From positions 1-64,000 of the forward strand of contig LNFQ01000005.1 in assembly GCA_001567165.1 (NCBI GenBank): a stretch of DNA of 64,000 nt. Direction: 5' to 3'. The number at the start of each line of letters is the position of its first letter. Positions within the stretch are counted from its first letter, which is position 1. Positions 1-64,000 of the stretch are shown in pieces. A model generated the notes under the pieces. That model was not told where the DNA came from and ran no database searches. It saw only the letters and a program-made list of their open reading frames with translations. Made by a program: the position numbers and the translations under genes. The stretch is from Bacteroidetes bacterium OLB11. GTDB taxonomy: Bacteria > Bacteroidota > Bacteroidia > Chitinophagales > Chitinophagaceae.

Positions 1-920
1 TGTAACCAATCCTTCTTATGCCGTAAATTTGATAGCAAAAAGTTTTCCACTGAAACAAAATGATGAAGTCCTAACAACCAATCTAGAATATGGAGCTTGT
101 GAAAAGAACATGGAAGTATTATTGTGAAAAAGCACAAGCAAAATGGAAAGTCTGCCATATCAATCTCCCAATTCAATCAAAAGAAGAATTGATTGAAACC
201 TTTTTTAAGGAGGTAAATGAAAACACAAAATTGATATTCATAAGCCATATTACAAGCAGCACTGCCATCAAACTTCCCATTGAAGAAATTTGCAACAAAG
301 CAAAACAACTAGGCATCACCACTTTTATTGATGGTGCTCATGCACCTGGACATATTCCTCTCAACATCAAAAATTTACAAGCAGATATCTATACCGGTGC
401 TTGTCATAAATGGATGATGACTCCAAAAGGAGTTTCGTTTTTATACATTAAAAAAGAACTGCAACACCTCTTTGACCCCTTAGTGATTAGTTGGGGATAC
501 CAGAGCGAAACGCCCAGCCACTCTCCTTTTATCGATTATCACCAGATGCAAGGAACAAGAGATTTTTCGGCCATGTTGACTATTCCCGTAGCAATAGAAT
601 ATATGAAAAAAAATGATTGGGAAAACGTCAAAGCATCTTGTCGTTCTTTAGTTTATAAAAATGCCCCTCGCTTTTTTCAACTTTTCAATACTGCTGCTTT
701 ATGCCCAATCAATGAGGATTTTATGGGGCAAATGTGTAGTATCAAAATTCATTGCCAAAACCCTATTTTATTACAGAAAGAATTATTCAATCGTTTTCAA
801 ATAGAAATTGCATTAACAAAATTGGGTGAAAAAAATTATGTGCGATACGCTATTCAGGCTTTTAATTCACAAGAAGATTTGGATAAATTGTATGATGCAT
901 TGAGCATTTTAAAAAACTGA
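1..920 (+). CDS. Class V aminotransferase, isopenicillin-N epimerase-like (5' partial, one frameshift)
   Basis: PLP-dependent fold-type I enzyme of the cysteine desulfurase/isopenicillin-N epimerase group. The gene enters from the left edge. Bases 2-100 encode VTNPSYAVNLIA and, in the same frame, a segment ending EYGAC; the rest is read in the next frame from about base 101. The family consensus here is EYGA-(x)-RTW-x-YYC, which is restored by removing one base from the A run at 101-108. Visible residues are the DGAHAPGH motif, whose Asp contacts the PLP ring nitrogen, and the Schiff-base lysine in GACHKWMMTPKG. The C-terminal small domain is complete and ends at the TGA at 918-920. The substrate cannot be told from sequence. 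The break is probably a sequencing indel. Confidence 0.85.
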
Positions 921-971
921 AAAAAAGATCAATTAAGCAACCCGAAAAAATAAAATTGACTGTGGCACATT

Positions 972-1004
972 TTTGTTCAACTGCACCAAATCATCGTATA
1001 TTTG
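972..1004 (+). promoter_or_regulatory. Bacteroidota-type sigma-A promoter for the acyl-CoA carboxylase gene
   Basis: TTTG at 972-975, a 21-base spacer, then TATATTTG at 997-1004, matching the Bacteroidota -33 TTTG / -7 TAnnTTTG consensus. The start codon is 36 bases downstream of the -7 element, giving a short leader. There is no Shine-Dalgarno-like GGAGG before the ATG, as is usual in this phylum. Confidence 0.6.
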
Positions 1005-1040
1005 TCTATTCATTTTTGAATCAATCATCAATTAAATAAT

Positions 1041-2681
1041 ATGTCCAAAAAAATAAATTTAGAATTCAATAAAAACGAAGACGGGATGAAATTAGCATTA
1101 AGCGATATGAAAAAAAAGCTGGCAATCATTGAAAAGGGAGGTGGTGAAAAATCAATTGCAAAACAGCATGAGAAAGGGAAAATGACAGCACGAGAGCGAA
1201 TTTCATATTTAATAGACAAAAAAACTGAATTTAATGAACTCATGGCATTTGCTGGCTATGAAATGTATAAAGATCATGGAGGATGCCCAGCAGGTGGCAC
1301 TGTGGCAGGCATTGGATATGTCAAAGGTCGCCAATGTGTCATCGTTGCCAATGACCAAACTGTAAAAGCCGGTGCATGGTTTCCAATTACCGGAAAAAAA
1401 AATTTAAGACTACAAGAAATTGCATTAGAAAATAAGCTCCCAATCATCTACTTAGTTGATAGTGCCGGTGTGTATTTACCCATGCAAGATGAAATTTTCC
1501 CAGACAAAGAACATTTTGGCCGCATCTTCAGAAACAACGCCCAAATGAGCAGCAGAGGGATTACTCAAATCGCCGCTGTAATGGGAAGTTGTGTTGCAGG
1601 CGGAGCTTATTTACCCATTATGAGCGACGAAACTTTAATGGTTGAAGAGCATGGTTCTATCTTTTTAGCAGGACCTTACTTAGCAAAAGCGGCTATCGGC
1701 GAAAATGTTGACATCCAAACGCTGGGAGGTGCTGTGACGCATACTGAAATAAGTGGAATTGCCGATTATAAATTCAAAACTGAAAAAGAATGTTTGGATC
1801 AAGTCAAACGAATTATTGATAAAATTGGGCAACAAGAAAAAGCAGGTTTTGACAGAATCAAGCCAGTACCACCTCTAAAAGATCCTCAAGAAATTTATGG
1901 ATTCCTGTCAGTCGAAAACAATAAACAATATGATGTACTAGAAGTGATTGAACGCATCGTTGACAATTCAGAATTTGACCAGTTTAAAAAAGATTATGGA
2001 AAAACAATCGTTTGTGGCTATGCTCGCATAGATGGCTGGGCTGTGGGAATCGTTGCCAATCAACGAAAAATTGTAAAAAGTGGTAAAAATGAAATGCAAT
2101 TGGGTGGCGTTATTTATAATGACAGTGCTGATAAAGCCGCACGATTTATTATGAATTGTAATCAAAAGAAAATACCATTAGTTTTCCTTCAAGATGTAAC
2201 CGGATTTATGGTTGGTAGTAGAAGCGAGCACAGTGGGATTATTAAAGATGGAGCAAAATTAGTAAATGCTGTTTCCAATTCAGTCGTGCCTAAAATTACT
2301 ATTATCATTGGAAATTCTTATGGAGCTGGCAACTACGCCATGTGTGGCAAGGCTTATGACCCACGATTTATTTATTCATGGCCAAACGGAAAAATTGCAG
2401 TAATGGGAGGCGAACAAGCAGCCAAAACACTTCTTCAAATTCAAGTGGCATCACTCAAGAGTAAAGGAGAAACAATCACACCCGAAACGGAAAAAGAAAT
2501 GCTTACAAAAATAATAGATAAATACAACGCTCAAACAAGTGCCTATTATGCTGCAGCTAGATTATGGATTGATGCAATTATCGATCCTATCGAAACAAGA
2601 AAAGTAATTTCTAATGGCATTGAAGCTGCAAACCACGCACCTATCGAAAGAGAAATGAATGTTGGAGTATTTCAAGTATAA
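1041..2681 (+). CDS. Acyl-CoA carboxylase, carboxyltransferase (beta) subunit
   Basis: 546-residue biotin-dependent carboxyltransferase that moves the carboxyl group from carboxybiotin to an acyl-CoA. Both crotonase-fold halves are present. The N half (about residues 50-290) holds the SAGVYLPMQDEIFPDKEHFG stretch typical of the methylcrotonyl-CoA carboxylase branch and the oxyanion-type loop GSCVAGGAYLP. The C half (about 300-546) holds the second glycine loop, GNSYGAGNYAMCGKAYDPRF. Propionyl-CoA, acetyl-CoA or methylcrotonyl-CoA are all possible substrates; the PDKEHFGRIF block favours the MCC-like subgroup. No biotin carboxylase alpha subunit is next to it. The reading frame is intact, and an ATG start lies 36 bases after a good promoter. 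Confidence 0.9.
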   Translation: MSKKINLEFNKNEDGMKLALSDMKKKLAIIEKGGGEKSIAKQHEKGKMTARERISYLIDKKTEFNELMAFAGYEMYKDHGGCPAGGTVAGIGYVKGRQCVIVANDQTVKAGAWFPITGKKNLRLQEIALENKLPIIYLVDSAGVYLPMQDEIFPDKEHFGRIFRNNAQMSSRGITQIAAVMGSCVAGGAYLPIMSDETLMVEEHGSIFLAGPYLAKAAIGENVDIQTLGGAVTHTEISGIADYKFKTEKECLDQVKRIIDKIGQQEKAGFDRIKPVPPLKDPQEIYGFLSVENNKQYDVLEVIERIVDNSEFDQFKKDYGKTIVCGYARIDGWAVGIVANQRKIVKSGKNEMQLGGVIYNDSADKAARFIMNCNQKKIPLVFLQDVTGFMVGSRSEHSGIIKDGAKLVNAVSNSVVPKITIIIGNSYGAGNYAMCGKAYDPRFIYSWPNGKIAVMGGEQAAKTLLQIQVASLKSKGETITPETEKEMLTKIIDKYNAQTSAYYAAARLWIDAIIDPIETRKVISNGIEAANHAPIEREMNVGVFQV

Positions 2682-2698
2682 AGCATCTTTCATTTTCA

Positions 2699-3583
2699 AT
2701 GAATCATAAAACGAAAGCCCTTTGGGCTTTATTCGCAATTTCAATATTGTGGGGCACTACTTGGTTTGTTTCAAAATTGACCATTCAGTATATCCCACCA
2801 TTGCAAATGTCCGCAATCAGACAAACAACAGCCGGACTTATTTTAATTATTTATTTCTTTTTAAAAGGAGAAAAAATTCCTTCATTTTCCGATTTAAAAT
2901 TTCATTTCTTAATGGGATTTTTATTAATTAGTTGTAGTAATGGTTTGACTACTTGGGCTATAAAATATATCCCCTCATATCTTGGAGCTCTTCTTTCATC
3001 GCTGATGCCCTTTTTAATGCTTATTGAAAATTATCTTTTTACAAAACAAAAAATAAAACCTATTGCCCTTATTGGCTTGCTGATTGGATTTTTAGGCGTT
3101 GCATTATTAATGAGTTCTTTCATAGAAGACTTTTCAAATGATTATTTCTTATTTGGAATTGTGCTTTGCATCTCCGGTGTACTCACATGGACAACCGGCA
3201 CTATTCTCACCGTGCAAAACAAAAGACAATTAGACCCATATACCGGTATCGGCTGGCAAATGTTTTTTGGTGGACTGATTTTATTCGCATCCGTATATGC
3301 AACAGGGCAGCATGTACCTATCCAAACTGTCCCTCTTCAAACTTGGCTATGGATATGTTACCTTATTTTAATTGGTTCTATTTTTTGTTTTATGTGTTAC
3401 TTATATTCCCTCAAATATTTACCACTTGATTTTGTTTCAATCTATGTTTATGTCAATCCATTAATTGCACTCATTATGGGTATTTTATTTTTAAATGAAA
3501 AACTGACATGGTCTATTATTTTAGGCTCTCTCGTTATTTTGGCAGGTGTTTACACCGTAAAAAAAGTATCCATTAATAGTTAA
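2699..3583 (+). CDS. EamA-family (DMT superfamily) transporter
   Basis: 294-residue integral inner-membrane protein with about ten hydrophobic helices in two EamA repeats (roughly residues 8-140 and 150-290). The first helix carries the WGTTWFVSKL motif typical of the RhaT/EamA group, and each repeat ends with a G-rich helix (GLLIGFLGVALL and SLVILAGVYTV). Such proteins export metabolites or amino acids by drug/metabolite-type transport; the substrate is not predictable. It starts 17 bases after the carboxylase stop and may be co-transcribed, though there is no obvious functional link. Confidence 0.85.
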   Translation: MNHKTKALWALFAISILWGTTWFVSKLTIQYIPPLQMSAIRQTTAGLILIIYFFLKGEKIPSFSDLKFHFLMGFLLISCSNGLTTWAIKYIPSYLGALLSSLMPFLMLIENYLFTKQKIKPIALIGLLIGFLGVALLMSSFIEDFSNDYFLFGIVLCISGVLTWTTGTILTVQNKRQLDPYTGIGWQMFFGGLILFASVYATGQHVPIQTVPLQTWLWICYLILIGSIFCFMCYLYSLKYLPLDFVSIYVYVNPLIALIMGILFLNEKLTWSIILGSLVILAGVYTVKKVSINS

Positions 3584-3840
3584 AATTCTAACTAATGAAA
3601 TACCCCTCTTGTTTTTATTAGGGAAAATAAGTGATAGGATTGCAGGTGATAGCAAAGACCATAAATCATAAACTTTATGAATTATAAATTCTTATTCCAA
3701 AATAATAGACAGCTTAACCAATAGTACTCTATGAATAAAAATGATACTAAAAAAGAAAATAGATTTACCCCATTTCCTAACAATGTAAGCATAAATAATT
3801 TTACAATTCATCCATTATTATTTATTAATTTCGTTGTCTT

Positions 3841-4941
3841 ATGAAGCACTCCTATTTAAAAACTTTCTCCTTCACAAACATGCCTAATTTCTTCAAAAAG
3901 GGTCTATTATTTTTACTCATATTAAACACTCAAAAAAGCTATACTCAATACTACAATAGTGCTTTTGGGCTTAATGGAGCACCTCTAAAAACAACATTAC
4001 ACAATATCATCAAAAATCATAATAGTCAAGCATGGCCTCTCTGGAGCTACTTCCCTTCTACCGACAATAAAGGAAATAATCAAGTGTGGGATATTTATTC
4101 TGACAAACCAGGGGCTACTCCACCATACGTTTATGTTTTTGGTGTTAACCAATGTGGGTCTTACAATAAAGAAGGAGATTGTTTCAACCATGAGCATATA
4201 TGGCCAAGTACTTTTTTTAATGATGCAACTCCCATGAGGACAGACCTACATCATATTTTCCCAACAGATGGCTATGTCAATAATAAACGAAGTAACTACC
4301 CTTTTGGCAAGGTTTCAAATGCCACATGGATATCTGACAACAACTCTAAAATCGGCAATTCTACTACATATTTGGGTTATAGCGATAAAGTATTTGAACC
4401 GATTGATGAGTACAAAGGAGATATTGCAAGAGCTTACTTTTACATGAGTACTCGATATGAATCGGAAGATGCAGGTTGGGGAAATTGGCCAATGGCAAAT
4501 GGAGCACAGCTAACTGCTGATGCTATTTCACTGCTTTTAAGTTGGCATCACAATGACCCAGTTAGTCAAAAAGAAATTGACCGAAATGAAGCCATATATT
4601 CTATTCAAAACAATAGAAATCCTTTTATCGATTATCCAATATTTGCTGATTGTATTTGGGGACAAGGTGATTGTACTGCTCTTTCATTACAAGCCATTCA
4701 AGAGTCTCCAAATTATCCTTTCTATCCTAATCCTTGTAAAGATATTTTATATATCAATCAATCAGGAAAGTCTTATATTAAAATTCATATTTATAATTTA
4801 ATCGGTATTCAACTGATTGAACAAAGTATTTCAAACGCTGGGCAAATCGGTATTTCAACAAAACATCTACATCCGGGTATATACATTGCTGTAGCCCATA
4901 CGGCTCAAGGTATTTTTAAGTTTCAATTTAATAAAGAATAA
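3841..4941 (+). CDS. Secreted endonuclease I-family nuclease with T9SS sorting domain
   Basis: 366 residues. An N-terminal hydrophobic segment (about residues 18-35) is a signal peptide. The central domain (about 40-285) is an Endonuclease I / Vvn-type nuclease: the HEHIWPSTFF motif supplies the catalytic His and is followed by RTDLHHIFPTDGYVN, N-rich metal-binding residues and a cysteine pair. Family members cut DNA and RNA non-specifically outside the cytoplasm. The last roughly 75 residues (from YPFYPNPCKDILYI to the end) are a type A T9SS C-terminal sorting domain, so export through the GldKLMN system encoded at 8.6-13.4 kb is likely. A nutritional or biofilm DNA-degrading role is inferred. 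Confidence 0.87.
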   Translation: MKHSYLKTFSFTNMPNFFKKGLLFLLILNTQKSYTQYYNSAFGLNGAPLKTTLHNIIKNHNSQAWPLWSYFPSTDNKGNNQVWDIYSDKPGATPPYVYVFGVNQCGSYNKEGDCFNHEHIWPSTFFNDATPMRTDLHHIFPTDGYVNNKRSNYPFGKVSNATWISDNNSKIGNSTTYLGYSDKVFEPIDEYKGDIARAYFYMSTRYESEDAGWGNWPMANGAQLTADAISLLLSWHHNDPVSQKEIDRNEAIYSIQNNRNPFIDYPIFADCIWGQGDCTALSLQAIQESPNYPFYPNPCKDILYINQSGKSYIKIHIYNLIGIQLIEQSISNAGQIGISTKHLHPGIYIAVAHTAQGIFKFQFNKE

Positions 4942-4945
4942 AAAA

Positions 4946-5621
4946 ATGAGCAATTACCAAAAAATTATTGATGAACTAAAAAAAAACAAATACACAGTTG
5001 GTAGCAGTATCGAAGACAAAACCCGTTGATGATATTATGGCTTTATACCAACAAGGTCAACGTATTTTTGGTGAAAATAAAGTGCAAGAATTAATAGATA
5101 AATATGCCTTATTACCCAAAGATATTCAATGGCATTTAATTGGTCATTTACAAACAAATAAAGTGAAATATATTGTACCATTTATAGCCTGTATTCATTC
5201 GGTAGATTCGCTCAAATTGCTTTTTGAAATCAATAAAGAAGCAAAAAAAATAAATAGAGCGATTAAGGTATTGATACAAGTTCATATTGCACAAGAAGAC
5301 TCAAAGTTTGGCGTAGATGAAACAACTCTTTTTGAAATTTTGGAATACTATACTCATGAAAATACTTCTTTGCAAAATATCGAAATCGTTGGATTGATGG
5401 GCATGGCAACCCTTACAGAGGATAGGGCTCAAATCGAATCCGAATTTTTGAAATTAAAAAAATTGTTTGATTATGTTGCAGAAACATATTTGTTTCACAA
5501 AAAAAATTTCAAAGAAATTTCGATGGGAATGAGTGGCGATTATCAAATAGCTATTCGCTTTGGTAGCACAATGGTGCGGATTGGGAGTTTGCTTTTTGGA
5601 AATAGAAATTATAAATCATAA
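4946..5621 (+). CDS. YggS/PROSC-family PLP homeostasis protein (one frameshift)
   Basis: PLP-binding TIM-barrel protein that helps maintain free pyridoxal phosphate levels; no enzymatic activity is firmly established for the family. The ATG at 4946 reads MSNYQKIIDELKKNK and then goes out of frame in a run of nine A (4978-4986). The next frame resumes with LVAVSKTKP, whose lysine binds PLP. Later family landmarks are GENKVQEL, WHLIGHLQTNK, GLMGMAT and SMGMSGDYQIAI. The restored length is about 225 residues, normal for the family. The gene lies immediately 3' of the endonuclease gene. The break is most likely a homopolymer indel. Confidence 0.87.
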
Positions 5622-5654
5622 TCCATTTTTGTTATAACATTTGATTTATTTGAC

Positions 5655-6320
5655 ATGCAAAATAAAAAAATTATTCAATGGTATCATCGTGTTTTAAGCT
5701 ATTTATTTCCAATTTCTATTTTAAAAATACAAAACAATAAACACAATCTACTATCTCTTCAAATTTATTGTAATCAACTCATGTTATCAACTGGAAATGC
5801 AGTGTATTCCTATGGTACATTTTACACACCTTTTCGAGTGGCTTTCAAAAAAATCAAACATCAACTACCTAAAGTGAACACCCTTTTGATGTTAGGGACA
5901 GGATTAGGAAGTGCATTAAAAATTTTACAAGTAAAATATCACAGCTACCCTACTTCAACTCTGGTGGACTATGATGAAGATATTATTCACTTAAGCAAAA
6001 CATATATGGAGCTTAACAAAAAGCAAAATATAGAGTGGCACTTTGAAGATGCTCTCCATTATATGGAGCAAAATCAAAAGCAGTTTGACCTAATCTGTGT
6101 TGATGTTTTTAGAGAATTATACTTACCAATAGAGTATAGACAAGATTCGTTTTTTTCTCTTTGTAAAAGAGCTTTAAACCATCATTCATTCTGCATTTTC
6201 AACATGATTCTTTCAAACCATCAAGAGCAAGAATTGATAGAAGAAAAACTCCATTCTCATTTTAAAAAAGTGGAAACTATCAAAAGGAAACAAAATGTAT
6301 TTTTTATATGTAAAAACTAA
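5655..6320 (+). CDS. Spermidine synthase-like methyltransferase-fold protein
   Basis: 221 residues with a Rossmann-type class I methyltransferase core. The glycine loop LMLGTGLGSALKIL (about residue 75) is followed by the acidic VDYDEDIIHLSK and by FEDALHYM and FDLICVDVF, the order seen in polyamine synthases (SpeE-like). It is short and lacks the full N-terminal beta domain of true spermidine synthases, so it is better called a spermine/spermidine synthase-like protein of unknown substrate. Its 3' end overlaps the stop of the convergent oxyR by four bases. Confidence 0.65.
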   Translation: MQNKKIIQWYHRVLSYLFPISILKIQNNKHNLLSLQIYCNQLMLSTGNAVYSYGTFYTPFRVAFKKIKHQLPKVNTLLMLGTGLGSALKILQVKYHSYPTSTLVDYDEDIIHLSKTYMELNKKQNIEWHFEDALHYMEQNQKQFDLICVDVFRELYLPIEYRQDSFFSLCKRALNHHSFCIFNMILSNHQEQELIEEKLHSHFKKVETIKRKQNVFFICKN

Positions 6321-7258
6321 TGAATCGGCAAAATGTTTCTTTTCTTGCCTTTAAGCTTCATTTCGTCTGGAATGTTGGCTAGAAGGCTATCTGTGAATGC
6401 AATAGACAATTTATTTTTAGTGAAATATTTATTTGTCACTAAGCTAATTTCTCTAACAGGAAGAGGGTCATTAAAATGCCTAATACGGTCAAGCATAACT
6501 TTCGGAAAATGTCGAGTAGCCAACTCTGGAAGTATAGTGTATCCACTGTTTGAGTCAACCATATTGATAAGCGAGAGAATCGAACCAGAGTTATAAGAAA
6601 ATGTATTTTGAGAACCTACAAATTTTTGCTTGCCACAAAGATTAATGATTTGAAAACGCATACAATGTTCATCTCCCAACGACCAAATTTCATTTGCATT
6701 TAAATCATCTGGACTCAGTTTTTCCTTTTTTAGTATGGGATGATTTTTAGACGCATAAATCACATAAGGTTCATAGTATAATATTTGTTCTTTAATCGCT
6801 TTGTCATATAAAGGAGTACTTAAAATTCCAAAATCTATTTCACCGATTTTTAATTTTTCGATTATGGTTGAAGTATTCATTTCACTTAAAGTAATATCTA
6901 GCTTTGCAAATTTTTTCACCATCGATTTGAAGGTATGTGGCACAATACTTGGGGCTACAGTGGGTATGATTCCAACATTCAAAGAGCCGATTAATTCTTC
7001 TTTTTGAGCGTTGATTAATTCCTCAATTAAATCTCTTTCATAAAGTACCTTTTTTGCTTGGTCTAAAATTCGTTTACCCATATCAGTCGTAACAATCGGA
7101 TGATGATTTCTATCAAAAATTTTCACTCCTAATTCTTCTTCTAATTTTTGAATTTGCATACTAAGTGTGGGCTGTGTAACAAAACATTTTTCGGCTGCAG
7201 TAACAAAACTTCCATTTTGCTCTACTGCAACAATATATTCAATTTGAGTGAGAGTCAT
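6317..7258 (-). CDS. oxyR: OxyR hydrogen-peroxide sensing LysR-type regulator
   Basis: 313 residues. An N-terminal winged helix-turn-helix (residues 1-60, QIEYIVAVEQNGSFVTAA) precedes a LysR substrate-binding fold. Two cysteines nine residues apart sit in GDEHCMRFQIINLC, equivalent to the redox pair Cys199/Cys208 of E. coli OxyR, which forms the activating disulfide on peroxide exposure. This makes OxyR a firmer call than a generic LysR regulator. Known OxyR targets such as catalase or AhpC are not in the window. A Bacteroidota promoter lies just upstream (7280-7310), and the gene diverges from the thioesterase at 7339. Confidence 0.9.
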   Translation of the reverse strand: MTLTQIEYIVAVEQNGSFVTAAEKCFVTQPTLSMQIQKLEEELGVKIFDRNHHPIVTTDMGKRILDQAKKVLYERDLIEELINAQKEELIGSLNVGIIPTVAPSIVPHTFKSMVKKFAKLDITLSEMNTSTIIEKLKIGEIDFGILSTPLYDKAIKEQILYYEPYVIYASKNHPILKKEKLSPDDLNANEIWSLGDEHCMRFQIINLCGKQKFVGSQNTFSYNSGSILSLINMVDSNSGYTILPELATRHFPKVMLDRIRHFNDPLPVREISLVTNKYFTKNKLSIAFTDSLLANIPDEMKLKGKKRNILPIH

Positions 7259-7279
7259 ATTATCATTATTTACTACTTA

Positions 7280-7310
7280 TAAAGATATAAATTTTTTCTA
7301 TTTTTACAAA
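7280..7310 (-). promoter_or_regulatory. Promoter of oxyR
   Basis: On the minus strand, TTTG (complement of 7307-7310), a 19-base spacer and TATCTTTA (complement of 7280-7287) fit the TTTG/TAnnTTTG consensus except for the last base. The oxyR start codon is 22 bases downstream of the -7 element. Confidence 0.5.
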
Positions 7311-7338
7311 ATTAAGCTAAAAGAATTATCTTTAATTT

Positions 7339-7788
7339 ATGAATGAGGATACGATTAAACAACTAAAAAAACTAGAAGGAAGTTATTTTACCAATACAAA
7401 TTCTCAAGCAGGAAAATGGCTCCATTATAAATTACTAAAGGCTGAAGCAGGTGAAATAACAATTTCAGTACTAGTTCGAAATGACATGACAAACCCCAAT
7501 GGACATATTCACGGTGGCATGATTTCAATGATTTGTGATGAAATATGTGGCTTATCATTTTTTAGCTTAGGAAAAGAAACCTATTACACTACTGCAAATC
7601 TTATTGTTGACTTTTTATATGGAGCTCCAGAGGGGACTTTGCTAACTGCCAAAGGAAAAGTGTTGCGAACCGGAAAGCGAATGGCAAATGTGGAATGTTT
7701 TATCTATGACGAGCAAGAAAATATTATTGCTCATGCGACTTCCAACTTAGTGAATACTGATAAAAAAGTTTTTAATTTGACTCCATAA
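7339..7788 (+). CDS. PaaI-family hotdog thioesterase
   Basis: 149 residues with a single hotdog domain. The sequence NPNGHIHGGMISMICDEICG carries the HGG motif and the acidic residue on the central helix used for acyl-CoA thioester hydrolysis in the PaaI/YdiI (DUF4442-like) group. The physiological substrate is unknown; phenylacetyl-CoA-type or medium-chain acyl-CoAs are typical. The gene is divergent from oxyR with an 80-base intergenic region and is followed 15 bases later by the glycosyltransferase gene. Confidence 0.85.
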   Translation: MNEDTIKQLKKLEGSYFTNTNSQAGKWLHYKLLKAEAGEITISVLVRNDMTNPNGHIHGGMISMICDEICGLSFFSLGKETYYTTANLIVDFLYGAPEGTLLTAKGKVLRTGKRMANVECFIYDEQENIIAHATSNLVNTDKKVFNLTP

Positions 7789-7803
7789 TCATTTGGTTTT
7801 TAT

Positions 7804-8542
7804 ATGATCAATAATAAAAAAAATAATTGTTGTATTACCAGCCTATAATGCTGCAAAAACACTTGAACAAACATACTCTGAAATTCCATTTGATATTGTA
7901 GATGATGTCGTACTAGTGGACGATGTGAGTAATGACAATACTGTGGAAGTAGCAGAAAAATTAGGAATTAAACATATTATCAAACACGACCAAAACAAAG
8001 GATATGGTGGCAATCAAAAGTCGTGTTATAATAAAGCGATGGAGCTAAATGCGGACATTGTAGTCATGCTTCACCCCGATTATCAATATACCCCAAAGCT
8101 CATTCCTGCCATGTGTAGTATTATTGCAAACGAGCTATATCCTGTCGTTTTAGGCTCGCGTATTTTAGGAAAAGGAGCCTTAAAAGGAGGAATGCCTCTT
8201 TACAAATATATCTTCAATCGATTCTTAACTTTATCAGAAAATTTACTGATTAATCAAAAATTGAGTGAATATCATACAGGCTACCGTGCATTTTCAGTGG
8301 ATGTTTTGAAAAATATTCGATTTAATGATAATAATGATGATTTTATTTTTGACAATGAAATGCTATCTCAAATCTTCATGAAAAAATATGAAGTTGCTGA
8401 GATTACTTGTCCTACGAAATATTTTGAAGAAGCATCAAGTATCAATTTCAGTAGAAGTTTAAAATATGGATTAGGAGTGTTAAGAGTTTCTATTGTGCAC
8501 CGTTTGCATATCTGGGGAATTATAAAAGGACGATTATATTAG
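7804..8542 (+). CDS. Family 2 glycosyltransferase (dolichol-phosphate-mannose synthase-like; one frameshift)
   Basis: The ATG at 7804 reads MINNKK and then the frame shifts within a run of eight A (7815-7823). The following frame gives IIVVLPAYNAAKTLEQTY, the GT-A nucleotide-sugar-binding start, then VVLVDDVSNDNT, HDQNKGYGGNQK and MLHPDYQY, in which the HPD replaces the DxD metal motif. The later SEYHTGYRAFS is typical of polyprenyl-phosphate-sugar synthases. The restored length is about 246 residues, without the C-terminal membrane helices of long DPMS proteins. It probably makes or uses a lipid-linked sugar for the envelope. Confidence 0.83.
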
Positions 8543-8566
8543 TATTAAAACATATAATCAAAATAA

Positions 8567-8597
8567 AAAGCCACCAAAAAGGTGGCTTTCTGTTTTA
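8567..8597. terminator. Bidirectional intrinsic terminator between the glycosyltransferase and gldN
   Basis: Perfect hairpin AAAGCCACC / GGTGGCTTT with an AAAAA loop, A-rich on the left and T-rich on the right. It lies between the convergent genes ending at 8542 (+) and 8611 (-) and can serve both. Confidence 0.8.
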
Positions 8598-8610
8598 TAA
8601 AAAGGGAATA

Positions 8611-9534
8611 TTAATATACCCACATATCATGTTCTAAATTGAATATTTTTTCTTTAATTTCTTCTCCTTTATTCAAGATATCAATTCCTTTCTTACTTCT
8701 CATGATATCTTCTTGTAATGGATTATCTAAAGTAGATTTCAATACATAACTAGAGAACATTCGTTTTTCAAAAAAGTCATCCCATGTGATGCGAAATACA
8801 TCATTTTCAGGGTTATAAACTTCATATTGAACGTTAATTGGTCTTAAATCGTCTGGATAGTATAACCAGAATAAAGGTAATGAAGCTCTAAAAGAACCAT
8901 CTTCATTCTTTTTATCAAAATAAGGAGCGATTCCAATAATACGAACAACCATTCTGCCTAAATTTTTATCAAAAATCCAATCCTCTTTTAATCTAAATTT
9001 CGTAATATCATCAGGGTTAAAAGATTTGTTGATTATTACCTGAGAATAGCTACCATCTGGGTTTTCGACCTCAGTAGTATCTGGCGGAGGAACTAATTTA
9101 TTCATTACGTCTTCAAGAGTAAGTGGCACACTAAATCTATCATCAGCAAAAGCAGTAATTTTACCACTTTTAATAGCATGAATTAAAATTTCAATGTACA
9201 TCCCACCACCTGAACGTTCATCACCAGGATATCTGAAAGGAAAATTTTGTTTTTGACGAATATCAATTTCTCTCCAAACTCTTTTTTTCCATAATACATC
9301 TGCTTCACGGATAGGTTGCCATGGAACTAAATAATTGTCATGCTTTACAAGATCGATTGCACCATCCGCTCTTAAGGAACTTTTCCATTCATCAGATACA
9401 ATCCCAAGTTCTCCACTTCCAACATTAGGGTCTATATTGCTTCCGGGAGGTGGAACTCCGGGTTGAGCGAAAGCATTAGATGCTGTTAGTAGCGAGATTG
9501 TGACAAACAATTTAATATTTTTTGTAATTTTCAT
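8611..9534 (-). CDS. gldN: GldN, type IX secretion/gliding motility outer-membrane-associated protein
   Basis: 307 residues with a signal peptide ending SNAFAQ. GldN/PorN forms, with lipoprotein GldK/PorK, a large periplasmic ring tethered to the outer membrane in T9SS. Family landmarks are the early block VLWKKRVWREIDIRQKQN followed by YIEILIHAI and the later PLFWLYYPDDLRPI. It is the last gene of gldKLMN, and the 30-base gap from gldM suggests one transcript ending at the hairpin at 8567-8597. The reading frame is intact. Confidence 0.95.
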   Translation of the reverse strand: MKITKNIKLFVTISLLTASNAFAQPGVPPPGSNIDPNVGSGELGIVSDEWKSSLRADGAIDLVKHDNYLVPWQPIREADVLWKKRVWREIDIRQKQNFPFRYPGDERSGGGMYIEILIHAIKSGKITAFADDRFSVPLTLEDVMNKLVPPPDTTEVENPDGSYSQVIINKSFNPDDITKFRLKEDWIFDKNLGRMVVRIIGIAPYFDKKNEDGSFRASLPLFWLYYPDDLRPINVQYEVYNPENDVFRITWDDFFEKRMFSSYVLKSTLDNPLQEDIMRSKKGIDILNKGEEIKEKIFNLEHDMWVY

Positions 9535-9564
9535 ATATTAAAGATATAAACTTTTTTTAATATT

Positions 9565-11193
9565 TTAAGAATTTATAACATAATTTAATGCACCTATAGT
9601 ACGAGTAGTTCCATCAGGTCCTTTTGCTTTGATGTTTTCAATAAACAAACGATCTCCAGGTTTTAGTGATTGCATGATATCAATCACATCAGGTTTTGCA
9701 TTCGCACCTGATAGATACATATTATTAGAATGGGCTTCTTTTGATTCTCCGCGTTTTGGTGTATAGAATAAGTCGAAAGAAATCACTTCAAACTTCGCAT
9801 CAAAATCAAAGTTATCTAATTTTGCAAATACAGCAACTTGAGCTTTCAACGCATTAGCGGCAACAGCTCCACCACGACTATTTGCACATAAAGGATATGG
9901 ATCAGGAATTCTTTTAATACGATATTCGAATGTCCCAAAAGATTGAGAAGATCCATCACCTTTTTTACCACTTAAAGTAATTTTTGCTTTAGTACCTTGG
10001 TTTCCAGTTGGTCTAACAATATATTTGTTAACTCCATCTGCTTTGGTTAAAGTACACTCTTCAGCTGAATAGCTAAGGCTACTTGCAGGAATACCAGATG
10101 CTGAAAAAGTAATTGGATTATCAACACCAATATAAAATACATTCATTTTATCAAGTGAAATACTTGCTTGCGGTTCGCCTACAAAATAAGTTGCGGTTTG
10201 AGTAAATGTTTTGGGTTGATTGTTATTTGGATCTATAAAAGTTCCTGTTACTGTAATTTTTTGTTCTCCTTTTCCTGATGCAGTTGTTGAGTAAGTTGCG
10301 ATGCCGTCTTTTACAGCAACATTAGCTCCATTTACTCGAATAGTAAGGTTATTTGAGCTTTTATTGAAAGCTCCTAACATTACATTTGCTGTGTATTTTT
10401 CGCCTGGAAGTAAGTAATTGTTTGGAGAAGATACAAGAAGTGCATAGTCGGGCAAAGGAATAATTTTATTTCTTCTTTCACCTGTTGCTAACCCCCAAAG
10501 GTTATCCATCACCATTGATTCAGAACTTTTTACGTCATTGATATATTTATCAAGAATTGTAACAGCCCCTACAGCTGGTACCATATGAAAGTTTCCATAA
10601 GCCCAGTCTTTTGCTTCGTTTGTTTCATCTTCAATTATATCAAAATTGATAGGGAAAAGTTTTTCAATTGCAGGATTTTTATCTTTTATAGATTCGAGTT
10701 TATCTCCATCTGTCGGAACTAATGCGGCAATTTCTTGAATAAATTTTTCAAGTTTACTCTTCATTTCAGGGCCTTTTTTATCATGCTCAATCATTACAGC
10801 TGTTGCAGCATCCAAATCTTCAGGACGTTCTATCAACCCACTGCCGGGGTTAATTCCTCCTGCTCTTTCTACGATTAGTTTTTTATATTCTTCTAATGAA
10901 TTAGTCATTTCTAAGGACAATTGAGATGCTTTTTCTAATAGAGGTTTATAATCGTTTAATTTTTTAATTTTTTCTGGATTTCTTTTTATCTCTTCGTTTT
11001 CAAAAAGTTTATTGTATTCATCAAGGACAGTTTTGTTTTTCTCAGTTATATTTTTACTTGATAATACAAGACTTTTATCCACTATTTTAAAAGCATTTAG
11101 AATTTCACTTGATACGTTCATCGCTAACAATGCTGTCAGCACAAGATACATCAAGTTAATCATCAACTGCCTTGGTTCTTTAGGTAAAGACAT
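9565..11193 (-). CDS. gldM: GldM, T9SS motor/periplasmic shaft protein
   Basis: 542 residues. A cytoplasmic start (SLPKEPRQLMINLMYLVLTALLAMNVSSE) gives the single inner-membrane helix that inserts in the GldL pentamer; it carries the conserved RQ-MINLMYLVLTA segment of the family. The remainder is periplasmic: a helical D1 domain (about 40-220), then beta-rich Ig-like domains D2-D4, ending in the block with LKPGDRLFIENIKAKGPDG and IGALNYVINS that contacts the GldKN ring. It couples proton flow through GldL to the outer-membrane ring. A distant copy of its C-terminal domains is encoded separately at 18257-18928. Confidence 0.95.
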   Translation of the reverse strand: MSLPKEPRQLMINLMYLVLTALLAMNVSSEILNAFKIVDKSLVLSSKNITEKNKTVLDEYNKLFENEEIKRNPEKIKKLNDYKPLLEKASQLSLEMTNSLEEYKKLIVERAGGINPGSGLIERPEDLDAATAVMIEHDKKGPEMKSKLEKFIQEIAALVPTDGDKLESIKDKNPAIEKLFPINFDIIEDETNEAKDWAYGNFHMVPAVGAVTILDKYINDVKSSESMVMDNLWGLATGERRNKIIPLPDYALLVSSPNNYLLPGEKYTANVMLGAFNKSSNNLTIRVNGANVAVKDGIATYSTTASGKGEQKITVTGTFIDPNNNQPKTFTQTATYFVGEPQASISLDKMNVFYIGVDNPITFSASGIPASSLSYSAEECTLTKADGVNKYIVRPTGNQGTKAKITLSGKKGDGSSQSFGTFEYRIKRIPDPYPLCANSRGGAVAANALKAQVAVFAKLDNFDFDAKFEVISFDLFYTPKRGESKEAHSNNMYLSGANAKPDVIDIMQSLKPGDRLFIENIKAKGPDGTTRTIGALNYVINS

Positions 11194-11253
11194 TCTTTTT
11201 TTTGTTTTAGCTTATTAATTTAATATTTGAATTACAATTATAGATGCTTCGTT

Positions 11254-12101
11254 CTATTTGCCTTGCATAGCAGTTAGCATGTTGCCATATACTTGGTTTA
11301 ATGTACCTAAGTTTTTAGCAAGTAAAGCAACTTGTTCTTTGCACTTTCCCTGCATTTTTCAGAGCTACTTTGCATTGTATCAGTGGTATTAACTAAAGTA
11401 CTGAAAAATTTGTTCATTGCTTTCAAATGGCTATTAGCATCATTTAATTCAATTTCATATATTTGGTTTAGAGAGCTTAAATTCTTAGTTAGTGTAGAAA
11501 CTTGTGAGTGAAATCTTGCAGTTTCATCTGCTGCATCGTTAAAAGAAGCTAGTGTATTTGCTGCCCCCATGAATGTATCTTTCATTTGACTCAAAGCACT
11601 TGTTGCTTCTTTTGCTTTATTAGCATACTCATTTGTTGCTGCGGCAACATGAGTAATGTCTTTTACTTGATTTACTGTTTCACCAAATCGTTGAAAGTTT
11701 TCATTTAGTTTTTTCAAACTTGTTGGGTTTATGCTTGCTTCTTCAAGCATTTTGTCTAATTGGTTAGTTGCACCGCCACCACTACCTCCTGCAGTTGGAG
11801 CAACAATCCCTTGTCCAGGTACATATTTTACACCTTTTTTGTATGCTTCAACATGTGGGTTTTCATCTAAGTTTGGGTATAGTTTTTCCCAATAGTAGTC
11901 TTTGTGAGGTGGTAATATTCCTAGTAAAGCAAAAATGAAAGCTTCAACACTCATCCCTACAATTAGCATAGGACCTGCAATTTTCCAGTGTTCCAATTTA
12001 GCCAAAGCTCCAATTAATACTACGGATGCTCCAAGTCCAATGATAAGATTTTTTAAGCGTTTTCCTGATTTTGTTTCAAAAAATAATGATATTGATTTCA
12101 T
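11254..12101 (-). CDS. gldL: GldL, T9SS rotary motor inner-membrane protein (one frameshift near C-terminus)
   Basis: Two transmembrane helices near the N-terminus (about residues 15-35 and 40-62) form the proton-driven stator, with the family motif LEHWKIAGPMLIVGM; the glutamate in LEHW is the residue proposed to carry protons. A long cytoplasmic coiled-coil region follows. The original frame ends prematurely at 11307. Shifting by one base near 11335-11345 restores AKEQVALLAKNLGTLNQVYG and NMLTAMQGK, the conserved GldL C-terminus, with a stop at 11254-11256. Total is about 282 residues. Confidence 0.93.
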
Positions 12102-12143
12102 TTTCTATTTTCCTTTTTTTGTTTTTAGTTTAAATTATTTAGT

Positions 12144-13436
12144 TTATTTTTTTCTTTTTGGTGATTTATTTGTCAGTGCTGGAGATATATATTGTACAAT
12201 GCATCTAAATCCGATAAACGATTTTGCTGTATCTGCAAATTCATAATCTCTGTTGCTTACTTGAATAAAACTTGCTACATCTTTCCAACTTCCTCCTTTG
12301 ATTACTTTTCGTTTCCACCAAGTTGGGTCGGCTTCTTGCGTTTTCATTCTGAGTGATGGTGACATATCGGCGACATTATCATAAGTAGCCGCATTATAAG
12401 GGGACAATGTCCATTCAGCTACATTACCACTCATATTATATAAGCCATAATCGTTAGGCCAATATGCATCTGCTCGCACAGTGTAAAGTCCTCCGTCTGC
12501 ACTATAGTTACCACGTCCGGGTTTGAAATTTGCTAAGTAGCAACCTTTTTTATTCACAACATAAGGACCTCCCCATGGATAAGGTGATTGTGTTCTTCCT
12601 CCTCTTGCTGCCCATTCCCATTGTTCTTCTGTTGGAAGTCTAAATTCTCCTTCTAAATATTGTTTTTTAGAATCTTTATATGTTCTCCAATGTTTTGTTC
12701 TCCAATGACAGAATGCGTTTGCTTGATACCAATTCACACCAACCACTGGATAGTTATTGAATGAAGGGAACCAAAAATATTGGTGGGTGATTGGCTCATT
12801 ATATGAATATGAAAACATTTTCATCCAAACGGTAGTATCTGGATAGGCTACTACATCATACTTCATTAAATAGTCTGCACGATTTTGATTTCTACCTAAA
12901 GCCGATTCTCTAGCCATTTTATCATAATCAAATGCTTCATAATGATATTTAAGTTTAGAATTATCAAATTCTTTTTTGCCCCAAATACTTTCAGAAGCCG
13001 GTACATAATAAGCTGCCATTGCATCTTGAACATCTTCACTTTGCCATTTTATTTTCTTTTTCCAATCAACAATTTGGCTTCCATCTTGTAAATCTTTAAA
13101 GTCTCCTAATATAGTATGTGCTGTAGAATCTCGAACCCAGTCAACATATTGTCTATATTCTGAGTTTGTAATTTCGGTAGCATCCATATAAAATCCTACT
13201 AATTGTACTGTTCTATTTTTCACATCATTAGCACTCCTGACATCTTGGTCGCTTGCTCCCATGTGCATAACACCAGATGGCACCCACGTCATTCCTACGG
13301 GGATTGGGGTGTTCGTGTTTACTCTGTTTGTTGTTCCTACTAACTGACCATTTGAAGCTGTGGAACCACCGCCACATCCCCATGCTGTAACTATTAGGCC
13401 AAGAGCGAATAATCGTAACGAAAGTTGTTTTATCAT
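12144..13436 (-). CDS. gldK: GldK, T9SS lipoprotein of the outer-membrane ring
   Basis: 430 residues. The signal peptide ends in the lipobox VTAWGC, so the mature protein is anchored by lipidated Cys21. The body is a formylglycine-generating-enzyme (SUMF1) fold without catalytic function, as in all GldK/PorK: MTWVPSGVMHMGASDQD, EITNSEYRQYVDW, WYQANAFC, FRLPTEEQWEWAARGG, GNVAEWTLSPY and VIKGGSWKD are visible. It forms the ring with GldN. It is the first gene of the gldKLMN operon, with a TATATTTG -7 element 30 bases upstream. Confidence 0.95.
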   Translation of the reverse strand: MIKQLSLRLFALGLIVTAWGCGGGSTASNGQLVGTTNRVNTNTPIPVGMTWVPSGVMHMGASDQDVRSANDVKNRTVQLVGFYMDATEITNSEYRQYVDWVRDSTAHTILGDFKDLQDGSQIVDWKKKIKWQSEDVQDAMAAYYVPASESIWGKKEFDNSKLKYHYEAFDYDKMARESALGRNQNRADYLMKYDVVAYPDTTVWMKMFSYSYNEPITHQYFWFPSFNNYPVVGVNWYQANAFCHWRTKHWRTYKDSKKQYLEGEFRLPTEEQWEWAARGGRTQSPYPWGGPYVVNKKGCYLANFKPGRGNYSADGGLYTVRADAYWPNDYGLYNMSGNVAEWTLSPYNAATYDNVADMSPSLRMKTQEADPTWWKRKVIKGGSWKDVASFIQVSNRDYEFADTAKSFIGFRCIVQYISPALTNKSPKRKK

Positions 13437-13466
13437 ATTCCTTTTTTAATGTTTTATACTAGTTCG

Positions 13467-13474
13467 CAAATATA
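13467..13474 (-). promoter_or_regulatory. -7 element of the gldKLMN operon promoter
   Basis: TATATTTG on the minus strand matches TAnnTTTG exactly. The upstream -33 region is T-rich (TTTT) and not a perfect TTTG. It lies 30 bases before the gldK start, and the 231-base gap upstream of gldK holds no gene. Confidence 0.45.
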
Positions 13475-13667
13475 CTGAAATATTTGTTAAATAAAATATT
13501 GCACAATATATGTCGTATAATTCAAAACTAATATAAATTTTTAATTTTTTTTTTGATTTTTTTTAGAGCATAAAAATGAATGTCTTTTTTTCTTATTTGA
13601 CTTCCTCATTTTACCCCCCGATAAAATCAAGTGCCAAATAATAAATAATTTATGAATTTACCAAAAA

Positions 13668-15669
13668 TTATTTAAAAAAAAATGTAATTAACTCTTGATT
13701 TGAGGCAAATGGAGCTAAGCAAACATTTTGATAGCATACATATATGAGTGTTTTATCATTGGGATATTGTGAATTTAAACTTGTATTATCTATGTCATTA
13801 TCTGAATTCAATAGTAGCCTGATATTGGGTTTATAAACTTGTTGATACATTTCTCTGCACCTAGCTACTGCTTCTTTTCCGACTATATTGACTTCATAGC
13901 TGGGCTTACTGACTAGGGCAATATTTGCCCATTTTGAAAATGAGGTTGGATATGCTTCGATAAGGGATTTCATTCTTTGTAGGATTTCATCTGATATTTG
14001 AGTCCAATCATTTTTAAGATTTATTGTAGCCATATATTTTATAACATGTGTTGTCACTGCATTTGACGAGGGTAATGCTCCATCATATATATCAATTTTT
14101 ATTAGTGCTGGTCTGCTGATATTTTTTATTGGTAAAGCAAAAAAAAGCTATCGTTTTCTTCTTTGAAATTTTTCTATAATATAGTTTATGATTTTTGCTG
14201 ACTGCTGAATATAATTCGCTTTTCCGCTTGCTTGATTTAAACTAATGTAAGCATCTGCAAGAAATGCTAGGTCATCAAGATATGCTGGAATTTTTGAAAT
14301 ATTTTCCATGCAAGTATGATAATACAGATGTTCATCAGATTTCATTGTATTTTGAATATAGTTGAGTGCATGTTCTGCCAGCATTAAATATTCATCATTA
14401 TTAAAGATTAATGATGCTTGTGCCAATGCTTTTATCATTAAGGCATTCCAGCCTAGTAATATTTTTCTGTCTTTAAATGGTTTTATTCTTTTTTCTCTTT
14501 CATTTAATAAAACTTTTTTTACTCTCTGAATTGTTGACGGGTCTGTATTTTCAAAAAGGGAATGGGTTGTCCATAAAATATTGGTATGTTCCCAATTTCC
14601 TTCTTTTTTAATTTGATAATAATTTTCTATTTTGGAAAAATCTTCTTTTAAAATTTCTTTTAATTCTGCATAATCCCATGTATAAAATTTCCCTTCTTGT
14701 CCTTCGCTATCTGCATCAATTGCAGAATAGAAGGCCCCGGATTCATTGCACATTTCTGCTTTTATCCATTCAACGGTTTCACTAACGATGATTTTATAGA
14801 GATTTTTTTTTGTGATAGAAAATGCGATACTATACACTTCAATAAGCAATGCATTGTCATAGAGCATTTTTTCAAAATGGGGTGCTTTCCAATATTTATC
14901 AGTGCTGTATCGAGCAAAACCTCCTCTTATTTGGTCATAAATTCCACCATAAGCCATTTTATCTAAAGTGAGACATGCTTGGTTCAGTGCATCTTGATTT
15001 TGATATAATTGAAAATAATCGAGTAAAAGCTTTATCGTAAACGTAGCTGGGAACTTAGGTGCAGCCCCAAATCCGCCTTCTTCTGTGTCTGCATTTTTGA
15101 GGATTTTTTCTAGTATTTTTTCATGAAATATTTTTTCATCAGCCTGTTCATTTTTTAATGTTGGTAATTGGTTTGCATTTTTTAAGTGTGTAAAAAGTTG
15201 ATGTGCTTGACTTTCGACAGCATCTCTATTTTCATTAAAATAATGAGCAACTTTTTGCAATACCTCTTTCCATGAAGCTCTTCCATATAGCGGTTTTGGC
15301 GGAAAATAAGTCCCTCCATAAAATGCTTTTCTTTCGGGTGTTAAAAAGACATTTAATGGCCACCCTCCGCTGCCAGTCATGGCCTGAACGGCATCCATAT
15401 AATAATGATCGATATCAGGATATTCCTCTCGGTCTAATTTGATATTGACAAATAATTGATTCATCAATTGAGCCGTTTCGGCATCTTCAAAACTTTCATG
15501 TGCCATCACATGACACCAATGACAACTTGAATAACCAATACTTAAAAGGATGGGTTTGTTTTCTTTTTTTTGCTTGTTCAAATGCTTCATCTCCCCAAGG
15601 CATCCAACTGACAGGATTATGTGCATGTTGTTGAAGATAGGGAGAAGTTTCGTTTTTTAAAAGATTCAT
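13668..15669 (-). CDS. DUF255 thioredoxin-domain protein (YyaL/SPATA20 family; two frameshifts)
   Basis: The start at 15669 reads [20 protein letters not shown], then [13 protein letters not shown]. The frame shifts in T8/A8 near 15565-15572 and resumes with [18 protein letters not shown]-type sequence (observed [13 protein letters not shown]), the CxxC thioredoxin-like motif. The middle is an (alpha/alpha)6 barrel-like domain ([39 protein letters not shown]). A second shift near 14150-14165 restores [12 protein letters not shown] and the C-terminal [11 protein letters not shown] and [14 protein letters not shown]. About 667 residues. Family function is poorly defined; a role as an N-acyl-glucosamine 2-epimerase-like fold protein or redox chaperone is only a suggestion. 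Confidence 0.85.
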
Positions 15670-15693
15670 TTATTTGTGTATGTTTCGCCAAAA

Positions 15694-16383
15694 TTATTCT
15701 CTTTTGCCGAATCCATATAATAGATAAAGATTATAACCAAAAGCTGTATTCTTTTCTCCACGTCCATAGCCTGCTATATAGTTTGGTGGGAGTTCTTGAA
15801 TTTTTTTAGCACTTAAAAGTGCTTTAAATCGTACATTCCACCCAAGAAAAAGGTGTTTTTTCAATTCAACTTTAAACCCACCTATTAATTCAACCCAATG
15901 AGCCATAAGATTGGCTTCAGAGATATTTCCGCTCGAGCTACCCCAAACGGTATCTTTAATGAAATAACTGGCAACGCTTCTATTGATATAAGATGCAGCG
16001 TAGCGAAGTCCTACAAATGCATTGTCAAAGTCACCTTTATAATCTTTTGAAAAAAAAGTTTTATCAATTCCAAATCGCACGAAGGCATTTTTACTATCAA
16101 AATTCAAATTGAGATTTTTGGTGTTTGAATTTCCAAATCCGAAATCCGCTTCTAAAAATAAATCTCTTTTGTAATGCACATCAAAAGTGAATTCATAAGC
16201 GTTGTAATCATTGTTGAGGATTGAGGCTGGAATTTTGGATATATCAATACCGATTCTATAAAAATCAAATCGTGCATCGATTGTGTCTTTTTGTTTTGCA
16301 AAAGCTGAAATATTTGAAACTAGAACTAACAGTATGCTTAACAAAACTGTTTTTTTAATTGGATATAATGAGGTATTTCTCAT
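15694..16383 (-). CDS. DUF6048-family outer-membrane/periplasmic protein
   Basis: 229 residues with an N-terminal signal peptide (cleavage near NISAFAKQ). The rest is beta-strand-rich with alternating hydrophobics and ends in an aromatic strand LYLLYGFGKRE, consistent with a small outer-membrane barrel or periplasmic beta protein. The family is restricted to Bacteroidota as far as I know, and its function is unknown. It overlaps the stop of the upstream DUF6452 gene by four bases, so the two are almost certainly translated together. Confidence 0.65.
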   Translation of the reverse strand: MRNTSLYPIKKTVLLSILLVLVSNISAFAKQKDTIDARFDFYRIGIDISKIPASILNNDYNAYEFTFDVHYKRDLFLEADFGFGNSNTKNLNLNFDSKNAFVRFGIDKTFFSKDYKGDFDNAFVGLRYAASYINRSVASYFIKDTVWGSSSGNISEANLMAHWVELIGGFKVELKKHLFLGWNVRFKALLSAKKIQELPPNYIAGYGRGEKNTAFGYNLYLLYGFGKRE

Positions 16384-16902
16384 TTTTTTAAAACAATTTT
16401 TAGATGTTCAGTGTTGACATCATTATTTACTTTATCAGATGCAATGATGATTGTATCAATATATTGATGAGAATATTCGATATTGTTTATTTCAAAATAA
16501 GTTTCATAGCCACAATTTGTCGAAATGTAATGTAGTTCCCGATTGTAGTCGATTCTGATTGAGTCAATGCCTGTGATTGAAAAGTCAGTTGAATCAATTT
16601 GAAAAATAAATTTTGAATAATCTTCACTCTGCGACAAGGTAATTCGTAATTTATTGGCATTTTGATATTTTGAAAAAATTGTGCGTTTTTCCCAAAATAT
16701 AAATTAGCATTTTCGAGTAGGGTATCTGAGAGTGTCGTATCATTTTTTGGTAGAAGCCAACTGCTAACGCTACCACTTTGGGGGTTAGACATGAGTTGCT
16801 TTTATTACAAGAGGATATTCCCATTACTGAAACCGTCAACATTATCAAAAACGATTGCAGTTTATGATTTAAAATAGGAATTAACCTTTTTAGTTTATTC
16901 AT
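16380..16902 (-). CDS. DUF6452-family lipoprotein (two frameshifts)
   Basis: Start chosen at 16902 (MNKLKRLIPIL) because the following hydrophobic stretch and VMGISSC form a lipoprotein signal. Frame 1 reads SCNKSNSCLTPKVVALAVGF. A shift in A6 near 16747-16752 continues with KNDTTLSDTLLENANLYFGK, and a second in T6 near 16676-16682 continues with ANKLRITLSQSEDYSKFIFQ through to LKIVLKK. The N-terminal cysteine pair, the GFY segment and the neighbouring DUF6048 gene fit DUF6452. Function unknown; restored length is about 174 residues. Confidence 0.6.
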
Positions 16903-16910
16903 AAATGAGT

Positions 16911-17926
16911 TAAAGAATAGTCCATGTTTCTTTTCCAGCGATAAGAGCATCTAAATCTCCAGCCCCTTTTTCGTTTTTGACTGTTTCCAATTGCTCTTGC
17001 AACATTGTGTCATAACAAGGTCTATTGATTGCATAGATGACTCCAAATGGCCTTGGGAAAAATTGGCATCCTCATTGTGCCCAAACATTTTGGCTAATAA
17101 GAATGCTTTGGTTGAGTCTGTCTCATCATGAATCCACAAATCATTTTCGGAGTATTGCTCACCGATAGTTACAATTTTCGGCTGCAGTCCATCCAATAAA
17201 ATCCCTTTATTTTTATCAGCACCAAAAATCAATGGTTTTCCATGTTCCAGATAAATTGTGTGATCTGCTTTTGAACTCTTTTCTGAAAAAATTTCAAATG
17301 CTCCATCATTGAATATATTGCAATTTTGATAGATTTCTAAAAAGGAAGTTCCTTGATGCTGATGCGCTCTTTTTAGCATTTCTTGCATGTGTTTAGGGTC
17401 TCTATCCATTGTACGAGCAATAAAAGTTCCTTCAGAACCTAAAGCTAATGCAACAGGATTGAAAGGATTATCAATGCTTCCAAATGGAGTTGACTTGGTC
17501 ACTTTTTTGCACTTCGCTGGTTGGTGAATATTGCCCTTTTGTAAGCCCATATATTTGATTATTAAAAAGCAAAATTTGTATGTTGATATTTCTTCTTAAT
17601 AAATGAATTAAGTGATTGCCTCCTATGCTCAATGAATCTCCATCTCCGGTGACAACCCAAACGCTCAATTCAGGTCGTGATGCTTTTAATCCACTAGCGA
17701 TAGCTGTTGCTCTTCCGTGGATTGAGTGCATCCCAAATGTATCCATGTAATAAGGAAATCGCGACGAGCATCCAATACCCGATATAATGACAAAATTTTC
17801 TTTTGGAATTCCTAATGTTGGAAAAACTGTTTGTACTTGCTTCAAAATACTATAATCTCCACATCCCGGACACCATCTCACTTCTTGGTCGGTCGTAAAA
17901 TCTTTAGGGGATAAAGTGTCTATCAT
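16911..17926 (-). CDS. korB: 2-oxoacid:ferredoxin oxidoreductase, beta subunit (KorB type; two frameshifts)
   Basis: Thiamine-pyrophosphate subunit of the enzyme that decarboxylates 2-oxoglutarate or another 2-oxoacid and reduces ferredoxin. Start at 17926 ([10 protein letters not shown]). Visible are [34 protein letters not shown] and the TPP/Mg motif [12 protein letters not shown] with [17 protein letters not shown] shift in A6 near 17500-17506 continues with [20 protein letters not shown], and a second near 17060 gives [13 protein letters not shown] and AGKETWTIL, stop at 16911-16913. Restored length is about 338 residues. The alpha subunit normally just upstream is absent; 330 bases of non-coding DNA lie there. 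Confidence 0.85.
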
Positions 17927-18256
17927 GATAAAAAAATTGACTTCGCAAAAATACGAAGTAAAGTTCAAAGTTTTTGAAATGAATTTTATCCTTAACCTGT
18001 CGTCAGTTGATTTGTTGTTGTTTTTTTAATCCAAGTTTTCTCTATAATATCTGATTTTAAATTGATGATAATACTCTTAAAACCTTTATTCAAAATGCTT
18101 TCTCAATTTTTATATTCATTTATATAACATCCATTTATCTCAATTTCTAATTTGTAATCTATGCTATATGATGAATTTTAATAAAATTTTTTTTAATTTT
18201 AATTTACATTTGAACACTTATATATCAAATATAAACTACCTCATCCATTTTAATCT
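17927..18256. other. Gene-free region between korB and the GldM-C-like gene
   Basis: 330 AT-rich bases between divergent genes. No coding frame, RNA gene, repeat or clear TAnnTTTG element could be identified. It presumably holds the promoters of both flanking genes. Confidence 0.5.
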
Positions 18257-18928
18257 ATGCTAAAATTTTTTCCTATTTATTTACTACTCACATTCGCAAT
18301 GAGTCATTTTATTTTTTCACAAGTACACTTTTCGCAGCCCTTTTTTAAAAAACCTGATGAACCTATAGTTTATATTGATATTCCCAACTTTTTTTTGGTA
18401 CAAACTTCTAACGGTGAAAAAATAATTCAAGTAAATAGCAGTGAAGGGAATATCGAAAGGCTGTCTGACACTACTTTTAATTTGCACATTCGAAATGCCT
18501 CAATTTCAGGAATTACATTCACTTATAGTGTTTCTAAAAATGGGAAAATACAAAGAAATATACGTTATAAAACAACCTATTTGACAGCTATAGTACCTGA
18601 CATCTCAAAGCTACGATTAGGTGTAAAATCTAATAATAAAATTTCACTCAACGAATTAAAATTAATCAACAAGCTAGCTTTAGATGATAAAGATTTTTTA
18701 CTAAAGTTAAATTATAAAATAAACTGTACAGTGGTTTGCAAGCCCAATAAAAGTATTGAAAAATATAGCTTTCTTATTAGAAATAGTGATTTGAGTGGCA
18801 ATAATGATTTTCAAGAACTCCTTCAAAAACTTTCAAAAGGCGATAGAATAAAGTTTGACAATATTAAAATTGTAGGTAACGATGGGAAAAGTAAAAAGAT
18901 TGAATCTGCAATATATACAATAGATTAA
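18257..18928 (+). CDS. Secreted stand-alone protein resembling the GldM C-terminal domains
   Basis: 223 residues. The N-terminal hydrophobic stretch (residues 4-22, ending HFIFSQ) is a signal peptide, so the protein should be periplasmic or exported. The body has two beta-rich parts. The second (about 140-223) lines up with the end of GldM: LSKGDRIKFDNIKIVGNDG here versus LKPGDRLFIENIKAKGPDG in GldM, followed by IESAIYTID versus IGALNYVINS. The first part (PNFFLVQTSNGEK) resembles the preceding GldM domain. It lacks the GldM membrane helix and helical D1. It may bind the GldK/GldN ring; that is inference. A diverged GldM paralogue fragment under no constraint is the alternative, but the frame is clean. 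Confidence 0.65.
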   Translation: MLKFFPIYLLLTFAMSHFIFSQVHFSQPFFKKPDEPIVYIDIPNFFLVQTSNGEKIIQVNSSEGNIERLSDTTFNLHIRNASISGITFTYSVSKNGKIQRNIRYKTTYLTAIVPDISKLRLGVKSNNKISLNELKLINKLALDDKDFLLKLNYKINCTVVCKPNKSIEKYSFLIRNSDLSGNNDFQELLQKLSKGDRIKFDNIKIVGNDGKSKKIESAIYTID

Positions 18929-18991
18929 ATGCTATAAATATTCCTTTTATTTTAAGAAGTTTATTAACTTGCCCTTTTCTTGTTTCTTTAA

Positions 18992-20200
18992 ATGAAACTT
19001 TATAGACATATTCCTTTTTTAAAAGCTGTCTTTAAATATTCGCTGACGGCATTTGGTGGCCCACAAGGCCATATAGGAATGATTATGAAAACATTTGTTG
19101 AAAAAAGAAACGATATTTCAAAAGAAGAATTGATGGAGTTTATAGCTTTTTGTCAAATGCTACCTGGACCTTCTTCAACTCAAACGATTACTCTAATTGG
19201 ATTTAAAAGAGGAGGTACTCCTTTAGCTTTAATTACCTTGCTTATTTGGGTTTTGCCGGCAGCATTCATGATGGGTACATTGTCTCTTCTGGTTACTTAT
19301 TTTGGTACGCGTGAACTTCAAACAAACTTATTCAAATTCGTACAACCAATGGGCGTTGGGTTTATCATATATGCAGCCTATAAATCAATGCTAATAAGTG
19401 TTAAGCATGTAGCTACTTATATTATCATGTTTACTTCTCTTTTTGTCACAATTTTGCTCCGTTCACCTTGGATATTTCCTATATTAATTTTTTTAGGAGG
19501 ACTTGTTTCTAATATTAGTGACAAAAGAATTCCAACCATTCAAGCTCAAAGGAAGCCTATCAAATGGGTTAACTTGTGGAGCTTTTTAGCGGTATTTTTA
19601 ATTGCTGGTATTCTTTCAGAAATTGCTCGTATTCAGCAATGGCAAACAGCACGCTTTTTTAATTTATTTGAGAATTTTTTTCGATTCGGAAGTATTGTAT
19701 TTGGAGGAGGACATGCTTTAATCCCAATGATGTATGAGCAATATGTATTGCGTCCTATCAATCTTCATATTCCTCCATATATGTCAAATGCTGAATTTCT
19801 GATAGGTGTGGGTATGATTAATGCGATACCTGGTCCTGTTTTTTCGATTTGCACATACGTAGGAGCTATGTCCACTCGATTTGTAGGTATTAATGGGCAG
19901 CTAATTGGAGGTATCGTCGCTACAGTTGGCGTATTTTTACCTAGTGTTTTATTGTTATTGTTTTTCTTTCCAATTTATCAAAATTTAAAAAAATATGCAG
20001 TCATATTTAGAGCATTAGAAGGTATTCATGCGGTTGTCGTGGGTATCATGTGGGCTTCAGGATATATTCTGTTTCTCTCTGTACCTTTTGACTGGACAAA
20101 TGTAGTTGTCGTAGCAATTACCGTTTCCATTTTAATATTTACAAAAATCCCAGCACCTTTGATTGTATTTGCTTGGCTTGCATTAGGGGCTGCAATGTAA
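18992..20200 (+). CDS. chrA: Chromate transporter (CHR family, two-domain)
   Basis: 402 residues with about ten to twelve membrane helices in two homologous CHR halves. The N half has FKYSLTAFGGPQGHIGMI and the signature FCQMLPGPSSTQ. The C half has FFRFGSIVFGGGHALIPMM and GVGMINAIPGPVFSICTYVG. The paired FGG-P/GGH and LPGP/IPGP motifs define ChrA-type proteins, which export chromate; the physiological substrate in organisms not exposed to chromate is uncertain (sulfate-like oxyanions). Intact frame; the next gene is convergent. Confidence 0.9.
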   Translation: MKLYRHIPFLKAVFKYSLTAFGGPQGHIGMIMKTFVEKRNDISKEELMEFIAFCQMLPGPSSTQTITLIGFKRGGTPLALITLLIWVLPAAFMMGTLSLLVTYFGTRELQTNLFKFVQPMGVGFIIYAAYKSMLISVKHVATYIIMFTSLFVTILLRSPWIFPILIFLGGLVSNISDKRIPTIQAQRKPIKWVNLWSFLAVFLIAGILSEIARIQQWQTARFFNLFENFFRFGSIVFGGGHALIPMMYEQYVLRPINLHIPPYMSNAEFLIGVGMINAIPGPVFSICTYVGAMSTRFVGINGQLIGGIVATVGVFLPSVLLLLFFFPIYQNLKKYAVIFRALEGIHAVVVGIMWASGYILFLSVPFDWTNVVVVAITVSILIFTKIPAPLIVFAWLALGAAM

Positions 20201-20296
20201 CTACCTCCACCGTTTTCAAATATTATAAATAATATACTGATTTAATATTGTAAATAATCCGATAACTATTGATTATTTATAAATGCTTAATGCAAA

Positions 20297-21947
20297 CTAT
20301 AATGATAAATTGAACTGTTTTTGGTTATCAATTGCTTCTTCATAACCTGCATCAGCGTGTCTTAAAATTCCCATTGCCGGGTCATTATGTAATACTCTTT
20401 CTAATCTTCGTTTGGCATCATCTGTGCCATCTGCTACGATTACCATACCGGCATGTAAACTGTACCCCATTCCTACACCTCCACCATGATGAAAACTAAC
20501 CCAGCTTGCACCACCGGCTGTATTTATCAATGCATTCAAAATTGGCCAATCTGCCACAGCATCACTGCCATCTTTCATACCTTCGGTTTCTCGATTTGGA
20601 CTTGCAACACTACCGCAATCTAAATGGTCTCTTCCTATGACAATTGGAGCTTTTAACTCGCCGTTTTTCACCATCTCATTAAATAGAAGTCCTGCTTTTT
20701 CTCGCTCTCCCATTCCTAACCAACAAATTCTTGCAGGCAATCCTTGAAAAGCAATTTTTTCTTTTGCCATATTCAACCATCTGATTAATCCTTTATTCTC
20801 AGGGAATAATTTTTTCAATGCTTCGTCGGTTTTATAAATATCTTCGGGATCGCCACTAAGTGCAACCCATCTAAAAGGTCCTTTTCCTTCACAAAATAAA
20901 GGTCTGATATAAGCTGGCACAAAGCCTGGGAAATCAAAAGCATTTTCAACGCCTCTTTTGTCATGAGCCTGACCTCTTAAATTATTTCCATAATCAAATG
21001 TAATTGCTTTCCTTTTTTGTAGTTCCAACATTAATTTTACATGGTGAGCCATTGTATCAAGACTTTTCTCAATATATTCGGCCGGGTTACTTTCTCTTAA
21101 TTTATTAGCTTCTTCCACGCTCATTCCTTCAGGAAAATATCCAACAAGTTCGTCATGTGCTGAAGTTTGGTCTGTCAATGTATCAGGAATAATATTTCGT
21201 TCAAGTAAACGACTTAATAAATCGACTGCATTGCAAACCACTCCAATACTTAATGCTTGTCCTTCTTCTTTTGCTCGAACTGCAGTATTGATGGCTTCAT
21301 CAATATCATAAAACATTTTATCGATATATCGAGTATCCAATCTTTTTTGAATACGCCATGCCTCCAAATTCTGCTGCTAAGCACACACCACCATTCATTG
21401 TAATGGCAAGGGGTTGAGCTCCCCCCATACCTCCTAAACCAGCTGTCACATTTAAAGTACCTATTAAAGTACCTTTGAAGTGGATATTTGCCAAGCTTAA
21501 ATAGGTTTCATAAGTGCCTTGCACAATTCCTTGAGAGCCTATATAAATCCAACTTCCAGCAGTCATTTGTCCATACATCATTAATCCTTTTGCTTCCAAT
21601 TCGCGGAAATGTTCCCAATTTGCCCATTTTCCGACCAGATTTGAATTTGCAATCAACACACGCGGAGCATCTTTGTGGCTTTTAAGGATTCCTACCGGTT
21701 TTCCGCTTTGCACCATTAAAGTTTCATCTTCGTTTAAGTTTTTGAGGGCTTCTAAAATTTTATGATAACTATCCCAATTCCGAGCTGCTTTTCCTAGTCC
21801 TCCATATACGATTAAATCTTCTGGCCGTTCTGCTACATCCGAATCTAAGTTATTTTGAATCATTCGGTAGGCCGCTTCTGCTATCCAATTTTTGCAAGTC
21901 AATTGATTTCCGGTTGGTGCGTTTATGGGTTTAAATGTTGTATTCAT
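20297..21947 (-). CDS. hutU: Urocanate hydratase (one frameshift)
   Basis: Converts urocanate to imidazolonepropionate in histidine degradation, using tightly bound NAD+. The N part from 21947 contains [38 protein letters not shown] and the loop [20 protein letters not shown]. The frame breaks near 21355-21365 and continues with [15 protein letters not shown], then [48 protein letters not shown] and [16 protein letters not shown]. The combined 550 residues is the normal family length. No hutH, hutI or hutG is in the window. This break is at GG rather than in a long A/T run. Confidence 0.92.
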
Positions 21948-22359
21948 TTTTGATTATATTGGAGTGCAAATTTAACCCAAATTACTCATTAGGAATTTAG
22001 GTTGCAGAAAATTATACAATTTTTTTTTGAAGCTGAGAAAAGAGTTATATGAATTTCACTAAAAAAATTGAAGCCAAGTTGTTCAATAATACTAAAGTGA
22101 TTTTTGAATTAGCCAGTAGATTCTGTATAAAAAATGTCAGGGGACAAGGCAAAAACATAGATATCGTCGTAACTCTGGCAAGTATTTCTATCGAAAAAAT
22201 CTGATATTTTTTGATGAAGATTAGGCTCCCTTTGGGTTAAGAATTTAGGTTTAAAAGAACCAAGTGTGATATTGATGATTAAACAATATTCAATAGTTTT
22301 ATTAAACAAAAAATCCACATTCTTTAAAAGTGGATTTTTTATTTTAAAGTGATTAAATA
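21948..22359. other. Gene-poor region between hutU and tonB
   Basis: 412 bases. A short open frame of 69 codons exists on the minus strand (22109-22318) and one of 51 codons on the plus strand (from 22050); neither has recognisable homology or an upstream promoter, and the minus-strand one begins inside the tonB terminator. Nothing else seen except that hairpin at 22308-22340. Confidence 0.4.
22308..22340 (-). terminator. Intrinsic terminator of the exbB-exbD-exbD-tonB operon
   Basis: Perfect 11-base stem AAAAAATCCAC / GTGGATTTTTT with an 11-base loop, ending in a T run on the minus-strand transcript, 20 bases after the tonB stop. Confidence 0.8.
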
Positions 22360-23190
22360 TTATTCATCATCAAGTTGGAAAGTGATAGGTAAACTGTATT
22401 TAACCCTAACTGCTTTCCCATTTTGTTTTCCGGCTGACCATTTTGGCATTTTTCTAACGACAGCCATTGCTGCTTCATCACAACCATATTTTAGCCCCCG
22501 CATGATTTTTATATCAGTAATTTCTCCTACTTCATTCACCTCAAACCCTACGACAACTCTTCCTTGTATATTGTTTTCACGGGCCTGATTAGGATATGTC
22601 AGATTTTTTTGAATGAACTTCATCATTTCATCTTCTCCGCCAGGAAATTGAGGCATTTGTTCAACGAATTCAAAAACTTCTTGTTTAACAGGGGCAGGCT
22701 TAGGCTCTTCGATGACTGCCGGACCTTTATCGGGGATAACGGGAGCATCTAATTTAGCATTTTCGTCACCCGCCACAGTCACTGTACTGGCTGTTGCTTT
22801 TTCCAATTCTTTTTTTGGTGGTGGTTTTTCTTCCTCTCTCACCTCTTCTGCTTTTTTAATCACAGGTGGAGTAAATTTCACTTGCGGTTTTACAGGAGGG
22901 GGGGGCGGAGGAGGTGGTGGGGGTGGTGGTTTTTTTTCATCCACTGGTGGAGGTGCTATAAGCTCTGTTATTTTAGTTTTGGGAGCTACTTCTTTCGGTT
23001 TTCTAGAAGCCACTAAACTTGCAACAACAGGAATTGAAGCTAAAACACAAGCAGTGACAAAGCAAATTAATAATGCTTTTTTTGCCCTTACTTTGTAATT
23101 TTTACGCAATTCATAAGCACCATATTCTTTATTTCTTCCCTCGAAAATGATATCGAGGACGTCAGATTTTAATATGTCTTTGCTATCCAT
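22360..23190 (-). CDS. tonB: TonB energy transducer
   Basis: 276 residues. A cytoplasmic tail with ILKSDVLDIIFEGRNKEYGA (typical of Bacteroidota TonB) precedes a single inner-membrane helix (about 37-56). A proline-rich periplasmic spacer follows, with ten consecutive prolines near residue 95, then the TonB C-terminal domain (about 185-276): EQMPQFPGGEDEMMKFI, RVVVGFEVNEVG, AVVRKMPKWSAGKQNGK. It transmits proton-motive force from ExbB/ExbD to receptors such as the one at 26553. It is last in the operon. Confidence 0.93.
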   Translation of the reverse strand: MDSKDILKSDVLDIIFEGRNKEYGAYELRKNYKVRAKKALLICFVTACVLASIPVVASLVASRKPKEVAPKTKITELIAPPPVDEKKPPPPPPPPPPPPVKPQVKFTPPVIKKAEEVREEEKPPPKKELEKATASTVTVAGDENAKLDAPVIPDKGPAVIEEPKPAPVKQEVFEFVEQMPQFPGGEDEMMKFIQKNLTYPNQARENNIQGRVVVGFEVNEVGEITDIKIMRGLKYGCDEAAMAVVRKMPKWSAGKQNGKAVRVKYSLPITFQLDDE

Positions 23191-23252
23191 TTTGTTTTTT
23201 TATTTAATGATGCGATTTTTAATACTATTCCACAAATTTTTTTGAATTTAAT

Positions 23253-23843
23253 TTATTCTCCATTTGCTTGTTCTGTTTTATCAATAAACTCTCGATCAAC
23301 TGCTGTAATATCTACCAATGCGTAAGTATTGATTCCATTAATATTCATTTCATCTAAAATATTAACGACATCTTCGTATTGAGAGTTCGTATCGGGTTTG
23401 ATGAGGATAACGGGTTCATCTGAGATATTATGCCCCGGTGCTCCATTACCTCTTTCTTCATAAACTTTTTTTCGAAGATTGATGATTGCATCTCTGATTC
23501 CATTTTTATTTTGGAAATAAGTTATTTGAACATTTGGTGGGTTTAATGGGTCATCTGCAAGTCCTGTATAATAGTAAACTCGATGATCTTTACTAAGTAA
23601 TATGGTCATTGCAGTATAATCTTTCACTTTATTCTTTTCGTCTTCCTTGATATCTTCTCTATCCACGGGCATATTAATTTCCATTGTTTTTGGTTTGCTC
23701 ATGGTTGTAGTAAACATAAAGAAGGTAATGAGAAGAAAGCCTAAATCCACCATAGGAGTAAGGTCAATTCGGGTAGAAAGTTTTTTCCCTTTTTTACCTG
23801 CACCTTTTTTGGAACCACCTGACTTTTCTTGTATTTCTGCCAT
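23253..23843 (-). CDS. exbD: ExbD/TolR-family biopolymer transport protein (second copy)
   Basis: 196 residues with one membrane helix. RIDLTPMVDLGFLLITFFMF holds the aspartate (MVD) required for proton translocation in the ExbB channel. The periplasmic part contains a C-terminal ExbD fold with VILIKPDTNSQYEDVVNILDEMN. It lies 10 bases 3' of the other exbD and is co-transcribed. The lysine-rich start (KKGAGKKGKKLSTR) is cytoplasmic. Confidence 0.92.
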   Translation of the reverse strand: MAEIQEKSGGSKKGAGKKGKKLSTRIDLTPMVDLGFLLITFFMFTTTMSKPKTMEINMPVDREDIKEDEKNKVKDYTAMTILLSKDHRVYYYTGLADDPLNPPNVQITYFQNKNGIRDAIINLRKKVYEERGNGAPGHNISDEPVILIKPDTNSQYEDVVNILDEMNINGINTYALVDITAVDREFIDKTEQANGE

Positions 23844-23852
23844 GTTTTCTTT

Positions 23853-24515
23853 TTATTTAGTTGTTTTAGAATTTTTCTCATCCCATGCTACTGTTCCGGG
23901 AGGAATTGCTTCCAATGAAGTTAATAAATTAAATCTGTCAATATTGTTTTTGGTTAAAGTCTTAATCACATCTTTCACTTTTGGATATACGGTAGCTGCA
24001 TCACATTTAATACAAATACGAGGTGGATGCCCTTCTTCTTGCCCTGCATATCGTGCAGCTGTTATCCAGTAGCCAAGTTCATTGGTTTCTGCTACAAAAG
24101 AGGTATCGATAGGAATTCCAGTTTGTTTAAAGTTTTTTTGTTCTAAAGGTGACATATCTAAATATGATTTCATTTGATTAAAAGGTAATCCAAATGATGC
24201 TCCATTGACGAATCCTATTTTTTCATCTTCTGTCAGATTAAGACCTTTTTCTGTGCTGATATTATCTATTAGTATTTTTTTTGCTTTTTTATTATCATAG
24301 TCAAAATATACTTGTCCTTTGTCGTCAACGGTCAGTAGAATCGCATTTTCTGGCATAATAATGTCAGATATTGACGATGGAGTTCTAACTACGACGGGTT
24401 CTTCGGGCTTAAATTTTGTTGCAAGCATGAAGAATGTTAACAAAAGAAAGGCCACATCGCACATTGCGGTCATATCGATATGAGTGCTCTTTCTTGGTAA
24501 TTTGTGTTTTCCCAT
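23853..24515 (-). CDS. exbD: ExbD/TolR-family biopolymer transport protein (first copy)
   Basis: 220 residues. The membrane helix HIDMTAMCDVAFLLLTFFML carries the conserved proton-relay aspartate in MCD. The periplasmic region is longer than in the second copy and contains a block (about residues 80-160) between the helix and the ExbD fold. Two dissimilar ExbD proteins after one ExbB is the usual Bacteroidota arrangement, and in Flavobacteria both can be needed for full TonB function. Confidence 0.92.
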   Translation of the reverse strand: MGKHKLPRKSTHIDMTAMCDVAFLLLTFFMLATKFKPEEPVVVRTPSSISDIIMPENAILLTVDDKGQVYFDYDNKKAKKILIDNISTEKGLNLTEDEKIGFVNGASFGLPFNQMKSYLDMSPLEQKNFKQTGIPIDTSFVAETNELGYWITAARYAGQEEGHPPRICIKCDAATVYPKVKDVIKTLTKNNIDRFNLLTSLEAIPPGTVAWDEKNSKTTK

Positions 24516-24573
24516 TTTTTATTATTTTTTGTATGACTATTTTAGTCAGAGGTGATTGAAAATAATAAAAAGA

Positions 24574-25413
24574 TTATTTATAGATTGCTTTGAAACTTTG
24601 TTCTAATGTAAAACCACTTTCGTCAATACCAAATGTGATATTATCAATGATTGTAGTGAAAAAGTTGTAAGCAAGCATTGCAATGAATGAAGTTCCGATA
24701 CCAAGTGCGGTGTTTACAAGTGCTTCAGAAATACCGGCAGCAAGTGCATTGGCATCAGGAGCTCCAGCGTTTGCCATCGCAGCAAATGCTCGAATCATTC
24801 CCATTACCGTTCCAAACAGTCCTAATAAGGTTGCCGCTGATGTAATGGTAGATAAAAACACTAAGTTTTTTTCTAGCATTGGCAACTCCAATGAAGTGGT
24901 TTCTTCTACTTCTTTTTTGATTTGTTCAACTTTTTGATCTGTATCAAATCCTGTACTTGTCATCATTTCTTTATATTTTTTTAATCCAGCTTTCATTACA
25001 TTACCTACACTACCTGCTTGCTTGTCACATTCGCTAATAGCCGCATCTACATTTTTATTTGATAAGTTGAATTGTACTTTTTTAATAAATTCTGCATTAG
25101 ATAATTTGCCTCTTGACTTAAATATAGTTAATGCTCTCTCTACTACGAATGATAACATTACTAGAAATGTTGACATTAAGATAGGTACTACCCAACCTCC
25201 TAAATACATAGTTCCCATTAAATTTTTAGGCTGGTGTCTGGCTGCTCCATCATTAAAATTGTTTACACTAGAAAAAATGAAATGAAAGATAGCGTGACCT
25301 ACTGCAATACATACTAACACAATCATAAAATTTAGTAGCATGGAGTTTGATTCTTTTTTCCCAGAGTTTGCTGTGTTTGGGACTGCATTTGTTTTTGGTT
25401 TTACGTCTGACAT
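24574..25413 (-). CDS. exbB: ExbB/MotA/TolQ-family proton channel
   Basis: 279 residues with three membrane helices (about 28-50, 82-104 and 190-260 as two spans). The TolQ/ExbB core is recognisable in LEKNLVFLSTITSAATLLGL, FGTVMGMIRAFAAMA and ISEALVNTALGI. It forms the pentameric proton channel around the ExbD dimer in the inner membrane. First gene of the operon, with a strong promoter 60-90 bases upstream. Confidence 0.93.
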   Translation of the reverse strand: MSDVKPKTNAVPNTANSGKKESNSMLLNFMIVLVCIAVGHAIFHFIFSSVNNFNDGAARHQPKNLMGTMYLGGWVVPILMSTFLVMLSFVVERALTIFKSRGKLSNAEFIKKVQFNLSNKNVDAAISECDKQAGSVGNVMKAGLKKYKEMMTSTGFDTDQKVEQIKKEVEETTSLELPMLEKNLVFLSTITSAATLLGLFGTVMGMIRAFAAMANAGAPDANALAAGISEALVNTALGIGTSFIAMLAYNFFTTIIDNITFGIDESGFTLEQSFKAIYK

Positions 25414-25472
25414 AGAGTTTTGTTTTTAATTAATTAAATAGTTTAAGGTTTAAATAAATTTTTTGTGAAGTA

Positions 25473-25502
25473 CAAAGTTAATTTTATAGTTGAATTAAAC
25501 AA
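25473..25502 (-). promoter_or_regulatory. Promoter of the exbB-exbD-exbD-tonB operon
   Basis: On the minus strand TTG (complement of 25500-25502), a 19-base spacer, and TAACTTTG (complement of 25473-25480), an exact TAnnTTTG. The leader to the exbB ATG is about 59 bases. No obvious Fur-box palindrome was seen in it. Confidence 0.55.
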
Positions 25503-25627
25503 GTTTTTTTTTCTACTGGTATTCAACTTCATTTTAAACGTAGATTATTTCATTTTAATATAGGATTACAATGTTTTTTTTTCTCTTTGAGATAAACTTT
25601 CTGTATCTTACTGTAAACGTAAAATAA

Positions 25628-25663
25628 AAAAAAGACTTAATTTTTGAATCATTAAGTCTTTTT
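25628..25663 (-). terminator. Intrinsic terminator of the T9SS cargo gene
   Basis: Stem AAAGACTTAA / TTAAGTCTTT (ten base pairs) with an 11-base loop and flanking A/T runs, about 20 bases beyond the stop of the minus-strand gene ending at 25683. Confidence 0.75.
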
Positions 25664-25682
25664 CCCTCTATCAATATTTGTA

Positions 25683-26498
25683 TTATTTATTTATAAATAC
25701 TTTTCGATTGATTACGTTTTTCCCATTAGACAAATTAAATAGATAAGTGCCATCGCTTAGTGAATTGACATCAATATTGATGATGTTCATTCCTGTATTG
25801 GATTTTATTTTTTTATCCATAATCACTTGCCCAAATGAGTTAACTAAACGGTAGCTATATTCTTCCACTTCATTTGAAGTGAATCGAACTTGCGTTTCAG
25901 TTGTTGCAGGGTTAGGTGCAATACTTGCTATATTAAATGAATTATTTTCGACTTGACTGATTCCTGCTGGATAACAAGGGTTCATAATATCGATGTGATA
26001 GTAATTTACATTTGCTGCAGTGTCTTGTTGAACTAGCCCAATCACAGTCAAATAGGCTCTCACGCTCACTACTAACGGAAATGAACCAGAAGTGCCAGCG
26101 GGGATATTTCCAAAAATTCGCATGCATGCCATTGAATCTCCTTTAATAATCAATCTGTCATAATATGATTTTGGTGTACCCGGAGCTGCAGGAGTTAGGC
26201 CCGGAACTGTTTGTACTGATAAATAGTTTGGCAATCCTACAATAACCGGATCGACTACAAATGAATCAATGGTAGCACTTACATTCATTCCCATGTATGA
26301 CACTTGAGTATCCTTAGGTGCTTTAATATAAATAATTTGTTCATAAGGTTGCCCAGCACACCCTACCGTAAAATTTGTGGCACTATCAGGTATAATATAT
26401 CCTGCAAGTGGTTTTGTTTCTGCTCCTGGCGTACATTGTGCGTTTAAAAGTTGAGTTGATACCAATAAGGTTGTTAAGAATAAAATTACATTTTTCAT
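25683..26498 (-). CDS. T9SS type A sorting-domain protein
   Basis: 271 residues. Signal peptide (residues 1-20, cleaved after LLNAQ). The middle is beta-rich with a Cys pair and no catalytic motif I recognise. The C-terminal roughly 80 residues, from IAPNPATTETQVRF through GQVIMDKKI and LSDGTYLFNLSNGKNVINRKVFINK, are a type A T9SS sorting domain. It is expected to be exported through GldKLMN/SprA and anchored at the cell surface. Function unknown; possibly a surface structural protein. Confidence 0.85.
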   Translation of the reverse strand: MKNVILFLTTLLVSTQLLNAQCTPGAETKPLAGYIIPDSATNFTVGCAGQPYEQIIYIKAPKDTQVSYMGMNVSATIDSFVVDPVIVGLPNYLSVQTVPGLTPAAPGTPKSYYDRLIIKGDSMACMRIFGNIPAGTSGSFPLVVSVRAYLTVIGLVQQDTAANVNYYHIDIMNPCYPAGISQVENNSFNIASIAPNPATTETQVRFTSNEVEEYSYRLVNSFGQVIMDKKIKSNTGMNIINIDVNSLSDGTYLFNLSNGKNVINRKVFINK

Positions 26499-26552
26499 TT
26501 AAAAAGTTTTGCTAAAGGTAATATTTGTTTTTACTTTTCTCAAATTTTTTTT

Positions 26553-28910
26553 ATGATTCGAATTGTACTTATTATATTGTTAGTCAATATTTCTTTTATT
26601 TTAAAATCTCAAAATTCTCAAATAAAGGGTATTATTAAGGATAGTACAAATAATGAATTATTGGCTGGTGTGAATATAGTTTTAAATAACAAACAAGGAG
26701 TGAAAACCAATGAGGACGGTTATTATCAGATGACCATCCCTTCGGGGAAGCATCACTTGATGATTAGTTATACAGGTTATGAACCTTTAATGAAAGAAAT
26801 TAAAATAAAGGAAAATGAAGTATTAAATCTCAATTTTAATATCCAAAGTAAAGCCAAAGAACTGAATCAAATCACAATTAGTGGAAGCAAATTTGCGAAA
26901 AGAACAGCAGAGGAAATTGTTTCGATTGAAGTGTTGAAACCGACTCAAGTTTTGAACTCAGGAAACAACTCGATGGAAGACGCATTACAAAGAGTTCCGG
27001 GTGTGGATGTGATTGAAAATCAAGTGAACATTAGAGGTGGTGCGGGTTGGAGCTATGGTGCCGGCAGTCGGGTATTAGTTTTGGTCGATGATATGCCGAT
27101 GCTAACTGCTGATGCTGGTGATGCCAAATGGGATTTTTTACCTTTAGAAAATTGTGAACAAATTGAAATTATCAAAGGTGCTTCTTCTTCTTTATATGGT
27201 TCCTCTGCTCTGAATGGCATCATCAATTTCAGAACGAGTTTTGCAAAAAACAAACCTAGAACTAAAGCTATGCTTTATAATGGTATCTATGGTAATCCGA
27301 AAGATCCATCATGGGCTTGGTGGGGCAAGCAATTACCAAACTTCCAAGGAGGATATTTTATGCACTCTCAAAAATTTGGAAACCTTGAAACGGTGATAGG
27401 CTCAGCTTGGTTTAGCGAAGATTCTTATTTGCAAGGAGAATTAAGTAGAAGAGCAAGAGTGAATATCAATTTGAGATATAACAGCAAAAAAATTGAAGGG
27501 CTTGCTTTTGGCATCAATAGTAATTTTCAAAAAAATAAAAGTCAACTCTTTTTCTTTTGGCAACCCGATAGCAATGGCACAAAATATTTACAACCCTATG
27601 GTGGCATGGATGATTCAAGCACAACCATTAACAAGAATGATGGCGACCGTTTCAATATAGACCCTTATATCCAGTATGTTACAAAAGGAGGTGCTAAGCA
27701 TATATTAAGAACTCGATTTTTTAGAAGCCAAAATAGAATACCCGAAAAACATCAATCTTCTCTTGCCGATACTTATTTTGGTGAATATCAAGTATTCAAA
27801 TCATTTGTGAGTGAAAAATTATTATTAGACGATTTAAACATCGTTTCAGGGATAGCAGGAAGCCATAACAATATCGTTGGAGAGCTTTATGGGAACCACG
27901 TTACAAGCAATATAGCTCCTTATCTTCAAGTAGAAAAAAAGTTTAACCGATTATGGCTTTCACTTGGAGCAAGATATGAATTCAATTTTTTAGATACATT
28001 TAAAGTGGAACAAAAACCAGTGTTTAGAGCTGGTGCAAATTATGAATTAGATAAAGCAACTTTTTTAAGAGCTAGCTTTGGACAAGGCTACCGCTACCCT
28101 TCCATTGCCGAACGTTTTGTAAACACTTCATTTGGTGCATCTCGAGTTTTCCCGAATATTGGGCTTCTTTCAGAAACTGGATGGAGTGCAGAGATTGGTA
28201 TTAAGCAAGGGTATAAATTAGGCTCATGGCTCGGATTTATTGATATTGCTGGCTTTTGGACTGAATACAAAAATATGATGGAGTTTAATTTTGGATTGCA
28301 TTTACCGAAAGATTCTACTCTTCAACAATTGCAACCAAGAGTTTTAGATTATATCGGATTCAAATCAATTAATGTGGGTACAGCTCGTATAAACGGTGTT
28401 GACATATCAATCATGGGACAAGGAAAAATAGGTCCTGTTGATTCTAGAATTATAATGGGATATACTTATATGAATCCTATACAAGTCAATCCAGACTCAA
28501 TTATCAAAGCAAATATGAGTGGATATTCCAACACTTTAAAGTATCGCTATCGTCATAGTTTTAAATTTGATTTTGAAAATTCCTATAAAGGAATCACGAT
28601 TGGGAATACGTTTTTATATAATTCAAAAATGCAAAATATTGATGAAGTTTTTCAAAATTCAAAACCGGATGAAAATATTTTTGGAGTTCTATTTGAATTG
28701 GGCAGCCGAATTCCTAGCAGTGTCGATGAGTTCAGAAACAAATATAACAAAGGGTCATTTGTTTGGGATTTGCGACTTGCTTACCAACTTTCCAAACAAT
28801 CGAAATTAGCTTTTATCATCAAAAATATGAGCAATGCGGTGTATAGCGAACGCCCAGCTATTATGGCCGCTCCGAGAAACTACACTCTTCAATTGGCCGT
28901 TGACATTTAG
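26553..28910 (+). CDS. TonB-dependent outer-membrane receptor
   Basis: 785 residues. A signal peptide (1-18) is followed by a carboxypeptidase-regulatory-like beta-sandwich (about 22-105, IKGIIKDSTNNELLAGVNIV), the plug (about 115-225, with MEDALQRVPGVDVIENQVNI, RGGAGWSYGAGSRVLVLVDD and IEIIKGASSSLYGSSALNG), then a 22-strand barrel ending in RNYTLQLAVDI. It imports a siderophore, vitamin or glycan using TonB energy. No SusD partner is adjacent, so a glycan locus is unlikely and the substrate stays open. It is divergent from the T9SS cargo gene. Confidence 0.93.
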   Translation: MIRIVLIILLVNISFILKSQNSQIKGIIKDSTNNELLAGVNIVLNNKQGVKTNEDGYYQMTIPSGKHHLMISYTGYEPLMKEIKIKENEVLNLNFNIQSKAKELNQITISGSKFAKRTAEEIVSIEVLKPTQVLNSGNNSMEDALQRVPGVDVIENQVNIRGGAGWSYGAGSRVLVLVDDMPMLTADAGDAKWDFLPLENCEQIEIIKGASSSLYGSSALNGIINFRTSFAKNKPRTKAMLYNGIYGNPKDPSWAWWGKQLPNFQGGYFMHSQKFGNLETVIGSAWFSEDSYLQGELSRRARVNINLRYNSKKIEGLAFGINSNFQKNKSQLFFFWQPDSNGTKYLQPYGGMDDSSTTINKNDGDRFNIDPYIQYVTKGGAKHILRTRFFRSQNRIPEKHQSSLADTYFGEYQVFKSFVSEKLLLDDLNIVSGIAGSHNNIVGELYGNHVTSNIAPYLQVEKKFNRLWLSLGARYEFNFLDTFKVEQKPVFRAGANYELDKATFLRASFGQGYRYPSIAERFVNTSFGASRVFPNIGLLSETGWSAEIGIKQGYKLGSWLGFIDIAGFWTEYKNMMEFNFGLHLPKDSTLQQLQPRVLDYIGFKSINVGTARINGVDISIMGQGKIGPVDSRIIMGYTYMNPIQVNPDSIIKANMSGYSNTLKYRYRHSFKFDFENSYKGITIGNTFLYNSKMQNIDEVFQNSKPDENIFGVLFELGSRIPSSVDEFRNKYNKGSFVWDLRLAYQLSKQSKLAFIIKNMSNAVYSERPAIMAAPRNYTLQLAVDI

Positions 28911-28931
28911 TGAAAAAACAATGAATTAGAA

Positions 28932-31565
28932 TTAAAAATTATCTCTAAAATCTTTTCGTTTTACCAATTTCAAATCTTGCAATACTGTTGATTTTACATT
29001 CAAGGTAAAATTAAAACTTTTCCTATATCCAAAAGGAGTAATATTCAATCGCATTTCCCAACAATGCAAATCTCTATATATATCAAAAGTGGTCAGTGAT
29101 ATTTTTTTCATATTAAAATCATAACCACTTCTAAAACCAATTTTCCATTTACTCGCCAGATTGACATCTCCATTAAAATTAACATCCTGCGTGACTTGAA
29201 TTGTATCATTTTGTTTGGCGACAAGATATCTTTTGCTAATCCCTAAACTGTAATTGAAAGTCAATGACCATGGGATATTGAAGTCTGCATAATTTTCATA
29301 ATTCATTCCCATATTTCTCATTATATTTTGGTTTGAAACAGCTTGAGCATTCATGTTTCTTTTTAAAGGCAAACGCCCGCCAATTGTCAAATCAGCTCTA
29401 TCAAAACGCATCCATTTTTTCGATTGATTATATTCAAAAGTTGGCAACAGTCGTCCGGTTGTTTTATCGATAGCATAAAGCGAATAAGACATATTAGCCG
29501 ATACAAGTATATTGTCAAAAAACGTATTTCGATAAACAATGCCGACATTGCTCCACTTAAATGAATCGGCTGCAATATTATAGAATGTCCTAATATTCAA
29601 ACCATCAATTAAATTCAGTTTGCTAGTTCCATTGACCGTATCTTTTTTATCTCGAATTTTCATTTGTAATGTATTGCCTAAATCAAAGCTAACTCCTGCC
29701 ACTTTCCCATCTGCAGGCATTCCTAGCAAGGCTCCTTCATAGTACGAATACCTTTGTTTTGTATAATTTTGGTCGCTATATGTTGTGTAGTAATAATTGA
29801 AAATCCCACCTCCAAAATCAGGATTATATCGGAGACTTACGGTTGGTGTTAATACATGCCGAATACCTTTGATGCTTCCTTTTTTAAACATTTTAATTCC
29901 GTAAATTCGGGTAGATAAATTAGCCGACACTCCAAAATCTCTTGCCGTAAAAAATCCATTTTCAAGTGTAGTATCTAATTTTGATTCATTAAAATTATAT
30001 TGTTTAAACATTTTTCGAGTGTACCAATATTCATTATAAGTGGTGTTGAATCCGAGATTGAAAAACTTGAGAATGCTGTAATTCGCATTGATAGGCACAG
30101 AGTGGACAAACCCATTATTAAAATCATTCATTTTTAAATGATTGATATTAAAAACAGAATCATAAAAATCCAAGCGATTCAAAGCTCTGAATTGATAAGT
30201 CACATTAATTTTTTCATACCATCGAGGCTTTACAATATCTTTTCGAAATTGAAAAGGTGAAAATTGAATGACCGAAAAATTAAGCTCAGGTAAAGTCAAA
30301 TTCACTAATCGAGTTTGTGTATTTTGAGAATGTCTTAATGCGGCAGAAAAGTTGAATGGCTTATTTTTCCACGTTTTTGAATAAGAAATATTTGAAGTAT
30401 AAACATTATTTAAATACAAGTCGGCATCGTAGCTATTATTCACTTGATAGCGGCTACTTCCAATATTGACATTTGCAGAAAAACTACTACCTGGTAACAC
30501 GTTTTGATTTAAGGTATGATTCCATGTGATGAAAAAGTTTTTACTAATTTGATTGCCCGGTTCATAGATTTCTCCAATTTTATTGTATGCATAATTCATA
30601 CTAAAATTTCCATTAAAACGATAGCGATAATTATAATTGCTGACAAGCCCAACACGATAAGTTCCTAAAGCATAAATATCGGCCAAAGCTAATAAATCGA
30701 CATGATCATTTATCGCAAAATAATATCCACCCTCTCTAAGTCCGAAGCCCAAATTTTCACTCATATCATAAGTCGGTAGTTTGAATCCACTTCGTTGACC
30801 TTGCTTTAAAGGGAACAATCCAAAAGGTAAAAATAAAGGGGTTGGAATATCTTCTATCACAAGATTTGCAGGACCGGTCACAGCTACTTTGTTAGGAATA
30901 ATTTTTATTTTCTTAGCTGCAATTCCAAAGTGTGGAGATAGTTGATCGCAAGTAGTGTACACATTTCGATATCCATTGATTGAATTATCATTGTTTCTTT
31001 TTACTTGCTGACTGAGAATAAACCCTTCACCATACTGCGAGTATGCATTTTCAATTAATGCTCTTTTGGATTTAAAATTAAAATACAAAGAACTAAAAAT
31101 CGATGATTCATTCCCTTGAAAGATTCGAGGTTTTTCTTTTGATGTATCTACAATTTCTGTTTTTAATTCAAAGGCTGATAGCAAACTGGAATCTTGCAAA
31201 TATTCAACATAATCTGCACTAACCTTAATATCATCATAGCTAATTTCTGCTTTATTAAAAAGCATTAATTTTTTCATATCAGCATCATAAACGATAGAAT
31301 CTTTAGCCATATATTTCACTTCAAAATCAAGCTTATCCGTGGAAATAGGCACATGAGTGCTATCCTGGTTAATGGCCGTCTTTGCATTACTTGTGTCATT
31401 TAAATTTTGAAGTGCTTTACTGGCTTTGCTAGTATCAGAGTATGTAATCTTAACCGCTTGTGCACTTGTTAAATTATTTAGAAACAGCAAACAAATAACT
31501 AAAAATGAAAGCCATTTTATATGATTAAAAAATAAAATATACCTATTTTTACGCACTTGTAGCAT
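28932..31565 (-). CDS. lptD: LptD-family LPS assembly outer-membrane protein
   Basis: 877 residues. A signal peptide (about 15-36) leads into an OstA-type beta-jellyroll (about 80-170: DADMKKLMLFNKAEISYDDI, YVEYLQDSS), then LPS-assembly features FILSQQVKRNNDNSINGYRN, YTTCDQLSPHFGI, a PLFLPFGLFPLKQGQRSGFK segment and a long beta-barrel rich in Tyr/Asn turns. LptD with LptE inserts LPS into the outer leaflet. It is divergent from the amidase-mlaD-OstA cluster at 31634-35327, an arrangement common in Bacteroidota. Confidence 0.92.
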   Translation of the reverse strand: MLQVRKNRYILFFNHIKWLSFLVICLLFLNNLTSAQAVKITYSDTSKASKALQNLNDTSNAKTAINQDSTHVPISTDKLDFEVKYMAKDSIVYDADMKKLMLFNKAEISYDDIKVSADYVEYLQDSSLLSAFELKTEIVDTSKEKPRIFQGNESSIFSSLYFNFKSKRALIENAYSQYGEGFILSQQVKRNNDNSINGYRNVYTTCDQLSPHFGIAAKKIKIIPNKVAVTGPANLVIEDIPTPLFLPFGLFPLKQGQRSGFKLPTYDMSENLGFGLREGGYYFAINDHVDLLALADIYALGTYRVGLVSNYNYRYRFNGNFSMNYAYNKIGEIYEPGNQISKNFFITWNHTLNQNVLPGSSFSANVNIGSSRYQVNNSYDADLYLNNVYTSNISYSKTWKNKPFNFSAALRHSQNTQTRLVNLTLPELNFSVIQFSPFQFRKDIVKPRWYEKINVTYQFRALNRLDFYDSVFNINHLKMNDFNNGFVHSVPINANYSILKFFNLGFNTTYNEYWYTRKMFKQYNFNESKLDTTLENGFFTARDFGVSANLSTRIYGIKMFKKGSIKGIRHVLTPTVSLRYNPDFGGGIFNYYYTTYSDQNYTKQRYSYYEGALLGMPADGKVAGVSFDLGNTLQMKIRDKKDTVNGTSKLNLIDGLNIRTFYNIAADSFKWSNVGIVYRNTFFDNILVSANMSYSLYAIDKTTGRLLPTFEYNQSKKWMRFDRADLTIGGRLPLKRNMNAQAVSNQNIMRNMGMNYENYADFNIPWSLTFNYSLGISKRYLVAKQNDTIQVTQDVNFNGDVNLASKWKIGFRSGYDFNMKKISLTTFDIYRDLHCWEMRLNITPFGYRKSFNFTLNVKSTVLQDLKLVKRKDFRDNF

Positions 31566-31633
31566 TTAAAATTAAGCCCCAAAAATAATAAACTATTTAG
31601 TAGTGAAATATTTTAAGGGTTAAAAGTAAACTA

Positions 31634-32446
31634 ATGCCATTGACTATGACAAATTTTTTTATAAATATATTCAAATCCATATACTTCATAACGGCTATTT
31701 TATTATTAGCCACCCCAACCATTTCGTCTGCAAAGAAGAAAGTGAATAAAATTATAATCGATGCCGGACACGGAGGTAGAGACCCAGGCTGCCGTGGAGT
31801 TTATTCTTATGAAAAAGACATTACACTTGCAGTTGCCAAAAAGCTGGGCAAGCTCATTTTAAAAGAATTACCCGATGTAAAAGTGGCATACACTCGTGAA
31901 TATGATTGGTATCCTGAGCTAATTGAACGAACCGAATTTGCAAATAGAGAAAAAGGAGATTTATTTATTTCAATACATGCCAACTCAACTCCTAAAAAAA
32001 ATTCACCGGTAAAAGGCACCCTGGTATTGGTTTGTGGACCTACTCGTATTGATGAAAAAGAAGGAGCTATTGGAAAAAACGCTAATAATTTTGAAGAAAA
32101 TCAAGGTTTGCTAAATCCCAACGACCCATTGACATCAGTCATTATTGCTCAATATTCGCAAGCATTTTTATCACAAAGTATTGTACTTGGCACTAAAATA
32201 AATGATGAATTTGCAAATCAAGGCCGTGTGACCGAAGGAATACGACAGCAAAGTTTGCAAGTGCTAGCAAGCAGTGCTATGCCAGGAGTTTTAGTCGAAA
32301 TTGGATACTTAAATAACACCGAAGAGGAAAACTACTTAAACACTGAAGAAGGGCAAAATGAAGTAGCAAGAGCTATCTTTGAAGGCATTAAGTTTTACAA
32401 AGCCGAATCGGAAAAAGAACCTTTACAAATTAAAATTGAAAACTAA
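31634..32446 (+). CDS. N-acetylmuramoyl-L-alanine amidase
   Basis: 270 residues. Signal peptide (about 10-33) then an Amidase_3 zinc domain: IIIDAGHGGRDPGCRG (first Zn His), YEKDITLAVAKKLG (Zn Glu), FISIHANS (second Zn His) and VLVEIGYLNN (catalytic Glu). It cleaves the amide between MurNAc and L-Ala in the periplasm, aiding cell separation. It begins a cluster with an MCE protein and an OstA-like protein, both oriented the same way, with spacings of about 30 bases. Confidence 0.93.
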   Translation: MPLTMTNFFINIFKSIYFITAILLLATPTISSAKKKVNKIIIDAGHGGRDPGCRGVYSYEKDITLAVAKKLGKLILKELPDVKVAYTREYDWYPELIERTEFANREKGDLFISIHANSTPKKNSPVKGTLVLVCGPTRIDEKEGAIGKNANNFEENQGLLNPNDPLTSVIIAQYSQAFLSQSIVLGTKINDEFANQGRVTEGIRQQSLQVLASSAMPGVLVEIGYLNNTEEENYLNTEEGQNEVARAIFEGIKFYKAESEKEPLQIKIEN

Positions 32447-32474
32447 TACCGAAACAAAAAACAAACTATTTTAA

Positions 32475-33464
32475 ATGAAATTTAATAAAGAAATCAAGCT
32501 GGGAATCATTGGCATCTTGTCAATTGTGATGTTCATTTTTGGATATAATTTTTTAAAAGGAACTGGCATTTTTTCAAGTACTAAAACAATCAAAGCCGAA
32601 TATGATAATGTGCAAGGATTAACGCCTGCTAGCTATGTTCAACTGCAAGGATTTAATGTAGGAGCCGTATCGAGTATCGAATTATCCAAAACAAATCCGG
32701 GTAAAGTAATCGTCGAAATGAATGTTGATAAAAACATTCAAATCCCAATCGACTCGAAAGCACAAATCGTTTCGCTTGACTTATTAGGAACGAAAGCAAT
32801 TTCAATTATCAAAGGAAACTCTACCAATTTTATCAAAAACGAAGCCATTCTGCAAGGCGATATTGAATTAGGAACAATCGAATCATTAGGAAGTAGCTTA
32901 ACTCCTGCCATTGATGATGCTCATACTGTTATTTCAAATTTAGACAATACCGTAAAAAATATCAATCAAATTTTAGATCTTCAAACTCAAAATAATTTAA
33001 AAGATGCCGTTGCAAATCTAAATAAAACAATGAAGGATTTTAGCCAATTTGCAAATGAATTAAACGCTCAAAAATCAAAAATTTCTTCTGTCTTAACAAA
33101 CTTAAATTCATTTTCAAGTAACTTAAATAACAACAATAATCACATCAATAAAATTTTACAAAACGCAGAAGCAACAACCAACAATCTTAGTAAAGTCAAT
33201 TTTGACCAAACCATGAACGAACTGAAAAGCACACTTAGCAATCTACAAACAACACTTAACAAAATCAATAATGGCAATGGTTCTATGGCTCTCCTTCTGA
33301 ATGATGACAAACTTTATAAAAACCTAAAAAACACATTAGCTACTGCCAACAACCTCTTGTATGACATCAATGCAAGACCATCAAGATATATTAATGTCAA
33401 TCTCATTGGAAAGAAAAATAAAAACGAATGTCCTCCTCAACCAGCTCCAAATGCTAACGATTAA
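32475..33464 (+). CDS. MlaD/MCE-domain lipid transport protein
   Basis: 329 residues: one N-terminal membrane helix (about 9-27), an MCE domain (about 35-125: YDNVQGLTPASYVQLQGFNV, GAVSSIEL) and a long helical C-terminal region (about 130-300) rich in Asn/Leu that should form a coiled-coil bundle. MlaD is the periplasmic lipid-binding ring of an inner-membrane phospholipid transporter; the permease MlaE and ATPase MlaF are not in the window. Operon with the amidase and OstA protein. Confidence 0.9.
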   Translation: MKFNKEIKLGIIGILSIVMFIFGYNFLKGTGIFSSTKTIKAEYDNVQGLTPASYVQLQGFNVGAVSSIELSKTNPGKVIVEMNVDKNIQIPIDSKAQIVSLDLLGTKAISIIKGNSTNFIKNEAILQGDIELGTIESLGSSLTPAIDDAHTVISNLDNTVKNINQILDLQTQNNLKDAVANLNKTMKDFSQFANELNAQKSKISSVLTNLNSFSSNLNNNNNHINKILQNAEATTNNLSKVNFDQTMNELKSTLSNLQTTLNKINNGNGSMALLLNDDKLYKNLKNTLATANNLLYDINARPSRYINVNLIGKKNKNECPPQPAPNAND

Positions 33465-33494
33465 TAAAACATCTTCCAACTTCACATCACAATT

Positions 33495-35327
33495 TTGAAA
33501 CGTCGCATATTCTTTCTCTCTTTTCTATTATTTTTTGCAAATTGGAAACTGTTTGCACAAATAAAAAATGTGGAGTTTGACAGCACCGGACTTAAAATTA
33601 TTAAAATTTCACATGCCGACACTGTTATTGGCTACAACGATAATCAAAAAAATTATCAAAGCCTTATCGGTAGCGTGATTATTGAACATGACGGCTTCAC
33701 GATGACGTGCGACAGTGCCCATTATTATTTCAATAATAATTCCATCGAAACATACGGCAATGTCAATATTAGCAAAGCAAATGGCACTTCAGCTCATGCT
33801 GATTTCATAAAATATAATGGCAATAACAACACCACCTACATGCAAGGAAATGTGCAAATCATTGATGGTGAAAATACCTTAAACACAGAAGAATTAACTT
33901 ATAATATAAAAACCAAAATCGGAAAATATTATCACTCCGGGACCATCCAAACCAAGGAAGCAACCATCAGTAGTGAGGAAGGAAGTTACAATGGGTATAG
34001 CCAACAAACCTATTTTAAAAAAAACGTTTTCGTCACCGATCCCGAATATACCATCGAATCAAAAGAACTTACTTATAACATTAAAACCAAAGTCGTCAAA
34101 ATCCTTGATGAATCTACCATCATCACTAATAATAACACAATCAAAAGTAAAAGCGGCACCTACGATTCCAAAAGTGGACAAGCCATATTTAACACTAGAA
34201 CTTCAATCGAAAATGAAGACCAAATCATTGTTGGAAACAAAATTAATTTTAACGAAAAAACCGGAAACGCTACAGCTATCGGCAAAGTAGAAATCACCGA
34301 CATCAAAAACAATTCTAAACTGTTTGCGAACAAAGTCGATTATAATAAAAAAACCGGAAATGGAAAAGCCACCGATAATATCATCATCGAAAAGGAAAAC
34401 GGAAAAAATACACTTTATGCACAAGAGGCTATTTTCAACAAAATCGTAGGCTATATCAGAATAACAGGAAAAGTGGTCATTATCGACACTGAACAAAAAA
34501 GCATTTTAAAAGCAAACATGGTGGAGATGAATGAAAATTCAAATTTTTTCATTGCTAGTCAAAACCCTAAACTTATTACAGTGAACGAGAAAGACAGTCT
34601 ATTTATGCGAGCTGATACAATGATGAATATCCGAAAAAGAGATTTACCAAAACTGAAATGGGTTAATGCCAATCCTCAAAAAAATGAAAAACCAATTTGG
34701 GTTTACAACCTTCTTTATGCCGACTCAACTTTTAGGAATATAGAAGGCGAAGAAGATCAAAATACCATCATTGGAAATCATCATGTGAAAATTTTTAGCG
34801 ATTCGCTCCAAGCAATCTGCGATAGCATCGTTTACCTCCAATCTGACTCGATGTTCAAACTATTCAAAACGCCTGTTGTATGGAGTAAAAATCAACAAGG
34901 CAATGCCGATACTATGTATTTAAAAACCGCCAATAATCAGCTGCAAGAAATCAATTTTATTGGAAATTCATTTCTAATTTCATTGACCGGCTACGAAGGA
35001 TATTATGAACAAATCGGTGGAAACTACATCAATGCCTATTTTAATAAAGATGATTTGTATAAAGTCCATGTCAATCAAAATGCAGAAAGTATTTATTATG
35101 GAAAAGATGATGATGGAAAATTTTCAGGATTGAATAAATCAGAAAGTAGTGAAATTGTCATTTTGTTTAAAGAAGGAAATGAAATCAAACGCATCTCATT
35201 TATCGAAGATCCCAAACAGGTTTTTATCCCCATTGATAAAATCACGAATGACAATAAATATCTATCCCAATTTCATCTTTTAAATGATAAAAAACCAAAA
35301 TCAAAATTTGAAATCTTAGAAAATTAA
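33495..35327 (+). CDS. OstA/LptA-like periplasmic LPS-transport bridge protein (multi-repeat)
   Basis: 610 residues, signal peptide (1-22). At least four successive LptA-like jellyroll repeats cover about residues 50-330, each with a pattern of a short Gly-turn and an acidic loop (YFNNNSIETYGNVNISKANG, TYMQGNVQIIDGENTLNTEE, FNEKTGNATAIGKVEITDI, DYNKKTGNGKATDNIIIE), then a further LptC/OstA-like part (about 400-600). Its length greatly exceeds E. coli LptA (about 185 residues), so one chain may span the periplasm that E. coli bridges with an LptA oligomer. This is inferred from the repeats and its neighbourhood with LptD. Confidence 0.82.
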   Translation: MKRRIFFLSFLLFFANWKLFAQIKNVEFDSTGLKIIKISHADTVIGYNDNQKNYQSLIGSVIIEHDGFTMTCDSAHYYFNNNSIETYGNVNISKANGTSAHADFIKYNGNNNTTYMQGNVQIIDGENTLNTEELTYNIKTKIGKYYHSGTIQTKEATISSEEGSYNGYSQQTYFKKNVFVTDPEYTIESKELTYNIKTKVVKILDESTIITNNNTIKSKSGTYDSKSGQAIFNTRTSIENEDQIIVGNKINFNEKTGNATAIGKVEITDIKNNSKLFANKVDYNKKTGNGKATDNIIIEKENGKNTLYAQEAIFNKIVGYIRITGKVVIIDTEQKSILKANMVEMNENSNFFIASQNPKLITVNEKDSLFMRADTMMNIRKRDLPKLKWVNANPQKNEKPIWVYNLLYADSTFRNIEGEEDQNTIIGNHHVKIFSDSLQAICDSIVYLQSDSMFKLFKTPVVWSKNQQGNADTMYLKTANNQLQEINFIGNSFLISLTGYEGYYEQIGGNYINAYFNKDDLYKVHVNQNAESIYYGKDDDGKFSGLNKSESSEIVILFKEGNEIKRISFIEDPKQVFIPIDKITNDNKYLSQFHLLNDKKPKSKFEILEN

Positions 35328-35413
35328 AACCCCAATTTTTAATACTTTCATTCGTTAGAGTTTCCAATCGTTTGCAGTTTTCGAAGAATCTTCTTACTTT
35401 CACAAAAAAATAG

Positions 35414-35788
35414 ATGAGCAATTTAGTTATTCAAACAAACGATTCAACCCATTCTAACATTCATATTTTAGCAGGTATCATAAGAAAAACTTCACAAGGC
35501 TGGGAATTATTAAACAATGCAACCCATCGTCCTGTAGGATTAAATCCAACAATTACAGAACCATCAAACAATACCATAGAAGTCAAATTTGACAGAAAAT
35601 ATAGCCAAGTTCTCACCTGTTCCATCACGGCAGATGAGGCTTATGCAGAAAAAGGATTTATGTTTGGAGCATCCGTAGGATTAGATAAATTAGTCATTAA
35701 ACATTCAAAAGCAGGAGCCCCCACTAAAAACAGTGATTTAGCTATTCCAAATAGCAATATATGGATATCTGTCATGATGATAGAATAA
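35414..35788 (+). CDS. Uncharacterised small beta-rich protein
   Basis: 124 residues, no signal peptide or membrane helix. I do not recognise the family. The predicted content is mostly beta strand, with conserved-looking GWELLNNATHRPVGLNP and MFGASVGLDKLVIKHSKAG segments. The frame is clean, codon use matches neighbours and it begins about 87 bases after OstA, so it looks real. It could be a small cytosolic binding protein. Confidence 0.55.
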   Translation: MSNLVIQTNDSTHSNIHILAGIIRKTSQGWELLNNATHRPVGLNPTITEPSNNTIEVKFDRKYSQVLTCSITADEAYAEKGFMFGASVGLDKLVIKHSKAGAPTKNSDLAIPNSNIWISVMMIE

Positions 35789-35872
35789 TCATATTCCATT
35801 ATTTTAGAACACAATTTTCTTAAAAGTATAAATGGAAATTGTAAATTTGCACGCCCAAAACAAAAACACAAT

Positions 35873-37192
35873 ATGTTTAACAATTTAACAGAGCGATTAG
35901 AAGGAGCTTTTAAACTTTTAAAAGGAGAAGGTAAAATCACTGAAATCAACGTAGCCACTACGATTAAAGAAATCAGACGAGCCCTTGTTGATGCAGACGT
36001 GAATTACTCAATAGCCAAGCAATTTACTGACACCATTAAAGAAAAAGCCATGGGAGAAAAAGTGCTTACAGCCGTTTCGCCCGGTCAGCTAATGGTAAAG
36101 ATTGTGAAAGACGAAATGGCGGCTTTGATGGGTGGTGTCGAGTCCGAAATTAATATCAGCAATTCCCCTACCGTTATCCTCATCGCCGGATTGCAAGGAA
36201 GTGGGAAAACGACTTTCTCTGGAAAATTAGCCTATTTTTTAAAAAACAAAAAAAAGAAAAAACCACTTTTAGTAGCTGCTGATATTTACAGACCGGCAGC
36301 GATGGATCAGCTTAATGTGCTTGCAACCCAAGTTGGAGTGAATATTCACATCGAAAGAGAAAATAAAGATGCTGTTTCAATCGCCCAAAATGCGATTGAA
36401 TTTGCAAAACAAAATGGCAATAATATTGTAATCATAGATACTGCAGGAAGACTTTCGATTGATGAACAAATGATGCAGGAAGTGGCCAACATCAAGAATG
36501 CCGTCAATCCACATGAAATCTTATTCGTTGTGGACTCTATGACTGGGCAAGATGCGGTCAACACTGCAAAAAACTTTAATGACCGATTAGACTTTAGCGG
36601 TGTGGTGCTTACCAAGTTGGATGGCGACACAAGAGGTGGTGCTGCGTTGACGATTCGTTATACAGTAAAGAAACCCATCAAATTTGTTAGTATGGGAGAA
36701 AAACTCGAAACCCTCGATGTTTTTTATCCCGAAAGAATGGCTCAAAGAATCCTTGGAATGGGTGATATCACAACCCTTGTCGAAAGAGCACAACAGCAAT
36801 TTGATGAAGAACAAACGAAAAATTAGAAAAGAAAATAAGAGCCAATAAATTTGATTTTGAAGACTTTATGAATCAATTAAATCAAATTAAAAATGGGAAA
36901 TATCAAAGATTTATTAGCAATGATTCCCGGTGTAGGCAAGTCGATCAAAGATATTGATATTTCTGACGATGCCTTTAAAGGGATTGAAGCAATGATAAAC
37001 TCAATGACCATTCAAGAGCGAAAAGACCCTGATATTATCGATCAAAAAAGAAGAATGAGAATTGCAAAAGGAAGCGGAAAAGATATTGCAGAAGTGAATG
37101 CTTTTATGAAACAATTTGAACAAATGAAAGGAATGATGAAAATGATGAATAAAATGGGTGGAATGGGTATGAAAATGCCTGGATTTAAATAA
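35873..37192 (+). CDS. ffh: Signal recognition particle protein Ffh (two frameshifts)
   Basis: GTPase that binds signal peptides and 4.5S RNA and targets nascent membrane proteins to FtsY. The N helical bundle (about 1-90) and G domain carry GLQGSGKTTFSGKLA (G1), DIYRPAAMDQL, DTAGRL (G3) and VVLTKLDGDTRGGAA (G4). After DEEQ the frame goes to a stop at 36824; adding one base in the A-rich tract near 36812 restores KLEKKIRANKFDFEDFMNQL, and a second shift near 36886 returns to the original frame with MGNIKDLLAMIPG and the methionine-rich M domain ending KQFEQMKGMMKMMNKMGG. Being essential, the two breaks are almost certainly sequence errors. Confidence 0.93.
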
Positions 37193-37194
37193 GC

Positions 37195-38133
37195 CTATTT
37201 CAATTTATCCCAAAGTTCCGGTATTCTTTTTACCCAAACTAACTCTTCCATTTTTTCTTTGGCATCTTGCACAGGAATCCCAAACCAAACCTTACCTCCT
37301 GGTAATGATTTCCCGACTCCACTTTTTGCAAATACAACGGTATTGCTTTCTATGGTCAAATCTTTTGACACACCCACTTGTCCGTAAAGCAACACATTAT
37401 CTCCAATAATTACTTTACCAGCAATGCCCACTTGAGCTGCAAATAAGCAATTTTTACCAATGATTGTTCCATGTCCGATATGAATAAAATTGTCTAGCTT
37501 CGTCCCCCTTCCAATCTGAGTGACGCCGCTAACACCCCTATCAATTGCACAGCAGGCCCCTATTTCTACATCATCTTCAATAATAGTGGTTCCACAACTT
37601 TCCAATTTCAAGTATTTAACCTCCTCCTGTTCCCTTTTATTAAAATAAAAAGCATCTCCACCTATCACAGAGTTTGCCTGAATATTCACCCGATTACCAA
37701 TAGTAGTTCCATCATAAATAACCACTCCTGAATGGATGACACAATTTCTTCCAATTTTCACATGATTACCTATAAAAACATTTGGTTGAATAATAGTGCC
37801 CTCGCCAATTTCAGCCGTAGGGCTTATCATTTGAGAAGAAGGCTCAAAAGGGCAAAAATGCTTTACTAATTTCACATAAGCCGCCGCGGGATCTTCACAA
37901 ATTAAAATCGCTTTATTTTTAGGACACGGAACTACTTTATTCATTATCACAACCGCAGCTTCACTTTCCAATAAACGGGTATAATATTTTTCAATATCGA
38001 CAAAAGAAATATCTCCGGGTGTTATTTTATGAACTTCGTTGATTCCATCGGCTTCAATTGTATCATCTCCAAGTAGTTGAGCATTAATAAACTGTGCAAT
38101 CCATTTGACACTTATAGGTGCTTTTAATTTCAT
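37195..38133 (-). CDS. lpxD: LpxD, UDP-3-O-acyl-glucosamine N-acyltransferase family
   Basis: 312 residues: an N-terminal uridine-binding domain (about 1-105) then left-handed parallel beta-helix hexapeptide repeats (about 105-280, e.g. IGEGTIIQPNVFIGNHVKIG, IHIGHGTIIGKNCLFAAQVG). The catalytic His lies in the FIHIGHG segment. It adds the second acyl chain in lipid A synthesis. The ORF ends two bases from the ffh stop, convergent, with no room for a terminator. Slightly shorter than E. coli LpxD (341), as in some Bacteroidota paralogues of unclear activity. Confidence 0.85.
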   Translation of the reverse strand: MKLKAPISVKWIAQFINAQLLGDDTIEADGINEVHKITPGDISFVDIEKYYTRLLESEAAVVIMNKVVPCPKNKAILICEDPAAAYVKLVKHFCPFEPSSQMISPTAEIGEGTIIQPNVFIGNHVKIGRNCVIHSGVVIYDGTTIGNRVNIQANSVIGGDAFYFNKREQEEVKYLKLESCGTTIIEDDVEIGACCAIDRGVSGVTQIGRGTKLDNFIHIGHGTIIGKNCLFAAQVGIAGKVIIGDNVLLYGQVGVSKDLTIESNTVVFAKSGVGKSLPGGKVWFGIPVQDAKEKMEELVWVKRIPELWDKLK

Positions 38134-38493
38134 AATGATTGAAAAAATAAATTATAATTAGCAAAATAATGAAATAAAATGAAGAAATATTTATTTTATT
38201 TTGTTATAAATTTAAAAAATGATCGAATTGGAATGAAAAATGAAAACTAAAACACCGCTTTTAAACTCAAATCACACATTTGTTTTTGGATATTTTGCTC
38301 CCCTTTCAAGTGAATTTCAATTGCTCAACAATCATAATGCATGAACTTTTTTTTTAATATTATTATATCATTTCCTTCTGCCTATATTCAGAATGCTAAA
38401 TTTTAGGTAGAAAAAAAATATTTGATTAATTTTAAAATTTGTTTTTTTGTATTAAAATAATTACTTACCTTTGCGTTCCCAAAAAATTAAGTC
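38134..38493. other. Intergenic region between lpxD and rpmB
   Basis: 360 very AT-rich bases between divergent genes, containing the rpmB -7 element at 38466-38473. No coding frame or RNA gene seen. Several A/T runs of 8-9 bases make it error-prone in sequencing. Confidence 0.45.
38466..38473 (+). promoter_or_regulatory. -7 element of the rpmB-rpmG-DUF4295 operon
   Basis: TACCTTTG fits TAnnTTTG exactly and is 20 bases upstream of the rpmB ATG. The nearest TTTG upstream is 16 bases away, slightly short, so only the -7 element is called. Confidence 0.5.
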
Positions 38494-38732
38494 ATGGCAC
38501 GAATTTGTCAAGTTACAGGAAAAACCCCATTGAAAGGAAATAAAGTATCCTTTTCTAACAAAAAGAGCATACGTCGTTTTATGCCAAATCTACAAAGCAA
38601 AAAAATTCTATTTAGCTAAAGAAGATAAATGGGTTACTTTAAAATTTAACGACCAACGCAATGCGCACTATCAATAAAATAGGTCTTTATAATGTAGTAA
38701 AAGACTTGCGTGCAGCAGGTGAAAAAATATAA
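38494..38732 (+). CDS. rpmB: 50S ribosomal protein L28 (two frameshifts)
   Basis: ATG at 38494 reads [20 protein letters not shown], then [18 protein letters not shown] shift in A7 near 38600-38606 continues with [13 protein letters not shown], and a second near 38646-38656 gives [18 protein letters not shown] and RAAGEKI, stop at 38730-38732. The restored roughly 79 residues match L28 end to end. Essential gene, so the breaks are probably indel errors. It is first in the L28-L33-DUF4295 group. Confidence 0.92.
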
Positions 38733-38760
38733 TCTTTTTATTAATTAAAAATAAAAAACA

Positions 38761-38943
38761 ATGGCAAAAAAAGGAAATAGAGTTCAAGTGATTTTAGAAT
38801 GTACAGAGCATAAAAATACAGATATGCCCGGTACTAGCCGATACATCACAACAAAAAATAAAAAAAATACTCCGGAACGTATTGAGTTAAAAAAATACAA
38901 TCCGATTTTGAAAAAATACACTCTTCATAAAGAAATTAAATAA
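38761..38943 (+). CDS. rpmG: 50S ribosomal protein L33
   Basis: 60 residues, intact. [20 protein letters not shown] then [20 protein letters not shown], and the family ending [16 protein letters not shown]. The zinc-binding cysteines of C+ type L33 are absent (only one Cys), so it is a zinc-free C- form. It lies 28 bases after rpmB and 23 bases before the DUF4295 gene. Confidence 0.95.
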
Positions 38944-38966
38944 AACTAACTAAAATTAATTAAACC

Positions 38967-39140
38967 ATGGCAAAAGTTGCATCAAAAAACTCGAAAGTAA
39001 AAGACGCCAAAGCTGCTGCTGAAGCGAAAAACTGGACAAAGGTAATTCGTGCAGTTCGTAGCCCTAAATCAGGTGCTTACACTTTCAAAGAACAAATTGT
39101 ACATAAGGATAAAATTGCTGATTTCTTAAAAAATAAGTAA
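38967..39140 (+). CDS. DUF4295 small protein (probable Bacteroidota ribosomal protein)
   Basis: 57-residue basic protein, ATG at 38967, starting MAKVASKNSKVKDAKAAAEA and ending HKDKIADFLKNK. It always follows rpmB-rpmG in Bacteroidota. From memory, the Flavobacterium johnsoniae ribosome structure identified a phylum-specific large-subunit protein called bL38; I believe this corresponds to DUF4295, but I could not verify it. The frame is intact, and a strong terminator follows at 39165. Confidence 0.85.
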   Translation: MAKVASKNSKVKDAKAAAEAKNWTKVIRAVRSPKSGAYTFKEQIVHKDKIADFLKNK

Positions 39141-39164
39141 TCCCTTATTTTAAATAATTAACTA

Positions 39165-39192
39165 AACTGCTCATCTCTGAGCAGTTTTTTAT
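39165..39192 (+). terminator. Intrinsic terminator of the L28-L33-DUF4295 operon
   Basis: AACTGCTCA, loop TCTC, TGAGCAGTT, then six T. It is 25 bases after the DUF4295 stop. Confidence 0.8.
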
Positions 39193-40079
39193 TTTTAAAA
39201 ATCCTCCATGATTAGTGGTGTTTATCATGCATAATTACGTTGACCACTTTTATTGACTTTGGTACTATCAATAACAACATAATTCACAATTCTCTCTTTC
39301 CTCACTTGCTCGCTGCACCGTATATAATAAACTTCCTTGCTATACACCTACTCACTCCGTTTTCATTTTCTTTGATGCAGAGGACAAGCTAACCTTGAAT
39401 ATCATATAACTCCTTCATTATCCCTTTACAATCCATATTTGACTATTTACTACTCGTAGGGATGGGATATCCATCCAAACCTGATGCAACTCTACACCTC
39501 GAAATAGTTTCTTACGTTTTGCTATTACCTTGCATAAACTATTATTTGTACTAATATCTACTATACTTTATTCTAATCTTTCAAAAGGTATTCATGTTGA
39601 GTTCGGTATAAAATAATGTATATAGTCACTATCGCTAATTTTTATAAGTAAATAGCTGACGTCTATATTATCTCAGGGTATTGCACCCTAAGCTCTAAGT
39701 AATTTTGAATCGGTGTACATCCTTCAAAATTAGCCTATACATTGGTTATGGTTAGATTGCCATAACAAAGCAATATAATCAGTATTTCAAAAAGTGGGTT
39801 GGGTTCGGTTATTTTGTTTTTCATAAAACATTTTTTTTTGTAGTCATGGAATTTATTTTTTGATTTCTTTTATATAATTATAAATCTTCATTTTCAATAG
39901 TAAGAAAAAGAAATGAGGCAAATAATACATTGAAAAATTCAAAGGGAAAAAATGTTTATATATGTGGTTTCAAAATGGTGAAAAAGCATCTTGTATTATA
40001 GGTTTTGAACAATGGAAATCAATTGGGAGTTCTATTCATTTTACAAAAACTAAATCTATAATTTTGGATATAACATAAA
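39193..40079. other. 887-base gene-poor region with several hairpins
   Basis: No intact gene found. Three consecutive inverted repeats lie at 39675-39689 (AGGGT/ACCCT), 39701-39731 (AATTTTGAA/TTCAAAATT, perfect nine pairs) and 39742-39769 (TTGGTTATGG/CCATAACAAA, nine of ten). A 38-codon open frame at 39962-40078 starts MWFQNGEKASCIIGFEQWKS and looks codon-like, possibly the end of a broken gene. On the minus strand a short frame near 39230-39300 reads YVVIDSTKVNKSG, reminiscent of a transposase DDE segment but too short and stop-rich to claim. Could be a decayed element or a structured RNA. Confidence 0.35.
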
Positions 40080-40106
40080 AAAAGCAACTCTTGTGGAGTT
40101 GCTTTT
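40080..40106 (-). terminator. Intrinsic terminator downstream of tRNA-Arg
   Basis: Perfect 11-pair stem AAAAGCAACTC / GAGTTGCTTTT with loop TTGTG, six bases beyond the tRNA 3' end on the minus strand and A-rich on the left, giving a U tract in the transcript. Confidence 0.8.
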
Positions 40107-40112
40107 GATTAG

Positions 40113-40186
40113 TGACCGCGTAAGGATTCAAACCTTAAACCTTCTGATCCGTAGTCAGATGCTCTATTCAGTTGAGCTACGCAGCC
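40113..40186 (-). tRNA. tRNA-Arg (anticodon ACG)
   Basis: 74 bases. Minus-strand sequence begins GGCTGCGTAGCTCAACTG, anticodon stem TCTGA/TCAGA with loop CTACGGA (anticodon ACG), T-loop GGTTTGAATCC and acceptor ending CGCGGTC plus discriminator A. The cloverleaf fits, with two G-U pairs in the acceptor stem. No CCA is encoded. Confidence 0.93.
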
Positions 40187-40240
40187 ATTTGGGGAGTGCA
40201 AATATATAGACTACTTTTGTCACTACAAAATAATAATATA

Positions 40241-40715
40241 ATGAATATTGAATTGTGGACAATTGGCAAGGAAAGTAATAAGCATCTTGAAAGTGCTACG
40301 AATCTTTATATTAATCGATTAAACCATTATACTCGCTTTCAATTGCTCACTATTGATAATTCAAAAATCAATAAGAATTTACCATTGCCACAATTATTAG
40401 AAAAAGAGGCTCTTCTAGTCTTACAAAAATTGAATGATAAAGATACTTTAGTTTGCCTTGATGATAAAGGAAAAGCGTTTTCATCTGTTCAATTTTCAGA
40501 AAAAATTGAACCAATTGTTATCACATTCTACAACAAAAATTGTATTTCTTATCGGAGGGAGTTATGGGATTTCGGAAACATTAAAGAAAAAATCAAATTT
40601 CATATTTTCCTTATCTAGCTTGACTTTTCCTCATCAATTGGTACGATTAATCTTTTGTGAGCAACTTTACAGGGCATTTAGTATTTTAAAAAATGAAAAA
40701 TATCATCATGAATAA
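40241..40715 (+). CDS. rlmH: RlmH, 23S rRNA pseudouridine-1915 N3-methyltransferase (one frameshift)
   Basis: SPOUT-class methyltransferase acting on 70S ribosomes. ATG at 40241 reads MNIELWTIGK, then LESATNLYINRLNHYTRFQL and LVCLDDKGKAFSSVQFSEKI. The frame shifts between 40512 and 40545 and continues with KIVFLIGGSYGISE (SAM-binding GG.YG) and SLTFPHQLVRLIFCEQLYRA, the conserved trefoil-knot ending, finishing NEKYHHE. Restored length about 157 residues is exact for the family. The gene lies between two tRNA genes. Confidence 0.93.
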
Positions 40716-40773
40716 TTTTTATTTTTGTTTTTATTGCTACATTTGCAACCCAATTCAAAATATAAATTGTTTT

Positions 40774-40847
<74 letters not shown>

Positions 40848-40848
40848 C

Positions 40849-40884
40849 AAAAAGAGGCTTAGCAAAATGCTAAGCCTCTTTTTT
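40849..40884. terminator. Bidirectional intrinsic terminator after tRNA-Met and the OmpA-like gene
   Basis: Perfect 15-pair stem from AAAAAGAGGCTTAGC (40849-40863) to GCTAAGCCTCTTTTT, loop AAAAT, with an extra T. It can stop both the plus-strand tRNA and the minus-strand gene ending at 40930. Confidence 0.85.
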
Positions 40885-40929
40885 GTATTCTTTACTGATT
40901 CAACTCAAATTTCACATTCAGATTTAGGT

Positions 40930-42238
40930 TTATTTTGCCCTTACCGAAATGGCTACTCTCCTATTCTGTGCTCTACCTTCCGCTGTTTCATTCGATTCAA
41001 TAGGATATTGCGAACCATAGCCATCATAAGGTTTTTCGGCAAACGAGGATTTATCTATCTTTCTTTGTAATATTAAATCATATACTTTTTTTAGCTCTTT
41101 CCAATGACAATTTCATATTTGCAACCGAATCGCCGGTATTATCGGTATAGGCTCCAATTAAAATTTTCACCTTTGGATATGATTTTAAAATTTCACAAAC
41201 ATTATCCAATTGATGCTCATACCCACTCACTAATTTTGACTTTCCACTAACAAAATATAAATCATCAAAATTAAACCATAGATTTTTATCTACAACGGCA
41301 CTAGGTTCAATAATAAAATGATAAAGTTGCTCTTCCAATGAGTTTGAATAAGTTTGAATCATCACTCCCGATTCCAATTTCAGTTCAGTTGGCTCTCCTT
41401 TTTTGACTATCCAATTTCCATTGCTATCCACCATACCACTTACATCTTCCATTGACTCCATATTTGCTTCTCCACTTTGTGATTCATTGGTGATTTCAGC
41501 AGTATCCTCTGCTGCTACAATTGCAGTATCCGTATTGGTTTCAATAGGGTCAGGTGTTTGATTGTGATTGCAACCTTTTTGCCACCAAAAAATCCCGATT
41601 AGAAAAAGCATTAAAAAAATAAACGGAAAGAGATATTTGTTTTTTGTCTGGTTTCCTTCGCTGGATTGTTGTTCTTTCATAGTGTTTGGTTGATGATGAT
41701 TTGAATTATTTTTATTATAAAACTCTTGAAATTGCGGATTCAATCCGTTTGAAATGGCAAGTGCATTTTTATTAAGAGCATCAAAAAATGAGCTGATAGG
41801 CTTAGGGTCATTTGCGAAATGTTGTTTCAAAAATAGAGGCAGGAGGCTTGATGCAATTATTAAAACAACTTCTGAGGAATTTTGTTGAATTCCGCTAACC
41901 GCAGAAAGTGTTTGATATACTTTTTCTGAATGATTATTTATTAATTTGTTTAAAAATTTCACTCCATTATTAAGTATCAAGGAATCTTCATTTTGTGATT
42001 TAACATCATTAATAAGTGTCGTAAGACTGATATCGGATGATAGTGAATTTTTAATCGTTTCAGCAATTGCATCTTGTGCAGAAGACGATGTTAGCAAAAG
42101 TGATTGTAAAAGAAAAGGGGTCGCTTGTTGAAATGATTTTGAAATCGAATTTTCACTTTCCTTCAGAACCGATGAGGTTGCTTGAATCAATTCATGCGAA
42201 AAAAGGGCTTTATAGTTTTTTAAAATTTCTTGCATCAT
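40930..42238 (-). CDS. DUF937 plus OmpA-domain membrane protein (one frameshift)
   Basis: Start chosen at 42238 (MMQEILKNYKALFS) because the open frame upstream to 42316 adds residues unlike the family. The N-terminal part (about 1-165) is DUF937-like (TTLINDVKSQNEDSLILNNG, a helical fold also seen in YidB). A membrane helix follows (YLFPFIFLMLFLIGIFWW), then an acidic linker, then an OmpA-like peptidoglycan-binding domain (WFNFDDLYFVSGKSKLVSGY, ILIGAYTDNTGD). The frame breaks in A7 near 41081-41087; the next frame gives VYDLILQRKIDKSSF, PYDGYGSQYPIESNETAEGR and AQNRRVAISVRAK, the standard OmpA C-terminus, stop at 40930. It should link the inner membrane to peptidoglycan. Confidence 0.82.
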
Positions 42239-42328
42239 GGTAGTAGTGTTAAAAGTTAAATGAATTAAAGTAGGAATAGAACTATCGAGAGCGAAAATAA
42301 TAAAGTATTTTTGCAAGCATATAAATAA

Positions 42329-43321
42329 ATGGTAAAAATTGGAGAAATAAGACTGCCTGAATTTCCATTGTTGCTAGCACCTATGGAAGATGTGAGCGAC
42401 CCTCCTTTTAGGGCTGTTTGCAAAAAGCATGGTGCAGACTTGATGTACACTGAGTTTATCAGTAGTGAAGGACTGATACGCGATGCTATCAAAAGTCGCC
42501 AAAAGCTAGATATTTTTGATTATGAAAGACCCATAGGAATCCAAGTTTTTGGAGGGGATGAAGATGCATTGACACTTTCAGCCAAAATAATTGAAGCCAC
42601 CAAACCCGATCTTTTGGATATTAATTTTGGTTGTCCAGTGAAAAAAGTTGTGTGTAAAGGAGCTGGTGCCGGCATTTTGAAAGATATTCCTAAAATGATT
42701 TCTCTAACCAAAGCCGTTGTTCAATCTGTCAATATTCCGGTGACAGTCAAAACACGATTGGGCTGGGATGAGCAATCAAAAAACATTGAAGAAGTAGCAG
42801 AACGCCTTCAAGATGTGGGCATACAAGCTTTAAGCATACACGGTCGCACTCGCTCTCAGATGTATAAAGGCGAGGCTGATTGGTCTTTTATTTCTAAAGT
42901 GAAAAACAACCCTCGTATTCATATTCCGATTTTTGGAAATGGCGACATCAACTCTGCAGAAAAAGCACTTGAATATAAAAATAAATATGGTGTAGATGGA
43001 ATCATGATTGGACGAGCCGCAATAGGCTATCCTTGGATTTTCAACGAAATTAAGCAGTTTATCAAAACAGGCATTGTGCCGTCACCTCCGTCGATTGAAG
43101 AACGAATAGCAGTTTGCAAAAGTCATTTGGATTTTTCATTAAAGTGGAAAGGCCCTAAGCTCGGATTACTCGAAATGCGACCACATTACGGAAATTATTT
43201 AAAAGGATTATCACACATTAAAGAGTTTCGATTAAAACTAGTGAAAGCCGAATCAGCTGACGAAATTGAACGTATTTTTGAGCAAATCAGATATCATTAT
43301 TCCACACAAATGACTAATTAA
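42329..43321 (+). CDS. dusB: DusB-type tRNA-dihydrouridine synthase
   Basis: 330 residues. FMN-dependent TIM barrel reducing uridines in the tRNA D-loop. LLAPMEDVSDPPFRAVCKKH gives the FMN-contact start, GCPVKKVVCKGAGAGIL contains the catalytic Cys, TVKTRLGWD and SIHGRTRSQMYKGEADWSFI are FMN/substrate motifs, and NGDINSAEKALEYKNKYGVD with IMIGRAAIGYPW is the phosphate site. Intact and of normal length; divergent from the OmpA-like gene. Confidence 0.94.
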   Translation: MVKIGEIRLPEFPLLLAPMEDVSDPPFRAVCKKHGADLMYTEFISSEGLIRDAIKSRQKLDIFDYERPIGIQVFGGDEDALTLSAKIIEATKPDLLDINFGCPVKKVVCKGAGAGILKDIPKMISLTKAVVQSVNIPVTVKTRLGWDEQSKNIEEVAERLQDVGIQALSIHGRTRSQMYKGEADWSFISKVKNNPRIHIPIFGNGDINSAEKALEYKNKYGVDGIMIGRAAIGYPWIFNEIKQFIKTGIVPSPPSIEERIAVCKSHLDFSLKWKGPKLGLLEMRPHYGNYLKGLSHIKEFRLKLVKAESADEIERIFEQIRYHYSTQMTN

Positions 43322-43415
43322 AAAGATGGAATAGAAAGTGTAATTTGGAATAAAATAAGAAAAATAAAATTGATATCTCAAAAAGAAATTTACATTTGCT
43401 GTAAATAAACACAAC

Positions 43416-43847
43416 ATGCAAAAAGTACAAAAAGGGGATACCATCAAAGTGCATTACAAAGGTACATTAAACGACGGCACTCTATTTGATTCTTCTGAAG
43501 GAAGAGAACCACTTCAATTTACAGTAGGTGAAAACATGGTTATTCATGGGTTTGACAGAGGTGTGCTTGAAATGGAAATTGGAGAAATAAAAACAATCGA
43601 AATCCCTTTTTTAGAAGCCTATGGACCAATGAACCCCGAAATGGTTATTACTGTACCTCGAAACGAATTTCCAGCAGAATTAGGAGAACTGAAAGAAGGC
43701 TTACAATTAAGCATGGTGGATCAAAACGGAAATGAATTTCCAGTAGAAATTATTGCTCTAGAAGGCGAAACGGTTACATTAGACGGCAATCATCCTCTAG
43801 CCGGAAAAGATTTAACTTTTGAAATTGAATTAGTAGAGATTATCTAG
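43416..43847 (+). CDS. SlyD-like FKBP peptidyl-prolyl isomerase
   Basis: 143 residues. An FKBP domain (KGDTIKVHYKGTLNDGTLFD, then GENMVIHGFDRGVLEM) is interrupted by a SlyD-type insert-in-flap chaperone domain (about 70-120, EAYGPMNPEMVITVPRNEFP), and ends GKDLTFEIELVEI. It lacks the histidine-rich metal-binding tail of E. coli SlyD. Cytosolic foldase. Its stop overlaps the convergent hydrolase gene by four bases. Confidence 0.9.
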   Translation: MQKVQKGDTIKVHYKGTLNDGTLFDSSEGREPLQFTVGENMVIHGFDRGVLEMEIGEIKTIEIPFLEAYGPMNPEMVITVPRNEFPAELGELKEGLQLSMVDQNGNEFPVEIIALEGETVTLDGNHPLAGKDLTFEIELVEII

Positions 43848-44686
43848 TTGACATCTGCTAATTTCAAAACTTCACCTTGTCTAATGCCTCTTTCGGTTTT
43901 TACTAAGGTGCAACATTCATTCTGTAAATCATGTTCAAAAAACAACAACCATTTTTTGTCAAAAGCTTCATTGAGAATTGATTCTTTTTCGGTGAGCGTT
44001 GCCAAAGGTTGCATATCATAAGCCATCACCCAAGGTAAAGAGATATGAAACATTGATGGAATCAAATCTGCACAATATAAAATTGTTTTGTCATTATAGT
44101 GGATCAAAGGCAGCATCATACTTTCTGTGTGTCCATGTACAATTTTGATTTTTATCTTATCAGATAAAGTCGGTTCGACTTCCTGATTGATAAATTTTAA
44201 TTGCCCATGCTCTTGAAGAGGCAACATATTTTCTTTTAAAAAAGAGGCTTTCTCTCTAGCATTTGGCTTTAGTGCAATATCCCAATGATTTTTATTAGTC
44301 CAATAAGTTGCATTTTTAAAAGTTGGAAATAATTGATCATTGATTTTAGAAACAGCTCCACCGCAATGGTCAAAATGCAAATGAGTCAAAAAAACATCCG
44401 TAATATCTGCATTTGAATATCCTAGTGCCTGAATTGATTTCTCTAAAGTATCATCCCCATGAGGAAAATAATGACTAAAAAATTTAGCATCTTGTTTATT
44501 TCCCATTCCGGTATCTATCAAAATTAATTTATCTCCATCCTCAATCAACAAGCACCTCATAGCCCAACTGCACATATTATTTTCATCGGCCGGATTGACT
44601 TTATTCCACATGCTTTTTGGAACAACTCCATGCATTGCTCCTCCATCTAATTTAAATAAACCGGTATTAATTGTATGTAATTTCAT
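43844..44686 (-). CDS. Metallo-beta-lactamase-fold hydrolase
   Basis: 280 residues from the ATG at 44686 (MKLHTINTGLFKLDGGAMHG); the open frame upstream to 44743 is not conserved-looking. Zinc ligands: THLHFDHCGG, the C-terminal metal-bridging aspartate in LYCADLIPS and final H in FFEHD. LIDTGMGNKQDAKF is the glyoxalase II/lactonase family entry. Members hydrolyse thioesters, lactones or phosphodiesters; the substrate here is unknown. Its neighbour across the window at 48316 is a second member. Confidence 0.82.
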   Translation of the reverse strand: MKLHTINTGLFKLDGGAMHGVVPKSMWNKVNPADENNMCSWAMRCLLIEDGDKLILIDTGMGNKQDAKFFSHYFPHGDDTLEKSIQALGYSNADITDVFLTHLHFDHCGGAVSKINDQLFPTFKNATYWTNKNHWDIALKPNAREKASFLKENMLPLQEHGQLKFINQEVEPTLSDKIKIKIVHGHTESMMLPLIHYNDKTILYCADLIPSMFHISLPWVMAYDMQPLATLTEKESILNEAFDKKWLLFFEHDLQNECCTLVKTERGIRQGEVLKLADVN

Positions 44687-44867
44687 TAATGCAATATTAC
44701 AAAAATCAAAACAACATTTAAAAAATTCATTTTCTACATCCATGCTTTCAACCCCAATATCAACTTTACTTATCCATTTTGTGAATAATAAAATTCAAAA
44801 TTATTTTTCCCATTTTTTGCAAAAAACAATACTAACATTTTCAAAATTTCTGTGCATATTTACTCAG

Positions 44868-44897
44868 TTTGAAACACTTTCAAAATATATACATTTG
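44868..44897 (+). promoter_or_regulatory. Promoter of the mrdA-rodA pair
   Basis: TTTG at 44868-44871, an 18-base spacer, and TACATTTG at 44890-44897 match the Bacteroidota consensus. The PBP2 ATG is 25 bases downstream. Confidence 0.6.
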
Positions 44898-44921
44898 TAA
44901 ATTATTCCTTGAACTAAATTA

Positions 44922-46871
44922 ATGGCTGACTTTACTCATAACAGAAGCATTTATATACGAATTTTTTTTGTAATATTTCCTTTACTCATTATCATTCGAC
45001 TATTTTTTTTACAAGTCATTGGTTCAGGTGGATATAAAGATGCCGCAACAGGACAGGCTGTTTATATAAAAAAAATTAATCCCCCAAGAGGCTTGATTTT
45101 AGATAGAAATAATAAAGTGATCATGAATAATAATATTGTTTATGATTTAGTGGTTGAACCCAAAAAATTCTCTAAAGATTTTGATACTTTATTTTTATGT
45201 AAAATGATTAATGTGAGTGTGAGTGATTTTGAAGTTCAATTGAAAAAACAACAAGTAAAATATGGAGCTTGGGCTAAAACATTTACGGTTTATCGCAATC
45301 TCTCCTCTATTACCGTAGCAAAGCTTCAAGAAAATTTAAATGAATTTACAGGTGTCGAATTAGTGGAACATTCTGAACGAAACTTTACAGAAAATATCGG
45401 TGGTAGCTTTATTGGTTATATCAACGAAATTAGCCCTACCCAACTCGAAGAAGAAGAGTTTGAAAGTTATCAAAAGGGAGACTATATCGGGATTACAGGT
45501 ATTGAAAGAAATTATGAAGATGTATTGAGAGGGAAACCCGGCATTCAATATTTACTCAGAGATGTAAAACAACGAATACAAGGTCCTTATAAAAATGGGA
45601 TTTACGATTCAGCTTCCGTAGCTGGCAAAACCCTTTCACTCTATATAGATGTAAAATTGCAAAAATTAACCGAAGGAATGTTGGCAAACAAACTAGGAAG
45701 TGCAATAGCTATAGACCCTCAAACTGGCGGTATTCTTGCATTTGCAAGTGGGCCCTCTTTTAGTGCCGACTTACTCACCGGCCCAAATAAAAGTAAAAAT
45801 ATCAGTAATATGTTGGCAGATGCTACCAAACCCCTTTTCAATCGAGCCATCAAAGCCTATTATCCACCTGGCTCCACATTCAAGCCTATCACAGCACTCG
45901 TTGCACTGGATGAAGGTGTCATCACACCCTCTTTTGGCTACCCATGTGGTGGAGGTTATTATGCTTGCGGAAGAAGAATTGGTTGTACCCACTTCGGAGG
46001 TGGACACGCCGCCAATTTGACTCTTGCAATTGCGAACTCCTGCAACTCTTATTTTTGTCATATTTTCAGACTGGCTATTGATGCTTCAAAATATGGAAAT
46101 GTGCATATTGGATTAGAGAAATGGCATCATTACATGACCGAATTTGGATTAGGGCATCCAATAGGCATTGACATTCCATCAGAAGGTGGTGGAAATATTC
46201 CTGATTCAAATTACTTTAATCGAGTTTATAAAAACAATTGGAATTCTTGCAATATGTCAATCATTGGAATGGGGCAAGGAGAAGTCCTTTTAACTCCTCT
46301 TCAAATGGCAAACTCAATGTGCATTATTGCAAACAAAGGCTATTACTACATTCCACATTTTGTGAAAGCCATTGATAATGATTCAACCCATCCAAGACTT
46401 CAAAAATATCTCCAAAAACACATAGTGGCAAACATTGCCGATTCGGCATATGATGCGGTGAGCTACGGAATGTATAAAGTGGTTGAATCTGGAACAGGAC
46501 GCATTGCCAAATTGCCTGGCGTGGATGTTTGTGCCAAAACAGGGACCGCACAAAACCAACGATTGATTGCCGGCAAAATTGTCAAACTTCAAAACCACTC
46601 CATGTTTGTTGCTTATGCTCCAATGAATCATCCCAAAATTGCAGTTGCCGTCTGTATTGAAAATGCTGGATATGGTGCAACATGGGCGGGACCTATTGCC
46701 AGCTTAATGATTGAGCAATATCTGACAGACACCATTTCGTCAAATAGAAAAGGGCTTCTAAAGAAAATGAATGAAACTAAAATTATTCCAAACTATACTT
46801 ACATTATTGATTCACTAGACAAACAGAAAGCTAAGGAGAGAGAGCTAATGAAAAAAAATGTCGAAAGATAG
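44922..46871 (+). CDS. mrdA: Penicillin-binding protein 2, elongation transpeptidase
   Basis: 649 residues. A membrane anchor (about 10-27), PBP dimerisation domain (about 50-220, with INPPRGLILDRNNKVIMNNN), then the transpeptidase domain with active-site STFK in YYPPGSTFKPITALVALD, SCN in AIANSCNSYFCHIF and KTG in VDVCAKTGTAQNQ. It makes lateral wall peptidoglycan with RodA. The stop at 46869-46871 may be premature: after one shift in the A8 run near 46850-46858, the frame continues MSKDSLARFQKINEENQKRQ to a stop at 46978-46980, adding about 38 plausible residues. Confidence 0.94.
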   Translation: MADFTHNRSIYIRIFFVIFPLLIIIRLFFLQVIGSGGYKDAATGQAVYIKKINPPRGLILDRNNKVIMNNNIVYDLVVEPKKFSKDFDTLFLCKMINVSVSDFEVQLKKQQVKYGAWAKTFTVYRNLSSITVAKLQENLNEFTGVELVEHSERNFTENIGGSFIGYINEISPTQLEEEEFESYQKGDYIGITGIERNYEDVLRGKPGIQYLLRDVKQRIQGPYKNGIYDSASVAGKTLSLYIDVKLQKLTEGMLANKLGSAIAIDPQTGGILAFASGPSFSADLLTGPNKSKNISNMLADATKPLFNRAIKAYYPPGSTFKPITALVALDEGVITPSFGYPCGGGYYACGRRIGCTHFGGGHAANLTLAIANSCNSYFCHIFRLAIDASKYGNVHIGLEKWHHYMTEFGLGHPIGIDIPSEGGGNIPDSNYFNRVYKNNWNSCNMSIIGMGQGEVLLTPLQMANSMCIIANKGYYYIPHFVKAIDNDSTHPRLQKYLQKHIVANIADSAYDAVSYGMYKVVESGTGRIAKLPGVDVCAKTGTAQNQRLIAGKIVKLQNHSMFVAYAPMNHPKIAVAVCIENAGYGATWAGPIASLMIEQYLTDTISSNRKGLLKKMNETKIIPNYTYIIDSLDKQKAKERELMKKNVER

Positions 46872-46982
46872 CCTTGCCCGATTCCAAAAAATCAATGAAG
46901 AAAATCAAAAAAGACAAGACACCATTCTTGCTAAATACTACATTAAAAGATTATTTTTAAACTTCGTAAAACCAAAATAAAA

Positions 46983-48309
46983 GTGAGCGTCAAACCCCTA
47001 AAAATAATAGAACGTATCGATTGGTTAATGGTTGCATTTTATCTTATCCTGGCAACGATTGGCGTTTTATGTATTTACTCCGTTGAACATCGTGATACTG
47101 ATATCTCCATTTTCATGAGCAATAAAAGATATTTTAAACAGGCCATATTCCTAAGCGCATCGATTATCATTGGATTTATCATTATTTTGATAGATAGTAA
47201 ATTTTTCACCTCCACTCCATTTTTAGGATATGTTATAGGGTTTTTCTTTTTATTACTTGCTCTCACTCCATTAGGCAAAGGGGTCAAAGGGTCTCATTCT
47301 TGGCTTAATGTAGGAATACTCACATTCCAGCCCGGTGAACTTATGAAATTATTCACCTCCTTATCAATTGCTAAATTTCTCACATTGCAAGAAGTCAATT
47401 TCACACTTCTAAAGCACCGCTTAATTTGTGTAGCACTCGCGATAGTTCCGGCATTCATTATCATTTTACAAAATGAAACCGGATTAGCTCTCGTTTATTT
47501 ATCATTTCTAATTGCTATGTATCGCGAAGGCTTACCTAATATTGTACTCATCATTGGATTTTCATTTTTGATTTTAGGAATAGCTACTTTGGTTCTACCT
47601 AAAAACACTTTATTTATAATCTTAACCATCGCATTTGTTTTAGTAATTTATTCAATGAGGAAAAAAATTAAAACGAAACAAAGAAATGATTATTCTCATA
47701 ACCAGCATTTGGGGATTTGGAATATTATTCTCTCAGATATTAGTACCATTCGCTTTCAAACGTGTATTTCAAGCACATCATATCGACCGTATCTATTCGC
47801 TCATTGGCCAAGATGTTCCTGACGAATATATTAAATTAAATAAATCTGGTGAAAAAATTAAAACAGGAACTTCTGACTATAATGTGCGACAGTCAAAAAT
47901 TGCAATCGCCTCGGGTGGTCTCTTCGGGAAAGGATTTTTGAATGGTACTCAAACTCAATACGATTGGGTGCCTGAGCAAGGAACTGATTTTATTTTTTGC
48001 ACCATTGGTGAGCAATTTGGATTTTTAGGAAGTAGCGTTCTCATCTTAATTTATACCGGTTTTTTATTGAGGATTATTTATGTAGCCGAACGACAGCGTT
48101 CTCAATTCACACGGGTTTACGCGTATTGCCTTGCTGGAATTTTATTTTTCCATTTGATAATAAATATTGGAATGACTATAGGCATTGCTCCCGTTATTGG
48201 AATTCCACTTCCTCTCTTGAGTTATGGAGGCACTTCTCTCCTTACATTTGCTGTCCTTATCTTTATACTTGTCAAATTAGACTCTGACAGGCAAATGATT
48301 TTAAGATAA
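46983..48309 (+). CDS. rodA: RodA, rod-shape SEDS glycosyltransferase (one frameshift)
   Basis: GTG start at 46983 (MSVKPLKIIERIDW). About ten membrane helices. SEDS signatures: GVKGSHSWLNVGILTFQPGE and KLFTSLSIAKF in the first half; after a one-base shift near 47685-47690, FSQILVPFAFKRVFQAHHID and the region YNVRQSKIAIASGGLFGKGF, TQYDWVPEQGTDFIFCTIGE and GIPLPLLSYGGTSLLTFAV. Peptidoglycan polymerase partner of PBP2, which lies immediately upstream. An essential morphogene, so the break is probably an indel error. Confidence 0.92.
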
Positions 48310-48315
48310 AAATAC

Positions 48316-49072
48316 ATGATGAATCATATAAAAATATTTCCACTATCTGAAGGCGTTTTTTACAATCGGACACGATCGAATTTTTGTTCCATTTGATATC
48401 AATAAAAACGACTTGAATGAACGTCCCACTGGCTCTTTACTTGTAGAAGTTCAACCATTTTTGCTTCAATATAAAAATAAAAATTATCTCTTAGATACCG
48501 GATTAGGGTTTAAAAATCAAAAAGGAGAATTGCAAATTTTTGAAAATTTACACAAGCATCATCTGACCCCAAATGATATTGATTATGTCATTCTCTCACA
48601 TTTGCATAAAGATCATGCAGGAGGAATCTCAATCAAAAATGAACAACATATTGAGCGACTCGCATTTCCAAATGCACGATATTTTATCAATAAAAATGAA
48701 TTTGAATTTGCAATGCAAAAAGGATATCCTTCTTATCAAATAGAAGATTTTGAACTCCTTAAAAATGATTCAAGAACAGAATGGCTTTCTACTGAAGGTA
48801 AGATTTATCAGTTTATTAAGTATGAAGAAAGTGGCGGTCATTGTCCGCATCACACAACCTTTTTGTTTTCAGGCGAACAAAATGAAAAAGTATTTTTCGG
48901 AGGAGATGTAGCACCTCAATTAAAACAGTTGAAAACAAAATATATAGCAAAATACGACTATGATGGAAAGAAAAGTATGGAACTCCGTCAACAATTTGCA
49001 ACAATTGGGAAAGAAGAAAAATGGCAGTTTTTATTTTACCATGATATTACAAATCCAATTGGAAGTTTATAA
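48316..49072 (+). CDS. Metallo-beta-lactamase-fold hydrolase (one frameshift)
   Basis: ATG at 48316 reads MMNHIKIFPLSEGVF, then the frame shifts in T6 near 48357-48362 and resumes TIGHDRIFVPFDINKNDLNE, then GSLLVEVQPFLLQY and LLDTGLGFKNQKGEL. The zinc motif is SHLHKDHAGG, and FGGDVAPQ supplies the bridging Asp. Restored length is about 251 residues. Its substrate is unknown; lactone or thioester hydrolysis is typical. It lies 3' of rodA on the same strand. Confidence 0.82.
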
Positions 49073-49080
49073 AAAAACAA

Positions 49081-49980
49081 TTACTCATTTTGATATCTTG
49101 GGTGAAAAACATGAATAGTTTCTCTTAAAAAATTTCGATCAAGATGTGTGTATATCTCAGTAGTGGTAATGCTTTCATGCCCCAACATTTCTTGCACAGC
49201 CCTTAAATTTGCTCCACCTTCAACCAGATGCGTTGCAAAAGAATGACGTAAGGTGTGAGGGTGAACATTCTTTTTGATTTGTGCTAAAGTTGCTAAATTT
49301 TTCAAGATATAAAATATCATTACTCTCGATAATTTTGAACCTCTTCTATTCAAAAACAAATAATCTTCATAGCCGTTTTTTGGCAATTGTTTACTTCGCA
49401 CATGATCGGTATATATTTTGATATATTTCAATGCAGTATTGCTAATTGGAATCAATCGCTCTTTGTTTCCTTTTCCAATCACCCGTAAATATTCTTCTTC
49501 TGGATATAAATTTGAAATTTTCATTTCAACCAATTCACTCACTCGCAACCCGCAGCCATACATGGTTTCAATGATAGCTTTATTTCTGGTACCTTCATCA
49601 GTACTCAAGTCAATTGAATTAATCATCAAATTGATTTCTTCAAATGTCAATGTATCGGGTAATTTTCTCGCAGACTTTGGAGATTCTAAAAGTGTCGTAG
49701 GATTTTCTTTAATGATATCTTCCAAAATTAAATATTTAAAGAATGATTTTATCCCCGAAATAATCCTTGATTGCGACTTTCCATTCAATCCTAACTCATG
49801 GATATATTTTACAAATTGTTTTAAAATTTTCAAATCAACATTTACAATATCAACTTCATTTTGAGAGAGCGATAAATACTGAAACAGCATCTCAATGTCA
49901 TGAACATAAGCTGCAATTGTATTATCACTAAGTGATTTTTCTAACTTTAAAAAACGCTTTAAACCCCAGTATATATGCAT
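49081..49980 (-). CDS. xerD: XerD-family tyrosine recombinase
   Basis: 299 residues. SAM-like core-binding domain (about 8-90: LKLEKSLSDNTIAAYVHDIE) and catalytic domain (about 110-290) with the RHRY set: R in YGCGLRVSELVEM, K in VIGKGNKERLIP, HTLRHSFATHLVEGGANLRA and HESITTTEIYTHLD. These are the residues of Xer recombinases that resolve chromosome dimers at dif. No attachment site or mobile-element flank is seen nearby, so a housekeeping role is most likely. Confidence 0.92.
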   Translation of the reverse strand: MHIYWGLKRFLKLEKSLSDNTIAAYVHDIEMLFQYLSLSQNEVDIVNVDLKILKQFVKYIHELGLNGKSQSRIISGIKSFFKYLILEDIIKENPTTLLESPKSARKLPDTLTFEEINLMINSIDLSTDEGTRNKAIIETMYGCGLRVSELVEMKISNLYPEEEYLRVIGKGNKERLIPISNTALKYIKIYTDHVRSKQLPKNGYEDYLFLNRRGSKLSRVMIFYILKNLATLAQIKKNVHPHTLRHSFATHLVEGGANLRAVQEMLGHESITTTEIYTHLDRNFLRETIHVFHPRYQNE

Positions 49981-50088
49981 TGTTCATTTTACAAAAATCT
50001 ATTTTTAATTTCAAAAAAATAATAAATTCAAAGTTCGATATTAAAACTTTAATATTTATATGTAGGTTTGTAATTCATAAAATTTAAT

Positions 50089-50514
50089 ATGAAAATAGCC
50101 ATTATTAATGGACCAAATTTAAATCTAATTGGCACTCGAGAACCTGAAATTTATGGAACGGAATCACTGACTCAATATCTACTTTCATTGCAACAGAAAT
50201 ACCACTCTATATCTATCAGTATTTTTCAAAGTAATATTGAAGGTGAAATCATCAATGAAATCCAAAAACATTCATTCGATACCGATGCGATTATCATCAA
50301 TGCCGGAGCTTATACCCACACCTCTATTGCCATTGCAGACGCATTACGAAATGTCAAAACAAAAAAAATTATTGAAGTTCATATCTCAAATATTTATGCT
50401 CGCGAGCAATTTCGTCGAGAATCATATATAGCCGCTGTGTGCATGGGAAGCCTTTGTGGGTTTGGGTTGCATGGGTACGAATTAGCAATTCAAAGCCTAC
50501 TTGACAAGGATTAA
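50089..50514 (+). CDS. aroQ: Type II 3-dehydroquinate dehydratase
   Basis: 141 residues, third step of the shikimate pathway. AIINGPNLNLIGTREPEIYG carries the catalytic Tyr region, NAGAYTHTSIAIADAL the Asn/Ala loop and VHISNIYAREQFRRES the catalytic His. A TAGGTTTG -7-like element at 50063-50070 precedes the ATG. Its C-terminus overlaps the convergent lipoprotein gene by 18 bases. Confidence 0.94.
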   Translation: MKIAIINGPNLNLIGTREPEIYGTESLTQYLLSLQQKYHSISISIFQSNIEGEIINEIQKHSFDTDAIIINAGAYTHTSIAIADALRNVKTKKIIEVHISNIYAREQFRRESYIAAVCMGSLCGFGLHGYELAIQSLLDKD

Positions 50515-50944
50515 AGGTGTCGAAGTAATAGTATTACTCACATTGCCCGCTTCGTCTTTCATATAAATATCCCAAGTAAGCGTGTCGCTATTCACATGAA
50601 GTGAATCATTGCGTAATAAGAGATAAGCTGCATTATACTTTAATTGAATGACACCTTTTAAGCCGTTTTCAGGTGTAAATTTGGATGGAATATCTGGAAT
50701 TACAAAAGGCGACCAAACTGTATCACGACTATCTTTTAAAAATAAATTTGGAGTACCAAATCCAATGTTTCCATCACCATCTTCAAAATTAAAATTAATA
50801 TTAATCGCTTTATCTAAGCCTGCAGTAACCACATCTTCACTCAAATTTTTTAAAAGTCAATTTGGGAATATTAGAGTATTTATGCTTTTTATTGCATGAA
50901 AGAATGGATAATGTTAATATTGCAATTAAAATGAGGCGACGCAT
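50497..50944 (-). CDS. Small lipoprotein (one frameshift)
   Basis: Start at 50944: MRRLILIAILTLSILSCNKK gives a lipobox ending in Cys. The frame shifts in A6 near 50848-50854 and continues NLSEDVVTAGLDKAININFN, then FEDGDGNIGF and TFTPENGLKG-type beta segments (observed PSKFTPENGLKG), ending STPLILVK. About 148 residues. No catalytic motif; the GDGNIG block resembles extracellular beta-sandwich proteins of Bacteroidota. Outer-membrane lipoprotein of unknown role. Confidence 0.7.
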
Positions 50945-50970
50945 TAGTCAAAGTTATATAATATTTTACA

Positions 50971-51969
50971 ATGAACAGACAAGATATCGAAGAAATATTT
51001 AAGCTCAACAATAATTCATTTTTGAAAAAATCAATTGAATTCTATAATCATCAAAAAAATCACAATCCTATTTTCAATCAATTTATTTCGACATTCCAAC
51101 AAAACAAAAATGAAATTTCTACCGCCTCTGATTTTCACTTTTTGCCAATTTCCCTGTTTAAATCTCATTGCATCTCAACCGCTGAAGTGCCTACTATTAC
51201 TGACATAGCAAAAACTGCTCGATTTGAAAGTAGCGGCACTACTCAACAACAAAAAAGTGTGCATCTGATTCAAGATGTTTTTTTGTATGAAAAATCTTTT
51301 GTGTCTTCGTTTAATTTCTTTTATGAAAATATCGAAGATTATTGTCTTTTAGCATTGCTCCCTTCATATTTAGAACAAAAAAATTCTTCGCTAGTAATGA
51401 TGGTTGAACAATTGATAAAAAAAACAAACCACCCTTTATCTAACTTCTATTTGTATAATCATGATGAACTTCTTTCTGTTTTAAAACAATTAGAAGATGC
51501 AAAACAAAAGACGATACTTATTGGTGTGACTTATGCTTTGCTGGATTTTTCAGAAAAGTTTGCTGCTAATTTCAAACAAATTATTTTCATGGAAACCGGT
51601 GGTATGAAAGGGCGAAGACAAGAAATGGCAAGAGAAGAAGTGCATCATTTATTAAAAAAATGCTTTGGTGTAAAAGCTATTCATTCTGAATATGGGATGA
51701 CAGAATTAATGTCGCAAGCCTATTCATCCGGTGATGGAATTTTTCGCTGCCCTCCTTGGATGAAGGTCCTAGTCAGAGATTTAAATGACCCTCTTTCTGT
51801 GAGTGAAAAAGGAAAAGGAGCTATCAATATTATTGACTTGGCAAACATTCATTCTTGCTGCTTTATAGCGACTGACGATATGGGTGAAATATTTGAAGAT
51901 GGCTCATTCAAAATCAATGGTAGAATAGATTATAGCGATTTAAGAGGGTGTAGCTTGATGTATATTTGA
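50971..51969 (+). CDS. LuxE/PaaK-like acyl-protein synthetase (adenylate-forming)
   Basis: 332 residues. SSGTTQQQKSVH is the phosphate-binding loop of adenylate-forming enzymes, METGGMKGRRQEM and SEYGMTELMSQAYSSG match the A4/A5 motifs of LuxE and PaaK, and DLRGCSLMYI ends the protein. LuxE activates fatty acids for the lux reductase; no luxC or luxD is present, so an unrelated acyl activation (for example of aromatic or fatty acids for surface lipids) is more likely. It lies alone between a lipoprotein and a PDZ protein. Common in Bacteroidota as an orphan 'acyl transferase'. Confidence 0.7.
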   Translation: MNRQDIEEIFKLNNNSFLKKSIEFYNHQKNHNPIFNQFISTFQQNKNEISTASDFHFLPISLFKSHCISTAEVPTITDIAKTARFESSGTTQQQKSVHLIQDVFLYEKSFVSSFNFFYENIEDYCLLALLPSYLEQKNSSLVMMVEQLIKKTNHPLSNFYLYNHDELLSVLKQLEDAKQKTILIGVTYALLDFSEKFAANFKQIIFMETGGMKGRRQEMAREEVHHLLKKCFGVKAIHSEYGMTELMSQAYSSGDGIFRCPPWMKVLVRDLNDPLSVSEKGKGAINIIDLANIHSCCFIATDDMGEIFEDGSFKINGRIDYSDLRGCSLMYI

Positions 51970-52073
51970 TTTTTATTTTTTTTTTAAAACTTTTCATTTT
52001 TTTTTAACGAAGTGAAAAAACACTCCCTTAAAAGTGTTTATAATTTTGTAATCAAATTTTTAAAAAAATAATC

Positions 52074-53073
52074 ATGAAAAAGATATTATTTCAATATTCA
52101 TTTTTGAATGCACTCTCAATGTTTGTCATTTTATTTTTATCAACTGCCACTCCTTCTTTTGCACAAACATCTTCCATCAAAAAACAAGAAACGATTGTCA
52201 TTGATGACGACAAAATGAATAATGAAAATACAACAATTGAAATAAAGAATGGACAATTATTTGTTGACGGAAAAAAAATCATCAACGACATTGCAGACAG
52301 AGATAAAAATGTAAAAATCATTAAGAAAAAAAGTTTTCAAAATGAAAAAGAATTGATGGAAGAAAATGGAGGAGATGATTTCCCTGATAATCGAAATTTT
52401 CCAAATTCATTTTCAAACAACAAAGCCGTTTTAGGTGTAAGTACTTCCACTACTGAAAAAAAATGATGGTGCAATGGTTGAAAGAGTGATGCCCAACTCT
52501 GCCGCACAACAAGCCGGAATCCAAAAGGGAGATTTGATTACTAAAGTGAATAAGAAAATGATACTAAATCCAAAAGATTTAGTCGAAGAAATTGCACAAT
52601 ATAAAGTCGGTGATAAAATTAATATTACGTTTGAAAGAAACAATCAAACATTGACCAAAGTGGCCACATTGCAAGCTAATGGAGCCTACAACTCATTCAA
52701 TGAAAATACTCCTCCTTTCTCATTGTTCCCTTTTGGGGATGAAGAAAATATATTTGGTAAAAACTTTAGATTTCAATATCACAATATGGATGAAAAACCA
52801 AGAATAGGACTTCAAATTGAAGATACTCCCAATGCGGATGGCGTTTTGGTGACTGATGTTTTGGACAATAGTGTAGCTGCAAAAGCTGGCATTGAAAATG
52901 GCGATATCATTCATTCATTTCATAAAACCGATATTAAAAATGTAGATGATTTAATGGATGCAATCGAACAAGCAAAATCACTGGACAAAGTCAATATGGA
53001 TATCGAAAGAAATGGTGTTAAAAGACAAATTAGTATGAATATGCCAAAGTCAATCAGAAAGCGAAAAATATAG
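52074..53073 (+). CDS. PDZ-domain protein with two PDZ repeats (one frameshift)
   Basis: The first part, from the ATG at 52074, has a signal peptide (about 8-32) and a lysine/acid-rich linker ending AVLGVSTSTTEK. The frame shifts in A8 near 52457-52464; the continuation reads NDGAMVERVMPNSAAQQAGI, QKGDLITKVNKKM (PDZ 1) and RIGLQIEDTPNADGVLVTDV, NSVAAKAGIENGDIIHSFHK (PDZ 2). No protease triad is visible, so it is a periplasmic peptide-binding protein, perhaps an adaptor. Total about 333 residues. Confidence 0.82.
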
Positions 53074-53207
53074 AAATAGACATAAGCAGCTTCAAAAATT
53101 GTATAATTAATTTTTGAGTTTATGAAATAGAAAATGATTATTACAATTTTAATAAAAAAGACAAAAATATCTTTAATTATATCTTAAATTTGCAAAAAAT
53201 TTATATT

Positions 53208-53624
53208 ATGTATCCAATAGAATTAGTACTCCCAATGAAAGAGGAGTTAACAAATAACGGGTTTGATGATTTACAAACTGCTGAATCTGTGAATAACGCC
53301 TTACAAAAAGGAGGTACTACCCTTTTAGTTATCAATTCAGTTTGTGGCTGTGGTGCACGAAGTGCACGTCCGGGAGTATTAGAAGCCTTAAAAAATTCTT
53401 CAAAACAACCCACTCAAAAAGTGACTGTTTTTGCAGGTTTTGACTACGAAGCGGTGCAACAAGCCAGAGAATATTTACTGCCTTATCCACCATCATCACC
53501 ATGTATTGCCTTGTTTAAAGACGGCAAATTGGTTCACATGATTGAGCGTCACATGATAGATGGTCGTCCTGCAGAAATGATTTCGTCAAACTTGCAAGCA
53601 GCGCTTGAAGAATATTGTAATTAA
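53208..53624 (+). CDS. Bacilliredoxin BrxA/BrxB-family protein
   Basis: 138 residues. The start was chosen at the ATG at 53208 (MYPIELVLPM), the usual family opening, six codons inside the longest frame. The active motif NSVCGCGARSARPG holds the CGC pair used to remove bacillithiol from proteins or to act as a thiol-disulfide oxidoreductase. LLPYPPSSPCIALFKDG and a C-terminal helix complete the YphP/YqiW fold. TAAATTTG at 53185-53192 is a possible -7 element. Confidence 0.88.
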   Translation: MYPIELVLPMKEELTNNGFDDLQTAESVNNALQKGGTTLLVINSVCGCGARSARPGVLEALKNSSKQPTQKVTVFAGFDYEAVQQAREYLLPYPPSSPCIALFKDGKLVHMIERHMIDGRPAEMISSNLQAALEEYCN

Positions 53625-53651
53625 TTTTTCTACATTTTACAACAAACGAAT

Positions 53652-54944
53652 TTGTATCCTGATTTTTACCACTTATTAAAAGACCTCTTTGGGGTTTCTA
53701 TTCCAGTACTTAGCCTATTTAAAACCTTTGGTTTTATTGTAGCTTTGTCATTTTTTGCAGCTGCTTATTTTTTGATGAAAGAACTGAAAAGGAAGGAAGA
53801 TGAGGGTTTAATCGGGTTTCAAATTGATGAGATTACCACAGGAAAAAAAACCACAATTGGTGATTATATTTCAAATTTGCTTATTGGATTTTTGTTAGGA
53901 TATAAAATGATAGGCATGTTTCTATCATTTCAAGAGTCATCACACGATCCATTAAATTATCTTTTGTCGCTCAAAGGAAATTTGGCAGCAGGTATTTTAT
54001 TGGCGTTGATTTTGTTGGCATACAAAGCCTATTCAACTTATCAAAACAAAGATGTAAAAGAAGAAACCAAAAAAGTAAAAGTTTATCCTCATACAAAAGT
54101 TGGCGATATTGCAGTCATTGCTGCAATAGGTGGATTTGCCGGAGCTAAAGTTTTTAATGCTTTAGAAACATGGGATTCATTTATCGCTGACCCGCTTGGT
54201 AGCCTCTTTTCAAGCAGTGGGCTTACTTTCTATGGAGGTCTAATCGTTGCTACGATTGCCCTTTGGTATTATTCTAAAAAAATAAAATTAGACTTTCGTC
54301 ATTTATGTGATGCTGCTGGACCTGCCCTTATTTTAGCTTATGGCTTAGGTCGGTTAGGATGCCAAGTGAGTGGCGATGGGGATTGGGGGATTTTCAATTC
54401 GGCTTATATAACCGATATGAATACTTATAAAGTCGTGCTAGCTACTAAACCATTTTCTGAAAGTGTAATTGATTATCGCCAATATTTACAAACTGAATTT
54501 AGCGATATTAACAATATTCCTCACAAATCAATTAGTGCTCCTTCCTTTTTACCAACCTCATTATTTGCATACAACTATCCTAAAAATGTAAATAATGTAG
54601 GTATAACTATGAATGGCGTTAATGATGAATATAATTCGGTGTTGCCGCTGCCGGTGTTTCCAACTCCTGTTTATGAGTTGGGGATGTGCTTGATTATATT
54701 TGGCATTCTATGGAAAATTCGGAAAAGATGGCAAACTCCTTTGAGCATATTTTCTGTTTATTTAATTTTTAATGGAATTGAGCGATTTTTCATTGAGCAA
54801 TTTAGAGTCAATAGCAAATATGATTTAGGATTTATCCAACCCACACAAGCTGAGATTATTGCAGTCTGCATTTCACTCATCGGGATTTTATTATTTATAT
54901 TCAGGAAAAAAATTGACTCCTTCATTAGTGCAAAACCGAATTAG
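53652..54944 (+). CDS. lgt: Prolipoprotein diacylglyceryl transferase
   Basis: 430 residues, TTG start (MYPDFYHLLKDLFGVSIPVL, the conserved opening). Seven membrane helices. GGLTFYGG-like SGLTFYGGLIV, the catalytic-loop ILAYGLGRLGCQVSGDGDWG (Arg, Gly, Cys and Asp of the Lgt signature) and FEQFRVNSKYD-type IEQFRVNSKYDLGFIQPTQAE. It transfers diacylglycerol to lipobox cysteines (e.g. of GldK). Bacteroidota versions carry an extra loop (about 250-330) that E. coli lacks, explaining the length. Confidence 0.93.
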   Translation: MYPDFYHLLKDLFGVSIPVLSLFKTFGFIVALSFFAAAYFLMKELKRKEDEGLIGFQIDEITTGKKTTIGDYISNLLIGFLLGYKMIGMFLSFQESSHDPLNYLLSLKGNLAAGILLALILLAYKAYSTYQNKDVKEETKKVKVYPHTKVGDIAVIAAIGGFAGAKVFNALETWDSFIADPLGSLFSSSGLTFYGGLIVATIALWYYSKKIKLDFRHLCDAAGPALILAYGLGRLGCQVSGDGDWGIFNSAYITDMNTYKVVLATKPFSESVIDYRQYLQTEFSDINNIPHKSISAPSFLPTSLFAYNYPKNVNNVGITMNGVNDEYNSVLPLPVFPTPVYELGMCLIIFGILWKIRKRWQTPLSIFSVYLIFNGIERFFIEQFRVNSKYDLGFIQPTQAEIIAVCISLIGILLFIFRKKIDSFISAKPN

Positions 54945-55051
54945 CTAATTCTCTAATATCACACTTGATGCTTTACTATCAATACAGGTATAATTCAAAT
55001 TGATTTCAATTTTATCATCTTTTTTTAGCAAAATCTCATGTATAATTTGGG

Positions 55052-55839
55052 CTAAAATTCACCTTTAAACATAGACAAAATTTCGTCTTTTCTTTGGCGG
55101 CTAACGGGTATCTGAGAGCCATCAACGAGGATTAAATACCCACCATCTTTTTTACTATACTGCTCGATATATTTTGCGTTGATGATGTAGGAATGATGAG
55201 GTCGTATAAATCATTCGGAGTCAGCAAATCTTCAAAATGTTTCATCGTTTTAGATGCAATCACCTTTTCGCCATTTTTAAGTTGAATGATTGTGTAGTTA
55301 TCATTGCTTTGACAATAGACAATTTCTTGAGGGTCATAAAAAATAATTTTATCCTGAAACGAAACGGCAATCTTATTACTAAGGCTTGTTGGCACATTTG
55401 TTGGTTCAATATTTTCTAAGAGGTTTGAATTAGAATATTGTTGCAATAAAGTAGAAATTTGTGATTTCATATCAATTACACTGCTTACTTTTCGCAGTTT
55501 TGTAATAGTTGCTTCGAGAAGTTCCTCATCAATAGGTTTTAGGATATAATCAAGGGCAGAAAGTTTGATTGCTTTAATTGCATATTGATCATAAGCCGTA
55601 GTGAACACAACATGAAAAGAATATTTATTAAGTTTTTCGAGCAGCTCAATCCCAGTCATAAAAGGCATTTGAATATCTAAAAACACTAAATCAACTTGAT
55701 TGTTTTGCAAAAAATCTAAAGCTTGTTTTGAATTAGAAAAAGTAGCAACGATATGAATATCATCAAATTTTTTTTGGAGTAAAATTTCAAGCACTTCTAT
55801 ACAGTGTTGTTCGTCGTCGATAATTACAGTGTTAAACAT
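55052..55839 (-). CDS. LytTR-family response regulator (one frameshift)
   Basis: CheY receiver domain (residues 1-115): DDEQHCIEVLEILLQ, phospho-acceptor Asp in LVFLDIQMPFMTGIELL, TTAYDQYAIKAI and the K of LKPID. The LytTR DNA-binding domain (about 145-262) begins IAVSFQDKIIFYDPQEIVYC. The frame breaks near 55200-55207; the restored frame gives FIRPHHSYIINAKYIEQYSK, KDGGYLILVDGSQIPVSRQR and MFKGEF, stop at 55052-55054. It pairs with the sensor kinase 14 bases upstream. Confidence 0.88.
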
Positions 55840-55853
55840 TTTATTTTATTATT

Positions 55854-58800
55854 TTAATTTGACTCAATAACATTGGATTTTAAAGGAATAATAATATCAA
55901 TTCTCGTTCCTATTGGAATTTTCATACTATCGTACAAATCTACAACATTTACCGAAGCATTCCCACCGTAACTTTCATTCAATAATCTCAAGCGACTTTC
56001 TCCTAATTTCATTCCAAATGATTTTTGTTTATCTTTTTTAGCTTTGATAGAAGCCGCCATTTCTCTCCCAATTCCATTATCTAAAATAGAAATTGCAATT
56101 GATTTTTCATTATTTTTTTTTATCGTAATTAAAATATGTTTTTCGCCTTCTTTATGTAAAAGGCCATGCCATATTGCATTTTCAACATAGGGTTGCAACA
56201 AAAGTGAAGGGATATAAAAGAGTTTAATATTCAAACCATCTTCGGAAATAATTTTATAAGTAAATTGATTGCCAAATCTCATTCCTTCAATAATTAAATA
56301 GAGCTCAATCGTTTGTAATTCTTCATGAATCGTGACAAAAGCCGTTGATGAATTATTCAGTACACTTCTTACCAATTGAGAAAATTTGATTAAATATTTT
56401 GAAGCATTTTTAGTGTCATTTTTTAAAATAAAATTATTGATTGAGTTGAGAGAATTAAACAAGAAATGGGGGTTGATTTGAGCCCTCAATGCTTTCATTT
56501 CTACCTCTGCTAATTCTTTTGTGAATTGTAATTTTATTTTTTCTTTAATCTTTCATTTGCTTTGTGCGATATAAATAAAAAATATATGTTAGCACTCCAA
56601 CAAACAAAGTAAAGATTGTATAAAACCACCATGTTTTATAAAAAGGAGCTTTGATAAAAATACTTAATGTCTTAGGTGTTTCATCCCAAATTCCGTCATA
56701 GTTCATTGCTACAACCTGAAACTGATATTTTCCACTCGGAAGATTAGTGTAAGAAACATAATTTCGAATAGTAGGTGTTACCCAATTTTTTTCATATCCT
56801 AACAATCTATATTTATATAAAACTTTTTCAGGTAATAAAAAACCAATCGTATTAAATCCAATAGAAATCGAGTTTTCATAATACTTTAAATTGACATTAT
56901 CGAGATATGCAATATTGACATCAGACTCTAATGGATTTTCAAAAATTTTAAATTCAGTAAAACAAACTTTAGGTTTTATCGGGTTGAGTTCAATTTCTTT
57001 TGGGTTAAAAATATTAATCCCATTTAAGCCTCCAAAGACAATAGAGCTGTCACTTAGAAGGGAATAAGCACCAGTATTAAATTCATTTGATTGCAAGCCA
57101 TTCACCTCATCATAGCAATGCACAACGAGTGGTGTTTTATTATATAAATTATCTTCGTTCCAAGCGATTTTGCAAATTCCGGAATTGCTGCTTAGCCAAA
57201 ATGTATTTTGATCTTGTGGCAAAATTCCATACACTACATTATTGTTCAATCCATTATTGGTGTTGAAATTTTTGATTAAATTAAAGTTTGTATCAACAAC
57301 AACAATCCCACCCCCATCTGTAGAAAGCCAATATCTTTTTTTTATAATCTTGAAAAATGCTTTTTAATATTTTTAAATGAATTTTCTTTTTCTGACTTTG
57401 GAAATATTTTTGTGATATTTTCAGATTTTTTATCGAAAAGAAAGACCCCTTTTTCTGTTCCCAACATGAGTTTATCATCTCGGTATTTCATAATGACCCT
57501 CACTCCATTTTCAACAAAATCGATATATTGATTATCAGAATATTGTTTTATTTGATAATTATCCAGATTCAATTTATTGATACCATTCCCATTTGTTCCA
57601 ATCCACATTGTGTGTTCATTTTCTTTAAAAATAAACCAGATAGTGCCTCCAGATAATTGGTTAGATGCGTGCCCTTGAGTGATTTTTCGAATAGGATTCA
57701 TTGTATTAATGTCAAATACTCCTATCCCTTTTCCATTATATCCAACCCAAAGCTCATTATCATAGGCTTGCATTTCCAATACAAAAGAATACGCATCATT
57801 AAAATTATTTACTTTAGAATAAAATGTAAATTGACCAGTCATTCGATTGTATTTTACCAAACCGCTTTCTGATGTTCCTATGAACAAATCATTCTCTCTA
57901 CCTTCAACAATTTTCCTTACATATTTTATGTTTTCATATTCATTATCTGAATTGCTTGAGATGGGTTTAAATTTTTTCACAAAAGGATCGACTACATCCA
58001 CTCCACTTCCATCATAGGCAATAAATAAAGACCCATTTTTGTTAGTTCTCATTGTGAGTATATAATTACTAGATATTGGAAACTCATGGCCTTTACTTTT
58101 ATATTGTTTTATTTTGTTTGTTTTATAATCATATACAAAAAGTCCTTGACCGTAAGATGGCATATAAAGAATATCTTTGAGCGAATCATATATTACTTTC
58201 TCGATCCCAATTAACATTTTATTTTTATCATAAAAATCAGATTTTAAAAAAGTGAGCAATTTTGTATCAAACAGTAATAAATCAGTTGATTTAGACGTAA
58301 TAATGACATTTTGATATTTGTCAAAAGTTGCATCTGTAAATCTTACCCAATTTAAGGTTGAGCTTTTAATTATTTTACTAAGTTTCGTTTGATCATCATA
58401 CACCACGATATCTCCGTTTTCCAAAACGATATATAACGATGTTCCATTTTCTAAAACTTTTATAACGTTAAGATTTGATTGATTAAGGTTTGTTAAAGAT
58501 AAATACTCTTTGCATACCATAGTTTGGCTGCTCACTTTTACCAATAATTTATCCTTTGTATAAAGCCAATAATCTTGTTCACTGTTACTTTTACCAAACC
58601 AAACCGGTGTGTATTTTTTTAAAAATGATGGCTTAAATATTTTCTCAGTTTTACAGTCAAAATAACAGATGCCATCTGATGTACTCAAAAATAAATGATT
58701 ATTATTATCAGAAATAATTTTAAAAATTTTAGATGAAATAATCGAACTTGGATCATCAGGATCATGACGAAATATTTTGATATTGCTTCCATCAAAACGA

Positions 58801-59003
58801 TTAAGCCCATCAAAAGTAGCTATCCACAAAAACCCATTATTATCCTGATGCAAATCCGAAACAACACATTGAGATAACCCGTTGCTAATTCCTACGTTTC
58901 TGATGTATAATTTTGCCGGGTCGAAAGAAGCGGATGCCATTTGGAAATTTAAAATCCAAAAAAGGTAAAAAATAATTTTTAACGCTTTCTTTTTCATGTT
59001 CAA
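55854..59003 (-). CDS. Two-component sensor kinase with periplasmic beta-propeller (two frameshifts)
   Basis: About 1050 residues after repair. Signal peptide (1-25), then seven-blade two-component-regulator propellers (RNVGISNGLSQCVVSDLHQD, NGFLWIATFDGLNRFDGSNI; HTMWIGTNGNGINKLN). Frame 1 ends near 57342; a shift in A8 (57338-57346) continues RYWLSTDGGGIVVVDTNFNL and then the Y_Y_Y domain (LLGYEKNWVTPTIRNYVSYT, LPSGKYQFQVVAMNYDGIWD), a membrane helix (WWFYTIFTLFVGVLTYIFYL) and, after a shift near 56540, the HisKA LytS-type core (INPHFLFNSLNSINNFILKN) and HATPase (LLLQPYVENAIWHGLLHKEG, GIGREMAASIKAK). Hybrid sensors of this type usually detect polysaccharide breakdown products; the LytTR partner follows. 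Confidence 0.87.
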
Positions 59004-59135
59004 TTTGCTAATATAAATCTGTAAAAGATTATTTTGAAAAGATTATGGTAATTGGTTGGTTTGAATGAGTAATTGGTAGGTTTTGGTAAGAATCTGGCAA
59101 ATTTATTGCATAAAAAGTTATCTTTGAATTTTAAA

Positions 59136-59738
59136 ATGTCAAACTCAAACAATACCATTTTAGGACTAAAGTTACCAACAGACCCTCGCTGGGTACATCT
59201 TGCCGAAATCTCTTTAGAATATATTTTAAACGACCATGCTTTTTGTGAACAAAAGGCAGCCAGCAATTGTATTAGCTTAATTCAACGTTATCCTCATTTG
59301 ACTAAATTGGTTGAAGAACTTTCTCCTATCGTTACTGAAGAATGGGGGCATTTCAGAATGGTTTTAGCTGAAATAAAAAAAAGAAAATTAAAATTAGGCA
59401 AGCAACGAAAAGATGAATATGTCAATCGCTTATTGGAATTTAGTAAAAAAGGAGGAAGCCCCGAAGAGCGTTTGACAGACCAACTTTTATCTTTTGCATT
59501 AATCGAAGCAAGAAGTTGTGAGCGTTTTCGATTGTTGAGTGAAAACCTTGAAGACCCTTACTTAAAAGAATTTTATAGAAAGTTCATGGTGTCAGAAGCA
59601 GGACATTATAAACTATTTTTGAGCTTAGCAAAAGAATACATCAATGAAGATATTGTAAATGCTAGATGGCAACAATGGCTTCAATACGAAAAAGAAATTT
59701 TACCCACACTCGAATTGAGAGGCGACCGGATGCACTAA
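59136..59738 (+). CDS. miaE: MiaE-type tRNA-(ms2io6A) hydroxylase
   Basis: 200 residues from the ATG at 59136 (MSNSNNTILGL); the longer frame from 59073 has no conserved opening. Ferritin-like di-iron four-helix bundle: CEQKAASNCISLIQRYP, VTEEWGHFRMVLAEIKKRKL, IEARSCERFRLL and VSEAGHYKLFLSLAKEYI provide the Glu/His ligands (EExxH). It hydroxylates the isopentenyl group at A37 using O2. A TATCTTTG -7 element lies at 59119-59126. Confidence 0.9.
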   Translation: MSNSNNTILGLKLPTDPRWVHLAEISLEYILNDHAFCEQKAASNCISLIQRYPHLTKLVEELSPIVTEEWGHFRMVLAEIKKRKLKLGKQRKDEYVNRLLEFSKKGGSPEERLTDQLLSFALIEARSCERFRLLSENLEDPYLKEFYRKFMVSEAGHYKLFLSLAKEYINEDIVNARWQQWLQYEKEILPTLELRGDRMH

Positions 59739-60993
59739 TGAATGAGCTTATCCACTTCTTCTTCATTCAACTGATGCTTATGTTTGAAGCTAACCGCAAA
59801 TATGATTGCAATGACGAGTGCATACAAAGCAAACACAATCCATATTTGTTTCCAGTCTTTTACTCCATCTTGTGTATAAAAAATATCAATCAAATATCCA
59901 CTGATAGTGCTTCCCAGTATGGCTCCTACACCGTTTGTCATTGTCATAAATAATCCTTGAGCACTTGAACGCATTTGTGCATCGGTGGTCGTTTCAACAA
60001 ATAATGAACCACTGATATTAAAAAAGTCAAACGCCATTCCATACACTATACAAGATAAAATAATCATCCATAATCCCTCAGCCGGATTGCCATAAGCAAA
60101 TAACCCAAATCGTAAAAACCAAGCTAGCATACTTATTAGCATGACATTTTTTATACCAAATCGTTTTAAGAAAAAAGGAATTGCTAGAATAAATAAGGTT
60201 TCTGAAATTTGAGAAATCGACATAATGATTGTAGAATATTTCACAACAAAAGAGTTTGAATATTCTGGCATTTTTTCAAAATCAGATAAAAAAGTATCAC
60301 CATACATATTCGTCAACTGCAAGGCAGCACCTAAACACATTGAAAAGATAAAAAACATTGCCATTTTTTTATCTTTAAATAAAGCGAACGCATTTAAGCC
60401 TAACATATCAATGATATTCGTCTTTTTATTTTGGTTTTTATGCGGAGGACAAGGCGGCATCGTGAAAGAAAAAATGCCTAAAATAATCGCCGAAACAGCC
60501 GAAATATAAAACATATTTGCAGATGCCTTATTGCCTGAAAGATTAGTCACCCACATCGCCACAATAAACCCAACCGTCCCCCAAACGCGAATCGGAGGAA
60601 ACACACTCACAACATCAAATTGATTATTTTTCAAAATCGTATAGGCAACCGAATTAGATAAAGAAATGGTGGGCATATAGAAAATCATGGCAAGTAAAAT
60701 TACCCAGAAAAAAGCTGTTGGTGTATTCACTTGAGGAAGAAAAGCCATCGCAATCCCTCCTAAAATATGCAATAAACCGTAAAGCCTTTCTGCATTTATC
60801 AATTTGTCTGCAATGATACCGGTAATCGCAGGCATAAATAAAGATGAGATTCCCAGTGTCGAAAAAATAGCTCCAAACTCAGCCCCACTCCATTGTTTGG
60901 TTGCAAACCAATAATTGCCAATGGTTATCAGCCATGCCCCCCAAACAAAAATTGTAAAAAACTCATAATGGTTAATCTAAATTTGATATTCAT
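59735..60993 (-). CDS. Nucleoside:H+ symporter, MFS NupG-like (one frameshift)
   Basis: Start at 60993 (MNIKFRLTIMSFLQFL); the frame then shifts in the T5/G6 region near 60935-60948, and the repaired sequence reads QFFVWGAWLITIGNYWFATK, QWSGAEFGAIFSTLGISSLF and MPAITGIIADKLINAERLYG. Twelve helices follow, with FPPIRVWGTVGFIVAMWVTN and ITNGVGAILGSTISGYLID-type helices (observed MTNGVGAILGSTISGYLIDI). FWGAW/FFVWGAW openings are characteristic of nucleoside transporters of Bacteroidota. Substrate specificity is unverified. Confidence 0.83.
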
Positions 60994-61069
60994 ACATTTT
61001 GAAGATTTATGTAAAACTAATTTTATAAGTGACAATACCAAAACTATAAATAAATTTGTAAATTCGATT

Positions 61070-62050
61070 ATGATAAACCAAAATTCTAAAATTCTCATAA
61101 CAGGTGCTGCCGGTTTCATCGCCTCTTGTATGGCGAAATTTTTAAACGAAAAAGGCTATGAACAATTAATTTTATGTGATGATTTTACTATAAATGAAAA
61201 AAAAGAAAACCATTTTCATCTAAAGTGTATTGAAAAAATTCATCGTGAATCCATTGATAATTTTTTAGCTAACACCCTCAACATCGACTGCGTTATTCAT
61301 TTTGGAGCACGCACTGATACTACTGAAATGGATTATACTATTCACGAAAAATGGAATGTCAATTTTTTCAAAAAAAATCTGGAATTATTGTGTAAAACAA
61401 AACATTCCTTTGATTTATGCATCTTCGGCTGCGACATACGGCAACGGCGAGTTTGGATATGATGACAAAATGAAAATGCGTTAAAATTAACTCCTTTAAA
61501 TCCTTATGGAATTTCAAAAAATGAATTTGACAAATGGGTAATTCAACAAACACAACAACCTCCGAATTGGTATGGCTTAAAATTTTTTAATGTCTATGGT
61601 CCCAACGAATTTCACAAAAAAAGGATGGCCTCGGTTGTGTTTCATTCTTATCATCAAATTTTTCAAAACAAAAAAATCACTCTATTCCGTTCCCACAATC
61701 CTTCATTCAAAGATGGAGAACAAAAAAGAGATTTTATTTATGTAAAAGATATTTTAAAAGTAAGTTATTGGCTTTTGACACAACTCCCACCTAATGGAAT
61801 TTACAACCTCGGAACAGGGAATGCCAATACATTTTTAAACTTAGCTTATTCGCTTTTTCATGCGATGAATATCGCTCCAAATATTGAATTTATTGACACT
61901 CCAATAGACATCAGAGATAAATATCAATACTTCACAGAAGCCAACATGCAAAAACTCAGAGCAGCCGGATACCATGAATCATTTTATTCATTGCAAGAAG
62001 GAATCAAAGATTATGTCAAAAATTATTTGAGTACAAATCAATATTTCTAA
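61070..62050 (+). CDS. hldD: HldD/RfaD ADP-glyceromanno-heptose 6-epimerase family (two frameshifts)
   Basis: ATG at 61070 (MINQNSKILITGAAGFIASC) gives the NAD-binding GxxGxxG. Frame 1 runs to NVNFFK; a shift in A8 near 61369-61377 continues IWNYCVKQNIPLIYASSAAT (catalytic Ser), YGNGEFGYDD; a second in A4 near 61466-61470 continues ALKLTPLNPYGISKNEFDKW (YxxxK) and FNVYGPNEFHKKRMASVVFH, FRSHNPSFKDGEQKRDFIYV, GIYNLGTGNANTFLNLA. The RxHNP..DGEQKRDFIYVKD stretch is typical of HldD, which makes L,D-heptose for the LPS core. Restored length about 326 residues. Confidence 0.88.
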
Positions 62051-62116
62051 ATATTTCACACAATAAATTCAATCATTTTCACGTTATATTTGCTCATTCT
62101 CTGACACTTAATTCAC

Positions 62117-63538
62117 ATGAAGCATTTTCAATTTCCATTTCCGTTTCACTTATCATGGATAATCCTTTTATTTCTTATTTCCATGTCTTGCCGCAAAGAC
62201 CCTATCAACATTGGAAATGACAAAATCGCTTTCTCAACAGATACACTCAAATTTGACACCGTTTTCACAACATTAGGAAGTGTCACTCGTTCATTTAAAG
62301 TTTATAATCGTTTAAACAAGAAAATAAAATTCACAAATATTCGACTTGAAAGTAGCAACCAAAAATTCTTCAGAATGAATATTGACGGCACGCCTACAAA
62401 AAATATTTCTAATGTTGAAATTGAATCGAATGATAGTATCTATATTTTCGTGGCACTAACAGTTGACCCTAGCAACGACACACTCCCTTTTATTATTAAT
62501 GATAAAATTTTATTCTCAATTGATGGAAACGAGCAATCCGTTGCCTTACAAGCTTATGGGCAAAATGCTCATTATATTTATGACAGCATACTCAGTTCTC
62601 AAACATGGACGAATGATTTACCCTATGTGATTTTAGGAAGTGGTGCATTGGTTGATACAGGTGCAATTCTCACAATTCAAAAAGGGTGTAGAATCTATAT
62701 GAATGCAACCGCAAAACTCTATGTTGCAGGCACACTCTACATTTACGGCACTAAAGAGGACAGCGTTATTTTTCAAGGAAATCGTTTAGATAGAGATTAT
62801 TTTGGCTATCGAGATTTTCCGGGTGAATGGGGTGGTATTCACTTTTTGGGGACAAGTAAACAAAACATTTTAAACTATACCATTTTAAAAAATGGAGGTG
62901 GACTAGATGCATCTGTTTATGTGCAGCCCACATCTAGCAATGATAAGCCTGTCGTGCAAATGAACCAATGTAAAATAGAAAATTCATCAGGTTATGGCAT
63001 ATTGTGTTTCAATACAAACATCGAGTTAAACAGCTGCTTGATTCATACATGCGGTTTACAAAATTTAGCATTGGTTGAAGGCGGCAATTATCAAATAAAT
63101 CATTGTACTATCGCGACTTATGGCGGGATAGGCATTAATCATGCTCAACAACCAAGCGTTATCGTGATTAATTATCGAGATACAAGTCTGACAGGATTTG
63201 TAGGAGCAAACTTAAATGCTCAGTTTAAAAATTGCATCATTTATGGGTCTTTGGATAATGAACTTTATATCAATCAAAAAGGTTCTTGGGATTATAATGT
63301 GCATTTTGATAATTGCCTTATCAAACGAAGCGGAGACTTCTCTATAGCCAACACGAATCAATTAATTTTAAATACTGATCCGCTTTTCATAGATGTGTCA
63401 AAATGGGATTTTCATATTCCAACAAACTCCCCCGCCAAAGGTACTGGGCAATATATTTTAAAAGCAGAACTGATGAATGACCTAGATGGTACCCCACGCC
63501 AAAACCCACCAAGCATTGGCTGCTACGAAGCAAACTAG
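62117..63538 (+). CDS. Surface lipoprotein with right-handed parallel beta-helix
   Basis: 473 residues. The signal peptide ends LISMSC, a lipobox, so it is a lipoprotein. Residues about 25-145 are an Ig/ASPM-type beta-sandwich (FDTVFTTLGSVTRSFKVYNR). About 160-430 form parallel beta-helix coils: GAILTIQKGCRIYMNATAKL, VAGTLYIYGTKEDSVIFQGN, FKNCIIYGSLDNELYI, FDNCLIKRSGDF. The end, SPAKGTGQ and DLDGTPRQNPPSIGCYEAN, is a common choice-of-anchor-Q-type ending. No catalytic triad of polysaccharide lyases is visible. Likely surface-exposed, binding or scaffolding role. Confidence 0.85.
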   Translation: MKHFQFPFPFHLSWIILLFLISMSCRKDPINIGNDKIAFSTDTLKFDTVFTTLGSVTRSFKVYNRLNKKIKFTNIRLESSNQKFFRMNIDGTPTKNISNVEIESNDSIYIFVALTVDPSNDTLPFIINDKILFSIDGNEQSVALQAYGQNAHYIYDSILSSQTWTNDLPYVILGSGALVDTGAILTIQKGCRIYMNATAKLYVAGTLYIYGTKEDSVIFQGNRLDRDYFGYRDFPGEWGGIHFLGTSKQNILNYTILKNGGGLDASVYVQPTSSNDKPVVQMNQCKIENSSGYGILCFNTNIELNSCLIHTCGLQNLALVEGGNYQINHCTIATYGGIGINHAQQPSVIVINYRDTSLTGFVGANLNAQFKNCIIYGSLDNELYINQKGSWDYNVHFDNCLIKRSGDFSIANTNQLILNTDPLFIDVSKWDFHIPTNSPAKGTGQYILKAELMNDLDGTPRQNPPSIGCYEAN

Positions 63539-63598
63539 CAGAGTATCATAGCTAATATGCCTACTTGTAAATTTCATTTTTAATAAAAAAAACGAGCG

Positions 63599-64000
63599 TT
63601 ATTCAGCATCAATTTTCAATTGAACAAACTCTTGAAATCGCATCAAAATACTTTCTAAATTAGAAATAGGAATTGCAATTTTCAACTCACAAAATAAAGA
63701 TTGATTGTTTTCAAGAATCTCACAAGAAGATGATTTCACAATTCGCATCACTTCATTCAAAATCGTATAATCGAAAGTTAATGTATAAATTTTCGTAATT
63801 TGTTTTTCGATAATCTGATTATTCAAAATTGCCATTTTTGCGGCTGATTTATATGCTTGAACTAACCCCGGAATGCCTAGCAAAACACCTCCAAAATATC
63901 GGACGACTACTATTAAAACATTCGTCAGCTCATAACTATCAATTTGAGTGAGAATGGGCTTTCCAGCACTATCAGAAGGTTCTCCATCATCATTTGCACG
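63599..64000 (-). CDS. YigZ/IMPACT-family protein (5' end beyond window)
   Basis: The C-terminal 133 residues are visible; the gene continues off the right edge. Reading inward from 64000: RANDDGEPSDSAGKPILTQI (the DGEPSGTAGxPIL-type core motif of the family), VLIVVVRYFGGVLLGIPGLV, then the ferredoxin-like C-terminal domain ending FVQLKIDAE, stop at 63599-63601. Function in translation or RNA binding is proposed for the family but not settled. No break seen in this part. Confidence 0.85.
   Translation of the reverse strand, partial: RANDDGEPSDSAGKPILTQIDSYELTNVLIVVVRYFGGVLLGIPGLVQAYKSAAKMAILNNQIIEKQITKIYTLTFDYTILNEVMRIVKSSSCEILENNQSLFCELKIAIPISNLESILMRFQEFVQLKIDAE

Follow-up and report, generated by a model that had tools for sequence, protein, structure and literature searches.

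A duplicated core part of the T9SS is already known in gliding bacteria, in the form of the GldN/GldO-type paralogy represented by GldO of F. johnsoniae. In the case described here a core part is likewise duplicated, but it is the tip of the motor, cut free of the motor itself. The closest described protein is GldM/PorM, the motor arm of the T9SS (PF12080, PF21602, TIGR03517). In PorM/GldM it is D4 that docks on PorN/GldN in the outer-membrane ring. In two-hybrid experiments the D4 domain of PorM was sufficient for the interaction with PorN, while D2 and D3 oligomerise and mediate dimerisation (PMC5790014). A crosslink forms between PorM S460C and PorN A241C (PMC12421860), and one D4 of the PorM dimer touches PorN, through a buried surface that is poorly conserved and with weak confidence metrics (PMC12421860, PMC12635249). 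For F. johnsoniae, "other extra orthologues of porM" have been mentioned with no detail (PMC5790014). The open-access literature that we searched, subscription papers lying outside it, held neither a described function nor any paper on stand-alone GldM C-terminal proteins, and on that basis the family presented below is apparently undescribed. Such modules bear on the way in which GldM's arm takes hold of the GldKN ring and drives it.

The gene studied here lies on the forward strand at positions 18257..18928 of the window, that is, the whole stretch of 64,000 nucleotides that was analysed, and encodes a stand-alone protein of 223 aa identified from its ORF, profile matches and predicted fold. 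Sequence analysis confirmed it as a predicted signal peptide followed end to end by a GldM D3-like and a GldM D4-like domain, and nothing else. The earlier note had proposed a secreted protein with its own signal peptide and no membrane helix, and both the sequence and the domain scans bear this out: residues 1-22 (MLKFFPIYLLLTFAMSHFIFSQ; 18257..18322, forward strand) form a Sec/SPI-like N-terminus, with cleavage after FSQ as judged by eye, and a hydrophobic segment beyond it was looked for and not found. The D3-like domain, Ig-like and of the GldM_3rd type, covers approximately residues 32-112 (18350..18592, forward strand; D3-D4 HMM, alignment and model, with the boundary set by alignment). 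The D4-like (GldM_4th) domain covers approximately residues 113-223 (18593..18925, forward strand; Pfam, BLASTP, D3-D4 HMM and alignment) and ends in the hairpin GDRIKFDNIKIVGNDGKSKKIE.

The second beta-rich segment had been said to resemble the end of GldM, and indeed the last 48 aa are 40% identical to the window's own GldM (BLASTP, E 3e-6 in a single comparison). The likeness is broader than had been stated, including D3 besides D4: a D3-D4 HMM built from 46 GldMs, with this protein left out, aligned its residues 37-222 with model positions 15-196 at 44.8 bits, and because both beta-rich segments are matched by this HMM, the first corresponds to D3 and the second to D4. Pfam, in contrast, gave a single match, to GldM_4th (PF12080) at residues 179-218 (E 3.2e-4), whose 21.7 bits fall below the gathering score of 24.6 and are borderline by Pfam alone. 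The D3 domain was not detected by Pfam GldM_3rd (PF21602) alone, the NCBIfam scan returned no match, TIGR03517 included, and the Pfam scan found no GldM_1st, GldM_2nd, M56, Por_Secre_tail or other C-terminal sorting domain. Searches with the single protein sequence yielded chance-level matches only in the PDB and no confirmed match in the genome contigs. A profile free of GldM sequences, made from the window protein plus three further stand-alones, retrieved the PorM chains 6ey5, 6ey6 and 7cmg over all of D3-D4 (E 1.3e-5 in 177,635 sequences), as well as GldM across the class. The likeness to GldM D3-D4 exceeds chance.

Structure prediction of the protein alone, also suggested earlier, pointed to PorM D3-D4 as the best match. 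The AlphaFold2 model, obtained from a shallow four-row alignment in which the window's GldM D3-D4 is one row, had a pLDDT of 69.6 and a pTM of 0.47 (the single-sequence model was poor, with a pLDDT of 43.6, and was set aside). With this model, the six best Foldseek matches were all PorM D3-D4 (E 6e-8), and VIA placed PorM/GldM rows on top (Z 10.0 and 9.8) with a high superposition rmsd of 7.5-8.5 A, probably because two domains were compared together. The rows beneath them (filamin, PAD4 and others, Z ~6-7) were rejected as common Ig-like folds and not relatives. The modest model supports the identification made from sequence and does not replace it.

Compared with GldM/PorM, with which it aligns end to end over D3 and D4, the protein lacks D1, D2 and the transmembrane helix, possesses its own cleavable-type signal peptide, and is encoded outside the gld operon, on the opposite strand. 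That operon spans 8611-13436 on the reverse strand and comprises gldN (8611..9534; TIGR03523, PF19841), whose product is the candidate partner, a canonical gldM of 542 aa with D1-D4 (9565..11193; TIGR03517 E 2e-86, Pfam D1-D4), gldL (11307..12101; TIGR03513) and gldK, for the FGE-fold ring lipoprotein (12144..13436; TIGR03525 E 7e-161). The window's genome holds two D3-D4 matches, GldM and the present protein, and one GldN, the canonical one, was found in its assembly, which is 92% complete.

Signal peptide, D3-D4, a length of ~205-245 aa and no other domain, all found in the present protein, define what we call the stand-alone GldM D3-D4 family, a name coined in this analysis. A survey of isolated GldM C-terminal proteins with signal peptides had been proposed, and it recovered many: while 287 of the 294 sampled Chitinophagaceae genomes have a D3-D4 match, about 97 of them, together with the window's genome, have at least two, the number per genome reaching seven. 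At least one short-frame stand-alone copy occurs in ~80/294 genomes, a tally read by hand from frame lengths, and the other additional copies come from a second full GldM or from a fusion. A strongly hydrophobic N-terminus is present in 75 of the 81 short-frame relatives. Stand-alones also turned up elsewhere in the class and, within the phylum sample, in further families; the viral contigs searched had none. The protein belongs to a widespread, multi-copy and fast-diverging family and is no isolated oddity. It has no close orthologue, the best identity being 31%; two full-length stand-alone relatives (26-31% identity) come from a single further genome of the genus, Chitinophagaceae bacterium SJ544 (G004), and group with the window protein in the tree with a support of 0.998 and long branches. 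One of these copies lies near urocanase, as does the window gene, and the two genes may therefore share the same locus. The tree, with low support at many nodes, suggests that stand-alones arose more than once. A single origin for all of them is unsupported, as one (L108) sits among the GldMs, with modest support, and the Flavobacteriaceae-like stand-alones cluster with the GldMs of that group.

The long branch and the identity of 29-31% to the nearest relatives would suit a decaying, functionless gldM duplicate, an explanation that we regard as very improbable, since the ORF is intact, with signal peptide and both domains, and its nearest relative, like the window gene, has urocanase close by. 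The gene order DapD-like, D3-D4, MscS-like (names assigned by eye) is kept between genera g2 and g46, which argues in the same direction for some members. Furthermore, in 11/11 pairs of stand-alone relatives, the window protein not being among them and some pairs being near saturation, dN/dS ranged from 0 to 0.42; with all values below 0.43, the family is under purifying selection.

The genomic context of the relatives offers clues to a partner. No constant neighbour emerged when the surroundings of the stand-alones were compared, and most of them, the window's included, are not adjacent to gldN or gldK. However, links to GldN and GldK, by fusion or by operon, were observed in three separate genera. 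On contig C30 of genome G499 (L168), ORFs of 408 and 395 aa carry an N-terminal signal peptide and D3-D4, as our protein does, and differ from it by a C-terminal GldN domain in the same chain. Their D3-D4 parts match a GldM-only profile (E 5e-9 and 9e-9), and beside them a 328-aa ORF has a C-terminal GldN and a D4-like N-terminal part, the latter judged by eye. The GldN call in the three ORFs rests on Pfam (E 2e-16, 6e-11 and 1e-13), as the analysis's own GldN profile may have included one of them. In G532 (L118:2223-5114), a mini-operon with gaps of 16, 16 and ~10 nt encodes, on the same strand, a 139-aa protein with a lipobox-like start, a signal peptide-D3-D4 protein, an FGE-fold GldK-like protein (E 4e-8) and a GldN-like protein (E 5e-32), with neither GldL nor the motor part of GldM. 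An ORF nearby (L118 6103-7113) is PorP/SprF-like by eye.

Two genomes of genus g46 (L088, L089) have a gene for a signal peptide followed by D4, in the order gldK-gldL-gldM-[SP-D4]-gldN, all on one strand. This product is also a secreted, motorless GldM C-terminal module, although it differs from ours in having D4 only, in lying between gldM and gldN, and in its GldN-like signal peptide (score 50-56 against that of GldN, the next best of 81 being 28). Its D4 resembles that of the GldM of the same operon, and such a gene would result if a tandem duplication had spanned the junction of gldM and gldN; its origin is probably independent of that of the window protein. By hand-made tallies, stand-alones are present in 21 of 38 genomes with at least two GldN and in 61 of 256 others (Fisher p 1.5e-4), while by genus the same co-occurrence (9/16 versus 27/79, p 0.16) is not significant. 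As to the multiplication of GldN itself, the sampled genomes of genus g273 (L169-L172, L176) have 4-9 GldN matches each and contain arrays of short GldN-like proteins (~195-245 aa) together with double-GldN ORFs (391-451 aa).

Our best explanation, which we hold tentatively and with slightly less than even confidence, is that the protein is a motorless module that binds GldN and acts either on the ring of the T9SS or on paralogues of that ring. The idea is partly supported, by context evidence from relatives, and the D3-D4 pair has further uses. The signal peptide would direct export to the periplasm via Sec, where D4 would bind GldN or a GldN-like ring subunit with no tether to the inner-membrane GldL motor. 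Occupying the GldN cleft in this motorless way, the protein would adapt, stabilise or modulate the GldKN ring. By eye, a hairpin corresponding in the alignment to PorM S460 is kept, but with different letters, PKRGES in place of the PNKSIE of the window's GldM. Because a single GldN was found in the window's genome, the canonical T9SS ring is the likeliest partner and would be the target there, whereas in other genomes the module has diversified together with GldN/GldK paralogues or become fused to them.

A narrower form of this explanation would have the protein act as a competitor or cap that leaves fewer GldM contacts active on the ring, braking gliding or secretion in a dose-dependent way. 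A docking domain carried without its motor, in a one-GldN genome where the site would be shared with GldM, fits such a role, which we nonetheless find unlikely because in L168 the module is fused to GldN, as one would sooner expect of a structural subunit than of a brake. In a broader form, which we consider rather doubtful, Bacteroidota would hold motorless hub complexes, in which a soluble GldM tip sits permanently on GldN (and GldK-like) rings or ring paralogues; if true, these would form a second class of envelope machine derived from the T9SS, with no GldLM motor, of which the window protein would be one part. Natural free D3-D4 modules, together with the D3-D4-GldN fusions, are ready tools for trapping and solving the GldM-GldN interface, and they make it conceivable that motorless GldM tips regulate or replace the motor contact.

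The further uses of D3 and D4 bring in another explanation, namely that Bacteroidota reuse the pair as an all-purpose Ig-like interaction module of the periplasm and that this stand-alone serves an envelope system other than the T9SS ring, such as one involving M56/BlaR1-type sensors or TonB-linked proteins. In several genera (L090-L099), proteins combine M56/BlaR1-type and N-acetylmuramoyl-L-alanine amidase domains, TonB_C or a TonB-receptor Plug, and GldM_3rd/GldM_4th; they have D3 and/or D4 in common with our protein but are large, inner-membrane and sensor-like, with D3/D4 as one among many domains. They bring pieces of envelope machines together in a single sensor-like chain and, speculatively, might act as decoys. 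Genus g268 (L091, L093) also has a signal peptide-D4 gene with a BlaI-like and M56 pair immediately downstream, D3-D4 or D4 is joined to HEAT-like parts, by eye, in L100, L101 and L078, and the seven D3-D4 matches reached in a genome and the variable neighbours agree with a general module. Since D3/D4 also occur in M56/BlaR1 proteins, a T9SS role should not be assumed for every stand-alone, some of which may serve other envelope systems. For the window protein we regard this as possible but not probable, given that the two D3-D4 matches of its genome leave no domain-carrying M56-type partner in sight, and given the GldN and GldK links described above, which favour the motorless GldN-binding module.

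Some minor observations were made along the way. A PF12080 match in G216 was discarded, the protein being TonB-receptor-like. A sequence labelled Bacteriophage sp. (MT839621.1, L087) was rejected as a phage gene: the contig is of bacterial type and has a run of porK-L-M-N-like genes, including a short PorM-like ORF seemingly without most of D1, and it looks mislabelled. In genome G003 the stand-alone D3-D4 gene (L079:5600-6700) looks frameshifted, and the search found neither GldN nor full GldM there; the frameshift could reflect decay following T9SS loss, or an assembly error. In the window, the gene is flanked, one per side, by two reverse-strand genes, a TPP-enzyme (2-oxoacid oxidoreductase beta-like) gene at 16951-17968 and a urocanase-like gene at 20297-21947, each split across two overlapping ORFs in different frames, the pattern expected from a single frameshift or an assembly indel.
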